Shown here piece after piece: positions 1-64,000 of a stretch of DNA of 64,000 nucleotides. The stretch is from Chloroflexota bacterium. Lineage in GTDB: Bacteria; Chloroflexota; Anaerolineae; DTLA01. The notes beneath the pieces are model-generated. The model had not been told where the DNA came from. It did no database searches and saw only the letters and a list, made by a program, of their open reading frames with translations. Within the stretch, counting starts at the first letter, position 1. Each line of letters starts with the position of its first letter. Both the position numbers and the translations under genes were made by a program. The stretch is taken from positions 1 to 64,000 of the forward strand of contig JADBJK010000063.1 of assembly GCA_014874485.1 (NCBI GenBank), written 5' to 3'.

Positions 1-149
1 ACGCCAACAACCGCGCAGGGTGCGCGGTGAGCGGCCGGAGATTTGGAGCGCGAAGGGCGCGAAACCCCACGAAAGGCACGAAATGGATTCGCGTCTTTCG
101 CGTTCTTTCGCGGCTTTCGTGTTCCGACCCCTCTGCGTGTCATTGCGAA

Positions 150-440
150 GCATCTCGGTTGCGGAGATTCTTCGCGGCTTCGCCGCTCAGAATGACAGTT
201 CCATGCTGTCATGCTGAGCGAAGCGAAGCATCTCGGCTCACGAGATTCTTCGGCGCTTCGCGCCTCAGTAGGGACAATTCATGAATTGTCCCTACGGGCG
301 CCACGCACCCTCGCAATGACAATCCCTACCTGTCATTGCGAGCGACGCCATCCCCACGTGCGACGCACCTCGGAGGTGCGTCGCACGTGGCCCGGCTGGA
401 TGGCTTCTCTGCACCCTCGCAATGACCGCGGGCAATCTTG
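150..440. repeat. REP/MITE-like palindromic repeat cluster
   Basis: Contains gtagggacaattcatgaattgtccctac (268-295), cacgtgcgacgcacctcggaggtgcgtcgcacgtg (355-389) and 'tcattgcgag' half-elements. Confidence 0.8.
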
Positions 441-454
441 TTCGCGGCCGGCCC

Positions 455-847
455 CTAGGCGAGGGCGATTTCCTGCGCGTTCTCCCACACGCCGTGGATG
501 TTGCAGTACGACGTGGCGATGATGGTGCCGGGCTGCGAAATCTTCATCCCAAAGGTGGCCTTGTGGTGGGTGTACACCGGGCCCTGGTTGGGGCCGTCGG
601 TGGATTCGCCGTGGGCGGTGAACTCAAAGGTGCCCACGTGGAACGGGAACTTGGCGCCCTGGGGCATGAAGTACACGGTGATCCACCGGATGTGGTGCTC
701 GGTGGTGTTGGGGTGGGCGATCTCCTTGCCGATGGTAACGGTTACGTCAAAGAACTCGCCCGCCTTGACCGCCGTCGGAGCCTCAATGACCGGAACGTGC
801 TTCTCGGTCTTCCAGTCTGCCTGCTTGACGATGTCCGCCAGTTTCAT
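455..847 (-). CDS. Class II superoxide reductase (neelaredoxin/desulfoferrodoxin-like)
   Basis: MKLADIVKQADWKTEKHVPVIEAP...HPNTTEHHIRWITVYFMPQG...ATSYCNIHGVWE; His/Cys Fe-site motifs; SD aggaggtgcagg before the 847 start. Confidence 0.85.
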   Translation of the reverse strand: MKLADIVKQADWKTEKHVPVIEAPTAVKAGEFFDVTVTIGKEIAHPNTTEHHIRWITVYFMPQGAKFPFHVGTFEFTAHGESTDGPNQGPVYTHHKATFGMKISQPGTIIATSYCNIHGVWENAQEIALA

Positions 848-953
848 CCTGCACCTCCTTGCGTGTGTGAAAGATACCTTTTGAGAGTAGGTTTGTTTTG
901 TTTTCCGCCAGCCCATCATAGCACAAGAGCGGCGGACGTACAAGTGCGAGATC

Positions 954-1677
<724 letters not shown>

Positions 1678-1688
<11 letters not shown>

Positions 1689-2529
1689 AGGCGGTCTTCC
1701 TTTCTATGTACGCCACTACCCGCGACGCGAACAGCGTCATGACCAGGTAGAGCAAGGCTACCATCGTCCAGGTTTCCAGCGACATGAACGAACTGGACAT
1801 GAACTCGCGCCCGCGGCGGGTCATGTCGGACACGGCCACCACCGACACCAGCGACGAGTCCTTCAGCAGCGCCACGAACTCGTTGCCCACCGGCGGCAGG
1901 ATGACCCGCACAGCCTGGGGCAGGATGACGTAGCGCATGGCCTGGAAGTAGGACATCCCCAGCGAGCGGGCCGCTTCCATCTGCCCCTTGGAGATGCTCT
2001 GGATGCCCGCGCGGTAGATTTCCGACATGTACGCGCCGTAGCAGATGGTGAGGCCGGCCACGGCCATCACGAACGGGTCCGGCTTCACGTCCACCAGCCA
2101 CTGGCCCGCCCCGTGCAGCGAAGGCGAGAGTTTTATCAGCCACGCCCCGACGCCGTCCAGCACCTGCGGGAACGCGAAGTACAGGAACAGCAACTGCACC
2201 AGCAGCGGGATGCCGCGGATGATTTCCACGTACAGCGACGCGATGCCGTGGATGAGCCAGTTCTTCGCCAGCCGCCCCAGGCCGCCGATGAGGCCAACGA
2301 CGAGGATGAACGCGAACGAGATGACCGTGATGCGCACGGTAACCCCGATGCCGTCGCGCAAGAAGAGGACGATTCGCAGGAATGGGTCGGGCTTGACGAA
2401 GACCAGAAGGGACACCACGCCCACCACGGCGAGGACCAGGAACCACCACGTGTCAAAGCGTTCGCGCTCTTTCGGCAGGGTCGCGGCCTTTGCTTCTAAG
2501 GTTCTCTCTAGTCGTTCAACATCTGGCAC
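1678..2529 (-). CDS. Polar amino acid ABC transporter permease (GlnP/HisM-like)
   Basis: [16 protein letters not shown]...[49 protein letters not shown]; overlaps the ATPase start by 11 nt. Confidence 0.93.
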
Positions 2530-2557
2530 TTGTGCACCTCTCTCTTCGCGGAGTTGC

Positions 2558-3466
2558 CTAGACTCGCAGCCTGGGATCCAGGGCGTCGCGCAGGCCGTCG
2601 CCCAGCAGGTTGAACCCCAGCACCGTCATCATGATGGCCAGGCCGGGGAAGATGACGATGTGCGGCGCGGTGAAGACGGACCCGCGGCCCTGGCCCAGCA
2701 TGGCGCCCCATTCGGGCGTGGGCGGGCGCGCGCCCAGGCCCAGGAAACTGAGGCCGGCGGCGTCCAGGATGGCCGTGGCGATGCCCAGCGTGCCCTGCAC
2801 GATGAGCGGCGTGAGGCAGTTGGGCAGGACGTTGCGGAACAGGATGCGCGTGGGCGGCACGCCGATGGCCCGCGCCGCCAGTACGTAGTCCTGCTCCTTC
2901 ACCGACAGCACCGACGCCCGCACGATACGGGCGTACACCGGAATGGACACGAAGGCGATGGCGTACAGCATGTTCATCAGACCAGGGCCGAGGATGGCGA
3001 CCACGGCGATGGCCAACAGCAGGCTGGGGAACGCCAGCAAGATGTCCATCACGCGCATGATGAGGTCATCCACCCAGCCGCCCTTGTACCCTGCGACGGC
3101 CCCCAGCAACGCCCCGACGACGATGGCCAGCGACACCGAGACGATGCCGATTTGCAGCGAGATCCGCGCCCCGAAGATGATGCGGCTCAGAATGTCGCGG
3201 CCCACCTCGTCCATCCCCATCCAGTGCTGGGCCGACGGGGGCTGGCGGCGCAAGAGAAGTTCTTGCTCAAGGGGGTCGTAGGGGGCCAGTTGCTCGGCGA
3301 AGATGGCGCAGATGAGGAGCAGGCCCAGGATAACCATGCCCGCGATGGCCAGGCGGTTGCGCACCAGGCGGCGCAGCGCGTCCAGATACAGCGTCGTCTG
3401 GGGCGGCAGTTGCAGTTCGGCGGCGCGGGGTTTTGCGGCTGGGATGGATCCAGGTGTGTCGGCCAT
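2558..3466 (-). CDS. Peptide/nickel ABC transporter permease (DppC-like)
   Basis: HWMGMDEVGRDILSRIIFGARISLQIG...LSFLGLGARPPTPEWGAMLGQGR. Confidence 0.95.
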   Translation of the reverse strand: MADTPGSIPAAKPRAAELQLPPQTTLYLDALRRLVRNRLAIAGMVILGLLLICAIFAEQLAPYDPLEQELLLRRQPPSAQHWMGMDEVGRDILSRIIFGARISLQIGIVSVSLAIVVGALLGAVAGYKGGWVDDLIMRVMDILLAFPSLLLAIAVVAILGPGLMNMLYAIAFVSIPVYARIVRASVLSVKEQDYVLAARAIGVPPTRILFRNVLPNCLTPLIVQGTLGIATAILDAAGLSFLGLGARPPTPEWGAMLGQGRGSVFTAPHIVIFPGLAIMMTVLGFNLLGDGLRDALDPRLRV

Positions 3467-3469
3467 GGC

Positions 3470-4549
3470 CTAACTCCCGTACCGGATGCGCGGATCTAGG
3501 TAGGCGTAGGAGATGTCCACCAGCAGGTTGACGAAGACGAAGATGAGGGCGATGACCAGCACCGTGCCCTGCACCACCGGATAATCGCGGGCCAGGATGC
3601 GGTCCACTACCAGCCGGCCCATCCCCGGCCACGAGAAGATGGTCTCGGTGAGAATCGCGCCGCCGAGAAGGGAGCCGAACTGCAGCCCGATGACGGTGAT
3701 CACCGGCAGGAAGGCGTTCTTCATGGCGTGGCCGAAGAGGACGACGCGCTCGCTCAGCCCCTTGGCCCGCGCCGTGCGGATGTAGTCCTCGCCCAGCACT
3801 TCCAACAGGCTGGAGCGGGTCATGCGGGCGATGATGGCCGCCGGAATGCTCCCCAACGCCAGCGATGGCAGGACGAGGTGCTTGAGCGCATCCCACAGCG
3901 CCTTGCCGTTGCCCGTCAGAATGGCCGTCAGGATGTAGAAGTTGGACAGGAAATCGGTGATGGGTTTGAGTTTGTACTGCCAGGTGCCCTCGGCCACGCC
4001 CGCTAGGAAGAAATCCGTGAGGCTCTGGAGTTCCACGCCGACGGTGAGGCGACCCGACGGCGGCAGCCACTTGAGTTTGAACCCGAAAATGTACATCAGG
4101 ATGAGGCCGAGCCAGAACACGGGCATGGACACGCCCACGAGCGCCCCCACCATCGTGCCCAGGTCTATCACGGTGTTGTGATAGTAGGCCGAGATGATGC
4201 CCGCGATGATGCCGATAATACAGGCGAGGAACATGGCCCCAAAGGTGAGTTCCACCGTGGCGGGCAGCCGCTGCATGAGTTCCACGGTTACCTTCTCGTT
4301 GGTGCGGATGGCGCGGCCCAGGTCGCCGTGGAGGATGTTGGTGAGGTAACGCCAGAACTGCACGTGGATGGGGTCGTTGAGGCCCATGGCCTCGCGGAAC
4401 CGTGCGATGGACTCCTCGGTGGCGTGTTCACCCAACATAATGCGCGCGGGGTCGCCGGGGATGAGGCGCAGCATGGAGAACGTGATGACCAGGATGCCGA
4501 GTAGAACCGGCACAAGCAGGACGAGCCTTTGCGCGATGTATCGGGTCAC
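3470..4549 (-). CDS. Peptide/nickel ABC transporter permease (DppB-like)
   Basis: MTRYIAQRLVLLVPVLLGILVITFSMLRLIPGDPA...ETIFSWPGMGRLVVDRILARDYPVVQGTVLV. Confidence 0.95.
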   Translation of the reverse strand: MTRYIAQRLVLLVPVLLGILVITFSMLRLIPGDPARIMLGEHATEESIARFREAMGLNDPIHVQFWRYLTNILHGDLGRAIRTNEKVTVELMQRLPATVELTFGAMFLACIIGIIAGIISAYYHNTVIDLGTMVGALVGVSMPVFWLGLILMYIFGFKLKWLPPSGRLTVGVELQSLTDFFLAGVAEGTWQYKLKPITDFLSNFYILTAILTGNGKALWDALKHLVLPSLALGSIPAAIIARMTRSSLLEVLGEDYIRTARAKGLSERVVLFGHAMKNAFLPVITVIGLQFGSLLGGAILTETIFSWPGMGRLVVDRILARDYPVVQGTVLVIALIFVFVNLLVDISYAYLDPRIRYGS

Positions 4550-4566
4550 CCTACCCTCCGTTAGGG

Positions 4567-4607
4567 GACCAGACCTCCGAGGTCTGGGGGACCTCGGAGG
4601 TCTGGTC
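4567..4607. repeat. Perfect 17-bp inverted repeat with 7-nt loop in the SBP-dppB spacer
   Basis: gaccagacctccgaggt-ctggggg-acctcggaggtctggtc. Confidence 0.85.
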
Positions 4608-4623
4608 AGAGTTACCTTTGGGC

Positions 4624-6996
4624 CTATTCTCCCTTGAAGCCGCCGAAGAAGTAGCCCCAGTAGAAGAAGTCACCGGTATGGCCCACATGGTACGGATTGG
4701 CCTTGTCCCACCAGCGCTCAAAGTTGAAGATCACCGCATCGGCATTGAAGTCGGTGCCATCGGTGAACTTCACGCCCTTGCGCAGGTGGAAGGTCCACTC
4801 CAGGCCGTCCGCGGAGACTTCGTACTTCTCGGCCAGGACGGGAACCACCTCCACGGTGCCGGGCTTGAAGCCGAGCAGGCCCTGGAGAATCTGCTGGCAG
4901 ACCATGAAGGACTCGCCGTCGGTCTCGTCGGCCGGGTCCAGACCCACGGAGTCGCCGCTGCGGGCGAAGATGAGGGTGTCCTTGCCGGCCACTTCAGCCG
5001 TGGAGAAGTCCTCCAGGGACAGCGGGCTGGGGAGCACGCCCTTGACGGCCTTGCTGAAGACGAGGCCGCTGCTGTTGTGCACCACCGGCACCGCCGGCAC
5101 CAGGTCGTGGATGAGTTGGTTGGCCTGGTCGTAGATCTTCTGGCGCTCGGCGGGATCCATGGTGCTGGCGCCCTTGTCCAGAATCTCTACGATCTCCGGG
5201 AAGGTGGGGCCGAAGGACTTGTCCGCGCCCTTGCCGAAGAAGACATCCAGGAAGTTGGTCGCGTCGGCGTAGTCGGCCATCCAGCCCAGCATGAACAGGT
5301 CCGCCTCGCCCGCTGCCACCTTGTCCAGGTACACGCCCCAGTCGTAGGTTACGATCTCGGTCTCAATGCCGACTTTCTTCAGGTCGGCCTGGATCGCCTC
5401 GCCTACCTTCGCGGGGGTTGGGTAGTAGCCGCGGGACACGGGCATGACCCACAGCGTGGTCTTGAAGCCGTTGGGATAGCCCGCCTTCGCCAGCAGTTCC
5501 TTGGCCTTGGCCGGATCATACGGGTAATCCTGGAGATTCGGCGAGTGGCCGAAGACCGGCGGCGGCACGAACTGGGTCGCCACCTGGGCGGTCGGCGGGT
5601 ACAGGGCCTTCACGATGGCTTCCTTGTTGATGGCGTGGGCGATGGCCTGGCGCACCTCCAGTTTGTCAAAGGGCTCGTGCGCGCGGTTGATGCCCAGGTA
5701 GCCGATGTTGAACGGCGGACGGGCGAAGACCTGGAGGTTGGGATCGGCCTGGGCGGTCGGGAAGTCGTCCGGCGCCAGGTTGTCCAGCCCGTCCACGGTG
5801 CCCGCCTGGAGTTCCAGGAGCCGAGCGGGGGCTTCTTTGACGACGCGGAAGACCAGGTTCTTGAGTTTCGGCGCGCCGCCCCAGTAGTTGGGGTTCGCCA
5901 CCAGCGTGATGTGGTCGTCCGGTACCCATTCCTTGAGCATGAATGGGCCGGTGCCGACGGGGTTCTTGAACAGGTCTCCACCGCCGTTGAACTTCTTGAT
6001 GACCTCCGGGCTCAGGAACGAGAAGGCGTTGAAGGCCAGTTTCTGGGTGAAGGCGACATCCGGCCGGTTCAGGTAGATCTTGACCGTGTAGTCGTCCACC
6101 TTCTCAATGTAGCGGACCAGGCTGTTCTTGGTCGGGTCGGGCGCAGGGATTTCCGCAGCGGGGGGCGCTGCCAGCCACTTCTGCTCCAACTGGGCGATGA
6201 TCCCCTTGTCCATGACCGCCTTCAAGCCCTTGTTGATGGCCGCCAGGATTTCGGGCGCGTTCTTGCGGACGGCGATGCCGTAGAACTCATCGGTGAAGGG
6301 CTTGCCGACCGATTTGATCTTGCCTGCATACTTGGCCACGTAGCCGGTTACCAGCGGGTTGTCGGCGACCACGGCGTCAATCTGGCCGTTGATGAGGTCC
6401 AGGAAGGCCAGGTCCACGGTGTCGTAGTTCTTCAGCGTGGCGCCCTGGATTTTCTCCACCTCAATGGCGCCGGTGGTGCCCAGTTGAGCGCCCACCACTT
6501 TGCCCGCCAAGTCCGCCGGGCCGTTGATGCGGGTCTCATCCGTGCGCACCGCGATGAGTTGGCCGGCGTTGTAGTACGGATCCGAGAAGTCAAACTGCTG
6601 TTTGCGCTCCTCGGTGATGGTCATCGCCGAGCACGCAGCGTCGTACTGGCCCGCGGCCATGCCCGCCAAGAGCGAGTCCCACGCCACGTTGACGAATTCC
6701 ACCTCAAACCCCGCTTCGGCAGCGATGGCTTTCATCAGGTCAATGTCAAACCCGACGATCTCCTTGGTCTGCTCATCCACGTACTCAAACGGGGGCCAGG
6801 TGGCATCCGTCGCCACGGTGATCTTCATGGGAGCCTTGGTCGGCTCAGGCGTCGGCGTAGGCGCGGGCGTGGGCGTGGGCTTGGCCTGGTACGGCGGGGG
6901 CGCCGTCGGCGTGGGCTTGGCCCCGCAGGCCCCGAGCATGGTAACCACTGTTACAACGACCAGTAGCACGGTTAGCCATTTGTGTTTCCCGAACAT
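4624..6996 (-). CDS. Lipoprotein fusion: SBP_bac_3 (amino-acid-binding) plus circularly permuted SBP_bac_5 (peptide-binding)
   Basis: Lipobox LGAC; MKITVATDATWPPFEYVDEQTKEIVGFDIDLMKAIA (SBP_bac_3); then NSLVRYIEKVDDYTVKIYL...NPVGTGPFMLKEW...VHNSSGLVFSKAVKGVLPSP (SBP_bac_5 C-part) followed by KDTLIFARSGDSVGLDPADETDGES...FFGGFKGE (SBP_bac_5 N-part). Confidence 0.9.
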   Translation of the reverse strand: MFGKHKWLTVLLVVVTVVTMLGACGAKPTPTAPPPYQAKPTPTPAPTPTPEPTKAPMKITVATDATWPPFEYVDEQTKEIVGFDIDLMKAIAAEAGFEVEFVNVAWDSLLAGMAAGQYDAACSAMTITEERKQQFDFSDPYYNAGQLIAVRTDETRINGPADLAGKVVGAQLGTTGAIEVEKIQGATLKNYDTVDLAFLDLINGQIDAVVADNPLVTGYVAKYAGKIKSVGKPFTDEFYGIAVRKNAPEILAAINKGLKAVMDKGIIAQLEQKWLAAPPAAEIPAPDPTKNSLVRYIEKVDDYTVKIYLNRPDVAFTQKLAFNAFSFLSPEVIKKFNGGGDLFKNPVGTGPFMLKEWVPDDHITLVANPNYWGGAPKLKNLVFRVVKEAPARLLELQAGTVDGLDNLAPDDFPTAQADPNLQVFARPPFNIGYLGINRAHEPFDKLEVRQAIAHAINKEAIVKALYPPTAQVATQFVPPPVFGHSPNLQDYPYDPAKAKELLAKAGYPNGFKTTLWVMPVSRGYYPTPAKVGEAIQADLKKVGIETEIVTYDWGVYLDKVAAGEADLFMLGWMADYADATNFLDVFFGKGADKSFGPTFPEIVEILDKGASTMDPAERQKIYDQANQLIHDLVPAVPVVHNSSGLVFSKAVKGVLPSPLSLEDFSTAEVAGKDTLIFARSGDSVGLDPADETDGESFMVCQQILQGLLGFKPGTVEVVPVLAEKYEVSADGLEWTFHLRKGVKFTDGTDFNADAVIFNFERWWDKANPYHVGHTGDFFYWGYFFGGFKGE

Positions 6997-7275
6997 GCTG
7001 TCTCTCCTCCTCTACGGTACTAAAATGGGGGTAACCGGTTTCCTAGGAATCTCAAGGTAACCTTTGGGCATCACCTCCCTTCACGAACGGAAAACCGAAA
7101 CGACCGTCGTGTCCCAGACACAGAGTCCTGAATCTGGATTCCGATTCCCGCGAATCGGCAACATCGGTGAATGCCGCGTCGTTGCGACGAGGAGACTGCG
7201 CCGTTGGAGCCTGCGCCCGATAGGGTTCGTCGTGGTGCCGGATCGGGCGAGCCGGCGCGTCCGGGACGCGTACCA

Positions 7276-7305
7276 AGTATATATCACACTCCTGCTGATT
7301 GTCAA
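7276..7305 (-). promoter_or_regulatory. Putative sigma-70-type promoter for the hybrid ABC operon
   Basis: Minus strand TTGACA (7300-7305) and TATACT/TATATA about 16-18 nt downstream. Confidence 0.5.
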
Positions 7306-7439
7306 GCATCCGCCGCGATGCGTTCCAAAACCGCAGGGCGGCTCACGGTGCAACGCGCTTACTGAAGTGCGCGGCACCCGTGAGCGGGCAGGAATGCGAA
7401 CCCGCCCACGCGGCTGCGACGGGCGACGCGGCGGGACCT

Positions 7440-8336
7440 CTAGGCCGCCGTCCGCGCCCAGAGCATTCGGTTGTCGGCGAAGATCACGTCCAGCCGACCC
7501 TGCGCACGGAGCCAGGCAGCGCACGCCAGCACCGTGGTCTGGGCCAGACAGTACTGCGCGATCTGGTTGAGCGTCGCGCCCAGGGCGTCCATGACGGCCT
7601 TCACCAGGTCGCCCGTGGACGCGGGAGCCGCGCACGCCCCCAGGATGGTGTCCGCGATGGCGAGCAGGCGGTCGGCGTTGGCGCGGCACTCGGCGGCGGG
7701 GTCGGCCAGGGCCGGGCCGTGGCCGGGCGCGAAGTGCGCGTAGGGCATCTCCGGCAGGCGGCGGAGCGTGTCCAGTGCGCGCTCCACGTCGGCGCAGAAG
7801 GGAATCGGGTGCTTCGCCAGGGTCTCGCTTGGGAAGAACACGTCGCCGCAGAACAGCGTCCCGCCGAAGGCGTAGCCCACCTGATTGGGCGCGTGGCCGG
7901 CGAGCGCCACGACCTGAACCGGAATGCCCCCCACATCTAGCGGGCCGGGTTCCACCAGGGCGCTAACGCGGCACGGCGCGGCCAGCGTGAACTTGCCCAG
8001 GAGTTCGGGCACTGGCGCCGCGCCCGAGAACAGGAACTGCGGCTCCAGGTACGGGTTCTCCACGATGGCCGCTTCCAGCGCAGGGGCGTACACGGGAACC
8101 CCGAATCGCTCGGCGATGGCGCTAGCCCCGCCGAAGTGATCGGCGTGGGCATGGGTCAGGAGCAGCGCAACGGGCCGCGCTTGCAACTCGGCCAGCGCCC
8201 GGGCCACGCGGCGGGCCGTGTCGGCGTCCAGCCCGGCATCCACGATGAGCGCCCGGCCGTCGGCGATGATGAGGCCCGTATTGGACCCCGACGGGATCAG
8301 GTACGTGCTCTCCGTGAGTTCCAGTGTTGCGGTCAT
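7440..8336 (-). CDS. MBL-fold metallo-hydrolase
   Basis: LLLTHAHADHFGGASAIAERF...LAGHAPNQVGYAFGGTLFCGDVFFP...HFAPGHGPA. Confidence 0.9.
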   Translation of the reverse strand: MTATLELTESTYLIPSGSNTGLIIADGRALIVDAGLDADTARRVARALAELQARPVALLLTHAHADHFGGASAIAERFGVPVYAPALEAAIVENPYLEPQFLFSGAAPVPELLGKFTLAAPCRVSALVEPGPLDVGGIPVQVVALAGHAPNQVGYAFGGTLFCGDVFFPSETLAKHPIPFCADVERALDTLRRLPEMPYAHFAPGHGPALADPAAECRANADRLLAIADTILGACAAPASTGDLVKAVMDALGATLNQIAQYCLAQTTVLACAAWLRAQGRLDVIFADNRMLWARTAA

Positions 8337-8346
8337 GCCTGGCTCC

Positions 8347-8379
8347 ACAAAAAACGCCCCGGCCGTTTCACCGGGGCGT
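8347..8379 (-). terminator. Rho-independent terminator of the liv operon
   Basis: Minus strand ACGCCCCGG-TGAAACGG-CCGGGGCGT followed by TTTTT. Confidence 0.8.
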
Positions 8380-8399
8380 GGGTGTGAATTCCGGTGAAA

Positions 8400-9110
8400 C
8401 TAGGTTTCGCCCAGATAGGCCTTCTTGACCTGGGGGTTGTCTCGCAGTTCCTGGGCGGTGCCCTCCAGGACAATGCGGCCCGTTTCCAGCACGTAGCCTC
8501 GGTGTGCGATGGACAGGGCCATGTTGGCGTTCTGCTCCACCAGCAGGATGCTGGTCCCCTGCGAGTTGATCTCCTGGATGATGGAGAAGATTTCCTCCAC
8601 CAGGATGGGCGCCAGGCCCATGGAGGGCTCGTCCAGCAAGAGCAAGGTGGGGCGGGACATGAGTCCGCGGCCCATGGCCAGCATCTGCTGCTCGCCGCCG
8701 GAGAGGGTGCCCCCCAACTGGTTCAGGCGTTCCTTCAGGCGTGGGAACGAGGCGAAGACACGCTCGCGGCTGCGGGCGATCTCGGCCGGGTTGGTGCGGG
8801 TGTAGGCGCCCATGTCCAGGTTCTCGGCCACGGTGAGCGGCGCGAAGATCTTGCGGCCCTCCGGCACCTGGACGATGCCCAGGTGCACGATGTCGTGGGC
8901 GCGCATCTTGGTGATCTCCTGCCCCTTGAAGCGGATGGAGCCTTCGCGCGGGCGCAAGAGGCCCGAGATCGTGTTCAGCGTGGTGGACTTGCCGGCGCCA
9001 TTGGCCCCGATGAGGGTAACGATTTCACCCTGTTCCAAATGGAAGGAGATGCCCTGAAGGGCATGAATCGCGCCGTAGTACACGTGGAGGTTTTCCACTT
9101 CAAGAAGCAT
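8400..9110 (-). CDS. livF: Branched-chain amino acid ABC transporter ATP-binding protein
   Basis: MLLEVENLHVYYGAIHALQGISFHLEQGEIVTLIGANGAGKSTTLNTISGL...LSGGEQQMLAMGRGLMSRP. Confidence 0.95.
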   Translation of the reverse strand: MLLEVENLHVYYGAIHALQGISFHLEQGEIVTLIGANGAGKSTTLNTISGLLRPREGSIRFKGQEITKMRAHDIVHLGIVQVPEGRKIFAPLTVAENLDMGAYTRTNPAEIARSRERVFASFPRLKERLNQLGGTLSGGEQQMLAMGRGLMSRPTLLLLDEPSMGLAPILVEEIFSIIQEINSQGTSILLVEQNANMALSIAHRGYVLETGRIVLEGTAQELRDNPQVKKAYLGET

Positions 9111-9903
9111 ACCGTACCCCTCCAAGTCTGGCCGCAGCGCCGCGGCCCAGATAGGCTTCAATGACGCGCGGGTTGTTCTGGATTTCGGCAGCAGTCCCTC
9201 GCGCAATGACCTCGCCGAAGTCCATGACGGTGATCTCCTCGCAGATGCCCATGACCACGCGCATCTGGTGCTCAATGAGCAGGATGGTGAGCGAGAACTT
9301 GTCGCGGATGAAGTGAATCAGGTCCATCAGATTGACCACTTCTTTCGGGTTCATCCCTGCGGCAGGCTCATCCAGCAGGAGCAGCCGCGGGGTGGTGGCC
9401 AGGGCGCGGGCGATCTCCAGCCGCCGCTGCTCGCCGTAGGGCAGGTTCTTGGCGATCACGTCCTGGCGGTCGGCCAGGTTGAACACGGCCAGGAATTCCT
9501 GCGCCCGCTCGGTGAGTTCCCTTTCCTTGCGCCAGAAGTGCGGCGTGCGGAAGATGGCGTCGCGGATGCCGTAGCCCGCGTGGGTGTGGTAGGCCGTGCG
9601 CACGTTGTCCAGCACCGTCAGGTTGGGGAACAGGCGGATGTTCTGGAAGGTGCGCGAGATGCCCAGTTGCGCGATGGCGTGGGGCTGCATCCCGACGATG
9701 CTCTTGCCGTCAAACAGGATGTCGCCTTCGGTTACGGTGTACAGGCCGGTGATCATGTTGAAGACGGTGGTCTTGCCCGCGCCGTTGGGCCCGATGAGGC
9801 CGGCGAGTTGGCCCTCGTTGACGGTGATGTCAAAGTTGCAGACGGCGCGCAGGCCGCCGAAGTATTTTGTGCACCGTTCTACCTGCAGTAGTGGGCCCAT
9901 CAC
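9100..9903 (-). CDS. livG: Branched-chain amino acid ABC transporter ATP-binding protein
   Basis: LLQVERCTKYFGGLRAVCNFDITVNEGQLAGLIGPNGAGKTTVFNMITGLY...GISRTFQNIRLFPNLTVLDNV. Confidence 0.95.
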   Translation of the reverse strand: MMGPLLQVERCTKYFGGLRAVCNFDITVNEGQLAGLIGPNGAGKTTVFNMITGLYTVTEGDILFDGKSIVGMQPHAIAQLGISRTFQNIRLFPNLTVLDNVRTAYHTHAGYGIRDAIFRTPHFWRKERELTERAQEFLAVFNLADRQDVIAKNLPYGEQRRLEIARALATTPRLLLLDEPAAGMNPKEVVNLMDLIHFIRDKFSLTILLIEHQMRVVMGICEEITVMDFGEVIARGTAAEIQNNPRVIEAYLGRGAAARLGGVRYAS

Positions 9904-10988
9904 ACTGCCTCCTGACCAGCGGTTTCCACTTTGGGTGCGCCCGTGTCAAACTTGCGACGCGGCCACTCTATCGGCTTGAGGAACCCCCATTCTATGCCGC
10001 CCAGCAAACCCTGCGGCCGCAGGAGCATGATCAAGAGAAGCGCGACGGGGTAGATGATGTACCGCCATGCCTCCGCTCCGGAGGGTAAGATGATCCGCAG
10101 CCCCTCTAGCGAGAGCGCCCACGCGAAAGCGGCCACGACGGTGCCGGTGATGGAGCCAAGCCCGCCGAACACGACGATGATCATCGGGTCAAAGGACTTG
10201 ATGAAGTGGAACAGGCTCGGGTGCAGGAAGGCGTATAGGTGGGCGTAGATGCCGCCCGCCAGCCCCGCGTAGATGCCGCCGATGACGAAGGACAGGGTCT
10301 TGTACTTGACCGTGTCAATGCCCATGGCTTTGGCTGCGATCTCGTTCTCGCGCACGGAGACGATAGCGCGCCCCGTGGACGAATGCAGGATGTTGCGCAA
10401 GATAATGATGCACAGCACCAGCAGGAAGAACGACCAGAACCACGTCGTAAGTCGTGGAATGCCTACCATGCCGCGCGCGCCCTTCATCTCGGGGAATGGG
10501 AGGATAGTGTCCGTGTTGTCGGCCAGCACCTTGACCACGATGGTGAACCCCAGCGTGGCGATGCCGAAGTAGTCGCCGCCCATCTTCAGCACGGGCAGGC
10601 CGAAGAGGTAGGCGATCACACCGGCCAGAAGGGCGCCGAAGGCGATGGCCACCAAGAAGATGGCGATCTTCCCCGCATCAAACGTGGCGAATCCCAAGTC
10701 CAGAGGGATGCTCACCTTCGCCGCGTAGCGGTATGTGATGTCCGCCGAAGCGTAGGCGCCGATGGCGTAGAACCCCCACTGGCCTAGGGAGAACTGGCCG
10801 TTGAACCCGTAGATCAGATTTAGCCCCAGACTGACAATCGCCATGACGCAGCCCAGTTGGATAACCGTCTTCATGTAGTCCGTGATGACGTTGGTGCTGA
10901 ACAGCACCTGGACTACCGCGTACACGCCGATGGCTCCAACCCAAAAGAGCCACGACGCCCCGAGAAACTCAAGCCTTCTCTTCTTCAT
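9900..10988 (-). CDS. livM: Branched-chain amino acid ABC transporter permease
   Basis: LGLNLIYGFNGQFSLGQWGFYAIGAYASA...GGLGSITGTVVAAF. Confidence 0.93.
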   Translation of the reverse strand: MKKRRLEFLGASWLFWVGAIGVYAVVQVLFSTNVITDYMKTVIQLGCVMAIVSLGLNLIYGFNGQFSLGQWGFYAIGAYASADITYRYAAKVSIPLDLGFATFDAGKIAIFLVAIAFGALLAGVIAYLFGLPVLKMGGDYFGIATLGFTIVVKVLADNTDTILPFPEMKGARGMVGIPRLTTWFWSFFLLVLCIIILRNILHSSTGRAIVSVRENEIAAKAMGIDTVKYKTLSFVIGGIYAGLAGGIYAHLYAFLHPSLFHFIKSFDPMIIVVFGGLGSITGTVVAAFAWALSLEGLRIILPSGAEAWRYIIYPVALLLIMLLRPQGLLGGIEWGFLKPIEWPRRKFDTGAPKVETAGQEAV

Positions 10989-11085
10989 AACCCGTCTCCG
11001 GTGTGCCGATTTCTTGTGGGAACTGTCCTCATGGAACGCATGGGGCCAGCGGTAAAAGCCCGCCACCCCCAAACCCGCCGCGCGC

Positions 11086-12378
11086 CTACGCCTTCTCGCC
11101 CTCCGGCTCGCCGAAGATACCGGTGGGCCGAATCAGGAGCACGATGATCAGGATGGTGAAGGCGATGGCGTCGCGCATGGGCGTCAGGATGTAGCCTGCG
11201 CTGAGCATCTCGGCCTGGCCCATGATGAGGGAACCGACGAACGCACCATTGAGGTTGCCGATGCCGCCCAGCACCGCTGCCACGAAGGCTTTGAGGCCGG
11301 GCATGATCCCCATGAACACGATGAGTTGCGGGTAGGCGATGGCGTACAGGACGCCGCCCGCTCCTGCCAGCGCTGCGCCGATGGCGAAGGTCTTGGTGAT
11401 CACGCCGTCCACGTCAATGCCCATCAGGCGCGCCGTGGGCTTGTCCCACGATGTGGCGCGCATGGCCTTGCCCAGTTTAGTCCCATACACGATCCAGCGC
11501 AACAGCAGCAGGAACAGAATAGAGACCAGGATGATGATGATCGTTACGTTGGAAATCTGCACGCCCAAAATCTTCCAACTGACGACCTTGAACGGCTGCT
11601 CGTAGATAATGTAGTTGGAGGTGAAGACTTCGGGCAGCGACGAGAAGTACTCCAGGAAGAACGAGACGCCAATGGCGGTGATGAGAGCAGCGATGCGCGG
11701 CGCGTTTCGCAGCGGTTTGTAGGCGACGCGCTCAATGACGACGGCCAGAAGCATGCACACGACCATGGACAAGATGATCACCAAGACTGTGCCGATGGCG
11801 ATGGCCACCCACGGCGAGAGGGTTGGGAACAATCGCGCCGGCAACAGATGAAGCCGCATCGCCTTGATGGCGTAGAAACTCGTGAAGGCGCCGACCATGA
11901 ACACATCGCCGTGGGCGAAGTTGATGAGGCGCACGATGCCGTACACCATCGTGTAGCCCAAGGAGATAAGCGCATACACAAAACCAAGACGAATGCCATC
12001 CACAACGTACTGGGCAAACAGGGTGGGGTTGATGAGCACGCCCTCGGGGTGCTGGACGAACATCCGCCAGAGGAACCAGATGGCCAGCAGAATCATGAGT
12101 GCGTTGCCCGCCACCGAACGGGCGATCTTGCCGAAGCCGGCGCCGGCTTGCTTGCGAATCTGCGAGCGGGTGATCCAACCGACCAGATACAGGAACCAGA
12201 CGCCAAAGCCAATGGAACCGGCCTGCATCACAAGGCCCGGGACCACGCCATCCTTGTCCCAGGCCTCCAATTCTTGGGGAGTAAGCGAGGAGTGGAAAAG
12301 CATGAAAAGCCCGGCAGCAGCGACGCCGAGCGCAATCCCCCCAAGGAACAGGGCCAACGATTTCAAAGTACGATTCAT
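11086..12378 (-). CDS. livH: Branched-chain amino acid ABC transporter permease
   Basis: GIRLGFVYALISLGYTMVYGIVRLINFAHGDVFMVGAF...AVLGGIGNLNGAFVGSLIMGQAEML. Confidence 0.93.
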   Translation of the reverse strand: MNRTLKSLALFLGGIALGVAAAGLFMLFHSSLTPQELEAWDKDGVVPGLVMQAGSIGFGVWFLYLVGWITRSQIRKQAGAGFGKIARSVAGNALMILLAIWFLWRMFVQHPEGVLINPTLFAQYVVDGIRLGFVYALISLGYTMVYGIVRLINFAHGDVFMVGAFTSFYAIKAMRLHLLPARLFPTLSPWVAIAIGTVLVIILSMVVCMLLAVVIERVAYKPLRNAPRIAALITAIGVSFFLEYFSSLPEVFTSNYIIYEQPFKVVSWKILGVQISNVTIIIILVSILFLLLLRWIVYGTKLGKAMRATSWDKPTARLMGIDVDGVITKTFAIGAALAGAGGVLYAIAYPQLIVFMGIMPGLKAFVAAVLGGIGNLNGAFVGSLIMGQAEMLSAGYILTPMRDAIAFTILIIVLLIRPTGIFGEPEGEKA

Positions 12379-12444
12379 GCCAAATCTCCTGCACAGAGAT
12401 TGCGAGGGGCTGGTGGCCAAAGGGTGTGCATGGGTCCTCTTTCC

Positions 12445-12474
12445 GCAGGGGGGCGGAATGTGCCGCCCCCCTGC
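12445..12474. repeat. Perfect 12-bp stem hairpin between the liv SBP and permease genes
   Basis: gcaggggggcgg-aatgtg-ccgcccccctgc; no U-tract on the minus strand. Confidence 0.8.
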
Positions 12475-12492
12475 AGGAAATGCGCCTCAGGT

Positions 12493-13638
12493 TTACGGGT
12501 TCACCGTGGCCATGTAGGACTTCTTGCCATCCTTGACCGAGATGACGACGGCCGACTTGATCGGGTTGTGCTGCGCATCAAAGGTGATCTTGCCGGACAC
12601 GCCATCAAACGAGAGTTTCTCCATGGCGACGCGCACCTTGTCGGGGTCGTCGCTGCCGGCCTGCTGGATGGCGGTTACGAGCAAGTTAGCCGCGTCGTAG
12701 GCAAGGGTCGCCAAGGCATCGGGAACCTTGCCGCCGTAGCGAGCGCCATAGGTCTTGAGCCAGGACTGGACGACCGGGCGCGGGTCCGCAGCATCGTAGT
12801 GGTTGCTGAAGAAGCCGCCGTCCACCGCCGCCACGTCCAACTCTTCGGAGTCCCAGCCGTCGCCGCCGCCCATCGGGCAGGTGATGCCTTTCTCCTTGGC
12901 CTGCTTGGCGATGAGGTTGACCTTGTTGTAGTAGTCGGGCAGGAACAGGAAGTCGGGCTTGGCGTCGGCAACCTTCGCCAGGATGGCCGAGAAGTCGGTG
13001 TCATCCTTGGTGTAGGTCTCCCAGACGAGGACCTTGCCGCCGCCTTTCTCAAAGGCATCGCGGAAGTACTCGGCCAGGCCGCGCACGTAGTCGTTGCCCT
13101 GGTCCAGGAGGACCGCCGCCGTCTTGGCCTTCAGGTTCTCCAGCGCGAACTTGGCCATCACGGTGCCCTGGAACGGGTCAATGAAGCACGCGCGGAAGGT
13201 GAAGGGCTTGGTGGAGCCGTCGGCGAAGGTCGTTACCTTGGGGTTGGTGGACGTCGGGCTGATCTGCAGCACCTTCTTCTCGTTGGCGACTTCGGAGACG
13301 GGGATGGAGGCGCTGGAGCAGACCTCGCCCACGATGAACTTGACCTTGTCCTGGTCAATCACCTTGTTGGCGGCGTTGCGGGCCTCCTGGGGGTCGCAGC
13401 GGCCGTCGGCCACAACCCACTCAATCTTCTTGCCGAGGACGCCGCCCTTGGCGTTCCACTCCTCAAAGGCGAGGACTGCGCCGTCGCGGGTGGACGCGCC
13501 GAAGGTGCCCACGTCGCCGGTCATGGGGGCGATGATGGCGATCTTGATGGTCTTGGCGCCACCGCCGCCGCAGCCCGCGAACAGGCTCGCCAGCATGGCG
13601 ACCAACACGATCAATCCAACATACTTCGCGGTTTTCAT
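12493..13638 (-). CDS. Branched-chain amino acid ABC transporter substrate-binding lipoprotein
   Basis: Lipobox FAGC; KIAIIAPMTGDVGTFGASTRDGAVLAFEEWNAKGGVLGKKIEWVVADGRCDPQEA. Confidence 0.93.
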   Translation of the reverse strand: MKTAKYVGLIVLVAMLASLFAGCGGGGAKTIKIAIIAPMTGDVGTFGASTRDGAVLAFEEWNAKGGVLGKKIEWVVADGRCDPQEARNAANKVIDQDKVKFIVGEVCSSASIPVSEVANEKKVLQISPTSTNPKVTTFADGSTKPFTFRACFIDPFQGTVMAKFALENLKAKTAAVLLDQGNDYVRGLAEYFRDAFEKGGGKVLVWETYTKDDTDFSAILAKVADAKPDFLFLPDYYNKVNLIAKQAKEKGITCPMGGGDGWDSEELDVAAVDGGFFSNHYDAADPRPVVQSWLKTYGARYGGKVPDALATLAYDAANLLVTAIQQAGSDDPDKVRVAMEKLSFDGVSGKITFDAQHNPIKSAVVISVKDGKKSYMATVNP

Positions 13639-13783
13639 AAACACCTCTCCTCCTCTACATGGTTGGCCCAGAGGGCCAGTGTACTGGGGTCCCAACTGCG
13701 TTCAGAGTACGGTGGTTTGCAGCGGGCCTACCCGCTGCGCGAAGTGTCTGTCGGCGATCACCTCCCTTCACCAGCAGAAGTTA

Positions 13784-13892
13784 CAAAAAATCTGCGAGGC
13801 AGGCGAGAGTGCGCTGTCGTAGCGCACGATGATGGACCTGTGCTGGAGCAGCAACTGGAGATTACCCCCATTGGCACTCCAATCCTCGCAGG
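13784..13892 (-). promoter_or_regulatory. Candidate structured leader (riboswitch/attenuator-like) upstream of the liv operon
   Basis: 8-bp CUGCGAGG/CCUCGCAG helix closes a three-hairpin domain and is followed by A + U6. Confidence 0.45.
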
Positions 13893-13925
13893 ATATACCG
13901 ATTTGTGATGTTGCCAACAAAGGCC

Positions 13926-13954
13926 ATTATAAGGCTAGTTGGCGGTTCTGTCAA
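13926..13954 (-). promoter_or_regulatory. Consensus promoter for the liv operon
   Basis: Minus strand TTGACA - 17 nt - TATAAT. Confidence 0.75.
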
Positions 13955-13997
13955 AGGCTTTTGCCGACCCATTTTCGGTTCCAGGTTCGCTGGTAGC

Positions 13998-14112
13998 CGT
14001 CATTGCGAAGGTGCGCAGCGCCCGAAGGGACAATTCATGAATTGTCCCTACTGAGGCGCGATGCGCCGAAGCATCTCGTCAGCGGAGATGCTTCGCTTCG
14101 CTCCCAATGACA
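13998..14112. repeat. REP/MITE-like repeat cluster
   Basis: tcattgcgaa half-element plus caattcatgaattgtccctac palindrome. Confidence 0.75.
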
Positions 14113-14203
14113 ACGGCAGATCGCGCGCGCAAACCTGCAAGCGAACGTCGGAACCGAGTCGCCGGCCTTGTTGTTCCAGTGCGACTTGTCGCGCCCGAAG
14201 AGG

Positions 14204-14286
14204 TGCCCGCGAGAGGACTCGAACCTCCACGCCGTCACCGGCACAGGCCCTCAACCTGCTGTGTATGCCAATTCCACCACGCGGGC
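14204..14286 (-). tRNA. tRNA-Leu(GAG)
   Basis: GCCCGCG...GGTGGAATTGGCATACAC-AGCAGG-TTGAGGG-CCTGT...GGTTCGAGTCC..CGCGGGCA; class II long variable arm; CCA not encoded. Confidence 0.92.
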
Positions 14287-14392
14287 TTTGTCCTACATTA
14301 TACCCGGCGCGCCGCCAGTTGTCAACTGGGCAAAAATCCACTACAATCCTTATTAGCCCCATGTGCCGGGCAATCTCACCAGGAGGCGCCCC

Positions 14393-15400
14393 ATGAGGAT
14401 TGTAGTGGACGCGATGGGAGGCGACTACGCCCCCGAAGTGGTTATCCAAGGCGTGCGAGATTACCTGTCCGACGGTTCCGCCGACATTCTGCTCGTCGGA
14501 CAGGAGGACAAGGTCAAGCCCCTTTTGGAGAAATACCCCCTGCCCCCCGACAGAGTTCAATTCCGCCACGCAAGCCAGGTGATTGAAATGGACGAACACC
14601 CCGCCGAGGCCGTGAAGGCGAAAGAGGACTCGTCCATGGTGGTGGGGATGAACCTGCTCAAGAGCGGCGAGGCCGACGCCTTCATGTCGGCGGGCAACTC
14701 CGGCGGCGTGCTGGCGGCTGCGCTGTTCCGCCTGGGCCGCATCCCGGGCATCAAGCGCCCCGCCCTGTCCACCGTCTACCCCACCGCGACGGGCTTTACC
14801 TTCATCCTGGACATCGGCGCCAACACGGATTGCAAGCCGCTGTACCTTCAACAGTTCGGCCTCATGGGGAGCATCTACGCCGAGCGCGTGCTGGGCGTGC
14901 CCAACCCCAGGGTCGGCATCGTGTCCAACGGCGAGGAGCCAGGGAAGGGGAGCATGCTGGTGCAGGAGGCATTTGAACTCCTGAAGAACAGCAACCTCAA
15001 TTTCATCGGCAACGTGGAGGGCAAGGACATCCCCGCGGGCATGGCCGACGTGGTGGTAACCGATGGGTTCACGGGCAATGTCATCATCAAGTTGTCCGAG
15101 GGGGCCGCAGGGCTGATGCTGGGCATCATCGGCGAGGAGATTCGGCGGCGCAAAGTGGCGGCGCTGGGGGCGCTGCTGGCCAAGCCGGCCTTCCGCGCGG
15201 TGAAGCACCGACTGGACTACGCGGAGTACGGCGGCGCGCCGCTGCTGGGCGTGGATGGCGTGGTCATCATCGCCCACGGGCGTTCCAACGCCAAGGCCAT
15301 CCGCAACGCCATCCGCGTGGCCGAGCGGGCCGTGAACGGCAGGATCGTGGAGCAAATCAAGCAGGGCGTGGCCGAGCGCCTGGGCATCGGAGAAGAGTAG
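14393..15400 (+). CDS. plsX: Phosphate acyltransferase PlsX
   Basis: MRIVVDAMGGDYAPEVVIQGVRDYL...SAGNSGGVLAAALFRLGRIPGIKRPAL. Confidence 0.95.
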   Translation: MRIVVDAMGGDYAPEVVIQGVRDYLSDGSADILLVGQEDKVKPLLEKYPLPPDRVQFRHASQVIEMDEHPAEAVKAKEDSSMVVGMNLLKSGEADAFMSAGNSGGVLAAALFRLGRIPGIKRPALSTVYPTATGFTFILDIGANTDCKPLYLQQFGLMGSIYAERVLGVPNPRVGIVSNGEEPGKGSMLVQEAFELLKNSNLNFIGNVEGKDIPAGMADVVVTDGFTGNVIIKLSEGAAGLMLGIIGEEIRRRKVAALGALLAKPAFRAVKHRLDYAEYGGAPLLGVDGVVIIAHGRSNAKAIRNAIRVAERAVNGRIVEQIKQGVAERLGIGEE

Positions 15401-16114
15401 ATGAGGGTCGTAACAGACGAGCAGTTGATCGCCCAACGCGCCAAGTTGGGCAAGCGCGCCAGTCTCATCGGCCTGCTGATCCTTTTGGTGGGGTTCGTGG
15501 TGTCGTTTTCGCCGCAACTGTTCCTGGTGTCGCTGGGGTGTCTCATCGTCGGGTTCACGGTCTCCAACATCGGCGTGTACAATGCCAACCAGTGGGTGAG
15601 GGAGCCCCGCGCCGACCAGGTGCTGACCCGCGCCATGAAAGGCTTCAGCAACAAGTTCACGCTGTTCAACTACACCGGCCCCGTGCCCCATGCGGTGGTA
15701 GGGCCGTCGGGCGTCATCGTCTTCCTGGTCAAGTCGCAGGATGGGCGCATCATCGTCAACGGCAGCCGGTGGAAGCACCCCTTCACCCTGCGTCGCCTGT
15801 TTGGGTTCTTCGGCACCGAGTCGCTGGGCAACCCGTCGCGGGATCTCAAAACCCTGATTGAGGCAACGCAGAAGTTCGTGGCCAAGGTGCTGCCCGAGGC
15901 GGAAGTCCCTGTCCACGGTGCGGTGGTATTCTCCTCCCCAAAGGCCGAACTGACCATCCAGAACCCCGATGTGCCCGTGCTGACGGAGAAGCAGGTGAAG
16001 GACTTCCTGCGGAGTGTGTCCAAAGCAGAGGTGTTGTCGCCCGAACAGCGTAAGGCGCTCATGGAGGCGTTTCAGGGGCGGTACAGGGGGCCGGAGGCAC
16101 AGGACGAGTCCTGA
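15401..16114 (+). CDS. Membrane protein with NERD-like domain (hypothetical)
   Basis: Two N-terminal TM segments then GPVPHAVVGPSGVIVFLVKSQDGRIIVNGSRWKH. Confidence 0.55.
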   Translation: MRVVTDEQLIAQRAKLGKRASLIGLLILLVGFVVSFSPQLFLVSLGCLIVGFTVSNIGVYNANQWVREPRADQVLTRAMKGFSNKFTLFNYTGPVPHAVVGPSGVIVFLVKSQDGRIIVNGSRWKHPFTLRRLFGFFGTESLGNPSRDLKTLIEATQKFVAKVLPEAEVPVHGAVVFSSPKAELTIQNPDVPVLTEKQVKDFLRSVSKAEVLSPEQRKALMEAFQGRYRGPEAQDES

Positions 16115-16153
16115 TCGGGCTTGCGCATACGCGGGGGCACATCCCGAAACCGA

Positions 16154-16194
16154 CGAACGGCGCGAGTGGGCCTTGGTGCCCTTCGCGCCGTTCG
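16154..16194. terminator. Hairpin between convergent genes (terminator-like)
   Basis: cgaacggcgcga ... tcgcgccgttcg; 12-bp arms. Confidence 0.5.
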
Positions 16195-16221
16195 TGATCT
16201 AGCATCCTCGGCGGCGAAGAC

Positions 16222-18075
16222 CTAGGAAGCGCTAGGCTTGTGGCACAGCGTGCAACTCTCGTTGGTGCGGCCCGCGTGGGATGCCGGCACCGGCTTCACC
16301 GCCGACGCGTGGCATGTTAGGCACTGCTCGCGCCCGGCGATGGCGTGCGGGATGGGCTTGGCCTCCGCGCTGGCGCCCGGCTGCTCCGCCACCGTAGGCT
16401 TGTGGCACAGCGTGCAACTCTCGTTGGTGCGGCCCGCGTGGGATGCCGGCACCGGCTTCACCGCCGAGGCGTGGCATGTTAGGCACTGCTCGCGCCCGGC
16501 GATGGCGTGGGGGATGCCCTTCGCATTGGCGAGCAGGCCCGCCGCAGACTCCTTGAACCCCACGGGCGTGTGGCACTGGGCGCAGTCGCCGGTGAAATGC
16601 CCCGCAGGCGGCTTGTGGCAGTTGGCGCACACGTACTGCGGCTTCTTGACCCCGTTGTGGCACTCGTGGCACCAGACCCCCGCGTGCTTGCCCTCCAGCG
16701 GGATGGGATGCGTGAAGCCGGCATCCAGGTTCACCACCGGCCACTTGGTGCCGTGGCACGCCGAGTTGCTGCAGAAACTGGTGTCGTCCGCGCCGAACTT
16801 GATAGGCCCGTGGCATGTCTCGCACGACTTGTCGGCCTGGAAGCGGTGGTCGGCCATGAAGTTGGCGGCCAGGTGTGATTCCGGTTCCTTGGCCGACAGG
16901 AGCAGGCTGCCTAGTTCGGCGATCTTCGGCTGAGTCCCCTCCTTGGCGACAACCGGGATGGTGTGGCAGATGTTGCAGTGCAGGCGGATGGACTCGCCCT
17001 GGGCGGTCATGTGCTTGCCGTTGTGGCAGCGGAAGCAGCCGGGGAAGTCCTTGTGCCCGATGTTGTTGGGGTGGGTCTTCCAGCCCACGGACAGGTCGGG
17101 GAAATAGGTGGTCTGGAAAATCTCCTTGATGACGGCGGTCGCCTGCTGGACGGCGGCGGCGTTCTGGGCGTAGAAATCGGGATAGTTGGCCTGGTAGAAC
17201 GCGGGCAGTTGCTCAATGGCCCGAATCGCCTCGCCAAAGGTCGCATACGGCGCATCCAGCAGTTCCAGCCCCTTCTGCTTGATGAACGGGATGGCCTTGC
17301 TGATGCGACCGAGCAGAATGGCCTGATCCAGCGAGTAGTCCGGCGACTTGAAGTCGTGGACGCTGCGGTTGTGGCAGTCCACGCAGTCCATGAGATTCTT
17401 CTCGGCGGCGTCTATCTGCTCCTGGGTGAGCGGCGATTCCACGTCCATGTACGTGGTCGTGTTGCCCGCCGCGTCCACCACCTGCACCCAGGGGATGTTC
17501 TGCTTGAGGCTGTCGGTGGCGATGTAGTACACCTTGTTCAGGATGTGCCAGTGAATGCCCCTGCCGGTGCCGAACCGCTCCGTTCCGCCGCCGGTTTTGA
17601 AGATGAGGAACGTAGTGTGCAGGGTATTGTTCTCGTCCGCATCGTAGTGGGCAATGCGGCGCATGGAATCATCAAAGACGGCGTCGGGCCAATGGCACCG
17701 CTCGCAGGTCTCCCGCGCCGGCCGCAAGGACTTGACATAAATCGGGCGCTCGTAACTGTTGAAGATGAGGCTCGTCAGGTGACCGCCGTGGGTGGACTTG
17801 AGTTGGATGGCCTTCAGCGTGCCGACCCGCCCCACGTGGCAGTCCACACAGGACACGCGAGCATGGTAAGAGTTGTTGTAGGCCGCCCACTCCGGCGGCA
17901 TGGTGTGGCAGCGCGTTCCGCAGAACTCGGGGCTATTGGTGTAGTCCCAGAGCAGGATAAGGCCCACGCCGATCCCGATGAGGAGGACGAACCCGCCGCC
18001 GACGAGCAAGAGGCGTCTCCTGCCTTCGGGCACGCGCGGGTCAAAGGGTGCCAGCATCTTCCCGAGCCAACTCAT
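16222..18075 (-). CDS. Multiheme c-type cytochrome with NapC/NirT-like N-terminus
   Basis: N-terminal TM then FCGTRCHTMPPEWAAYNNSYHARVSCVDCHVG; 13 CXXCH motifs plus one CX3CH and one CX4CH. Confidence 0.92.
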   Translation of the reverse strand: MSWLGKMLAPFDPRVPEGRRRLLLVGGGFVLLIGIGVGLILLWDYTNSPEFCGTRCHTMPPEWAAYNNSYHARVSCVDCHVGRVGTLKAIQLKSTHGGHLTSLIFNSYERPIYVKSLRPARETCERCHWPDAVFDDSMRRIAHYDADENNTLHTTFLIFKTGGGTERFGTGRGIHWHILNKVYYIATDSLKQNIPWVQVVDAAGNTTTYMDVESPLTQEQIDAAEKNLMDCVDCHNRSVHDFKSPDYSLDQAILLGRISKAIPFIKQKGLELLDAPYATFGEAIRAIEQLPAFYQANYPDFYAQNAAAVQQATAVIKEIFQTTYFPDLSVGWKTHPNNIGHKDFPGCFRCHNGKHMTAQGESIRLHCNICHTIPVVAKEGTQPKIAELGSLLLSAKEPESHLAANFMADHRFQADKSCETCHGPIKFGADDTSFCSNSACHGTKWPVVNLDAGFTHPIPLEGKHAGVWCHECHNGVKKPQYVCANCHKPPAGHFTGDCAQCHTPVGFKESAAGLLANAKGIPHAIAGREQCLTCHASAVKPVPASHAGRTNESCTLCHKPTVAEQPGASAEAKPIPHAIAGREQCLTCHASAVKPVPASHAGRTNESCTLCHKPSAS

Positions 18076-18184
18076 GCGAACCTCCTTTGCGGTTTCCCCC
18101 AGGTGTGGGTGCAGTATATATGTAAGGATGAGGAGTGTCAAGAGTCCTGGAAACGCAGTGCGATTCCGAAGTTCGTTGACAATC

Positions 18185-18425
18185 GCCATTGCGGGAGAGC
18201 GCAGCGCCCTGGCGATGACATCTGCTCCCGCCGTCATTGCGAGCGAAGCGAAGCCATCCAGCCGGCCCACGTGCGACGCACCTCCGAGGTGCGTCGCACG
18301 TGCCTTCTCACGTCATTGCGAGCGAAGCGAAGCATCTCGGTTGGCGAGATTCTTCGCGGCTTCGCCGCTCAGAATGACAGTCTGCTGGGATTGCTTCGGG
18401 GGCTGCGCGCCCTGGCAATGACATG
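18185..18425. repeat. REP/MITE-like repeat cluster with the 35-bp palindrome (18268-18302)
   Basis: cacgtgcgacgcacctccgaggtgcgtcgcacgtg; 'cattgcgagcgaagcgaagc' elements. Confidence 0.8.
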
Positions 18426-18483
18426 TCCCCCTCAATTTGACGACAGCAGCAACTCGGTGTACAGTATTTGCGACAACCGAATA

Positions 18484-18576
18484 GGACTGGGGGAGCGCAC
18501 GGAACTGCGCTGAGAGGATGCCTAGCCCGGCATCGACCCCTTGAACCTGACCTGGGTAATGCTAGCGTAGGGAAGT
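18484..18576 (+). promoter_or_regulatory. TPP riboswitch (THI element)
   Basis: gggggagcgcacggaactgcgCTGAGAGGatgcctagcccggcatcGACCCCTTGAACCTGACCTGGGTAATGCTAGCGTAGGGAAGT. Confidence 0.95.
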
Positions 18577-18638
18577 CTGTCATCCGTTGGCCATCGGCCC
18601 ATCCAGGGCAGGTGGCCTTTCTATTTGAGGAGGCGCAC

Positions 18639-19301
18639 ATGAAAGCACTCATCGTTGCGGCGTCGCAAAGCACGGATGTTGCGGCGCTGGCCCCCATGGC
18701 CGAGGCGGCGGACATCGTCATCGCCGCCGACGGGGGGGCTGCGCTGGCCCTTGCCGCCGGAGTGCGCCCGCACGTGGTCGTCGGCGACATGGATTCGCTC
18801 GCGGGCGACGCGCTGGACGCGCTGCGGCGGGCGGGCGTGGATATCCGCACCTTCCCTCCGCGCAAGGACGAGACCGACCTGGAACTGGCGCTGCTGGAGG
18901 CCGTGCGGCGCGGGGCCGATGACATCACCATCGCCGGGGCGCTGGGCGGGCGGCTGGATCACACCCTGGGCAACGTGTACCTGCTCACCATGGCGCAACT
19001 GCGCGGGCGGAACGTGCGCCTCGTGGATGGCCGCGTGGAGGCGTTCGTCGTGTGGGAGCGGGCCGAGATTCGCGGCGCGCGCGGGGACACGGTCTCGCTG
19101 ATTCCGCTGACGCCTGAGGTGCGCGGCGTGGAGACCGAGGGTCTGGAATATCCGCTGCGGCGCGAGAGCCTGTTCATGGGGCCTGGCCGCGGCATCAGCA
19201 ATGTCATGCTCGGCCCCGTGGCCCGCGTGTCCACATCCGACGGAATCCTGCTCGCCGTCGTAACCCACAGGGAGGGAGGCGAGGATGCAGGGGCCGTTTG
19301 A
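18639..19301 (+). CDS. thiN: Thiamine pyrophosphokinase
   Basis: IVIAADGGAALALAAGVRPHVVVGDMDSL...FPPRKDETDLELALLEAVRRGADDITIAGALGGRLDHTLGNVYLL. Confidence 0.93.
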   Translation: MKALIVAASQSTDVAALAPMAEAADIVIAADGGAALALAAGVRPHVVVGDMDSLAGDALDALRRAGVDIRTFPPRKDETDLELALLEAVRRGADDITIAGALGGRLDHTLGNVYLLTMAQLRGRNVRLVDGRVEAFVVWERAEIRGARGDTVSLIPLTPEVRGVETEGLEYPLRRESLFMGPGRGISNVMLGPVARVSTSDGILLAVVTHREGGEDAGAV

Positions 19302-19959
19302 TCCCTTCGCCGCGCTGTACGACTCGTGGTTTGACACGCCTCTGGGCGGCACGGTGGACCTGCTGGAGAAGGACCTACTGTTGCGGTTCATGGGGCCGGT
19401 GGCGGGCCAGGCGGCGCTGGACGTGGGCACGGGGACCGGCCACTTCGCGCAGTTCCTCGCCGGGCATGGGGCGCGGGTGGTCGGCGTGGACATCTCGCGG
19501 GCCATGCTGCGGGTCGCCGCGGCCAAGCCGGACATGCCGCCCCTGGTCCAGGCCGACGCCGCGGCCCTGCCCTTCACCGATGCCGCCTTTGACCTGGTGC
19601 TGTCGGTAACGGCGCTGGAGTTCGTCCCGGATGCAGCGCGGGCGGCGGCCGAGATGGCGCGGGTCTGCCGCAGGGGTGGGCGATTGGTGCTCGGCGTGCT
19701 GAACGCGTGGTCGCCGTGGGCCTGGGTTCGGCGCAGGGCGGCCCGCCGCAACCCGTCGGATCCCTTCGCGGCGGCGCACTTCTTCTCGCCGCCGGAGTTC
19801 GTGAGGCTGGTCGCGCCGTATGGCGAGGTGCGATGGAGCAGTTCGGTTTTCATCCTGCCGGGCGGGCAGGGGCTGCGCGCCGCGTGGCCGCTGGAGCGCA
19901 TCGGGCGCAAGGCTCTCCGTCCGTTCGGCGCGCTTCTGGTCGGGAGGGTGGACGTATGA
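19285..19959 (+). CDS. SAM-dependent class I methyltransferase
   Basis: ALDVGTGTGHFAQFLAGHGARVVGVDISRAMLRVAAAKPD...DAAFDLVLSVTALEFVPD. Confidence 0.88.
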   Translation: MQGPFDPFAALYDSWFDTPLGGTVDLLEKDLLLRFMGPVAGQAALDVGTGTGHFAQFLAGHGARVVGVDISRAMLRVAAAKPDMPPLVQADAAALPFTDAAFDLVLSVTALEFVPDAARAAAEMARVCRRGGRLVLGVLNAWSPWAWVRRRAARRNPSDPFAAAHFFSPPEFVRLVAPYGEVRWSSSVFILPGGQGLRAAWPLERIGRKALRPFGALLVGRVDV

Positions 19960-20222
19960 TGGGTGTATCCGCGCAGGTGAGTCTGTACCCGTTGGGGCAG
20001 GAAGACCTGGGTCCGGCGATTGAGGAGATTTGGAAGGCACTGGCGGCGCACGGTCTGGAGTACACGCCCGGACCGATGAGCACGCTGACGTGGGGCGACG
20101 ATGAGGTGATTCTGAGCGCGCTGCGGGACGGCTTCCGCCGCGCCGCCGAGCACGGCCCCGCGGTGCTGGTCATCACGCTGACCAATGCGTGCCCCACGCC
20201 GCGAAAGGAGGGAGGCGCATGA
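19956..20222 (+). CDS. Thiamine-binding / YkoF (MTH1187)-like protein
   Basis: MMGVSAQVSLYPLGQEDLGPAIEEIWKALAAHGLEYTPGPMSTLTWGDDEVILSALRDGFRRAAEHGPAVLVITLTNACP. Confidence 0.8.
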   Translation: MMGVSAQVSLYPLGQEDLGPAIEEIWKALAAHGLEYTPGPMSTLTWGDDEVILSALRDGFRRAAEHGPAVLVITLTNACPTPRKEGGA

Positions 20223-21034
20223 GGCGGAGCGCGCAGGTCAGAGCGCCCGGCATCGGGCAGGCAATTGCCGAATACGGCCCGGCGGTGCTGCTGGTGGCGC
20301 TGGTGTTCGCGGCGTGGGAGGCGGCGACGGCGGTGTGGAAAATCCAGGCGTGGCTGCTGCCCGCGCCGTCGGCCATCGCCAAGGCGGCGGTGGACGCCCG
20401 CGGTCTTCTGGGGCCGCACCTGGCGCAGACGGTGGTGGAGACGCTCGTCGGGTTCGGCGCGGCGCTGGCGGTCGGGCTGCTCCTGGCGCTGCTGATAGAC
20501 CTATCGGCCACGCTGCGGCGGGCGCTGTACCCGCTGCTGGTCATCTCGCAGACGATTCCCATCATCGCGGTGGCTCCCCTGCTGGTCATCTGGTTCGGCT
20601 ACGGGTTGCTCCCCAAGGTTATCGTGGTGGGGCTGGTGTGCTTCTTCCCCATCGTGGTGGGCACGGCCGACGGGTTGCGCTCCACCGACCCCGACCTCAT
20701 CGCGCTGCTCCAGTCCATGGGGGCCACGCGCCGCCAGGTGTTCTTCAAGGTGCGCGTCCCGGCGTCGTTGCCCGGGATGTTCACCGGCATCAAGGTGGCT
20801 ATCACGTACAGCGTCGTCGGGGCCATCATCGGCGAGTGGGTGGGGGCGAGCCGAGGGCTGGGCGTGTTCATGCTCCGCGCCACCAACTCGTTCCGCACCG
20901 ACTGGGTCTTCGCCACCATCGCCGTCGTGTCGGCGCTGAGCCTGGCGCTGTTCCTGGCCGTGGTTGGGATAGAACGGCTCGCGCTTCCGTGGTTCTACAC
21001 CAAAGCGCGTGAAGAAACATGGGAAGAGATGTAG
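20219..21034 (+). CDS. ABC transporter permease (ThiX-like, SsuC/TauC family)
   Basis: LYPLLVISQTIPIIAVAPLLVIWFGYGLLPKVIVVGLVCFFPIVVGTADGLRS...GAIIGEWVGASRGLGVFML. Confidence 0.9.
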   Translation: MRRSAQVRAPGIGQAIAEYGPAVLLVALVFAAWEAATAVWKIQAWLLPAPSAIAKAAVDARGLLGPHLAQTVVETLVGFGAALAVGLLLALLIDLSATLRRALYPLLVISQTIPIIAVAPLLVIWFGYGLLPKVIVVGLVCFFPIVVGTADGLRSTDPDLIALLQSMGATRRQVFFKVRVPASLPGMFTGIKVAITYSVVGAIIGEWVGASRGLGVFMLRATNSFRTDWVFATIAVVSALSLALFLAVVGIERLALPWFYTKAREETWEEM

Positions 21035-21044
21035 GAGGTGTACC

Positions 21045-22037
21045 ATGTCCAAACGTGTTCTGTCTGCGCTCATGGTGCTCGCGCTCGTGGTCTTGGCGGC
21101 ATGTGGCCCCAAAGCCACGCCCACGCCAGCACCAACGCCCGCGCCCGTGAAGGCTACGCTGTCGCTGGACTGGGTGCCGAACACCAATCACACGGGCTTC
21201 TACGTGGCGCTGGACAAGGGCTGGTACAAGGAGCAGGGGATTGACCTGGACATCCAGATTCCATCGGACCCTGCGGCGGCGCTCAAGCAGGTCGCCTTCG
21301 GCCATACCGAGTTCGGCGTGAGTTTCCAGGAGGAGGTTACCATCGCGCGGTCGCAGGACATTCCGGTGGTATCCCTGGCCGCCATCATCCAGCACAACAC
21401 GTCGGCGTTCGCATCGCTGAAAGAGAAGAACATCACGCGCCCGAAGGACTTTGAGGGCAAGACCTATGCGTCCTACGGCCTGCCGCTGGAGCAGGCGGTC
21501 ATCAAGGGGCTGATGGCGTGCGATGGCGCCGACTTCAGCAAACTGACGTTTGTGGACGTGGGGTTTGACGCCTTCCCCGCGCTGCTGGGCGGGCGCGTGG
21601 ACATCGCCTGGATTTTCCTGGCGTGGGACGGCGTGCAGGCGCAGATCAAGGGCTATGAGTTGAACACCATCCCGCTGTACGGCTCGTGCGTGCCCGACTA
21701 CTACACGCCGGTGGTCATCGCGGGCGAGAAGACCATCCAGGAGAAGCCCGACCTGGTGCGCCGATTCATGGCCGCCACGGCGAAAGGGTACGAGTACGCC
21801 ATTGCGCACCCAGCGGAGGCCGCCGAGATTCTACTGAAGCACGCGCCGGAGAGCGACCCGGAACTGATTCGCCGCAGCCAGGAGTGGCTCAGCCCGCGCT
21901 ACAAGGCCGACGCGCCCAAGTGGGGCGTGCAGAAGGCGGAGGTGTGGCGCACCTTCGGCGACTGGATGAAGACCAACGGCCTCATCACCGGCGACTTTGA
22001 CCCCGACAAGGCGTTCACCAATGAGTTCCTGCCCTGA
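21045..22037 (+). CDS. ABC transporter substrate-binding lipoprotein (NMT1/THI5-like, ThiY-type)
   Basis: VLAAC lipobox; LSLDWVPNTNHTGFYVALDKGWYKEQGIDLDIQIPSDPAAALKQVAFGHTEFGVSFQEEV. Confidence 0.92.
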   Translation: MSKRVLSALMVLALVVLAACGPKATPTPAPTPAPVKATLSLDWVPNTNHTGFYVALDKGWYKEQGIDLDIQIPSDPAAALKQVAFGHTEFGVSFQEEVTIARSQDIPVVSLAAIIQHNTSAFASLKEKNITRPKDFEGKTYASYGLPLEQAVIKGLMACDGADFSKLTFVDVGFDAFPALLGGRVDIAWIFLAWDGVQAQIKGYELNTIPLYGSCVPDYYTPVVIAGEKTIQEKPDLVRRFMAATAKGYEYAIAHPAEAAEILLKHAPESDPELIRRSQEWLSPRYKADAPKWGVQKAEVWRTFGDWMKTNGLITGDFDPDKAFTNEFLP

Positions 22038-22797
22038 TGCGCCCTGCAAACTGGAACTGACCGGCATCACCAAATGGTTCAAGGTGGATGGGGTGCCGCT
22101 GAAGGCGCTGGAGGACGTGCGGCTCCACGCCCGCGCAGGGGAGTTCGTCTCCATCATCGGCCCCAGCGGCTGCGGCAAGAGCACCCTGTTCAACATCATC
22201 TGCGGCCTGCTGGAGCCGGACGAGGGCCAGGTGCTGCTGGACGGGCAGGTGGCCTCGCGCCGCGCCGGCCTGGTGGGGTACATGCCGCAGAAGGACCTGT
22301 TGCTGCCCTGGCGCTCGGTGCTGGACAACGTGATTCTGGGGCCAGAACTGCGGGGCGAGGACTTGCGGGAGAGCCGCCGCGAGGCCAGGGAACTCCTGCC
22401 GCTGTTCGGGTTGGAGGGGTTCGCCGACGCCTATCCGGCGGTGCTGTCGGGCGGGATGAAGCAACGGGCCGCTTTGCTCCGCACGTTCCTGACCCACCGC
22501 GAGGTGCTGCTGCTGGATGAGCCGTTCGGCGCGCTGGACGCGCTGACGCGCATGGAGTTGCAGGAGTGGCTGCTGGGGGTGTGGGAGCGTTTTCGGAAGA
22601 CGATCCTGTTCGTTACCCACGACGTGGATGAGGCGGTGTTCCTGTCGGACCGCGTATACGTGCTGACGCCGCGCCCCGGTCGGGTGCGCACGGTCATTCC
22701 CGTGCCGCTGCCCCGGCCGCGGGCGCGCTCCATCATCGCGTCGCCCGAGTTCGCCGCGCTGCGCTACCAGTTGCTGGAGGCGCTGGCGCTGCGATAG
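22021..22797 (+). CDS. ABC transporter ATP-binding protein (ThiZ-type)
   Basis: GPSGCGKSTLFNIICGLLEPDEGQVLLDG...LSGGMKQRAALLRTFLTHREVLLLDEPFGALD. Confidence 0.92.
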   Translation: MSSCPDAPCKLELTGITKWFKVDGVPLKALEDVRLHARAGEFVSIIGPSGCGKSTLFNIICGLLEPDEGQVLLDGQVASRRAGLVGYMPQKDLLLPWRSVLDNVILGPELRGEDLRESRREARELLPLFGLEGFADAYPAVLSGGMKQRAALLRTFLTHREVLLLDEPFGALDALTRMELQEWLLGVWERFRKTILFVTHDVDEAVFLSDRVYVLTPRPGRVRTVIPVPLPRPRARSIIASPEFAALRYQLLEALALR

Positions 22798-22870
22798 GGG
22801 CGGCGCTTGCCGGGCAACGGCGTTGTTGGGGCGCGAACGGCACGGAAGGCCATGCGCTTCTTGCGTCCCC

Positions 22871-24154
22871 TCACCGGAACTGGGGCAGATACGCCGCGTG
22901 GGTGCGGAGGAGCTCGTCCAGCACCCGCCGCGCTGTCTCCGTGTCGGGCACGACGGGATCCAGCGCCAGCGCCTGAAGCGCCGCCGCTCGGTCGCCCTGC
23001 ACCGCCGCCTGCACTACCAGTTCCTGGATGGCCACCTGCCGGGCGCATAGTTCCGCGATGCCTGCGGGGAGCGGGCCGACCTGAAGTGGCAGAATCCGGT
23101 CGCGGGCGACCCACGCGGGCACTTCCACGATGGCGCCGTCGGGCAGGTTGGGAATGGCGCCGTCGTTCACCACGTTTACCGCTTCCTCAAACTCGCCGTC
23201 GCCGGCCCAGAGCGCCGCGATGACCTGCTGGGCACGCTCCACCGACGGGCCGGCAAGCCATCGGCGGGTGGCGTCGGCATCGCCGCGGACGATGGCCTCC
23301 ACGTCGCCCCGCACCTGCGCCACCTTGCGGTGGTACCAGTCCCAGTCGTACCCCTCGGTGCCCACGTGCCGCCATGCGTCGCCGATGTACTCGCCCGCGT
23401 GCTGGTCCCCCACCGCCGGGAACAGGCCGAACACGTCGTACAGTTCGCGCGATAGCGGCTCAAACCCGGGCGGCATCTGCCCAAGCCGCTCGCGGAACAG
23501 GGGGTAGAGGTCATCGCCCGTGCGGCGGTCGGTCATGGACAGAATCCACGTGAAGTGGTTGAGGCCCGCAGCCAGCAGGCGGATGTCGTCGGGGCGCACG
23601 CCTAGGACCTCGGACACGATGCGGTAGCCCTCGTGAATCTGGTGGCACAGACCCACGAACCGCAGTCGCGTGTGTCGGGCCAGGGCCAGGCACAGGCGCG
23701 ACATGGGGTTGGTGAAGTTGATGACCCACGCCCGCGGGGCCAGCGCCTCTATGTCGCGGGCGATGTCCAGCAGCAGGGGGATGTTGCGCAAACTGTGGGA
23801 CAGGCCGCCCGGCCCGCCGTTCTCGCCCAGGACATGGCGCACGCCGTGCCGCAGGGGAATCTCAAAGTCCAGTTTCCACGTCCGCTCGCGGTCCACGGCC
23901 ACCGACACCACGACGAAGTCCGCGCCCGGCAGCGCCTGCCTGCGGTCTGTGGTGGCCGAGATTCGGCACCCGCGGCCCAGCGCGTCGTTCAGCCGCTCGG
24001 CGAAGCGGAGCACAGGCTCCAGCCCTTCTCCCGCGATGTCCACCAGGACGATCTCGCTGCCTTGCAGCGCAGGCGACAGCAGCAGGTCGCGGATGGTGGT
24101 GGGGCCGAAGATGACGCTGGCCGCGCCGATGAGCACGATTTTCGGGCTTCTCAT
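22871..24154 (-). CDS. Glycoside hydrolase family 4 protein
   Basis: MRSPKIVLIGAASVIFGPTTIRDLLLSPALQGSEIVLVDIAGEGLEP...FTNPMSRLCLALARHTRLRFVGLCHQIHEG. Confidence 0.9.
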   Translation of the reverse strand: MRSPKIVLIGAASVIFGPTTIRDLLLSPALQGSEIVLVDIAGEGLEPVLRFAERLNDALGRGCRISATTDRRQALPGADFVVVSVAVDRERTWKLDFEIPLRHGVRHVLGENGGPGGLSHSLRNIPLLLDIARDIEALAPRAWVINFTNPMSRLCLALARHTRLRFVGLCHQIHEGYRIVSEVLGVRPDDIRLLAAGLNHFTWILSMTDRRTGDDLYPLFRERLGQMPPGFEPLSRELYDVFGLFPAVGDQHAGEYIGDAWRHVGTEGYDWDWYHRKVAQVRGDVEAIVRGDADATRRWLAGPSVERAQQVIAALWAGDGEFEEAVNVVNDGAIPNLPDGAIVEVPAWVARDRILPLQVGPLPAGIAELCARQVAIQELVVQAAVQGDRAAALQALALDPVVPDTETARRVLDELLRTHAAYLPQFR

Positions 24155-24174
24155 GTTCTCTCCTAGACGATGGA

Positions 24175-24600
24175 ATGGGGGCTGCGTATGCTCCGCCGCT
24201 GGGATTGCGGGCGAAACGAAGCAGCCCAGTCGGTTCACGTGCGGCGCACCTCCGAGATGCGTTGCGCGTGCCTTCTCATGTCATTGCGAGCGGAGCGAAG
24301 CAATCTCGCTTGACGAGATTCTTCGGCGCTGCGCGCCTCAGAATGACAGTGCACCGAGATTGCTTCGGGCACTTTGTGCCCTCGCAATGACACCCTCTCT
24401 GTCATTGCGAGCGGAGCGAAGCAATCTCGCACCCCGGGGATCCACGTGCGACGCACCTCCGAGGTGCGTCGCACGTGCCTTCTCATGTCATTGCGAGCGG
24501 AGCGAAGCAATCTCGCTTGACGAGATTCTTCGGCGCTCCGCGCCTCAGAATGACAGTGCACCGAGATTGCTTCGGGCACTTTGTGCCCTCGCAAGGACAG
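24175..24600. repeat. REP/MITE-like cluster with duplicated block (offset about 205 bp)
   Basis: tcatgtcattgcgagcggagcgaagcaatctcgcttgacgagattcttcggcgct.cgcgcctcagaatgacagtgcaccgagattgcttcgggcactttgtgccctcgcaa occurs twice; 35-bp palindrome at 24443-24477. Confidence 0.85.
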
Positions 24601-24714
24601 GCGCTCCCGCCCCGATTTTGCCACCGAAGGCCGCCTTTCGCAACAATCGGTTCTGTGCTATGATACACAGGGACGGAGCAGTCCCGAAGAGCGTGCCTCT
24701 GCGCGGAGGTTGCG

Positions 24715-25746
24715 ATGAGCACAGGCTACGTATACGACCCAATCTTCCTAGAGCACGATTTGCGAGGGCACCCCGAAAGCCGCGACCGACTCTGGCGCGT
24801 GATCCAGTTCCTCCGGGAGCAGCGCATCACCGAGCAGATGATCCCCATCCCCGCGGCCCCGATCCTTCGCCGATACCTGGAGTTGAATCATTCGGAGGCG
24901 TACATTGACCTGGTGGCCGAGGTGGCGGCGTCGGGCGGGGGATACCTGGACCCCGACACCTACGTTATGCCGCGGAGTTACGAGGCGGCGCTCTTCGCCG
25001 CTGGCGGCGTGCACGCGGCGGCGGTCGCTGTGCTGCGCGGGGACGTGAGCAACGCCATTTGCCTGGTGCGCCCGCCCGGGCATCATGCGCTCCGCAATCG
25101 GGGCATGGGCTTCTGCATCTTCAACAACATCGCGGTCGCGGCCCACGCGGTTCGGGCCGACGGGCTGGCAAGCCGCATCCTCATCGTGGACTTTGACGTG
25201 CACCACGGCAACGGCACCCAGGCCAGTTTCTACCGGGACCCCGACGTGCTGTTCTTCTCCACGCACCAGTATCCCTACTACCCGGGCACCGGCAGCATCC
25301 ATGAGATCGGCGATGGGCCGGGGCGGGGCTACACCATCAACGTCCCCCTGCCCCCCGGCACGGGCGATGGCGCCATGCGAACCATCTACGAGCAGATTCT
25401 GTGGCCGGCGGCACGGCGGTTCGCGCCCGAGTTGATCCTGGTCTCGGCGGGGTATGATGCTCACTGGAGCGACCCGCTGGCTTCCCTTGCCCTGTCCCTG
25501 CGTGGCTATGCGTGGATATGCCGCGAGTTGGTGAAGATGGCGAAGAAGGTCTGCGGCGGGCGAATCGTGTTCACCCTGGAGGGCGGATACCACACCGAGG
25601 TGTTGCCGCGCGCCGTGTACAACACGTGCCGCGCGCTGCTGGGGTTGCCGGAAGAGGGCGATCTGGACCCGCTGGGGCCGTCGCCGCGACCGGAGCCCTC
25701 GCTGAATTCCCTGGTCCGTTCGCTGCGCGAGGCGCACGGGTTGTAG
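24715..25746 (+). CDS. Histone deacetylase / acetoin utilization-like family protein
   Basis: LVRPPGHHALRNRGMGFCIFNNIAVAAHAVRADGLASRILIVDFDVHHGNGTQASFYRDPDVLFFSTHQYPYYPGTG. Confidence 0.95.
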   Translation: MSTGYVYDPIFLEHDLRGHPESRDRLWRVIQFLREQRITEQMIPIPAAPILRRYLELNHSEAYIDLVAEVAASGGGYLDPDTYVMPRSYEAALFAAGGVHAAAVAVLRGDVSNAICLVRPPGHHALRNRGMGFCIFNNIAVAAHAVRADGLASRILIVDFDVHHGNGTQASFYRDPDVLFFSTHQYPYYPGTGSIHEIGDGPGRGYTINVPLPPGTGDGAMRTIYEQILWPAARRFAPELILVSAGYDAHWSDPLASLALSLRGYAWICRELVKMAKKVCGGRIVFTLEGGYHTEVLPRAVYNTCRALLGLPEEGDLDPLGPSPRPEPSLNSLVRSLREAHGL

Positions 25747-25789
25747 CGATCCCCCGGCGCGGAGGGAAGCCGCCAAGAATCTCGCCAAC

Positions 25790-25975
25790 CGAGATGCTTC
25801 GCTCGCAATGACAGATGGGGTGTCATTGCGAGGGGCGAAGCCCCGAAGCAATCCCCGGAGCGTGAGATTGCTTCGCTTCGCTCGCAATGACAGATAAGGT
25901 GTCATTGCGAGGGGCGAAACCCCGAAGCAATCCCCGGAGCGTGAGATTGCTTCGCTTCGCTCGCAATGACAATGG
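25790..25975. repeat. REP-like element duplicated in tandem (about 81-bp period)
   Basis: ggtgtcattgcgaggggcgaarccccgaagcaatccccggagcgtgagattgcttcgcttcgctcgcaatgaca, two copies. Confidence 0.85.
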
Positions 25976-26152
25976 GGGGGAGCCTATTGCATTCGTGTCC
26001 ATTCGCGCGGATGCGCATCCGAACGCGGGTACCGCACGCGCCGACCCACCCCCCAGGACACAACCGGACGGCAACGACAGTGGGTTGTCGGAACAGGCCG
26101 CCCGCGCTATAATGGCCGTGTGCGACGCCGCCAAGACTCCGGAGATGAGACG

Positions 26153-27424
26153 ATGGACGTGAACCGCATTCGCGCCGATTTTGAGCCGCTTGCCCGCGAG
26201 CGCAACGGCAAGCCGCCGATTTACTTTGACAACGGCTGCATGACCCTGCGGCCGCGGGCCGTGATTGACGCCATGTGCGCGTACTACACCCAGTTCCCCG
26301 CGTGCGGGGGCGCGGGCCGCAGCCATCACTGGTTCGCCCAGGAGACCAACGAACGCGTGGAGGCGGCGCGCGAAAGCATCCGCCGATTCCTCAACGCGGC
26401 CCACACCGACGAGATCATCTTCACCCGCAACACCACCGAGGGCATCAACCTGGTGGCCCGCGCGTTCCCGTTCCAGAGGGGCGACGTGGTCCTCACCACC
26501 GACAAGGAGCACAACTCCAACCTGGTCCCCTGGCAGTACATGGCGGCCAAGATGGGCATTGAGCACCGCGCCATCCCCGTGCGCGCCGACAACACCTTTG
26601 ACCTGGACGCGCTGGAGTCGGCGCTCAAGGATCCACGGGTGAAACTGGCTGCGTTCGGGCATGTGTCCAACCTGGACGGGGTGGAGATTCCCGCGCGCGA
26701 AATCATCCGCATGTGCCACGAGCGCGGCGTGCAGGTGCTGCTGGACGGCGCGCAGAGCGTTCCGCACCAGCGGGTGGATGTGCAGGCGCTGGGGGTGGAC
26801 TACTTGGCGTTCTCGCTGCACAAGATGTGCGGGCCCAGCGGCGTGGGCGCGCTGTACGTCCGCCGCGAGCACTACGCCCACCTGGACAACTTCCTAGTGG
26901 GCGGCGACACCATCCGCGACACGTGGGCCGACCGCCCGCCAGAGTTCTTGCCCCCGCCCTACAAGTACGAGGCGGGGTTGCAGGACTACGGCGGCAGGAT
27001 CGGCGCGGGCGCGGCGGTGGAGTACCTGGAGCGCCTGGACATGCAGGCGATTCACGAGCACGAGGTTGCCCTCAACCGCTGTCTCACCGAGGGCCTGTCG
27101 CAGTTTGAGGAATTGGAGATCATCGGCCCGCCCGAGCCGGAGAAGCGCGGCAGCATCATCTGCTTCTTCACCAAGAAGCCAGGGCTGGGCCTCCTGGCCG
27201 ACATGCTGGACGAGCGAAGCAACATCATGGTGCGCTCGGGCATGTTCTGCGTCAACTCGTGGTTCAACGCCCGCCGCATCAGCCGCAACGTTACGGCCGT
27301 GCGCGTGTCGCTCTACATGTACAACACGCTGGACGAGTGCAAGGTCTTTCTGGACACCGTGCGCGAAATCCTTGCCGAACCGATGTTTGAGGGGCTGCCC
27401 ATACTCCCCGTGCGGGAACCGTAA
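26153..27424 (+). CDS. PLP-dependent aminotransferase class V (divergent cysteine desulfurase/SufS-like)
   Basis: IIFTRNTTEGINLVARAFPF...DYLAFSLHKMCGPSGVGALYVRREHY...MVRSGMFCVNSWFN (possible active-site Cys loop). Confidence 0.85.
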   Translation: MDVNRIRADFEPLARERNGKPPIYFDNGCMTLRPRAVIDAMCAYYTQFPACGGAGRSHHWFAQETNERVEAARESIRRFLNAAHTDEIIFTRNTTEGINLVARAFPFQRGDVVLTTDKEHNSNLVPWQYMAAKMGIEHRAIPVRADNTFDLDALESALKDPRVKLAAFGHVSNLDGVEIPAREIIRMCHERGVQVLLDGAQSVPHQRVDVQALGVDYLAFSLHKMCGPSGVGALYVRREHYAHLDNFLVGGDTIRDTWADRPPEFLPPPYKYEAGLQDYGGRIGAGAAVEYLERLDMQAIHEHEVALNRCLTEGLSQFEELEIIGPPEPEKRGSIICFFTKKPGLGLLADMLDERSNIMVRSGMFCVNSWFNARRISRNVTAVRVSLYMYNTLDECKVFLDTVREILAEPMFEGLPILPVREP

Positions 27425-27446
27425 CCGCGCGACCAGGTGAACGGAT

Positions 27447-27845
27447 ATGTCGGACAAGGTTATCATCCAGAAGTTCCGCGAAATCTTCACCGGCCCAAGC
27501 CCGTATCTCGGCAGGTTGCAGGATGCCACCGTCTGCGCCGACGCTCTGGCATGCCGCGGAAGCAAAGACCACCTCTACCTGTACGCCCGCATCGTGGGCG
27601 ACCGGATTGAGGACGTGAAGTTTGAGTGCGGCATGTGCGACCCCGAGATGTTCGTTACGGCCGACATCATGTGCCGCCTCGTCCACGGCCGCCGCGTGAG
27701 CGAACTGGCCTACGTGGACTGGCCCACGTTCAGCGCGGCGCTGGGGTTTGAGTCCGAGGACATGCAGGCGCACTTTGAGGGCGCGCGCAGGGTGCTGGAC
27801 GCGCTGGTGGAGCACCACTGGGCGGGCAAGCCCTGCGAGTTCTAG
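27447..27845 (+). CDS. NifU/IscU N-terminal-like iron-sulfur scaffold protein
   Basis: LQDATVCADALACRGSKDHLYLYARIVGDRIEDVKFECGMCDPEMFVTADIMCRLVHGRR. Confidence 0.65.
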   Translation: MSDKVIIQKFREIFTGPSPYLGRLQDATVCADALACRGSKDHLYLYARIVGDRIEDVKFECGMCDPEMFVTADIMCRLVHGRRVSELAYVDWPTFSAALGFESEDMQAHFEGARRVLDALVEHHWAGKPCEF

Positions 27846-27852
27846 GGGGCCT

Positions 27853-28731
27853 ATGCCCAGGCTCGGCGCGCACATGTCCATCGCGGGCGGGGTGGATCGC
27901 GCCATCTTGCGCGGGCACTCCATCGGCTGCGAGGCCATCCAGATTTTCACCAAGAGCAACAACCAGTGGCGGGCCGCGCCGCTCACCGACGACACCCTGG
28001 TGCGGTTCCACGCCAACCAGCAGGCCACCGGCATCGGCCCCGTCGTCGGGCACGACGCGTATCTCATCAACCTGGCCTCGCCGGATCCGGCGCTGTGGCG
28101 CAAGTCGGTGGACGCCTTCGTGGAGGAGATGGAGCGCGCCGGACGTATGGGACTTCCGTACCTCGTTACGCACCCGGGGGCGCACACCGGCGCGGGCGAG
28201 GAGGTCGGCGTGCGCCGCGTGGCCCAGGCCCTGGACGAAATCCACGAGCGCACGGCCCACATCCCGACCATGATTCTGCTGGAGACGACGGCGGGCGCGG
28301 GAAGCACCCTCGGCGGCTCGTTTGAGCAATTGGCCGAGATCATCGCCTGGACGCGGCATCCGGATCGGCTGGGCGTCTGCCTGGATACCTGCCACGCCTT
28401 CGCCGCGGGGTACGACCTGCGGACGCCGGAGACCTACGCCGCCACGTTTGGCGCCTTTGATCGCATCCTGGGCCTGCACCGCCTGCGGGTGTTTCACCTC
28501 AACGACTCCAAGCGCGAACTGGGCAGTCGGGCGGACCGCCACGAGCACATCGGCCGGGGGGTTCTGGGGCTGGAGGCGTTTCGGCTTCTGCTGAACGACC
28601 CCCGCTTCGCCGACCGGCCCATGATTCTGGAGACGCCCAAAGGCCCCGACATGGCCGAGGATGTGGAGAACCTGCGGGTGCTGCGGTCGCTCATGGGCGA
28701 AGCGTCCCCTGCGGCGGGAGGTCGGGGATGA
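27853..28731 (+). CDS. nfo: Endonuclease IV
   Basis: MPRLGAHMSIAGGVDRAILRGHSIGCEAIQIFTKSNNQWRAAPL...GVCLDTCHAFAAGYDL...RHEHIGRGVLGLEAFRLLLND. Confidence 0.95.
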   Translation: MPRLGAHMSIAGGVDRAILRGHSIGCEAIQIFTKSNNQWRAAPLTDDTLVRFHANQQATGIGPVVGHDAYLINLASPDPALWRKSVDAFVEEMERAGRMGLPYLVTHPGAHTGAGEEVGVRRVAQALDEIHERTAHIPTMILLETTAGAGSTLGGSFEQLAEIIAWTRHPDRLGVCLDTCHAFAAGYDLRTPETYAATFGAFDRILGLHRLRVFHLNDSKRELGSRADRHEHIGRGVLGLEAFRLLLNDPRFADRPMILETPKGPDMAEDVENLRVLRSLMGEASPAAGGRG

Positions 28732-28880
28732 GGAAGAAGCGGATTCTCAAGCCCGATGGGCGGTATCTGATCCTCTACGAATTCGGCGAAGCCGAGCCGT
28801 CTGCGGCTGTTGGCTCTGACACCGGCCTGGCGTATAATAGGCCCGAACCCGAAACCACACCAACGGATGGGAGTAACGTC

Positions 28881-29657
28881 ATGCGGACACCGATTATCGC
28901 GGGCAACTGGAAGATGTACAAGACCGTGGACGAATCCGTCGCGCTGGTCAAGGCGATGCGGTCGGCGCTGGAGGCCATCGGCGGGATTGAGACGGTGGTG
29001 TGCCCGCCGTTTTTGTCGCTGCCCCATGTGGCCGAGGCGCTGCGCGGGTCCACCATCGGCGTGGGCGCGCAGGACATGTTCTGGAAGGACGAGGGGGCCT
29101 ACACCGGCGAGGTGTCGCCCGTCATGCTGAGGCCCTATTGCCGGTACGTTATCCTGGGCCACTCGGAGCGGCGGCAGCACTTTGGCGAGACCGACGAGAC
29201 CGTGAACCTGAAGGTGAAGGCGGCGCTGGCTCACGGGCTGGTGCCCATCGTGTGCGTGGGGGAGAACCTGGCGCAGAACGAGGCGGGCCAGACGCAGGAG
29301 GTTGTGGAGGCCCAGGTGCGCGGGGCGCTGGCCGGGCTGACCGCCGAGCAGGTCGCGGGCATCGTCATCGCCTACGAGCCGGTGTGGGCCATCGGCACAG
29401 GCAAGCCGGCCACGGGCGAGGGGGCCAACGCCACCATCAAGACCGCCGTCCGGCAGACGGTGGCGCATCTGTTCGGCGAGTCGGTCGCCGAGCGCGTTCG
29501 CGTGCAGTACGGCGGGAGCGTGAAGCCGGGCAACATCGCCGAGTTCATGAGCCAGCCGGACATAGACGGCGCGCTGGTGGGCGGGGCGAGCCTGAAGGCC
29601 GAGGACTTCGTGGAGATCGTGAAACTTTCGGCCCAGGCGAAGGGCCTAGCACGCTAG
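28881..29657 (+). CDS. tpiA: Triosephosphate isomerase
   Basis: MRTPIIAGNWKMYKTVDESVALVKAM...YVILGHSERRQHFGETDE...AYEPVWAIGTGKPAT...VQYGGSVKPGNIAE; frame open upstream to 28728. Confidence 0.96.
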   Translation: MRTPIIAGNWKMYKTVDESVALVKAMRSALEAIGGIETVVCPPFLSLPHVAEALRGSTIGVGAQDMFWKDEGAYTGEVSPVMLRPYCRYVILGHSERRQHFGETDETVNLKVKAALAHGLVPIVCVGENLAQNEAGQTQEVVEAQVRGALAGLTAEQVAGIVIAYEPVWAIGTGKPATGEGANATIKTAVRQTVAHLFGESVAERVRVQYGGSVKPGNIAEFMSQPDIDGALVGGASLKAEDFVEIVKLSAQAKGLAR

Positions 29658-29669
29658 CGAAGGCAGACG

Positions 29670-30428
29670 ATGCTCGGCCCCTGGACCCCCGTCGCGACGT
29701 TCCTTGTCGGCTTCCTGATGGTGCTCCTGCTGACGCGGTGGAACACCCATCACTTGCAGGGGCTGATGTTCCTCCTCGGGGCCGACGAGGAGATCGTGAT
29801 GTACCTGCAGTTCATCCTGCTGTTCCCGGGCATCCTGGTGCATGAGATCGCCCACTGGCTGACGGCGAAACTGCTGGGCGTCCGCACGCTGGACTTCTCG
29901 GTGTGGCCCAAGCGCAAGAGCAAGGGCAAGGTTCAGTACGGCGCGGTGCGGATTGCCCAGACCGACATCGTGCGCGGCTCGCTCATCGGGCTGGCGCCGC
30001 TGGTCGTGGCGAGCCTGCTCATCATCGCCATCGGGCGCTATGCCCTGGGCACGGAGGCCCTGAGGCAGGCGGTGGCATCGGGCCAGTGGGGGCTGGTGTG
30101 GGGTGCGCTGTCCCAGTCCGTGCGCGCCGCGGATTTCTGGCTGTGGATGTACCTCATCTTCGCCATCAGCAACGCCATGTTCCCCAGCGAATCGGACCGA
30201 GAGGCGTGGAAGCCGCTGCTCCTCTACGGCGCGGTTGTGGCAGTCCTGCTGTACCTCGTTGGCTGGAAGCCCCCGGTGGAGTCGGTGCAGGCGGCGCTGG
30301 CGCGGGCGCTGAACCCGCTTATCTACGCCTTCGCCGTTACGGCGGCTGTGGACGCCTTCTTCGCGGCGGCGATTGGCTTGGTGGAGATCGTGGTGGGCCG
30401 CCTGCTGGGCAAGCGGATCGTGTATTGA
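29670..30428 (+). CDS. Integral membrane protein with HExxH motif (putative M50-like metalloprotease)
   Basis: LFPGILVHEIAHWLTAKLLGVRTLDFSVWPKRKSKGKVQYGAVRIAQTD; multiple TM segments. Confidence 0.6.
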   Translation: MLGPWTPVATFLVGFLMVLLLTRWNTHHLQGLMFLLGADEEIVMYLQFILLFPGILVHEIAHWLTAKLLGVRTLDFSVWPKRKSKGKVQYGAVRIAQTDIVRGSLIGLAPLVVASLLIIAIGRYALGTEALRQAVASGQWGLVWGALSQSVRAADFWLWMYLIFAISNAMFPSESDREAWKPLLLYGAVVAVLLYLVGWKPPVESVQAALARALNPLIYAFAVTAAVDAFFAAAIGLVEIVVGRLLGKRIVY

Positions 30429-31040
30429 TAGGGGCGCAATTCGTAGGGGCGCAATCCGTAGGGGCGCAATTCAATTGCGCCCCTACAATACGGGGCCGTT
30501 CGCGTGGTGCGAATCCAAATCCAATTGCGCCCCCAACGGCACGGGGGCGTTCGCGCGGTGCGAATCCAATTGCGCCCGCCCCAGGTGCGCAATTCGTAGG
30601 GGCGGAATCCGTGGTAGGGGCGCAATTCAATTGCGCCCCTACAGGGGGCAATCCAATTGCGCCCCTACAATACGGGGCCGTTCGCGTGGTGCGAATCCAA
30701 ATCCAATTGCGCCCCCAACGGCACGGGGGCGTTCGCGCGGTGCGAATCCAATTGCGCCCGCCCCAGGTGCGCAATTCGTAGGGGCGGAATCCGTGGTAGG
30801 GGCGCAATTCAATTGCGCCCCTACAGGGGGCAATCCAATTGCGCCCCTACAATACGGGGCCGTTCGCGTGGTACGAATCCAAATCCAATTGCGCCCCCAA
30901 CGGCAAGGGGGCGTTCGCGCGGTGCGAATCCAATTGCGCCCGCCCCAGGCGCGCAATTCGTAGGTGCGCAATTCGTAGTGCGGAATCCGTGATAGGTGCG
31001 CAATTCGTAGGGGCGCAATTCAATTGCGCCCCTACAGGGT
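30428..31040. repeat. Array of 182-bp tandem repeats built from gtaggggcgcaatt/aattgcgcccctac palindromes
   Basis: 'caatacggggccgttcgcgtggt' recurs at 30486, 30668 and 30850 (exact 182-bp period). Confidence 0.95.
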
Positions 31041-31121
31041 GCGCCCGTTTTTTGACGCCGCGCGAAGTCGTATATAATAATCTGTGAATGTTCTAACAAG
31101 ACCGTACCGGGTGGTAATGAC

Positions 31122-32219
31122 ATGGCGCGGACCATATTCCCATTCACAGCCATCGTTGACCAGCAGACCATGAAGCGGGCACTGATCCTGAACGCGGTGA
31201 ACCCGCTCATCGGCGGCGTGCTCATTCGGGGCGAGCGCGGCACCGCCAAGTCCACCGCTGCCCGCGCCCTGGCCGCGCTCCTGCCGGAAATTGACGTCGT
31301 CGCCGACTGCATCTACCGCTGCGACCCGCACAACCCAGAGACCATGTGCGACTCCTGCCGCGAGCGCCTGGCCCAGGGTGAGACGCTCCCCGTCGGCAGG
31401 GCGGTTACCCGCATGGTGGAACTGCCGGTGAGCGCCACCGAGGACCGCGTCGTGGGCACGCTGGACATTGAGCACGCGCTCAAGACCGGCGAGAAGCGCT
31501 TTGAGCCGGGCATCCTCGCCGCGGCCAACCGTGGGCTTCTCTACGTGGACGAGGTCAACCTGCTGGATGACCACGTGGTGGACCTGCTTCTGGACTCGGC
31601 GGCGATGGGCGTGAACTACGTGGAGCGCGAGGGGATTTCCTTCTCCCACCCGGCCCGCTTCATCCTCGTGGGAACCATGAACCCCGAAGAGGGCGAACTG
31701 CGCCCCCAACTGCTGGACAGGTTCGCGCTGTGCGTAGAGATCAAGGGGCTGACGGAACCACGCGAGCGCATGGAGGTGCTGGAGCGACGCATCCAGTTTG
31801 ACGCCGACCCGGAGGGCTTCCGCGCCGAATGGGAGCCGCGCGAACGGAAACTGTCCGAGGACATCGCCCGGGCGCGTGTGCTCCTGCCGCGCGTCAGGTA
31901 CGATGACACCGACCTCTACACCATCGCCCAACTGACGGCGGCTATGAAGGTGGACGGCCACCGCGCCGACATCGTCATCCTGAAGACGGCCATCGCCAAC
32001 GCCGCCTTCTCGGGCCGCGATCACATCACCGACGAGGACATCCTGCTGGCGGCGGAGTTGGCCCTGCCCCACCGAATGAAACGCCAGCCGTTCCAGGATG
32101 AGGAAATCCGCTTTGAGGAACTGAAGGCCAAACTGGAGAAGGTCCAGGCCGAGGCGATGGCCCAGCAGGATGCGAGCCGCTTGGATGCCGAGGCGGACGT
32201 AAAAAAAAAGACCAGGTAA
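31122..32219 (+). CDS. Mg/Co-chelatase AAA+ subunit (ChlI/BchI-like), ORF1 of a putative frameshifted chlID-type gene
   Basis: [28 protein letters not shown]...[62 protein letters not shown]. Confidence 0.93.
32201..32209 (+). other. Putative -1 slippery site (A9) between ChlI-like and ChlD-like ORFs
   Basis: gacgtAAAAAAAAAGaccaggTAA; 0-frame stop 8 nt after the run; -1 frame open through to 33157. Confidence 0.6.
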
Positions 32220-32308
32220 CGGAGCCCTCGCCTGACGTCGGCGGGAGCGGCGTCGCCATCAAGGGCCACGACGCGACCCCGCTGGGGTTCAAGGGCGCGC
32301 AGGAAGCC

Positions 32309-33157
32309 ATGCTGGCCGTGGACATCGGCCCGACCTTCAAGCCCCGCCGGTTGAGCACCCCCCTGGACCGCCTCACCCGCAGCACGGCGGGCAAGCGCAG
32401 CCTCACCAAGACCAAGCGCAAGCGCGGGCGTTACGTGCAGAGCCTGCCGGCCAACGGCAAGCCCGACGACCTGGCGCTGGACGCGACCCTGCGCCACGCC
32501 GCCCTGAGCCGCACGCGCGAGCACAGGACCGAGCCGGGCATCCAGTTGAAGAAGTCCGACTGGCAGAAGAAGGTGCGGGTGCGCCGTGCCGCGAATCTCA
32601 TCCTCTTCGTGGTGGATGCCAGTTGGTCCATGGCCGCGTCCGAGCGCATAGAAGCCACCAAAGGCGCCATCTTCTCCCTGCTCACCGACGCCTACAAGCG
32701 GCGCGATCAGGTGGGGCTGGTGGTGTTCCAGCGCGAGGAGGCTCGGCTGGAGTTGGCCCCCACGTCCAGCGTGGAACTGGCCAAGGAGGCGCTGAAGGAC
32801 ATCCCCGTGGGCGGCAAGACACCCCTGAGCCACGGCCTGGTGCTGGCCTATCGGGTGATCCAGCAGGCCCGCCGCAAAGATCCCGAGGTGATGCCGCTGA
32901 TGATTCTCCTGACCGACGGCGCGGGCAACGTGTCGCTCACCCGCTTGCCGCCGCAGGAGGAGGCGCTCCGCGTGGCGCGGCTCATCGCCCGCAGCGGTAT
33001 TCGTTCGGTGGTCATCAACATGGAGCACCCGTCCTTTGACCGCGGCCTGACCCAGGAACTGGCCGACGCCCTGAAGGGGCCGTGCTACACGCTCCGCGAG
33101 TTGCGCGCCCAGGAGTTGTACCAGACGGTGCGCGACGAACTGGCCGCCGATAGGTAG
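32309..33157 (+). CDS. ChlD/BchD-like VWA domain, ORF2 (probably reached by frameshift from 31122)
   Basis: MLAVDIGPTFKPRRLSTPLDR...LILFVVDASWSMAASERIEATKGAIFSLLTDAYKRRDQVGLVVFQ; MIDAS DASWS. Confidence 0.9.
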   Translation: MLAVDIGPTFKPRRLSTPLDRLTRSTAGKRSLTKTKRKRGRYVQSLPANGKPDDLALDATLRHAALSRTREHRTEPGIQLKKSDWQKKVRVRRAANLILFVVDASWSMAASERIEATKGAIFSLLTDAYKRRDQVGLVVFQREEARLELAPTSSVELAKEALKDIPVGGKTPLSHGLVLAYRVIQQARRKDPEVMPLMILLTDGAGNVSLTRLPPQEEALRVARLIARSGIRSVVINMEHPSFDRGLTQELADALKGPCYTLRELRAQELYQTVRDELAADR

Positions 33158-33177
33158 AGCGCGACGAGGAGAACCCC

Positions 33178-34122
33178 ATGCCCACGAACTCTGCCATGCC
33201 CGCGCGGCGGCGCGTTTCGCTCTCATCCCTGTTGGCCGACGCGGGCCTCGCCCTGGTTACCCTCATCTGGGGGCTGACCTTTGTGGTGGTGAAGGACGCC
33301 GTCGCCCAGGTGCCCGTCATGACGTTCCTCGCGTGGCGGTTTGGCGTGGGCGCGGTGGCGCTGCTGCCCCTGTCGCTCCGCGGCCTGCGGCGGGCCGGTC
33401 GGCGCGAGTGGATCGCCGGCGCGCTCATCGGCGTTTCGCTGTTCGCGGGCTATGTGCTCCAGACGGCCGGCCTGCAGTGGACCACCGCCAGCAAGACCGG
33501 CTTCATCACGGGGCTGTACGTCCCCCTCGTTCCCCTGTTCGCGTGGCCGCTGATGCGCGAGAAACCCAGCCGCAACGCCATCGTAGGTCTGGTGCTGGCC
33601 ACCGTCGGCCTGGCCCTGCTATCGCTGCGGGGAGACCTGCGCGTGGAGAAGGGGGACCTGCTGGTGCTTGGCTGCGCGGTGGCCTTCGCGTGGCAGGTGG
33701 TGCTCATCGCCTATTTCGCGCCGCGGATGCCCGCGCTGACGCTGGCGCAGGTGCAGATCACCGTGGTGGCAGTGGCGTCGGCGGTGGTCGCGGCGCTGGC
33801 GGGCGAGCCACTCGTGCCGTTGCCGCGAGCGGTCTGGGGCGCTGTCGCGTTCAACGGCGTCCTTGCCACGTCGGTCGCGCTGGGTCTGCAGAACTGGCTG
33901 CAGGGCAAGACCAGCGCCACCCACGCCGCGCTGATTTTCGTGCTGGAGCCGGTCTTCGCGGCGGTGTTCGGGTGGGTTCTGGCAGGGGAGACGCTGGATT
34001 TGCGGGGATGGGTCGGTTCCGCTATGATTTTGGCCGGCATGATCGTGGGCCAGAGGAACAATCGCTCGGGCGCTGCGTCCGAGAACAGGGAGGAGCCTCG
34101 TGCAGCTTCCAGAGAGTTATGA
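33178..34122 (+). CDS. DMT-superfamily (EamA) transporter
   Basis: ALVTLIWGLTFVVVKDAVAQVPVMTFLAWRF...AALIFVLEPVFAAVFGWVLAGETLDLRGWVGSAMILAGMIV. Confidence 0.92.
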   Translation: MPTNSAMPARRRVSLSSLLADAGLALVTLIWGLTFVVVKDAVAQVPVMTFLAWRFGVGAVALLPLSLRGLRRAGRREWIAGALIGVSLFAGYVLQTAGLQWTTASKTGFITGLYVPLVPLFAWPLMREKPSRNAIVGLVLATVGLALLSLRGDLRVEKGDLLVLGCAVAFAWQVVLIAYFAPRMPALTLAQVQITVVAVASAVVAALAGEPLVPLPRAVWGAVAFNGVLATSVALGLQNWLQGKTSATHAALIFVLEPVFAAVFGWVLAGETLDLRGWVGSAMILAGMIVGQRNNRSGAASENREEPRAASREL

Positions 34123-35200
34123 GGCGCTGTACGAGCAGGCGAGGAGGACCGCCACTACCGACCGCCACGCAGCCATAGAACAATTCAGGCGGCTGGTGGA
34201 CCGGCTGCTGAGCCTGCCGGAACATCTGTTGGCTCGCAAGCCGGACCTGCGCGACTTGCGGGACAGTGCCGCCGACGACTACCTCATCCTGCTGCGCTGG
34301 ACGGGGAGGAACGAGGAAGCGCTGGCCGAGGCGGAACGGTTCAGCCAGGCGATTCCGCAGCGCGCGGACGTTTGGGCGCTGGAGCGCGCGATGGATCTCA
34401 TTGACAGCGGGAAGGTCAGCGAGGGGCTAGACACGCTGCGGGCGTTGCTCCTCCAGTATCCGAACGACGCGTACTACTTTCGGGGCTTTCTCGCGCGGGA
34501 ACTCTGGGCCGCGGGGGAGTACGCCGAGGCTACGGAACTGGCGAAAGTCCTGGCCCAGGATGCCCGCGATGACACCAAACGGGTAGTTGCGCTTTCCCTG
34601 CTCATGGACATCGCGATGGAGGCCGATGATCCCAAGGCGGTTGGCTCCTACGCGCACAAGATCAAGGAGCAGACAGACCGTGTGCCCTTTGCGGCTTGCG
34701 AATGGCTGGCGGGTCGCGGATACTGGGATGACCTGGAAAAGTTGTTGAAACGCGCCAGAGAGCGCTTTGTGCAGAGGGTTTTTCGGGGGGAGATGTGCAG
34801 GGCTCAGGGGGATGAAGCCGGCGCCAAAGCACAATGGGCACCGCTGCTTGATGAAGAGCGTGGCGGCGACGCAGATTTGTACTCCTACGCCGCGGTCCGG
34901 CTTCTCACGCAACAGGCGGATGATGAGGTGACAGGTTTGCTCCAATCTGCCCTTGTGGAAGAGCCCACAGACCTAGCGTTGTTGCTTGCGCTCGTCGCCG
35001 CGTTGGCGCAGATGGGCCGCGTTGACGAGGCCATAGCCACGGTTCAAGACTACCTGAACCTGAGGCGACTCATCCGCCCGTATTGGAAACGCCTCCCCTA
35101 TTCCTATTGGCTGCGGCTACGGCGCTACCCCATGCCCGACGAGGCGGTGGAGGCCCTTCGCCCGCATTTCGTTACCGAGCAGGCCGCGGCTCCCGCGTAG
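34100..35200 (+). CDS. Tetratricopeptide-repeat-like protein (GTG start)
   Basis: Helical repeat sequence with RTGRNEEALAEAERFSQAIP / QMGRVDEAIATVQDYLNLRR; SD aggag before GTG. Confidence 0.65.
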   Translation: MQLPESYEALYEQARRTATTDRHAAIEQFRRLVDRLLSLPEHLLARKPDLRDLRDSAADDYLILLRWTGRNEEALAEAERFSQAIPQRADVWALERAMDLIDSGKVSEGLDTLRALLLQYPNDAYYFRGFLARELWAAGEYAEATELAKVLAQDARDDTKRVVALSLLMDIAMEADDPKAVGSYAHKIKEQTDRVPFAACEWLAGRGYWDDLEKLLKRARERFVQRVFRGEMCRAQGDEAGAKAQWAPLLDEERGGDADLYSYAAVRLLTQQADDEVTGLLQSALVEEPTDLALLLALVAALAQMGRVDEAIATVQDYLNLRRLIRPYWKRLPYSYWLRLRRYPMPDEAVEALRPHFVTEQAAAPA

Positions 35201-35323
35201 CGTGCCCGCGACGGCACAGGGCTTGCACGGCTGTTGATGTCGGCTATAATGGGGTGAGCGCGAGACGTAGAACGATTCCCATCGCACAATTGCGGGCCAG
35301 GTGGCCCGAAGGGAGGGGCTGAT

Positions 35324-36301
35324 ATGAAACGAGCGTTACTGCCAGCGGTTCTTGTCGTGGTGGCGTTGCTGGTTGCGGGGTGCAGTCTGCTGCCTGGGCA
35401 GCAGGCGCCTGCCCAGCCCACGAGCGTGCCCCAGCCCACGCAGCCTCCGGTGGGCGGCGACACCCTGCCCACGGCGGTCATCCCGACGCCCGGCGCGGAA
35501 GTGGGCACCGTCGCCGCGCGGGTGAACGGACAGGACATCCCCATGGCGACGTTCCAGAAGCAGTTCTTCCAGTTCAAGGTCGCGCTGACGGACCAGAACG
35601 TGGACCTGACCACCGATGAGGGCAAGGCCGCGCTGGCCCAGGTGCGGGTGCAGGTGCTCAACTCGCTCATTGAACTGGCGCTCATCCAGCAGGCCGCGGC
35701 GCGCATGGGCATCTCCATCTCCAATGAGCAACTGGAAGCGCGCGTGCAGGAGACCATCGCTTCGGGCGGGGGCGAGGAGAAGTTCCAGGAGTGGCTGGCC
35801 GAAAGCGGCATCACGCCCGAGGAGTTCCGCGAGCAACTGCGCGCCGAGTTGCTGACCGAGATGGTGATACAGCAGGTAACCGGCTCGGTGCCCGACAAGG
35901 CCGAGCAGGTGCACGCGCGGCACATCCTGCTGGCCAGCGAGCAGGACGCTCAGGCGGCCCTGCGCCGAATCCAGGCGGGCGAGGACTTCGCCAAGGTGGC
36001 CCGCGAGATGTCGCAGGATGAGATTACCCGCGCCGATGGGGGCGATTTGGGGTTCTTCCCCAAGGGCATGTTGAGCGTGCCGAAGGAGATAGAGGACGCG
36101 GCGTTCGCGTTGCAGCCGGGACAGGTCAGCGGCATCGTCCGCAGCCCCTACGGATACCACATTGTCCAAGTGCTGGAGCGGCAGGCCGGGCGACCGCTTC
36201 CGCCCGATGTGTACCAGGCGATGAAGCAGAAAGCCTTTGACGACTGGCTCCAGCAGCAGCGGGCCGCCGCCCAGGTGGAGATTCTGGTTCCGACCGAATA
36301 G
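35324..36301 (+). CDS. Peptidyl-prolyl cis-trans isomerase lipoprotein (PpiC/SurA/PrsA-like)
   Basis: VAGC lipobox; VHARHILLASEQDAQAALRRIQAGEDFAKVAREMSQDEITRADGGDLGFFPKGMLSVPKEIEDAAFALQPGQVSGIVRSPYGYHIVQVLE. Confidence 0.94.
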   Translation: MKRALLPAVLVVVALLVAGCSLLPGQQAPAQPTSVPQPTQPPVGGDTLPTAVIPTPGAEVGTVAARVNGQDIPMATFQKQFFQFKVALTDQNVDLTTDEGKAALAQVRVQVLNSLIELALIQQAAARMGISISNEQLEARVQETIASGGGEEKFQEWLAESGITPEEFREQLRAELLTEMVIQQVTGSVPDKAEQVHARHILLASEQDAQAALRRIQAGEDFAKVAREMSQDEITRADGGDLGFFPKGMLSVPKEIEDAAFALQPGQVSGIVRSPYGYHIVQVLERQAGRPLPPDVYQAMKQKAFDDWLQQQRAAAQVEILVPTE

Positions 36302-36307
36302 CGAGGG

Positions 36308-36510
36308 CCTCCACCGCAGAGACACGGAGAACGCAGAGGTATCGGGCGAGGATTGAGAGGCCCCCCTCTCCGTGCCCTGGGTGTCTCGGCGGTGATGTTC
36401 CTTTCATGCTGATTGGCGTAGCCGCGAAGCATCTCGCCTGCCGAGATCCTTCGCATCGCTCAGGATGACAAAAACGTGGTCTCTGTGTTCTCTGCGTCTC
36501 AGCGGTGATG
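36308..36510. repeat. Inverted pair of 'caccgcagagacacggagaacgcagag' / 'ctctgtgttctctgcgtctcagcggtg' repeats
   Basis: Half-element at about 36311 and inverted half-element at about 36480-36507. Confidence 0.65.
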
Positions 36511-36526
36511 TTCTCAAGGAGAAACC

Positions 36527-37318
36527 ATGGCAGAAGTCAAGCACGTCAAGAAAATCGCCGTAACGGGCAAGGGCGGAGTGGGCAAGACGACCCTGGCGGG
36601 CCTGCTCGCCTATATCTTCGCGGCGCGGGGCGAGCGCGTCATCGCCATTGACGCCGACCCCGACGCCAACCTGGCGTCGGCGCTAGGGTTCCCGCCGGAA
36701 CTGGTGGAGCGAATCACGCCCATCGCCGCGATGGACGACCTCATCTACGAGCGCACCGGCGCGCAACGTGGTACCACAGGCGGCTTCTTCCAGATCAACC
36801 CCCGCGTGGACGACATCCCCGACCGGTTCAGCGCCGTGCACCGAGGGATTCGGTTGCTGGTGCTGGGCACGGTCAAGAAGGGCGGCGCGGGGTGCATCTG
36901 CCCCGAAAGCGCGCTCCTGCGCTCGCTGATGGTCAACCTCATCCTGCACCGCGACGAGGTGGTCATCGCCGACATGGAGGCGGGGATTGAGCACCTGGGG
37001 CGGGCGACGGCCCAGGCGGTGGACGCCATGATCGTGGTGGTGGAGCCGGGCCGCCGCAGCCTCCAGACGGCGGAGACCATCCGCAAACTGGCGGGCGACC
37101 TGGGCCTCACGCGGATCTTCGTGGTGGGCAACAAGGTGCGCGGCGAGGAAGACCGGCGGTTCATCGCCGAGAACCTGCCCGACTTCAAGGTGCTTGGCTT
37201 CATGCCGTTCTCGCCGGATGCGATTCGCTCGGACCTGGAGGGCCGCGCCGTGTACGATGTGGCGCCCGACCTGGTGGCCGAGGCCGAGAGGATCGCGGCG
37301 GCGCTGCGCGGGGAGTAG
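36527..37318 (+). CDS. cooC: CooC-like CO dehydrogenase maturation (nickel insertion) ATPase
   Basis: KKIAVTGKGGVGKTTLAGLLAYIFAARGERVIAIDADPDANLASALGFP...KKGGAGCICPESALLRSLM...VIADMEAGIEHLGRATAQAVD. Confidence 0.92.
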   Translation: MAEVKHVKKIAVTGKGGVGKTTLAGLLAYIFAARGERVIAIDADPDANLASALGFPPELVERITPIAAMDDLIYERTGAQRGTTGGFFQINPRVDDIPDRFSAVHRGIRLLVLGTVKKGGAGCICPESALLRSLMVNLILHRDEVVIADMEAGIEHLGRATAQAVDAMIVVVEPGRRSLQTAETIRKLAGDLGLTRIFVVGNKVRGEEDRRFIAENLPDFKVLGFMPFSPDAIRSDLEGRAVYDVAPDLVAEAERIAAALRGE

Positions 37319-37339
37319 GGCGCGTCGGGGACAAGCCCG

Positions 37340-37740
37340 GCGTGTCATTGCGAGGGGCGCAGCGCCCGTAGGGACAATTCATGAATTGTCCCTACTGAGG
37401 CGCGGAGCGCCGAAGACTCTCGCCAACCGAGAGGCTTCGCTTCGCTCGCAATGACAGGCATAAGTTGTCATTGCGAGGAGCGCAGCGACGAAGCAATCTC
37501 TCTCACCCCAGCCCTCTCCCGCGCGGCGGGCGAGGGAGCGCATCTGTCATTCTGAGGCGCGGAGCGCCGAAGAATCTCGCCAACCGAGATGCTTCGCTTC
37601 GCTGACAATGGCGTGAGAAGGCACGTGCGACGCACCTCCGAGGTGCGTCGCACGTGGGCCGAGCGAGATTGCTTCGCTTCGCTCGCAATGACAGGCACAA
37701 GTTGTCATTGCGGGGGGCGAAGCCCCGCAGCAATCCCTGG
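37340..37740. repeat. REP/MITE-like repeat cluster
   Basis: 28-bp palindrome 37368-37395, 35-bp palindrome 37622-37656, several tcattgcgag elements. Confidence 0.85.
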
Positions 37741-37761
37741 TGTGCAGAAAGGAGGGGTGCG

Positions 37762-38550
37762 ATGGCGCGAATTCAGGTGCGGGACATCTGGCTGCACTAC
37801 GAGGAAGCCGGCGCGGGCGAGCCGCTCCTGCTGATCCACGGCCTCGGCTCCAGCAGCCGCGACTGGGAGATGCAAGTCCCCTTCTTCGCCGGCGAGTACC
37901 GCGTCGTCGTGTTTGACCTGCGCGGGCACGGCGAGTCCGACAAACCCCGCGGGCCATACACCATGCGCCAGTTCGCCCAGGATACCGCAGGGCTGATAGA
38001 GGCTCTCGGCATCGCGCCGGCCCACGTCGTCGGCATCTCGCTGGGCGGGATGATCGCGTTGCAGTTGGCCGTTGACCGGCCCGATTTGGTCAAGAGCCTC
38101 GTCATCGTGAACAGCGGGCCGGAGTTCGTGGCGCGGACGTTCAAGGAGCGCCTGGCGGTTCTCCAGCGGTTTCTCGTCGTGCGCCTGGTGGGGATGCGGA
38201 AGATGGGCGAGATTCTGGCCGCCCGCCTGTTCCCGAAGCCCGAGCAGGAATCGCTTCGGGCGATGCTGGTGGAGCGGTGGGCGGCGAACGACCCCCGTGC
38301 CTACCGCGACGCCATGCGGGCGATCGTCGGCTGGAGCGTGGCCGACCGCCTGGGCGACATCCACATCCCGACCCTCGTCGTCGCGGCGGACGAAGACTAC
38401 ACGCCGGTGTCGGCCAAGGAGGCCTACGTTGCCAAGATGCCCCGCGCCGAACTGGCGGTGATCCGCGACGCGCGGCACGCCGTCCCCGTGGAGCGGCCGG
38501 ACGAGTTCAACGCTGTGGTGGCGGCGTTCCTGGCCCGTCAGCGGGGCTAG
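37762..38550 (+). CDS. Alpha/beta-fold hydrolase
   Basis: LLLIHGLGSSSRDWEMQVPFFAGEYRVVVFDLRGHGESDKP...HVVGISLGGMIALQLAVDRPD. Confidence 0.93.
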   Translation: MARIQVRDIWLHYEEAGAGEPLLLIHGLGSSSRDWEMQVPFFAGEYRVVVFDLRGHGESDKPRGPYTMRQFAQDTAGLIEALGIAPAHVVGISLGGMIALQLAVDRPDLVKSLVIVNSGPEFVARTFKERLAVLQRFLVVRLVGMRKMGEILAARLFPKPEQESLRAMLVERWAANDPRAYRDAMRAIVGWSVADRLGDIHIPTLVVAADEDYTPVSAKEAYVAKMPRAELAVIRDARHAVPVERPDEFNAVVAAFLARQRG

Positions 38551-38574
38551 CACTTTGGCACAGGGATTCTTGAT

Positions 38575-39172
38575 GGCGTGTCATTGCGGGGCGAAGCCCC
38601 GAAGCAATCCCGGCAGGCTGTCATTCTGAGCGGCGAAGCCGCGAAGAATCTCGCCAACCGAGATTGCTTCGCTTCGCTCGCAATGACAGGCACAAGTTGT
38701 CATTGCGAGGGTGCGAAGCACCCGAAGCAATCTCCCTCACCCCAGCCCTCTCCCGCGCGGCGGGCGAGGGAGCGCATCTGTCATTCTGAGCGGCGAAGCC
38801 GCGAAGAATCTCGCCAACCGAGATGCTTCGCTTCGCTGACAATGGCGTGAGAAGGCACGTGCGACGCACCTCCGAGGTGCGTCGCACGTGGGCCGAGCGA
38901 GGTTGCTTCCCTTCGCTCGCAATGACAGGCACAAGTTGTCATTGCGAGGGTGCGAAGCACCCGAAGCAATCTCCCTCACCCCAGCCCTCTCCCGCGCGGC
39001 GGGCGAGGGAGCGCATCTGTCATTCTGAGCGGCGAAGCCGCGAAGAATCTCGCCAACCGAGATGCTTCGCTTCGCTGACAATGGCGTGAGAAGGCACGTG
39101 CGACGCACCTCCGAGGTGCGTCGCACGTGGGCCGAGCGAGGTTGCTTCGCTTCGCTCGCAATGACAATCCCG
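38575..39172. repeat. REP/MITE-like cluster including a 239-bp tandem duplication
   Basis: 35-bp palindromes at 38856 and 39095 (239 bp apart) inside near-identical flanks. Confidence 0.9.
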
Positions 39173-39188
39173 TGAGGGAGGCAAGGCC

Positions 39189-39764
39189 ATGGACGTGGCT
39201 TTCGCGGTTCCGCTCGTTGGCTATCTTCTTGGCTCCATCCCCACGGCGGTCATCGTATCGCGCCGTGTGGCAGGCGTGGACATCCGCACCCTGGGCGACG
39301 CCAACATGGGCGCGCGGAACGTTTCGCGGACGTTGGGCTGGAAACCGGCGGTGGTGGTCGCCGTCGTGGACTTTGCCAAGGGCGCGGCTCCAGTGATGCT
39401 TGCCAGGGCATTGCGGCTGGACCTGGCGTGGCAGATTGCGGCGGGCATCGGCGCCCTGCTGGGGCACGATTTCCCGCTGTTCGCTCGGTTCCAGGGAGGC
39501 CAGGGCCTGGCTACCACGCTGGGGGTGCTGATGGTCCTCGCAACACCGCAGATGTCGGTCGGCCTCGCGGTGTATGGCCTGCTGTATCTGCTGACCCGAA
39601 ACTCGGACCTGGGCGCGGGCGTCGGTATCGGCCTGGCCGTCCTGCTCATGGTCTTGGCTGCGCAACCGGCGGGCGTGATTCTCGCCAGCCTGGGCATGAT
39701 TCTGTCCATACCGGCCAAGCAGGCGCTGGACAGGCCCAGGCGCATGCGCCTGCAAAAGATGTAG
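39189..39764 (+). CDS. plsY: Glycerol-3-phosphate acyltransferase PlsY-like
   Basis: YLLGSIPTAVIVSRRVAGVDIRTLGDANMGARNVSRTLGWKPAVVVAVVDFAKGAAPVMLA...LLGHDFPLFARFQGGQGLATTLGVLM. Confidence 0.9.
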   Translation: MDVAFAVPLVGYLLGSIPTAVIVSRRVAGVDIRTLGDANMGARNVSRTLGWKPAVVVAVVDFAKGAAPVMLARALRLDLAWQIAAGIGALLGHDFPLFARFQGGQGLATTLGVLMVLATPQMSVGLAVYGLLYLLTRNSDLGAGVGIGLAVLLMVLAAQPAGVILASLGMILSIPAKQALDRPRRMRLQKM

Positions 39765-39773
39765 CCGGCGCGC

Positions 39774-40466
39774 CTATCGCGGGTGCGTGATCGTTCCCAG
39801 CATCTCCCAGCCGCGCGCCTGCGCGTGGGCGGCCAGCACCCTGTCCGGGTACGTGGCCACCGGATGGCCGACCGTCTGGAGCAGCGGGATGTCCGTGCGG
39901 CTGTCGGCGTAGGCGTAGGCACTCGGCCAGTCCAGGGCCAGCCCCTCGCGGGCGGCGAGGCGGCGGATGCCTTCCACCTTGCCCCGTCCGGTGATGGCCA
40001 GCCCGACGGCCCGGCCCGTGTACACCCCATCGCGCACCTCGGCCTCGGTGCCCACCACGTAGGGCACGCCCAACTCGGCGGCCAGCATCTCCAGGAGTTC
40101 GCGGAACCCGCCCGACACCAGCATGACGACGTGGCCCTCGCGCTGGTGGTGGCGGAGGCGCTCCACCACGTCGGGGCGGAGGCCGGGCAGGATGCGCCAC
40201 TCCAGCAGGAAGCGGAACAGGGCTTGCCCTTCCTCCACCGACATGCCGCGCAGGACCCACGTCAAATCCCGCGCCCACGACCCGTAGAACCGCTCGTCGT
40301 TGAGGAGGCGCATGAGGTTCAGGGGACGCAGGGCCAGATGTGCCAACAGGTAGGTCCAGAGCAGCCCTGTGCGCTCCCGTCTCTCGCGGAAGTAGTCCGA
40401 CATGTCCTTCCACAGGTGGCCCGAGTACAGGGTGCCGTCAAAGTCAAAGAATGCCGCCGTGTGCAT
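39774..40466 (-). CDS. HAD-IB family phosphatase
   Basis: AAFFDFDGTLYSGHLWKDM...VMLVSGGFRELLEMLAAELGVPYVVGTEAEVRDGVYTGRAVG...AYADSRTDIPLLQTVG. Confidence 0.92.
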   Translation of the reverse strand: MHTAAFFDFDGTLYSGHLWKDMSDYFRERRERTGLLWTYLLAHLALRPLNLMRLLNDERFYGSWARDLTWVLRGMSVEEGQALFRFLLEWRILPGLRPDVVERLRHHQREGHVVMLVSGGFRELLEMLAAELGVPYVVGTEAEVRDGVYTGRAVGLAITGRGKVEGIRRLAAREGLALDWPSAYAYADSRTDIPLLQTVGHPVATYPDRVLAAHAQARGWEMLGTITHPR

Positions 40467-40530
40467 GTTCGTGCCTCCGCCATCTCACCTGTCAGTGCGA
40501 GCGCAGCCCCGAAGCAATCCGGGCAGACCG

Positions 40531-40835
40531 TCATTCCGAGGCGCGGAGCGCCGAAGAATCTCGTCAACCGAGATGCTTCGCTTCGCTCAGCATGACAGAT
40601 GACTCCTCTGTCATTCTGAGGCGCGGAGCGCCGAAGAATCTCGTCAACCGAGATGCTTCGCTTCGCTCAGCATGACAGATGACTCCTCTGTCATTCTGAG
40701 GCGCGGAGCGCCGAAGAATCTCGTCAACCGAGATGCTTCGCTTCGCTCAGCATGACAGATGACTCCTCTGTCATTCTGAGGCGCGGAGCGCCGAAGAATC
40801 TCGTCAACCGAGATGCTTTGCTTCGCTCGCAGTGG
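40531..40835. repeat. 80-bp tandem repeat array (about 4 units)
   Basis: gactcctctgtcattctgaggcgcggagcgccgaagaatctcgtcaaccgagatgcttcgcttcgctcagcatgacagat recurs at 40601, 40681, 40761. Confidence 0.95.
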
Positions 40836-40953
40836 GTGGGATTGTAGAATGTGCGCGATTCGCCAACGGAAGGCAGGACCGAATCAACCCGCCTTGCAAA
40901 CCCATCTGGGGCGTATTATAATCCATACCACATTCGGGAGGAAAACGCGGCGC

Positions 40954-41475
40954 ATGGCAGGCTACACGGTGTATCCCATCGGACATGTGGAGAACGGCAT
41001 CACCGAACTGGACGGCGTGGTCTGGGAAGACGTGGAGTCCAGGGTGGTGGTGGCGCCTGAGTACGCCGACGGGCTGGAGGGGATAGACGACTTCTCGCAC
41101 ATCATCGTCATCTGCTACCTGCACCGCCGGGAGCACGGACAGACGCACGAGCGCCGCCTGCGCGTGCACCCGCAGGGGCGCGAGGACCTGCCGCTGGTGG
41201 GCGTGTTCGCGACGCGAAGCCCCAAGCGGCCCAATCCCATTGCCATTACCGTCGTGCCGCTCATCCGCCGCGAGGGGAACGTGCTCCACGTCAGGGGCCT
41301 GGACATGGCCGACGGGACGCCGGTGCTGGACATCAAGCCGTACCTGCCCCGCGGCGACCGGGTGGAGAACGCACGGGTGGCGGACTGGCTCCGCCGCCTG
41401 TGGGAGGCGAACGACAAGGGGGACAGCGCGGACTCTCGGCAGAAGGAGGCGACCAATGCGAATCCGGGACTTTGA
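40954..41475 (+). CDS. TsaA/TrmO family protein (tRNA m6t6A methyltransferase family)
   Basis: YTVYPIGHVENG...LEGIDDFSHIIVICYLHR...VGVFATRSPKRPNPIAITVVPLIRREGNVLHVRGLDMADGTPVLDIKPYLP. Confidence 0.92.
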   Translation: MAGYTVYPIGHVENGITELDGVVWEDVESRVVVAPEYADGLEGIDDFSHIIVICYLHRREHGQTHERRLRVHPQGREDLPLVGVFATRSPKRPNPIAITVVPLIRREGNVLHVRGLDMADGTPVLDIKPYLPRGDRVENARVADWLRRLWEANDKGDSADSRQKEATNANPGL

Positions 41476-41872
41476 GGTCAAAGACTGCGACCGAATCGTG
41501 GAAATCCTCAAGGCGAACCAGCAGTACGGGCATCCAGAGATGGACGGCCCCGAAGCGATGAAGCGGGTGGCCGAATGCCAGGCTGCCGAGTTCCTTGTGG
41601 CCGAGGAGGACGGCCAGGTTGTGGGCATGATTCGCGGCGTGTTTGACGGGTCCCGCGCCATCATCTACATCGCGTCGGTGCACCCGGACTACCAGCGCAG
41701 GGGAATCGGCCGCGCCCTCGTTCGCGCCATTGCGGAGCGGTTCAAGGCGCGCGGCGCCCAGAGCCTCTCGGTGGTCATTCCGGGCGAGGTCGGGTTCTGG
41801 GCCAAGATGCACTTCCGCCAGACCACCCGCATCATGACCGCCCACCCGATTGACTCCGTCTTGGAGGCATAG
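41456..41872 (+). CDS. GNAT family N-acetyltransferase
   Basis: MRIRDFEVKDCDRIVEIL...FLVAEEDGQVVGMIRGVFDGSRAIIYIASVHPDYQRRGIGRALVRAIAERFKARGA. Confidence 0.92.
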   Translation: MRIRDFEVKDCDRIVEILKANQQYGHPEMDGPEAMKRVAECQAAEFLVAEEDGQVVGMIRGVFDGSRAIIYIASVHPDYQRRGIGRALVRAIAERFKARGAQSLSVVIPGEVGFWAKMHFRQTTRIMTAHPIDSVLEA

Positions 41873-42044
41873 CCTCGCCTTTCGCGGAGGCGCGGCGGTC
41901 GGTGGCCTGGGGACGGGGTGCACCCTCGCGTCCTGCAATGCGGGCACGCTCGGGCCGCCGACGGGTTGCCCGCTTTGGCGTTCTTCCGATTGCGCGTATA
42001 ATCGCGGTGGCGGCGAGGCAACGCTGCCCTAGAAACGAGACGAC

Positions 42045-44912
42045 ATGCACCGAACTTACGTTGCCCTGGACTTGGAGACCACCGGGCTGGACACGGAGCG
42101 GGACTCCGTCATTGAGATTGGCGCGGTGAAGTTCCGGGGCAGGGAAGTCCTCGGCACCTGGTCTTCGCTGGTCAACCCGTCGCGCCCCATTCCCTACCGC
42201 ATCACGCAACTGACCGGCATCCGTGAGGAGGACGTGCGAGGCGCGCCCGCGCTGGCATCGGTCCTTCCCGATTTGGTGCGGTTTGTGGGAAACGCGCCTA
42301 TCGTAGGGCACAGCGTGCAGGTTGACCTCGCCTTCCTGGCCAAGCAGGGGGTGCTCACCAACGCGGACGCCATCGACACCTTTGAACTGGCGAGCATTCT
42401 CGTGCCCCACGCCCCGCGCTACAGTTTGGATATCCTGGCCCAGAACCTGGGCGTGCCCGCGACGGTGCACCATCGGGCGCTGGACGACGCTCAGACGGCG
42501 ATGAATCTGTTCAACGTCTTGCTGGAGCGCGCCCTGGCGTTGGACGTTCGCTTGCTGGAGGACATCGTCCGGCTGACGGAACGCAGCCAGTGGCCCCTGC
42601 GCCACCTGTTCCGGGATGTCCTCGCGTACAAGGGACGGTCGGCGTTCGTTACCGGAAGCCTGGGCCAGCAGGTGCAGTCCAAGGTCGGCGACGACGCCTA
42701 CGCCCTGGGCCTCCTCATGCTCCGCGAGGACGAAGAGGCCCCCCTGCGCCCGACGACGCGGAAAGCGCCGGTTGACGTGGACCGAGTGGCGCGGATGCTG
42801 GAGGAGGGCGGGGACTTCGCGCGCCGCTTCCCCCACTTTGAACACCGGCCGCAGCAGGTGGAGATGCTCCGCGCCGTCGCCCGCAGCCTGAACGAGGGCC
42901 ACCACCTGCTAGTGGAGGCGGGCACCGGCACCGGCAAGTCGCTGGCCTATCTCCTGCCGGCCATGCACTTCGCCCTGGAGAACGAGCGCCCCGTCGTCAT
43001 CTCTACCAACACCATCAACCTGCAGGAGCAGTTGTACACCAAGGACATCCCGGACATCCAGAAAGTGCTGGACCTGGACGTGCGGGTGGCGCTGCTGAAG
43101 GGGCGCAGCAACTACCTGTGCCTGCGCCGCCTGACCGCCATGCGCGCCCGCGACAACCTGAGCGAGGACGAACTGCGCGTCCTGGCGAAGGTGCTCATCT
43201 GGCAGCAGACCACGGCCACTGGCGACGTTACCGAGTTGTTCCTGCCCACCTTCCAGGAGCGGGCGGTGTGGTCACAGATTTCGTCCGAGCAGGAAAGTTG
43301 CCTGGCCGAGGACTGCCCCCACAGGCAGAAGGGGCGCTGCTTCTTCTACCGCGCCCGCCGCCGGGCCGAACGCGCCCACATCATCATCGTCAACCACGCG
43401 CTCCTCATGTCCGACGTGGCCGTGGAGAACCGCGTCCTGCCCGAATACAAGTACCTCATCGTGGACGAGGCGCACCATTTTGAGGATGCCATCACCCGCC
43501 AACTGAGTTTCCAGGCCGACCGCGCCACGCTGGACCGCCAACTGGGGGAAATCAGCCAGAGGGTGAGCGCGGGGCGGTATCGGGGCTTCCTCACTGACGT
43601 GGCCATGCGCTGCCGCAACGCCGTACCTGGGCCGCTGTTCCGCGACCTGGAGCGGCTCCTGGACGACGTGCGGAAGGACGTGGACCTGGCCCAGCGGACG
43701 CTGGGAGACTTCTTCGCCATTGCCGAGGAGTTCTTAACCGAGCACGCCAACGGGGCCGACGATTCGGGCTATAGCCAGCGGCTTCGCATCACGCCTGGGG
43801 TGCGCGCGCAGCCCGCGTGGAACCTGGTGGAGACGGCGTGGCAGGATTGCGCTACCATCCTCACGCGGCTGGACCGAGGACTCCAGCAATTGGGCCAGGC
43901 GCTGGAAGGGCTGGACGACTACGAGGTGCCCGAACTGGACGCCATGCTCCAGGATTTGGCCGCGCACATCCTGCGCCTGCGCTCCATTCGCGACCAGATT
44001 GGGCAGGTTGTCTTCAAGCCGTCCGACAATCAGATTTGCTGGCTGGAGCGGAACACGGAGCGGGGCATTCTGTCGCTGAACGCCGCGCCGCTGCGGGTGG
44101 GCGACCTGGTGCGCCAGCACATCTTCAGCCAGAAGGAGGCGGTGATTCTCACGTCGGCGACCTTGTGCGTCGGCGGGAAGTTTGACTATATGCGCGACCG
44201 CTTGGGGGCGTGGGACGCCGAGGAACTGGCGGTGGGTTCGCCCTTTGACTACAAGGCGTCCACCCTGGTGTACGTTCCGCTGGACATGCCCGAACCGCAC
44301 GAGCCGTACTACCAGCGCAACGTGGAGGAGGCGCTGGTGCAGTTGTGCACGGCCATGGGCGGGCGAACGCTGGTGCTGTTCACGTCGTACAGCCAGTTGC
44401 GGGCGACCGCGCGCGCCATCTCCAAGCGCCTGGCCGAGGAGGACATCCTGGTGCTGGAGCACGGCGATGGCGGGTCGCGCCAGCAGTTGCTCACCACCTT
44501 CCGCGAGACGCCCCGCGCGGTGCTCCTGGGGACCCGCTCGTTCTGGGAGGGGATTGACGTCATGGGCGAGGCGCTGAGTTGCCTGGTCATCGCCCGCCTG
44601 CCCTTCGCCGTGCCCACGGAGCCGATTTTCGCCGCCCGCAGCGGGACCTTTGAGGACCCGTTCAACCAGTACGCGGTGCCCGAAAGCGTGCTGCGGTTCC
44701 GCCAGGGGTTTGGCCGACTCATCCGCAGCCGCACGGACCGGGGCGTGTTCGTGGTGCTGGACAAGCGCATCCTCAGCAAGGCGTATGGCCGCATGTTCCT
44801 GGACTCCCTGCCGGTGTGCACCGTCCGCAAGGGCAGCCTGACCGAGTTGGCCGAAACGGCGCGGCGGTGGGTGGACGGCCCGACGAAGTCCCCGTCGGCG
44901 TCCGAAGATTAG
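42045..44912 (+). CDS. dinG: DinG-family helicase with N-terminal DEDDh exonuclease domain
   Basis: TYVALDLETTGLDTERDSVIEIGAVKF; EAGTGTGKSLAYLLPAM; IVDEAHHFEDA; GTRSFWEGIDVMGEALSCLVIARLPF; Cys set compatible with a 4Fe-4S cluster. Confidence 0.93.
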   Translation: MHRTYVALDLETTGLDTERDSVIEIGAVKFRGREVLGTWSSLVNPSRPIPYRITQLTGIREEDVRGAPALASVLPDLVRFVGNAPIVGHSVQVDLAFLAKQGVLTNADAIDTFELASILVPHAPRYSLDILAQNLGVPATVHHRALDDAQTAMNLFNVLLERALALDVRLLEDIVRLTERSQWPLRHLFRDVLAYKGRSAFVTGSLGQQVQSKVGDDAYALGLLMLREDEEAPLRPTTRKAPVDVDRVARMLEEGGDFARRFPHFEHRPQQVEMLRAVARSLNEGHHLLVEAGTGTGKSLAYLLPAMHFALENERPVVISTNTINLQEQLYTKDIPDIQKVLDLDVRVALLKGRSNYLCLRRLTAMRARDNLSEDELRVLAKVLIWQQTTATGDVTELFLPTFQERAVWSQISSEQESCLAEDCPHRQKGRCFFYRARRRAERAHIIIVNHALLMSDVAVENRVLPEYKYLIVDEAHHFEDAITRQLSFQADRATLDRQLGEISQRVSAGRYRGFLTDVAMRCRNAVPGPLFRDLERLLDDVRKDVDLAQRTLGDFFAIAEEFLTEHANGADDSGYSQRLRITPGVRAQPAWNLVETAWQDCATILTRLDRGLQQLGQALEGLDDYEVPELDAMLQDLAAHILRLRSIRDQIGQVVFKPSDNQICWLERNTERGILSLNAAPLRVGDLVRQHIFSQKEAVILTSATLCVGGKFDYMRDRLGAWDAEELAVGSPFDYKASTLVYVPLDMPEPHEPYYQRNVEEALVQLCTAMGGRTLVLFTSYSQLRATARAISKRLAEEDILVLEHGDGGSRQQLLTTFRETPRAVLLGTRSFWEGIDVMGEALSCLVIARLPFAVPTEPIFAARSGTFEDPFNQYAVPESVLRFRQGFGRLIRSRTDRGVFVVLDKRILSKAYGRMFLDSLPVCTVRKGSLTELAETARRWVDGPTKSPSASED

Positions 44913-44933
44913 CGGAAGGCGGGTGTGCAGAGC

Positions 44934-45572
44934 ATGAGCGGGCGGGCCACGAGGCGGCGCACGGGGCTGGCGATGGTCGGCATCGTCCTGCTGCTGGTCG
45001 CCATGGCGGTGCCTCTTGCGGTGCTGTGGAACATCCTGCACTGCGCGTGGGTTGAGGACAAGGTCCCCGCCGACGCCATCCTCGTCCTGGGTGCGTCGGT
45101 GTGGCCCGACGAGCGTCCCAGCCCCATCCTGCTCAGCCGCATCCAGGCGGGCGTGGCGCTGTACAAGCAGGGCTACGCGCCGCGCATCATCGTGAGCGGG
45201 GGACTGGGACAACTCCCGCCGTCCGAGGCCGAGGCCATGCGCCGCGTGGCCGTCGGCATGGGCGTGCCGCCAGAGGACATTCTGATGGAAGACCGCTCCC
45301 ACTCCACACTGGACAACATCCGCAATAGCCGAGACATCATGGCGGCCCATGGCTGGCGGTCGGTGCTCCTGGTTTCGGACCCGTACCACATGTTCCGCGC
45401 GTGCCGCATCGCCGCCGACGAGGGACTTGAGGCCCACCCCGTGCCTGTGATGGACAGTCCTGGGTGGACGATCCTCCACCTGCGGGCGTACTACACGATC
45501 CGCGAGACCTTCGCCGTCATCGCATACGAAACCCTTCGCGTGGGGAGATGGCTTGTTGACCGACTATTCTGA
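44934..45572 (+). CDS. YdcF/SanA family (DUF218) protein
   Basis: AILVLGASVWPDERPSPILLSRIQAGVALYKQGYAPRIIVSGGLGQ...MEDRSHSTLDNIRNSRDIM. Confidence 0.9.
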   Translation: MSGRATRRRTGLAMVGIVLLLVAMAVPLAVLWNILHCAWVEDKVPADAILVLGASVWPDERPSPILLSRIQAGVALYKQGYAPRIIVSGGLGQLPPSEAEAMRRVAVGMGVPPEDILMEDRSHSTLDNIRNSRDIMAAHGWRSVLLVSDPYHMFRACRIAADEGLEAHPVPVMDSPGWTILHLRAYYTIRETFAVIAYETLRVGRWLVDRLF

Positions 45573-46905
45573 TGCCCTGCGTTATCTGTACGGACTTCCC
45601 AGTTGGCAGTACTGGGTAACGGATCGCGAGGTGGTGCCCCCGAACCTGGGGCGGTTTCGCACCCTGTTGCGCCGCCTGGGGTCGCCGCATCGCGCCTTCC
45701 CGTCGGTGCACGTCGCGGGGACCAAGGGCAAAGGCTCCACCAGCGCCATGATCGCGTCCATCCTGACCCAGGCGGGCTACCGCACGGGGCTGTACACCTC
45801 GCCGCACCTGCACACCTTCCGCGAGCGCATTCAGGTGGACGGCGAGATGATCTCCGAGGCCGAGGTCGCCGAACTGGCGGACTGGATTCGCCCCACCCTG
45901 GCCCATACCCCTGGGACAACCTTTGAGGCCATCACGGCCATCGCCTTTGAGCACTTCCGACGCCGTGGCGTGCAGGTCGCGGTGCTGGAGGTGGGGCTGG
46001 GCGGGCGGTTTGACGCCACCAACGTGGTGCATCCGATGGTCGCCGTCATCACGTCCATCGGCATGGACCACATGAACGTGCTGGGCAACACGCTGGAGCA
46101 GATCGCGGGGGAGAAGGCGGGCATCATCAAGCGGGGCGTGCCCGTGGTCTTCGCGCCGCAGAGGGAGGCCGCGGCTGCCGTCCTGGCCGAGCGGGCGCGG
46201 AAGCGGCGGGCGCGGCAGGTTTGGGCAGGCCGCGATTGGCGTTGGCAGCCGCTGAGCCACACGCACGCGGGGCAGCGGTTCACGGTGTTCGCGCCACGTT
46301 CCCCCTTCGGGTGGCCCAACCCCCTGGACGACCTGTTCATCCCGCTCATCGGGCGGCACCAACTGGGCAATGCGACCGCCGCCATCGCCGCTGTGGCCGA
46401 GTTGGAGCCGAGGGGCTTCCCCGTATCCGAGGACGCGCTGCGGCGCGGGCTGGCCGAGGTGCGGTGGCCAGCGCGGCTGGAAGTGATGCAGTCGTCTCCG
46501 TGGCTCGTCGTGGACGCGGCGCATACGGTAGAGTCGGTGGACGCGGCCCTGGAGACGGTGCAGGAGACGCTGGGCCGCGCGCCCGACGTGGTGATCTTCG
46601 GCGCGTCCGCCGACAAGGACGTGGCGGGGATGCTGCGACGGATTCCGCCTGCGACGCGGCTGGTCTTCGCCCGCGCTGCCCACGAGCGGGCCATGGACGT
46701 GGCCGAGTTGCAGGGAATCGCGCAGTCGCTGGGGCGCGGCTCGGCGGCCATGCCGTCCCCACGCGAGGCGCTGGCACACGCGCTCGCGAGCGTGGGCAGC
46801 GACGGCATCGTGCTGGCGCTTGGCTCCATCTTCCTGGCCGCCGAGGTGCGAGAGGCCTGGCTGGAGATGGCGGGCCGCCCGCTCCCGCCGAAGGACCCAG
46901 CGTAG
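45553..46905 (+). CDS. folC: Bifunctional folylpolyglutamate / dihydrofolate synthase
   Basis: HVAGTKGKGSTSAMIASILTQAGYRTGLYTSPHLHTFRERIQVDG...LGGRFDATNVVHPMVAVITSIGMDHMNVLGNTLEQIAGEKAGIIK. Confidence 0.95.
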   Translation: MLTDYSDALRYLYGLPSWQYWVTDREVVPPNLGRFRTLLRRLGSPHRAFPSVHVAGTKGKGSTSAMIASILTQAGYRTGLYTSPHLHTFRERIQVDGEMISEAEVAELADWIRPTLAHTPGTTFEAITAIAFEHFRRRGVQVAVLEVGLGGRFDATNVVHPMVAVITSIGMDHMNVLGNTLEQIAGEKAGIIKRGVPVVFAPQREAAAAVLAERARKRRARQVWAGRDWRWQPLSHTHAGQRFTVFAPRSPFGWPNPLDDLFIPLIGRHQLGNATAAIAAVAELEPRGFPVSEDALRRGLAEVRWPARLEVMQSSPWLVVDAAHTVESVDAALETVQETLGRAPDVVIFGASADKDVAGMLRRIPPATRLVFARAAHERAMDVAELQGIAQSLGRGSAAMPSPREALAHALASVGSDGIVLALGSIFLAAEVREAWLEMAGRPLPPKDPA

Positions 46906-46919
46906 CCGTACAGCGGCGC

Positions 46920-47092
46920 GTGTCATTGCGAGGAGCGCAGCGACGAAGCAATCCCGCTAGACTGTCATTCTGAGGTGCGCAGCGCCGAAGAATCTCGCCG
47001 GCGAGATGCTGCACGTGCGACGCACCTCGGAGGTGCGTCGCACGTGGGCCAATTGAATTGCATCGGGCACTTCGTGCCCTCGCAATGACAGG
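46920..47092. repeat. REP/MITE-like cluster with 35-bp palindrome (47012-47046)
   Basis: tcattgcgaggagcgcagcgacgaagcaatccc; cacgtgcgacgcacctcggaggtgcgtcgcacgtg. Confidence 0.8.
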
Positions 47093-47126
47093 GGGTCTCC
47101 GTGGTCAAGTATCAGCGTAGCGCGGG

Positions 47127-48230
47127 CTACTCCACGCTGACCTCGCTCTCGGGCAGGCGCTTGCGGCGCAGGCGGTACAGGAGGTGGCGCAGGCGCGGCC
47201 ACACGGTCGTGCCCGCCGCGTACACCAGCGGCACGTAGGTGAAATCATACGCGCCCATGTAGCGCACGACCCGCCCGCCGAACCCCTCCTTGAAGCGGTA
47301 CACGCCCCAGAGGCCGTCGCTCCGCTGGGCCGCGAGGGCCGCCGACGCGGGGTCCTGGCCGACCTCGTCGGGGATGCCCCAGAAGTCGTACACCTTGCAC
47401 CCGCGCGCCCGCGCCCACTGGATGGCGCGCCACTGGAGCAGGTGGTTGGGCATCAGGTTGCGGTAGCGGTTGGACGACGCGCCGTACATGTACCAGGCGG
47501 TCGCTCCGAAGGCGAAGACCATCAGCCCCGCGACGACCTCGCCGTTGTACTCGGCTAGCAGGAGCCGCGCCATGTCCGACGGCACGAAGATGCGGTACGC
47601 GTCGCGGTAGTACGCCTCGGCGTGGATGGGGAAGTCGTCGCGCAGGCTGGTGATCTGCGACAGGCGGTAGAACACCGACACGTCGGCCTCTGACCCCTCG
47701 CGCACCTGCACCCCCTTGCGCTCGGCCAGGCGGATGTTGTAGCGCGTCTTGGGCTTCATCCCCGCCAGGATTTCGTCGGGGTCGCGGTCAATGTCCAGGT
47801 GCAGGGTGCTGAGGGGCTGCACCTTGCCCGCGAAGTGGAACTTCAGGGCGGCCAACCGCTGTGCCAAATCGGGGCTGTGGGGCAGGTCGGGCTCCACGCG
47901 CAGGAAGATGGCGCGCCGCCGTCGGCAGATGGTGTGCAGCCCATCCACGACGGCCCCGACCAGGGTCGGGTTGTCCCAGTCCACCACGGGGCCTTTGGGC
48001 ACGTAGGCCACCGAGATGGGGCCCACGCGGCGGAAGAGGACCTGGGCCCCAGCCACGATGTCGCCGTCCTGGCGCGCGATGACCCTGCACGCCGACCAGG
48101 CGTGGTGCGACTTGAACTGCGCCCACTGGCACGTCTGGAGCAGGTGCCCGTGCCTGTGGTGCTCTACGAATCGGTTCCATTCCTCGTCCAGCCAGGGAGC
48201 CGGAGCCTGTACGTCAACGGTAATGGCCAT
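47127..48230 (-). CDS. FemAB/FemX-like peptidoglycan bridge aminoacyltransferase (GNAT-fold)
   Basis: HLLQTCQWAQFKSHHAWSACRVIARQDGDIVAGAQVLFRR...GMKPKTRYNIRLAERKGVQVREG...YMYGASSNRYRNLMPNHLLQWRAIQWARARGCKVYDFWGIPDE. Confidence 0.93.
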   Translation of the reverse strand: MAITVDVQAPAPWLDEEWNRFVEHHRHGHLLQTCQWAQFKSHHAWSACRVIARQDGDIVAGAQVLFRRVGPISVAYVPKGPVVDWDNPTLVGAVVDGLHTICRRRRAIFLRVEPDLPHSPDLAQRLAALKFHFAGKVQPLSTLHLDIDRDPDEILAGMKPKTRYNIRLAERKGVQVREGSEADVSVFYRLSQITSLRDDFPIHAEAYYRDAYRIFVPSDMARLLLAEYNGEVVAGLMVFAFGATAWYMYGASSNRYRNLMPNHLLQWRAIQWARARGCKVYDFWGIPDEVGQDPASAALAAQRSDGLWGVYRFKEGFGGRVVRYMGAYDFTYVPLVYAAGTTVWPRLRHLLYRLRRKRLPESEVSVE

Positions 48231-48394
48231 GTTTGCGGGTTCCCTCGGTGGTTTGCTCCGCCTATTATACCACAGTGGGCGGCGAAAGGGAGAATGGCGC
48301 ACGCCCGAGCGGGTGCCAAGTTTGCGGGGCGGGCGTTCGGATCGCGAAACCCGCGAGAGGGCGCGGGCGTTTGGATCGCGAAGGGGGGCGCGTG

Positions 48395-48795
48395 GTGGCG
48401 CGCGGGGCTGAACCCCCGCGCTGAACGGGCGAAGCCCCGCTGGGGCTGGGGCGCGCCGTTCCCTCGCCCGCCGGGAGAGGGCTAGGGTGAGGGGCGTTTG
48501 GAGCGCGAAAGACGCGAAAGGGCACGGAAGGCACGAAAGGGTGGGCCGCGGGGTGGCGCGCGGGGCTAAACCCCCGCGCTGAATGAACGAAGCCCCGCTG
48601 GGGCTGGGCGGGGCGTGCCGTGAACCTACAACCAGCCCGCAGGGCTTTGCCCCTTTAGCCCGATGGCTTCAGCCTCGGGCGAATGCGGCCGCGCGGGGCT
48701 AAACCCCCGCGCTGAACGGGCGAAGCCCCGCTGGGGTTGGGGTGCGCCATTCCCTCGCCCGCCGGGAGAGGGCTGGGGTGAGGGGCGCCCCGTGT
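48395..48795. repeat. Repeats of cgcggggctaaacccccgcgctgaa..gaagccccgctggggctgg and ccctcgcccgccgggagagggct.gggtgaggg
   Basis: Three copies of the first motif (about 48400, 48555, 48690) and two of the second (about 48460, 48750). Confidence 0.8.
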
Positions 48796-48816
48796 GTGAA
48801 CGCGGAAACAAAGGCT

Positions 48817-48845
48817 TTGACAAGGGGGCGCTTCTGGGGTAAAAT
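48817..48845 (+). promoter_or_regulatory. Promoter of the por operon
   Basis: ttgaca (48817-48822) - 17 nt - taaaat (48840-48845). Confidence 0.75.
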
Positions 48846-48937
48846 GCAGCGCGAATCCAACCGTACAGGATAAGACGTTTGGTGAGCACAATGGGTGGGC
48901 ACGCTGCACTTCTCGCTTCCGTTGAGATGCCCCGATA

Positions 48938-48973
48938 AGGGCCAGCCGCCGCAAGGCAGGCTGCCCTCATTTT
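48938..48973 (+). terminator. Candidate attenuator hairpin with GCAA tetraloop in the por leader
   Basis: AGGGC-c-AGCC-GCC-GCAA-GGC-a-GGCU-GCCCU then cauUUU; lies between promoter and porC start. Confidence 0.5.
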
Positions 48974-49046
48974 GTGCCTTTCGCATTGGACGCCCAAACA
49001 CAACATCGTGCCTTGCCGTGCATGGCGACAGGCAAGAGGAGGAAAC

Positions 49047-49622
49047 ATGAGCAAGTTGGTAGAAGTACGTTGGCATGGCCGCGGCGGCCAGGGCGCGGTT
49101 ACGGCGGGGAAAGTCCTTGCCGAGGCCGCGCTGGATGCGGGCCTGTACTTCCAGGCGTTCCCCGAGTACGGCCCCGAACGCATGGGCGCGCCGATTCAGG
49201 CCTTCACCCGCATCAGCGATCACCCCGTTGACCTGCACTGCCAGATTGAGGAGCCCGACGTGGTGGTGGTGCTGGACCCCACGCTCCTGGGCACCGTGAA
49301 CGTAACCGAGGGCCTCAAGCCCGATGGCATCCTGCTGGTCAACACCAGCGCCTCGCCCGCCGAAATCCGCGAGCAACTGAACCTGCGCACGGGGCGCGTC
49401 TTCACGGTGGACGCCAGCCGCATCGCCCTGGAGACGCTGGGGCGCGAGATCACCAACACCCCCATGCTGGGCGCGCTGGTCAAGGCCACGGGCCTGTTTG
49501 AAGTGGAGGCCATCGTGGAGCAGACCCGCCAGCGGTTCACCAAGAAACACATGAAGGCCGACATCGTGGAAGCCAACATTACCGCGATTCGTCGCGCCGC
49601 CGAAGAAGTCAAAGAGGGCTAG
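49047..49622 (+). CDS. porC: Pyruvate/2-oxoacid:ferredoxin oxidoreductase gamma subunit
   Basis: VEVRWHGRGGQGAVTAGKVLAEAALDAGLYFQAFPEYGPERMGAPIQAFTRIS. Confidence 0.93.
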   Translation: MSKLVEVRWHGRGGQGAVTAGKVLAEAALDAGLYFQAFPEYGPERMGAPIQAFTRISDHPVDLHCQIEEPDVVVVLDPTLLGTVNVTEGLKPDGILLVNTSASPAEIREQLNLRTGRVFTVDASRIALETLGREITNTPMLGALVKATGLFEVEAIVEQTRQRFTKKHMKADIVEANITAIRRAAEEVKEG

Positions 49623-49646
49623 CCCTCGTCGGAAAGGAGGAACACT

Positions 49647-49979
49647 GTGGCTAAAGGTTGGAAGGACCTCCCCATCGGAGGCATGATTCTGGAAGCGGGT
49701 AACTCCGCGCAATACAACACAGGCGCGTGGCGGGCCTTCCGCCCCGTGCGCGATGCCAGCCGCTGCACCAACTGCATGTTCTGCTGGGTCTTCTGCCCCG
49801 ACTCCAGCATCCGCGTCAAGGATGAGAAGATGGTGGGGTTTGACCTGCTCCACTGTAAGGGCTGCGGCATCTGCGCCAACGTGTGCCCCGTCAAGTGCAT
49901 TGAGATGCACGACGAGGCCGAGTTCGGCGGCTCCATGGAAATGGTGGATGAGCCTGGCCGCGCGGGAGGTGCCAAATGA
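49647..49979 (+). CDS. porD: Pyruvate:ferredoxin oxidoreductase delta subunit (2x 4Fe-4S)
   Basis: CTNCMFCWVFCPD...CKGCGICANVCPVKCIEM. Confidence 0.93.
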   Translation: MAKGWKDLPIGGMILEAGNSAQYNTGAWRAFRPVRDASRCTNCMFCWVFCPDSSIRVKDEKMVGFDLLHCKGCGICANVCPVKCIEMHDEAEFGGSMEMVDEPGRAGGAK

Positions 49980-51163
49980 GCGAGTTCAAAGCACTGGACG
50001 GGACCGGCGCCGTCGCCGAAGCGATGCGGCAGATCAACCCCGACGTCGTCGCCGCGTACCCCATCACGCCCCAGACCGCCATCGTGCAGACGTTCTCGGA
50101 GTTCGTCGCCGACGGGCTGGTGGACACCGAGTTCATCACCGTGGAGAGCGAGCACAGCGCCATGAGCGCGTGCGTGGGCGCGTCGGCTGCGGGTGCCCGC
50201 GTCATGACGGCCACCTCGTCGGCGGGCCTGGCGTTCATGTGGGAAATCCTGTACGTGGCGGCGTCCAATCGCCTGCCCATCGTCATGACCAACGTGAACC
50301 GCGCGCTGTCGGCCCCCATCAACATCCACTGCGACCACTCGGACTCCATGGGCGCGCGCGACGCGGGCTGGATTCACCTGTTCTGCGAGAACGCGCAGGA
50401 AGCCTACGACACGGTCATCCAGGCCGTGCGCATCGCCGAGCACCCCGACGTGCTGCTGCCGGTGATGGTGCTGTTTGACGGGTTCATCACATCCCACGCC
50501 GAGGAGCGCGTGGAAATCTTTGACGACGCCAAGGTCAAGGCATTCGTCGGCGAGTACAAGCCCAAGCACTCGCTGCTGGACCTGGACCATCCGGTAACCT
50601 ACGGCCCGCTGGACTTCACCGACTACTACTTTGAGCACAAGCGCCAGCAGGTGGAAGCCATGCGCCATGCCCAGAAGGTCATCCTGGACGTGGCCGACGA
50701 GTTCGCCAAAACGTTCGGGCGCAAGTACGGCCTGTTTGAGACGTACCGCCTGGACGACGCCGAGGTGGCGATTGTGGTGTCGTCGTCCACCGCCGGCACG
50801 GCCCGCGCCGCCGTGGACAAACTGCGGGCGCAGGGGGCGAAGGTGGGCCTGCTCAAGCCGCGCGTCTTCCGCCCGTTCCCGGCCCAGGAGATGGTGGCCG
50901 CCCTGCAGCATCTGAAGGCGGTCGGCGTCATGGACCGCGCCATCTCGTTCGGTTCCATGAGCAACGCAGGGCCGCTGTTCCTGGAACTGGCGGCGGCGAT
51001 GAAAATCTACGATGCGGGCGTCCCCATGGCCGACTTCGTGTTCGGCCTGGGCGGGCGCGACATCGTCCCCTCGCAGATTGAGGGCGTATTCCGCAGCCTG
51101 CTCCAAATCGCCGAGACCGGCAGGGTGTCCGAACTGGTCTCCTACGTCGGCGTGCGCGAGTAG
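49976..51163 (+). CDS. porA: Pyruvate:ferredoxin oxidoreductase alpha subunit
   Basis: AVAEAMRQINPDVVAAYPITPQTAIVQTFSEFVADGLVDTEFITVESEHSAMSACVGASAAGARVMTATSSAGLAFMWEIL. Confidence 0.95.
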   Translation: MSEFKALDGTGAVAEAMRQINPDVVAAYPITPQTAIVQTFSEFVADGLVDTEFITVESEHSAMSACVGASAAGARVMTATSSAGLAFMWEILYVAASNRLPIVMTNVNRALSAPINIHCDHSDSMGARDAGWIHLFCENAQEAYDTVIQAVRIAEHPDVLLPVMVLFDGFITSHAEERVEIFDDAKVKAFVGEYKPKHSLLDLDHPVTYGPLDFTDYYFEHKRQQVEAMRHAQKVILDVADEFAKTFGRKYGLFETYRLDDAEVAIVVSSSTAGTARAAVDKLRAQGAKVGLLKPRVFRPFPAQEMVAALQHLKAVGVMDRAISFGSMSNAGPLFLELAAAMKIYDAGVPMADFVFGLGGRDIVPSQIEGVFRSLLQIAETGRVSELVSYVGVRE

Positions 51164-51181
51164 GCGGGAAAGGAGAACAAC

Positions 51182-52117
51182 ATGGCAACGAAACTGAACC
51201 TCAAAGAACTGTCCAAGCGCGAAGACCGGCTGGCCCCGGGACATCGCCTGTGCGCGGGGTGCGGCGCGGGCATCGTCGTGCGCCAGATTCTGGCCGCCAT
51301 TGACGAGCCTGTCGTCCTGTCCAATGCCACCGGCTGCCTGGAAGTGTCCACCACCATCTTCCCCTACACGTCCTGGCGCGTGCCCTGGATTCACAACGCC
51401 TTTGAGAACGCCGCGTCCACCATGAGCGGCGTGGAGACGGCCTACCGCGCGCTGGTGAAGCGGGGCAAGATTCCCGAGCAGAACGTGAAGTTCATCGCCT
51501 TCGGCGGCGACGGCGGCACGTATGACATCGGCATCCAGGCGCTGTCGGGCGCGTTGGAGCGCGGGCACAAGATGATGTACGTCTGCTACAACAACGAGGC
51601 GTACATGAACACCGGCATCCAGCGTTCCAGCGCCACGCCGCTGGGCGCGAACACGACGACGTCGCCCGCGGGCAAGGTCATCCCGGGCAAGATGCAGCCC
51701 CGCAAGGACCTGACGGCCATCTGCGCGGCGCACAACATCCCCTACGTGGCCCAGGCGTCGCCCCACAACTGGCGCGACCTGATGGAGAAGGCCCGCAAGG
51801 GCGTGGCCGCCGACGGCCCGGCGTTCCTGAACGTCCTGTCGTCCTGCAACCGCGGATGGCGGCATGACACGTCCACCACCGTGGAGGTCATGAAACTGGC
51901 GACGGAGACCTGCGTCTGGCCGCTGTACGAGGTGGAGAACGGCGTGTGGCGGCTGACCTACAAGCCCAAGGTCAAGAAGCCCGTTACCGAATGGCTGGAG
52001 GCCCAGGGCCGCTTCCGCCACCTGTTCCGCCCGGAGAATCAGTACATGATTGAGCGCATCCAGGCGGACGTGGACGAGAAGTGGGAGCGCCTGCTGAAAC
52101 TCTGCGGGGAAGCGTAG
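51182..52117 (+). CDS. porB: Pyruvate:ferredoxin oxidoreductase beta subunit
   Basis: GHRLCAGCGAGIVVRQILAAI...NATGCLEVSTTIFPYTSW...FGGDGGTYDIGIQALSGALERGHKMMYVCYNNEAYMNTGIQ. Confidence 0.95.
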   Translation: MATKLNLKELSKREDRLAPGHRLCAGCGAGIVVRQILAAIDEPVVLSNATGCLEVSTTIFPYTSWRVPWIHNAFENAASTMSGVETAYRALVKRGKIPEQNVKFIAFGGDGGTYDIGIQALSGALERGHKMMYVCYNNEAYMNTGIQRSSATPLGANTTTSPAGKVIPGKMQPRKDLTAICAAHNIPYVAQASPHNWRDLMEKARKGVAADGPAFLNVLSSCNRGWRHDTSTTVEVMKLATETCVWPLYEVENGVWRLTYKPKVKKPVTEWLEAQGRFRHLFRPENQYMIERIQADVDEKWERLLKLCGEA

Positions 52118-52134
52118 CACTTTACCACGTTGAT

Positions 52135-52285
52135 TCTTGGTGGCGTGTCATTGCGAGGGTGCGGAGCGCCCGTAGGGACAATTCATGAATTGTCCCTACT
52201 TCGCTTCGCTGTTGCTTCGCTCAGCATGACAGACGGGGCCTGGAATTGCTTCGCTTCGCTCGCAATGACAGACGGTTTTCTCCGC
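52135..52285. repeat. REP/MITE-like cluster with 28-bp palindrome (52172-52199)
   Basis: gtagggacaattcatgaattgtccctac; cattgcgagggtgcggagcgccc. Confidence 0.8.
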
Positions 52286-52325
52286 GGGGAAGCGTAGCCG
52301 CCCAACCGCGCGAATTGTCAACGAG

Positions 52326-52362
52326 AAGGGCCTGCACGGTTTTCTGATGCAGGCCCTTTTCT
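52326..52362 (+). terminator. Rho-independent terminator-like hairpin downstream of por
   Basis: aagggcctgca ... tgcaggcccttttc. Confidence 0.6.
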
Positions 52363-52423
52363 TGCGCTTGACAGGTGCGCCCCGCCGCCGTATAGTGGGC
52401 GCACCGACCTGGCGGGCGGCGGG

Positions 52424-52735
52424 CAGATTCACCGCATAGGCCGCGGAGAACGCAGAGGGGCGGGACTGCTTCGCTCGCGATGGCGTGAGCAGTTACGTGC
52501 GTCGCACGTGAACCCGCCAGGCCGCTCGCAACGGGGAGTAGGTGTCATTGCGAGGGGCGAAGCCCCGAAGCAATCTCGGCAGCCGTCATGCCGGGCCGAA
52601 GGGGGCGCGAGCGGCGGGCGGATTCACCGCAGAGACCGCGGAGAACGCAGAGGGGCGGGACTGCTTCGCTCGCGATGGCGTGAGCAGTTACGTGCGTCGC
52701 ACGTGAACCCGCCAGGCCGCTTGCAATGGCAGGGG
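52424..52735. repeat. Direct duplication of a roughly 110-bp block (offset about 197 bp)
   Basis: gattcaccgca.ag.ccgcggagaacgcagaggggcgggactgcttcgctcgcgatggcgtgagcagttacgtgcgtcgcacgtgaacccgccaggccgct occurs twice. Confidence 0.85.
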
Positions 52736-52790
52736 GAAGTGTGGCCTGAAATCCAGTGCCCGACAGACTCTTTCGGAGGTCCAATCACGC

Positions 52791-53414
52791 ATGCAGGTCT
52801 TTGCATCCAAACATCCGCTCATCCAACACAAACTGACGCTCTTGCGCGACAAGCGCACCGAGCCCAAGAAGTTCCGCGAGTTGGTGCGCGAGATCGCCAT
52901 CCTGCTGGCCTACGAGGCCACGGCCGATCTGGCCCTGAAGCCCGCCCAGGTTGAGACGCCGCTGGCCCCGTACAACGGCGCGCAACTGGCCGAGAAGATC
53001 GGCCTCGTGCCCATCCTGCGGGCGGGGCTGGCGATGGTGGAGGGCATCTGGGAGATGATGCCGTCGGCCGAGGTGTGGCACATCGGCCTGTACCGCGACG
53101 AGCGGACGCTGCGGCCCGTGGAGTACTACAACCGCCTGCCCGTGGACCCGACGGTGCAGGTGTGCCTCATCCTGGACCCCATGCTGGCGACGGGCGGTTC
53201 GGCGGTGGCGACGGCCGACATCCTGAAGCGCTGGGGGGCCAAGCGCATCAAGTTCGTGGGCATCATCGCCGCGCCCGAAGGGATTGAGCGGCTCAGCACC
53301 GCCCACCCAGACATCCCCATCCACGTGGCGGCCATAGACGAGCGGCTGAACGAGCGCGGCTACATCGTGCCTGGGCTGGGCGACGCGGGCGACCGACAGT
53401 TTGGGACGGGGTAG
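52791..53414 (+). CDS. upp: Uracil phosphoribosyltransferase
   Basis: [42 protein letters not shown]...[41 protein letters not shown]. Confidence 0.96.
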
Positions 53415-53417
53415 GGA

Positions 53418-54461
53418 ATGGCGTTTGCGTTGGTGTTTGCGGCCTCGTTTCTGGTGTCGCTGGCGCTGACGCCGCTGGCGGGGCGGCTGGGCCTGCGCCT
53501 GGGCATCGCCGACGTGCCTGGCGGGCGGCGCAAGCACGTGGGCCGCGTGTCGCGCCTGGGTGGCGTGGCGCTGTTCGCCGCGTTCATGACGGGCATCCTC
53601 GTCATGCACCTGCTGCCCGAGGGCGTCCGCCCCGCCACCAACGACCCGAACGAGGCTACCCGCCTGCTGGGGGTGCTCCTCGGCAGCGTCTTCGTCTTCG
53701 CGGCGGGCATCTGGGACGACGCCCGCGAACTCCCCTCGTGGCCGCAGTTTGTGGTGCAGGCGGCCGCGGCGGGGATCGCCATGCTGTTCCTCATCTTCAT
53801 TGAGGTCGTCAACAACCCGCTGACCAATCGGCAAATCTGGTTCCCCTGGTACATCACCGTTCCCCTGACGCTGTTCTGGATCATGGGCGCGATGAACACG
53901 GTCAACTTCCTGGACGGGCTGGACGGCCTGGCGGCTGGGGTTACGGCCATCGCCGCGCTGGTGCTCACCGTCCACATGGTGCGGGAGGGGCAGCACAGCG
54001 TGGCGCTCCTGCCCCTGGCGTTGCTGGGGAGCACGCTGGGGTTCCTGCCGTACAACTTCCACCCAGCGCGGGTGTTCATGGGCAGCGGCGGGTCCTACTT
54101 CCTGGGGTTCGCGCTGGGCACGCTGTCCATCGTGGCGGGGGGCAAGGTGGCGACGCTCCTGCTGGTGCTGGGCATTCCCATCATGGACGTGGCGTGGCAG
54201 ATGGTGTCGCGCATTCGGCGGGGGCAGCCCATCGGCCAGGGCGACCGAGGGCATTTGCACTTCCGCCTGGCCGACATGGGGTGGTCGCAGCGGCGCATCG
54301 TGCTGGCGTACTACGCCTTCTGCGCGCTGTTCGGCGGGATGGCGCTGCTCATCTCCACGCGGCTGTACAAACTCATCGCGCTTGTGGCTCTGGCGGGGCT
54401 GGTGGCGGGGGTATTCGTGTGGGCTTCGCGGCGCGGCGGGGCGGCGGGCGCAGGCTCGTAG
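53418..54461 (+). CDS. MraY/WecA/TagO-family glycosyl-1-phosphate transferase
   Basis: DVPGGRRKHVGRVSRLGGVALFAAF...GIWDDARELPSWPQFVVQ...NTVNFLDGLDGLAAGV...GDRGHLHFRLADMGWSQRRIV. Confidence 0.93.
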   Translation: MAFALVFAASFLVSLALTPLAGRLGLRLGIADVPGGRRKHVGRVSRLGGVALFAAFMTGILVMHLLPEGVRPATNDPNEATRLLGVLLGSVFVFAAGIWDDARELPSWPQFVVQAAAAGIAMLFLIFIEVVNNPLTNRQIWFPWYITVPLTLFWIMGAMNTVNFLDGLDGLAAGVTAIAALVLTVHMVREGQHSVALLPLALLGSTLGFLPYNFHPARVFMGSGGSYFLGFALGTLSIVAGGKVATLLLVLGIPIMDVAWQMVSRIRRGQPIGQGDRGHLHFRLADMGWSQRRIVLAYYAFCALFGGMALLISTRLYKLIALVALAGLVAGVFVWASRRGGAAGAGS

Positions 54462-54512
54462 CGCCGCACTCATTGCGTCGCCGTTTACATAACAAGAATT
54501 CGGAGGGCAAGC

Positions 54513-55316
54513 ATGGAGACCACACGACCCAATCTGGTGCGGCGCTACCCTGTGGCCGCGTTCTACGTGCTGGCTTTCGTTATCTCCTGGCTCGGCTGGT
54601 TCCCCCAGACGCTGCACGCCCGCGGCATATTCCCCTTTGACAGCCCCCTGTTCGCGCTGCTCGGTGGCGCGGGGCCTACGCTGGCCGCCGTCCTCGTGAT
54701 TTGGGCGCTCAAGGGCAAGGATGGCCCGCGCGAGTTGTTCGCGCCGCTGGCCTGGTGGCGGGCTTCGTGGGGCTGGTGGGCGTTCGCGTTCCTGGGCTGG
54801 TTCGGCATCGCGGCGGTGGCGCTGGGGGTGGGCGCGCTGTTCGGCGAGCAGTTTGACGCGGTACTGCGCTTCAACTGGGCTGCCCTGCCCGCCATCTTCG
54901 TTACGATGCTCCTGTCCAACGTCTGGGAGGAGATCGGCTGGCGTGGGTTCGCGCTGCCGCGCCTGCAGGAGCGGTACGGCGACCTGGCGATCGCCGTCAT
55001 CATGGGCCTGCTGTGGAGCCTGTGGCATCTGCCCCTGTACCTGAATCCCACCTCGCCCATGTCGCAACTGCCCTGGGTGGGCGATGTGGTGTTCAGCGTT
55101 GCGCTGACGGTGATCTACACGTGGCTGTACAACGGCACGGGCCGCAGCCTGCTGTTCGTGAGTGTGCTCCATGCCATGTCCAACACGGTGGCCTTCGCGC
55201 TGGCCGAGTCGGGGGCCTTCTCGTCATCCTACGGGTTCGTCGTGGGGGTTACGGCGGCCGTGGCAGCGGCCATCGTCCTGGCGTGCGGGCCGCGGCGGTT
55301 CCGCAGGGCGGGCTAG
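54513..55316 (+). CDS. CPBP family intramembrane metalloprotease
   Basis: NVWEEIGWRGFALPRLQERYGDLAIAVIMGLLWSLWHLPLYL. Confidence 0.9.
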   Translation: METTRPNLVRRYPVAAFYVLAFVISWLGWFPQTLHARGIFPFDSPLFALLGGAGPTLAAVLVIWALKGKDGPRELFAPLAWWRASWGWWAFAFLGWFGIAAVALGVGALFGEQFDAVLRFNWAALPAIFVTMLLSNVWEEIGWRGFALPRLQERYGDLAIAVIMGLLWSLWHLPLYLNPTSPMSQLPWVGDVVFSVALTVIYTWLYNGTGRSLLFVSVLHAMSNTVAFALAESGAFSSSYGFVVGVTAAVAAAIVLACGPRRFRRAG

Positions 55317-55401
55317 GCGGAGCGGCAGAGACCGTTGACGCCTCGCGGGGCCATCGTACAATGGGCACAGCGGGAGAGGATGTCCGCCGCCCCGCCGACC
55401 C

Positions 55402-58131
55402 CTACCGCACTACCATCGGCACCCACAATCGGTAGGGCGGCTTCGGGGTCGGGCTCGGCGTTGGGCTGGGCGTCGGGGTCGGCGGCGTGCCCACGCTCAC
55501 CTGGTCTATGAACGCCACGGTGGGCCGCTGCGACGAGTCCTGCCAGACGTTCAGAATCAACTGCACCGTGCGCCCGCGCCACGGCGACAGGTCATAGGTG
55601 AACAGTTGCCAGCCTGGAGTCGTCTGCCATACGGTGCGCGGCGGCATGGGCTCGTAGCGTGTCGTGCCGTCAATGAGCAGCACCTCCAGCCAGTCGTGGC
55701 CGGGCTCGCTCTCCAGCGTTGCCACCTGATACATGAGCGACAGGTACACCGGCGCTTGCGTCTGGGGGATGGCGATGCTCTGGCTCACGGTGGAGTTGCC
55801 GCCGCCGCCTAGTTCCGGCTGGCCCACGAAGTCCCGGCCCAGCGCCAGCGAGCGCAATCCTGCGAAGCCGGCCGTGTGCACCTGGGGCGGGGTGCTCCCG
55901 CCGGGAGTCCAGCCTTCCAGCCCCGCCTCAAAATCTCCGTTGCTGACCAGGTTCACCGCGGGCGCAAGCCAAACGTCAAATCCCGTCGCGCTCCCCTCTA
56001 GCCGCAGGTGTCGCGGCGACCAGGGGCTGTACCCGGGCGCGTAGCCGAGCAGGCCGTAGTCGCCCTTGGGAAGCCCCGCCACCTGCCACCGGCCCGACTC
56101 GTCGGCGGCCAGCGTGGTGGGCATACCCCAGGCGTTGGTGATGACGATGTTCGCGCCGGGCACCGGCGTGCCCAGCGGGTTCAGGACCTGGCCGCTGATC
56201 ACGGTGCTGGCGATTGGCGTAGGCGTGGGGGTTGCCGTCGGCCGGGGAGTGGCCGTCGGTGTGCTGGGCAGCGCGACGACGGTCTCCGTCTGCGGGGCGC
56301 GGGGCGTTGCGCCCGCGTTCCCGGCGCGATCCACCCCGCGCGCGGCGAAGCCGTAGGAATGGCCGGGGACGCCGGTGTACGTCGCCGAGGTCGCCTGCGT
56401 GCCTTGCAGCCACAGCAGCATCGGCCCGCCGTCCACCGATACGAACACGTCGTATGCGGCGACGCCCGACCCCTCATCCGTCCCCTGCCACGCGACGGTG
56501 AAACTCGCGGGGCTGTACAGCGGCAGGCTCTGCATGGTAACGACCGGCGGCGTCGTGTCCCGCTCCACCAGAATCAGCGGCCGCCCGCCGATCATGTACG
56601 TGGTGCGGTCGGGCAGGTTGCGATTGGTGGCCGCGGGGAGCATCACCGTGTACATGCCGTTCGCCGGGGTCAGCGGCTGGGCGGCGCCATCCTGGCCCAG
56701 CGCCATCGCCTGGGTGCCCACCGCGCCCACCTGCACCACGACGGGCGAGCCGCGCGTGGCCCACAGGAAGAGCACGCGCTCGCGCGTGTCGGGGCGGTAG
56801 TAGGCGATCTCCTCGTGGTCGCCCTGGGCGTTGCGCCGCCACAGGGGAATCGCCCCGTTGAGGTAGGTCGCCGCCAACTGGTATGCTACGTACGACGGGC
56901 GCGGCGAATTGGGCGACGCGTGGCTGCGGAAACAGATGGCATCGGCGGGGTTTCGGTACAGGCCGTAGGCGTCGCCCACGTCGTTGGTGCCCGCGGGGCT
57001 GTTCCCGCAGTCGTCGTACAGTTGGAAGTGGAAGATGCGCTCGGCCCCCGCGAAGAACCCGTAGGCGTAGTTCTGGATGACGTAGGCCGCCTGTTCTTCC
57101 ATGGTGGCGCGGTACAGGCTGGTGGGGTCCCACGTGGGGCCGGGGTAGTCGTTCCAGACGGGCACGCCGCTCTCGTTGATCCAGATGGGTTTCGCTCCCA
57201 GTCCGTACTTCTGCAGCAGCGTGCGGACGCGCCGCACCTGGTAGTACGTCTCGTAGGACGTGCTGTAGATGTGCAGGGGCAGCACGTCAAAGTACCAGCC
57301 GTTGGCGTCGCGCTGCGATTGCGCGGCGTCGGACTTCATGACGCTCAGCAGGTTCTCCAGCCAGTTGGGGGTGATGTAGATGGCCAGGCCGCCCAACAGC
57401 ACCGTGCACTCGGGGTCGGCGAACTTGGCGGCGATGTAGGCCACCTTGAGCAGGCGGTAGTAGTCCTGCACCGAGCCGTTCCAGAACAGGTTGTAGTCCG
57501 GCTCGTTCCAAATCTCCCAGTGGCGAATGCGCGGGGTGTAGCGGGACACCGCCGCGTACACGAACCGCGCCCACGGGTTGGCGGGGTTGATGGTCTTCCC
57601 CGGCGCGGGGGTGTCGGTGCCATCGCTGAAGATGGGCTGGTACAGGTTGCGGGGCGCGGAACTGGCCGGGCTGACGGGCGGGCGTTCGGCAGCGCCGGAC
57701 AGGGGGAGTGGCCGCTTGCCCACCTGCGGCAACGGGACGCCGCTCTGGCCCGCCGTGGCGTACTGAGCAGGCGTGCCCAGCAGGATGGCGTTGGTGCGCA
57801 GGCCGTTGGCCTGGTCGCTGGCGATGGCCCGGTCCACGGCGCTCCAGTCAAACACGCCGCTCGCCGTCTCCACGTTGCCCCAGTAGATGGGCCAGCGGGT
57901 CCAGGCCGCGCCCGCGGCGATGGCTTTGGCGTAGCGTCCGGCATCCGCCGGAGCCTCGGGGGAACTGACGAAGCAGAGGCCGAAGCGGTCGTTGAGCGGC
58001 ACCGTCTGGCCGATGACTTCATCCGGCTCGGGTGGACGGAACGCGCCCACCGACGCCGGGCTGGGCACCTGCGACAGGGCCAAGCAGACGACGACGTACA
58101 GGAGCCCCAACCGCAACCGACGCGATGCCAT
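55402..58131 (-). CDS. Secreted multidomain protein with glycosidase-like N-terminal domain, carboxypeptidase-regulatory-like domain and Pro/Thr-rich C-terminal tail
   Basis: Signal peptide; HWEIWNEPDYNLFWNGSVQDYYRLLK; ISGQVLNPLGTPVPGANIVITNAWG; TPTPSPTPSPTPKPPYRLWVPMVVR. Confidence 0.75.
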   Translation of the reverse strand: MASRRLRLGLLYVVVCLALSQVPSPASVGAFRPPEPDEVIGQTVPLNDRFGLCFVSSPEAPADAGRYAKAIAAGAAWTRWPIYWGNVETASGVFDWSAVDRAIASDQANGLRTNAILLGTPAQYATAGQSGVPLPQVGKRPLPLSGAAERPPVSPASSAPRNLYQPIFSDGTDTPAPGKTINPANPWARFVYAAVSRYTPRIRHWEIWNEPDYNLFWNGSVQDYYRLLKVAYIAAKFADPECTVLLGGLAIYITPNWLENLLSVMKSDAAQSQRDANGWYFDVLPLHIYSTSYETYYQVRRVRTLLQKYGLGAKPIWINESGVPVWNDYPGPTWDPTSLYRATMEEQAAYVIQNYAYGFFAGAERIFHFQLYDDCGNSPAGTNDVGDAYGLYRNPADAICFRSHASPNSPRPSYVAYQLAATYLNGAIPLWRRNAQGDHEEIAYYRPDTRERVLFLWATRGSPVVVQVGAVGTQAMALGQDGAAQPLTPANGMYTVMLPAATNRNLPDRTTYMIGGRPLILVERDTTPPVVTMQSLPLYSPASFTVAWQGTDEGSGVAAYDVFVSVDGGPMLLWLQGTQATSATYTGVPGHSYGFAARGVDRAGNAGATPRAPQTETVVALPSTPTATPRPTATPTPTPIASTVISGQVLNPLGTPVPGANIVITNAWGMPTTLAADESGRWQVAGLPKGDYGLLGYAPGYSPWSPRHLRLEGSATGFDVWLAPAVNLVSNGDFEAGLEGWTPGGSTPPQVHTAGFAGLRSLALGRDFVGQPELGGGGNSTVSQSIAIPQTQAPVYLSLMYQVATLESEPGHDWLEVLLIDGTTRYEPMPPRTVWQTTPGWQLFTYDLSPWRGRTVQLILNVWQDSSQRPTVAFIDQVSVGTPPTPTPSPTPSPTPKPPYRLWVPMVVR

Positions 58132-58156
58132 GTGCCCTTCCCCGCTCTCCCCTGGA

Positions 58157-58645
58157 CTAGAACTCCACGGGCTTGGCCTCGTGGGTTTCCGTATCGTACA
58201 ACGCAAGACTCGGCTTTCCGAAACGGCCCATCACCTCGCCCGGGTTGAGCACAAGGGTGCGTCCCTCCCACCCGAGGACGGCCTTGTGCGTGTGGCCGAA
58301 GAAGACGGCGTCGTACCGGCCCGACGGCGCGACCGCTGCCGCGATGTGCGGGTAGTGGGTCAGCGCGACTTTGCGCCCGCCCAGTTCCAACTCGGCGAGG
58401 CCGTCCGTGTACAGGTGGACGCGCCCGCTCTCTGCCGCCACGCGGATCAGGAGCGCCACGTCGCCGTCATTGTTGCCCTGCATGGCGTGGATGGGGCCTG
58501 CGAACCCATCGGCCAGCATCTTCAGCGAGAACGGCGCGCACAGGTCGCCGCAGAACAGGAGCACATCGGCCCCCTGGACAAGCCGCAGCGCCTTCTCCAG
58601 ATTCCAGATGTTGTCGTGGCTGTCGGACATGATCGCGATTTTCAT
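58157..58645 (-). CDS. YfcE-type metallophosphoesterase
   Basis: MKIAIMSDSHDNIWNLEKALRLVQGADVLLFCGDL...MQGNNDGD...LTHYPHIA...FFGHTHKAV. Confidence 0.95.
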   Translation of the reverse strand: MKIAIMSDSHDNIWNLEKALRLVQGADVLLFCGDLCAPFSLKMLADGFAGPIHAMQGNNDGDVALLIRVAAESGRVHLYTDGLAELELGGRKVALTHYPHIAAAVAPSGRYDAVFFGHTHKAVLGWEGRTLVLNPGEVMGRFGKPSLALYDTETHEAKPVEF

Positions 58646-58762
58646 GGGAACCTCCTGCAACCCGAAAGTTGCAGAGAGTATAACACAACTGCGCGGTATT
58701 GACAGGGGACACTGTGCAAATTGCGGGCCAAATCCGCGGGCGATTTTCTCTGCGGTCAAGTC

Positions 58763-59686
58763 CTACGCGCCCGGCCTCACGCCCAGAATCCGCGCCATCA
58801 TCTGCGGGTCGTCGCGCAGAAGCCCCGAAGCGGGTAGCCGCTGAACCAGCAGGGCGAGGTTCGGGTCGCGGGCAAACACGTCCTGGAAGATGGGCAGCGC
58901 CTCGTCCACGCGCCCCATGTCGGCCAGCGTTACGGCGTGCCAGAAGGGGAGTTCGGCGATGTCGGGCACCATCTCGGCGGCGGCGCGGTATTCGCGCAGG
59001 GCGGCCTCCACGTCGCCCTTGCCGAGCAGTTCGTCGCCCAGGTTCATGCGGCGGTAGGCGCGGTGCACGGTGAGAAGGCGGCGCAGTTCGGCGATGGGCG
59101 TCGGGTGGTCTTCCACCCGCAACTCCACCACCACGTCATCCCAGGGCCTCGCGCTGGCCTGCGCCGGCACGATGAGCATGGCGGCGCTCTGCTGGCCGCG
59201 GACGTCGCCGCCTGCATCCTGCGCGGCCTCCAGCGCCCGGACAAGCCGCTCGGCCAGGTCGCCCGTCGCCGCGCGGTACGCCTCGTACATCGCCGGCCAC
59301 ACGCGGTCGTTCAGCATCATGTTCGCCTGGACCGAGAAGCCGTCGCCGGTCAGGTGGCCCGCTTCGGCGATGCAGCGCGCGCCCGTGTGCGCCGCCACGC
59401 GCCCCTGCGCATCCACCATCGCTACCTGGCGCAGTTCGCGGCCCTCGTCTTCGGCCAGCAGCGCGGCCAGCGCCTCGGGCGCGGACTTGCCCTGCGCCAT
59501 CAGGTCCAGTCCGCGGGGACCGTAGGCCACTTCCACCAGCGACTGGGTGGCGACCGCGCCGACACCTGCCCTGGCCCACGCCACCAGCCTGCCCACACCG
59601 AACCAGTGGGATTGCACCGCGACGCCCATCTCGCCGGTGGCGGGGTCGCGGGCGACAATGGAGAAAGTATGCGTGCGAGTTGTCAT
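58763..59686 (-). CDS. DUF1028 family Ntn-hydrolase-like protein with C-terminal TPR-like region
   Basis: THTFSIVARDPATGEMGVAVQSHWFGVGRLVAWARAGVGAVATQSLVEVAYGPRGL...GDGFSVQANMMLND. Confidence 0.88.
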   Translation of the reverse strand: MTTRTHTFSIVARDPATGEMGVAVQSHWFGVGRLVAWARAGVGAVATQSLVEVAYGPRGLDLMAQGKSAPEALAALLAEDEGRELRQVAMVDAQGRVAAHTGARCIAEAGHLTGDGFSVQANMMLNDRVWPAMYEAYRAATGDLAERLVRALEAAQDAGGDVRGQQSAAMLIVPAQASARPWDDVVVELRVEDHPTPIAELRRLLTVHRAYRRMNLGDELLGKGDVEAALREYRAAAEMVPDIAELPFWHAVTLADMGRVDEALPIFQDVFARDPNLALLVQRLPASGLLRDDPQMMARILGVRPGA

Positions 59687-59904
59687 CGTCCACCTGCCTG
59701 CGTGAGATTTGGCGACATTGTACCATTCGCCGCGCCGACGCGCAACGTTTCGCGCCGCGGGCGCATTGTGATATAATCCCGCGCGAGCAGCCGTTAGCCT
59801 GTGGCTATCAGCCTTCGGCCCACAGGGCAACTGCCCCTCGCTGGCGACACAGGAGCATCGCGCCATGGGCCAAAGGCTAACGGCCAAAAGCCAGAGGCCA
59901 ATCC

Positions 59905-61086
59905 ATGTCATTCGCTTTCGCCGTCCAATACGAAGACAAGCAGAGCGCCGCGCGGCTGGGCATGATGCACACGCCCCACGGCGATGTCCCCACGCCAGTG
60001 TTCATGCCCGTGGGCACCCAGGCGACGGTGAAGACGCTGGCCCCGCGCGACCTGGAGCGCCTGGGCGCGACGCTGATCCTGGCGAACACGTACCACCTGT
60101 ACCTGCGCCCCGGCCCCGATGTCGTGGCAGAGATGGGTGGCCTGCACCGCTTCATGGCATGGCGCGGCCCCATTCTCACCGACAGCGGCGGGTTCCAGGT
60201 GTTCAGCATGGAGGGCCTGCGCAAGGTTACCGAGGACGGCGTCGTGTTCCGGTCGCACGTGGACGGTTCCGAGCATGTCTTCACGCCCGAGAAGGTGATG
60301 CGCATTCAGGAGCAACTGGGGGCAGACATCATCATGTGCTTTGATGAGTGCGCCACGCCCACGGACTACGCCTACAGCAAGGCCGCCATGGAGCGCACCC
60401 ACCGCTGGGCCGAGCGGTGCAAGGCCGCCCACACCCGCCCCGACCAGGCGCTGTTCGGCATCGTGCAGGGCGGCATCTTCCCAGATTTGCGGCGGCAGAG
60501 CGCGGGGTTCATCGCGAGTCTGGACTTCCCGGGCATTGCCATCGGCGGGCTGAGCGTGGGCGAGAGCAAGCAGGAGATGTACCGCACGCTGGAACTGCTG
60601 GAGCCCGAACTGCCCCGGCACAAGCCGCGCTACCTGATGGGCGTCGGCGCGCCCGAGGACATCCTGGAAGCCGTGGCGCGCGGCGTGGACATGTTTGACT
60701 GCGTGCTCCCCACGCGGCTGGCGCGCAACGGCGCGGTCTTCAACCGCACGGGCCGCCTCAACCTGCGGAACGCCCAGTACACCCGCGACCCCAGGCCCAT
60801 TGAGGACGGCTGCGCGTGCTACACGTGTCAGAACTTCTCCCGCGCGTACATGCGCCACCTGATCATGAGCGACGAGATTCTGGGGCTGCATCTCGCTACC
60901 ATCCACAACGTGCATTTCTTGCTGCAACTCATGCGCGACATCCGCAAGGCCATCGCCGAGGACAGGTTCGCGCTGTTCAAGGACGACTTCCTGGCGGCGT
61001 TCCGCGTGCCCGACGAGCAGGTGCGCGCCCGCAACCGCGCGCTGCGCGGGAGCCGCAAGGCCGCGCGGTCCGGGGCGAAAGGGTAG
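59905..61086 (+). CDS. tgt: tRNA-guanine (queuine) transglycosylase
   Basis: [50 protein letters not shown]...[12 protein letters not shown]...[17 protein letters not shown]. Confidence 0.97.
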
Positions 61087-61143
61087 GGAGCACATCGGCG
61101 GCGCTGCGGTTCGCGCCAGATTCTCGCTTGAAGGAGCGATCTC

Positions 61144-61947
61144 ATGGATTCATTGCAGGCGGTCATCCTGGGTCTCGTGCAGGGGCTTACCGAGTTTTTG
61201 CCGGTGAGCAGTTCCGCCCATCTGGTGCTGGTTCCGTGGGCGCTGGGGTGGGGCGAGCCGGGGCTTCTCTTTGATACGGTGCTCCACTGGGGCACGCTGG
61301 TGGCCGTGGTCGTGTACTTCTGGGACGACCTGTGGAGCCTGGTGCGGGCGTGGGTGGACAGCATCGCGCGGCGCAAGGTGGACACGCCCCAGGCCTGGCT
61401 GGCGTGGTTGATTTTGATCGGCACCATTCCCGCCGCAGTCATCGGCTTCCTGCTCAGCGATTTCTTTGAGAGCCTGTTTTCCGCGCCCCTGGCTGTGGCC
61501 GCGTTCCTCATCGGGACGGGGTTGATTCTCGCCGCCGCCGAGACCTCCTACGACAGGATTCGCAAGGTGGACACGCTCCGCCTGGGCGACGCCCTCATCG
61601 TCGGCCTGGCGCAGGCGGCGGCCATCGCCCCCGGACTGTCCCGCAGCGGGCTGACCATCACGGCGGGGATTTTCCGTGGGCTGGGGCGGGAAGCGGCGGC
61701 GCGGTTCAGTTTCCTGCTGTCCGTGCCCATCATTCTGGGCGCGGGCCTCAGCCAGATAGCCCACGCCGTCGCAAGCCCCGGTGCCACGGCGTGGTTCCCG
61801 CTGGTGCTAGGGTTCGCCAGCGCCGCCATTTCGGGCTATCTGGCCATTCACTTCCTGCTGGGGTTCGTGCGGCGGCGGCGGTTCTGGCCGTTTGCCGTGT
61901 ACTGCTGGGTCGTGGGGCTTGCGGCGCTGGCCGCGGTCATCCTCTAG
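61144..61947 (+). CDS. uppP: Undecaprenyl-diphosphate phosphatase
   Basis: LQAVILGLVQGLTEFLPVSSSAHLVLVPWALG...GLAQAAAIAPGLSRSGLTITAGIFRGLGREAAARFSFLLSVPIILGAG. Confidence 0.96.
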   Translation: MDSLQAVILGLVQGLTEFLPVSSSAHLVLVPWALGWGEPGLLFDTVLHWGTLVAVVVYFWDDLWSLVRAWVDSIARRKVDTPQAWLAWLILIGTIPAAVIGFLLSDFFESLFSAPLAVAAFLIGTGLILAAAETSYDRIRKVDTLRLGDALIVGLAQAAAIAPGLSRSGLTITAGIFRGLGREAAARFSFLLSVPIILGAGLSQIAHAVASPGATAWFPLVLGFASAAISGYLAIHFLLGFVRRRRFWPFAVYCWVVGLAALAAVIL

Positions 61948-61969
61948 GAGTCTGCCACAGGGATTCTTG

Positions 61970-62262
61970 ATGGTGTGTCATTGTGAGGGCGCGGAGCGCC
62001 CGAAGCAATCCCCGGTGCGTGAGATTGCTTCGCTTCGCTCGCAATGACAGGTGGGGATTGTCGTTGCGAGGGCGCGGAGCGCCCGTAGGGACAATTCATG
62101 AATTGTCCCTACTGAGGTGCGAAGCGCCGAAGAATCTCGTCAACCGAGATGCTTCGCTTGCAATGACGTGAGAAGGCACGTGCGACGCACCTCGGAGGTG
62201 CGTCGCACGTGGGCCGACTGGATGGCTTCGCTTCGCTCGCGATGACAACGGGCAATTTTCTC
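61970..62262. repeat. REP/MITE-like repeat cluster
   Basis: 28-bp palindrome 62085-62112; 35-bp palindrome 62177-62211; gggcgcggagcgccc stem. Confidence 0.85.
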
Positions 62263-62274
62263 TGCGGTCAAGTA

Positions 62275-62754
62275 CTAGCCCGCGTTGTCCGCGTTGGAGT
62301 CGGAAGCCCCTCGCGGGGTGCCACGGGACTTGACCGCCCGCCTCTCCACGCCGCGCAGGGCCGCCAGAGTGAGCACTGCCAGCAGTGTCCCCACCACGGC
62401 GATGAGGTACAGCCCGGCCGCTGCGGCCATGGCAATCGCGGCGACGGCCCACAATCCGGCGGCGGTGGTCAGGCCATGCACGTCGGTCTGGCGTTGGAAG
62501 ATGGTTCCTGCGCCGAGGAATCCCACGCCGGTAACTACCTGGGCGGCCACGCGCGCCGGGTCGCTGCCCGGAAAGGCGTAGATGGAGACGAGCGTGAACA
62601 TGGCCGCCCCCAGCCCTACCATGATGTAGGTGCGGAACCCCGCCGGTCGGCCGCGCCGCTCCCGCTCCCAGCCGATGGCCGCCGCCAGGAGCACCACCAG
62701 CAGCAACCGCGCGACGGGTTCCAACGCAGAGGTGATCGTTTCCGAGTTGAGCAT
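62275..62754 (-). CDS. MgtC/SapB family membrane protein
   Basis: LLVVLLAAAIGWERERRGRPAGFRTYIMVGLGAAMFTLVSIYAF...VTGVGFLGAGTIFQ. Confidence 0.93.
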   Translation of the reverse strand: MLNSETITSALEPVARLLLVVLLAAAIGWERERRGRPAGFRTYIMVGLGAAMFTLVSIYAFPGSDPARVAAQVVTGVGFLGAGTIFQRQTDVHGLTTAAGLWAVAAIAMAAAAGLYLIAVVGTLLAVLTLAALRGVERRAVKSRGTPRGASDSNADNAG

Positions 62755-62771
62755 GCTATCCTCCCATAATG

Positions 62772-62805
62772 CAAATCGGCAGGGGTGTGCGCCCCTGCCG
62801 ATTTG
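62772..62805 (-). terminator. Strong 14-bp hairpin downstream of ppdK (terminator-like)
   Basis: caaatcggcagggg-tgtgcg-cccctgccgatttg. Confidence 0.6.
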
Positions 62806-62844
62806 TGTGTTCTGGTCGTGTGTTCTGGTCGGGCAGCGAACGCG

Positions 62845-64000
<1,156 letters not shown>

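Follow-up and report, generated by a model that had tools for sequence, protein, structure and literature searches.

A circularly permuted peptide-binding domain fused behind an amino-acid-binding domain in lipoproteins of Chloroflexota

Circular permutation has already been described in substrate-binding proteins (SBPs) from other clusters, and tandem SBPs are known as well. Tp0684 (TpMglB-2) and its relatives are naturally circularly permuted glucose-binding lipoproteins of cluster B, for which the authors proposed a tie between permutation and membrane tethering (PMC4990184). The glycine-betaine-binding proteins have been reported as a circular-permutation family (PMC2395249), and in GlnPQ of lactococci the tandem domains SBD1 and SBD2 are fused to the permease (PMC8025302). 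The dipeptide receptor DppA of E. coli (cluster C, PF00496; 1dpp, 8z1y) forms salt bridges to the carboxylate and the amino group of the dipeptide through R383 and D436, respectively (PMC12136057), the latter being D408 in mature numbering (PMC3295651). The open-access literature searched yielded no description of a permuted SBP from cluster C (family 5) or of its fusion to SBP_bac_3, in line with the initial annotation of the gene described here, which had regarded the architecture as undescribed.

The gene lies at 4624-6996 of the window, i.e. the whole 64,000-nucleotide stretch of Chloroflexota DNA that was analysed; all window features given below are on the minus strand. It is an uninterrupted ORF of 790 aa with an ATG start and an aggagg-type ribosome site immediately upstream. 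The ORF, Pfam, an orthologue in a congener and dN/dS characterized the product as a lipoprotein in which SBP_bac_3 is followed by a circularly permuted SBP_bac_5. The signal peptide (residues 1-25, 6922-6996) has a helix at residues 6-22 in the predicted model, and the lipobox LGAC is located right behind this helix. The Pro/Thr-rich tether (residues 26-57, 6826-6921) was disordered in the model, with pLDDT below 50 at residues 23-52. It leads into the SBP_bac_3 amino-acid-binding module (residues 58-280, 6157-6825), for which Pfam gave a PF00497 match at residues 59-275 (E 3.5e-46, 156.7 bits versus a gathering score of 26.4); the match to TIGR01096 (lysine/arginine/ornithine-type) was below the cut-off.

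A short linker (residues ~281-291, 6124-6156) separates the two receptors; behind it, the segments of DppA appear in reverse order. The C-terminal part of SBP_bac_5 comes first (residues 292-668, 4993-6123; DppA precursor 150-532; ~375 residues), followed by the joint of the old C- and N-termini at about residues 665-674 (near 669; about 4975-5005) and the N-terminal part (residues 672-790, 4627-4983; DppA precursor ~20-143; ~120 residues), which ends with FFGGFKGE. SBP_bac_5 (PF00496) was matched with 364 bits versus a gathering score of 32.4, in two stretches, the best of which placed residues 293-592 on profile positions 64-366 of 368. A phmmer search against PDB chains (DppA, 8z1y) aligned residues ~292-667 with DppA 151-532, the C-terminal 75% of that protein, and residues ~652-780 with DppA 8-143, and the NCBIfam DppA profile aligned residues 292-667 with its positions 150-532. 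The permutation cut thus falls behind residue ~143 and before residue ~151 of the DppA precursor. These alignments bear out the initial annotation, which had read the chain as SBP_bac_3, SBP5-C and SBP5-N in this order and had put the two junctions where they were found. The closest paralogue, encoded on contig C51 of the window genome, keeps the normal SBP_bac_5 order, so the permuted order is no search artefact. The DppA equivalog NF043070 scored 342 bits, under its curated cut-off of 1005, and for this reason a specificity for dipeptides is presumed rather than assigned. The permuted domain is an SBP_bac_5 by fold and ligand residues but fails the normal linear order of the family, and is best named a permuted subfamily.

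The window genome is a draft assembly (122 contigs, 3.74 Mb), in which pieces of different genes could have been fused by misassembly or a frameshift. The initial annotation had named misassembly at either junction among the outcomes that would refute it. It was found that orthologues in many independent assemblies share the order and both junctions, which rules misassembly out. The congener G001 has the same architecture at 96% identity, and a near-identical partial copy (97%) is present in Anaerolineae bacterium isolate A05DMB-I-30. A strong match was obtained in half of the 396 Anaerolineae genomes sampled, many of the matches being unbroken across the junction, and matches in other Chloroflexota families run through it as well. 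By reading the ORFs of 80 extracted Chloroflexota loci together with the window (81 loci), the permuted order was established in 83 proteins, of which 27 have it joined to SBP3, the arrangement of the window protein. Single-contig genomes (G011, G028, G227 and G350) are among the carriers. The C-terminal ends of all 83 fall 0-15 residues beyond that of the window protein, and a lipobox was recognized in 61 of them (rough pattern; starts picked automatically). Compared with G001, dN/dS indicated purifying selection, at 0.065 for the whole protein and 0.016 for the displaced N-terminal part, where constraint is tightest, and no amino-acid change was observed across 36 codons at the junction of the old termini. 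With the same order and cut point in so many separate genomes, and dN/dS far below 1 over both junctions, an assembly or frameshift artefact has a practically negligible probability. The architecture therefore stands as first claimed, although not as one odd gene: the protein is a member of a large permuted family of Chloroflexota.

A structure was predicted by AlphaFold2 from an input alignment of permuted homologues only. The whole fusion gave a pLDDT of 90.8, and the permuted domain alone a pLDDT of 94.0 and a pTM of 0.89, the new joint showing no drop in confidence; pLDDT was mostly above 90 in the C-terminal part. The two SBP5 parts, which had been expected to complement each other, were closed by the prediction into one confident and complete fold. 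The best Foldseek matches were DppA and GbpA, with ~385 of 507 residues aligned, as would be expected if the permuted ~120 residues escape sequential alignment; the TM-score to 3m8u was 0.72 over the sequential part. Arg522 (5431-5433) and Asp575 (5272-5274) correspond in the alignment to DppA R383, which binds the dipeptide carboxylate, and D436, which binds the amino group. Of the 86 permuted sequences, 84 keep the Arg and 85 the Asp. The model thus supports closure of the permuted SBP5 into one DppA-like fold. From sequence alone, a swap between adjacent chains would be compatible with the data, so that the two parts would pair between molecules, or one part could be degenerate; the confident prediction of a closed monomer, the short junction, the retained ligand residues and the strongest constraint on precisely the displaced part make either case very unlikely. 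With closure within one chain as the preferred reading, the domain resembles DppA in sequence (~35% identity), in fold and in the two salt-bridge residues, and differs in that DppA 150-532 precedes DppA ~20-143 and is fused behind SBP3. By the domain boundaries of OppA and DppA, we take both old termini, as well as the new cut, to lie in the N-lobe; the hinge crossings are therefore expected to be unchanged.

Downstream of the fusion gene are genes for a DppB-like permease with the scoop-loop residue E41 (GEH here; 3470-4549), a DppC-like permease (2558-3466), a HisM-like polar amino-acid permease (1678-2529) and a HisP-like ATPase (954-1688), all assigned by Pfam. A desulfoferrodoxin-family gene (PF01880, 455-943) directly follows the last of these and is also present in the congener (L083). 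The linkage to DppB and DppC with a conserved scoop Glu is a further likeness to DppA: the permuted gene usually adjoins dppB-dppC, and the scoop motif read GER, GEK or GEH in 68 of 83 DppB matches by a strict pattern, the motif also being present, outside this pattern, in the remaining matches as listed. The fused form is mostly accompanied by the polar-amino-acid permease and ATPase as well. The same series of fusion, DppB, DppC, HisM and HisP was found in the window, L083-L085, L088-L091, L102, L103, L105, L113 and L119, and L108 and L120 have this operon set with SBP3 and the permuted SBP5 (cpSBP5) as separate genes.

Just upstream of the fusion, the window carries LivJ-, LivH-, LivM-, LivG- and LivF-type genes of a branched-chain amino-acid system and then a metallo-beta-lactamase-fold gene (7440-8348), the whole group occupying 7440-13695. 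A Liv cluster before SBP3/cpSBP5 was also observed in L097, L102, L105, L108, L114, L118, L119 and L132, among which only L097 and L108 have the metallo-beta-lactamase-fold gene with it.

The protein is very probably a two-receptor lipoprotein of a composite locus for amino-acid and dipeptide uptake, and its function is inferred to be the capture of amino acids and dipeptides for two ABC permeases. The N-terminal cysteine would be lipidated and anchor the chain; SBP3 would close on a polar amino acid and deliver it to HisM-HisP, and the permuted SBP5 would close on a di- or tripeptide and deliver it to DppB-DppC, whose scoop loop carries the conserved Glu. Neither DppD nor DppF was found in the window cluster, where HisP is the sole ATPase. 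L118 and loci from other classes carry DppD and DppF, and DppD homologues are encoded elsewhere in the genome of the window; the two ATPases would most likely be provided in trans by another dpp locus of the genome. The lack of DppD and DppF in the cluster, together with the fact that receptor fusions can act in sensing, would also suit a sensor or scavenging platform in place of a transporter subunit, in which case the permutation would be an adaptation to signalling. This seems improbable, because the linkage to DppB, DppC, HisM and HisP is conserved, and in L118 the fusion set is joined by DppD-DppF, so that a single fused receptor is surrounded by two complete ABC systems.

The tree bears on how often the permutation occurred. 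When L035 and L044, which have the canonical order, were omitted, canonical relatives from Bacillota, Caldisericota and Coprothermobacterota were split from all permuted sequences with support of 100/99. In the free tree, L035 and L044 were placed inside the permuted clade, joining L087/L088 at 97/94, which would point to more than one origin of the permutation or to reversion in the L035/L044 lineage. Yet these two sequences sit on a branch of length 0.7, a single permuted clade with both included was not rejected by the AU test (p = 0.096), and the cut point is uniform in 83 of 83 permuted sequences, so that repeated origin or reversion is considered unlikely. Most likely the permutation arose once, probably when an ordinary dppA was duplicated in tandem and the outer ends of the pair were lost.

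Outside Chloroflexota the sample comprised Bacillota, Caldisericota/Coprothermobacterota, Armatimonadota and Actinomycetota. In Bacillota, 35 of the 200 genomes yielded 39 matches, and not one of these ran across the junction; the permuted form was absent from all 54 Caldisericota/Coprothermobacterota. No match was obtained at the threshold in Armatimonadota, where the one known canonical match also fell just below it, so that this negative carries no weight. Three of 199 Actinomycetota have permuted copies (L167, L168 and L169), each with DppB-DppC-DppD-DppF; because these are nested within the Chloroflexota clade, they are likely the result of horizontal transfer or binning error. A wide permuted family beyond Chloroflexota had been suggested by tblastn spans of 290-790 in Brevibacillus, Caldisericota and others. 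It was rejected, since the ORFs there have the normal order and the apparent span arose from two pieces merged into one range.

The permuted module occurs alone, behind SBP3, and behind a LivJ-type Peripla_BP_6 receptor (L117, L121, L122, L125 and L129). In L122, a 1336-aa protein (9268-13275, plus strand) has two Peripla_BP_6 domains before cpSBP5 and adjoins a gene with a single Peripla_BP_6 and cpSBP5, and L085 (4621-8016, minus strand) encodes a 1132-aa lipoprotein with the triple fusion of Peripla_BP_6 (LivJ-type), SBP_bac_3 and cpSBP5. BMP-like sequence, named as such from the sequence, was observed upstream of cpSBP5 in a poor-quality, frameshifted stretch of L120, suggesting that the module probably also sits behind a BMP-type receptor. 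L132 (5154-7376, minus strand) has SBP_bac_3 fused to a normal-order SBP_bac_5 beside its SBP3-cpSBP5 gene, which is an independent joining of the two families. Secreted cpSBP5 proteins with a LysM-like N-terminus (DYTVVAGDTLFKLSAKFLGDGNRYLEIVEATN) and without a lipobox are encoded on the minus strand of L092 (7970-9829), L093 and L094; no LysM match to these N-termini was returned by Pfam at 1e-4.

Between L090/L091 and the window, the SBP3 module is 84-87% identical and cpSBP5 only 53%, so exchange or fusion of modules happened more than once. About 15 state changes are required for the SBP3 fusion on the cpSBP5 tree, gain and loss not being distinguishable. In the SBP3 tree L172, L173 and L175 duplicate L085, L132 and L084, and label counts were left unused. 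The permutation would have put the N-terminus on an N-lobe loop remote from the binding cleft, and a signal peptide, an anchor or a second receptor could therefore be attached there. Chloroflexota would since have joined the module to SBP3, to LivJ-type and probably to BMP-type receptors, more than once. One ancient permutation that spread in Chloroflexota, with repeated fusions (SBP3, LivJ, probably BMP) yielding multi-receptor lipoproteins, each of which would supply several ABC permeases from a single anchor, is a likely account of the family as a whole.

Among the described systems, TpMglB-2 is likewise an ABC receptor that is a tethered lipoprotein and is circularly permuted by nature. 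However, it has a cluster B sugar-binding fold and is unfused, whereas the present domain is a peptide-binding one of cluster C. The permutation of TpMglB-2 also introduces a fourth crossing of the hinge; the present one probably stays within one lobe. The glycine-betaine-binding proteins are likewise an SBP family with permutation, but belong to another SBP cluster and no fusion is described there. GlnPQ also has two substrate-binding domains per polypeptide; both are unpermuted and serve one permease, in contrast to the two receptor families and, presumably, two permeases here.

A naturally permuted peptide-binding family, phylum-wide in Chloroflexota, is added by these results. Ordinary domain annotation overlooks this family, since Pfam still labels its members SBP_bac_5. 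Permuted peptide biosensors could take the domain as their natural template. The reasons for permutation in tethered receptors, left unanswered for TpMglB-2, can be addressed directly with this family, which also allows asking whether receptors of different families on one chain and one anchor gain local concentration or co-ordination.
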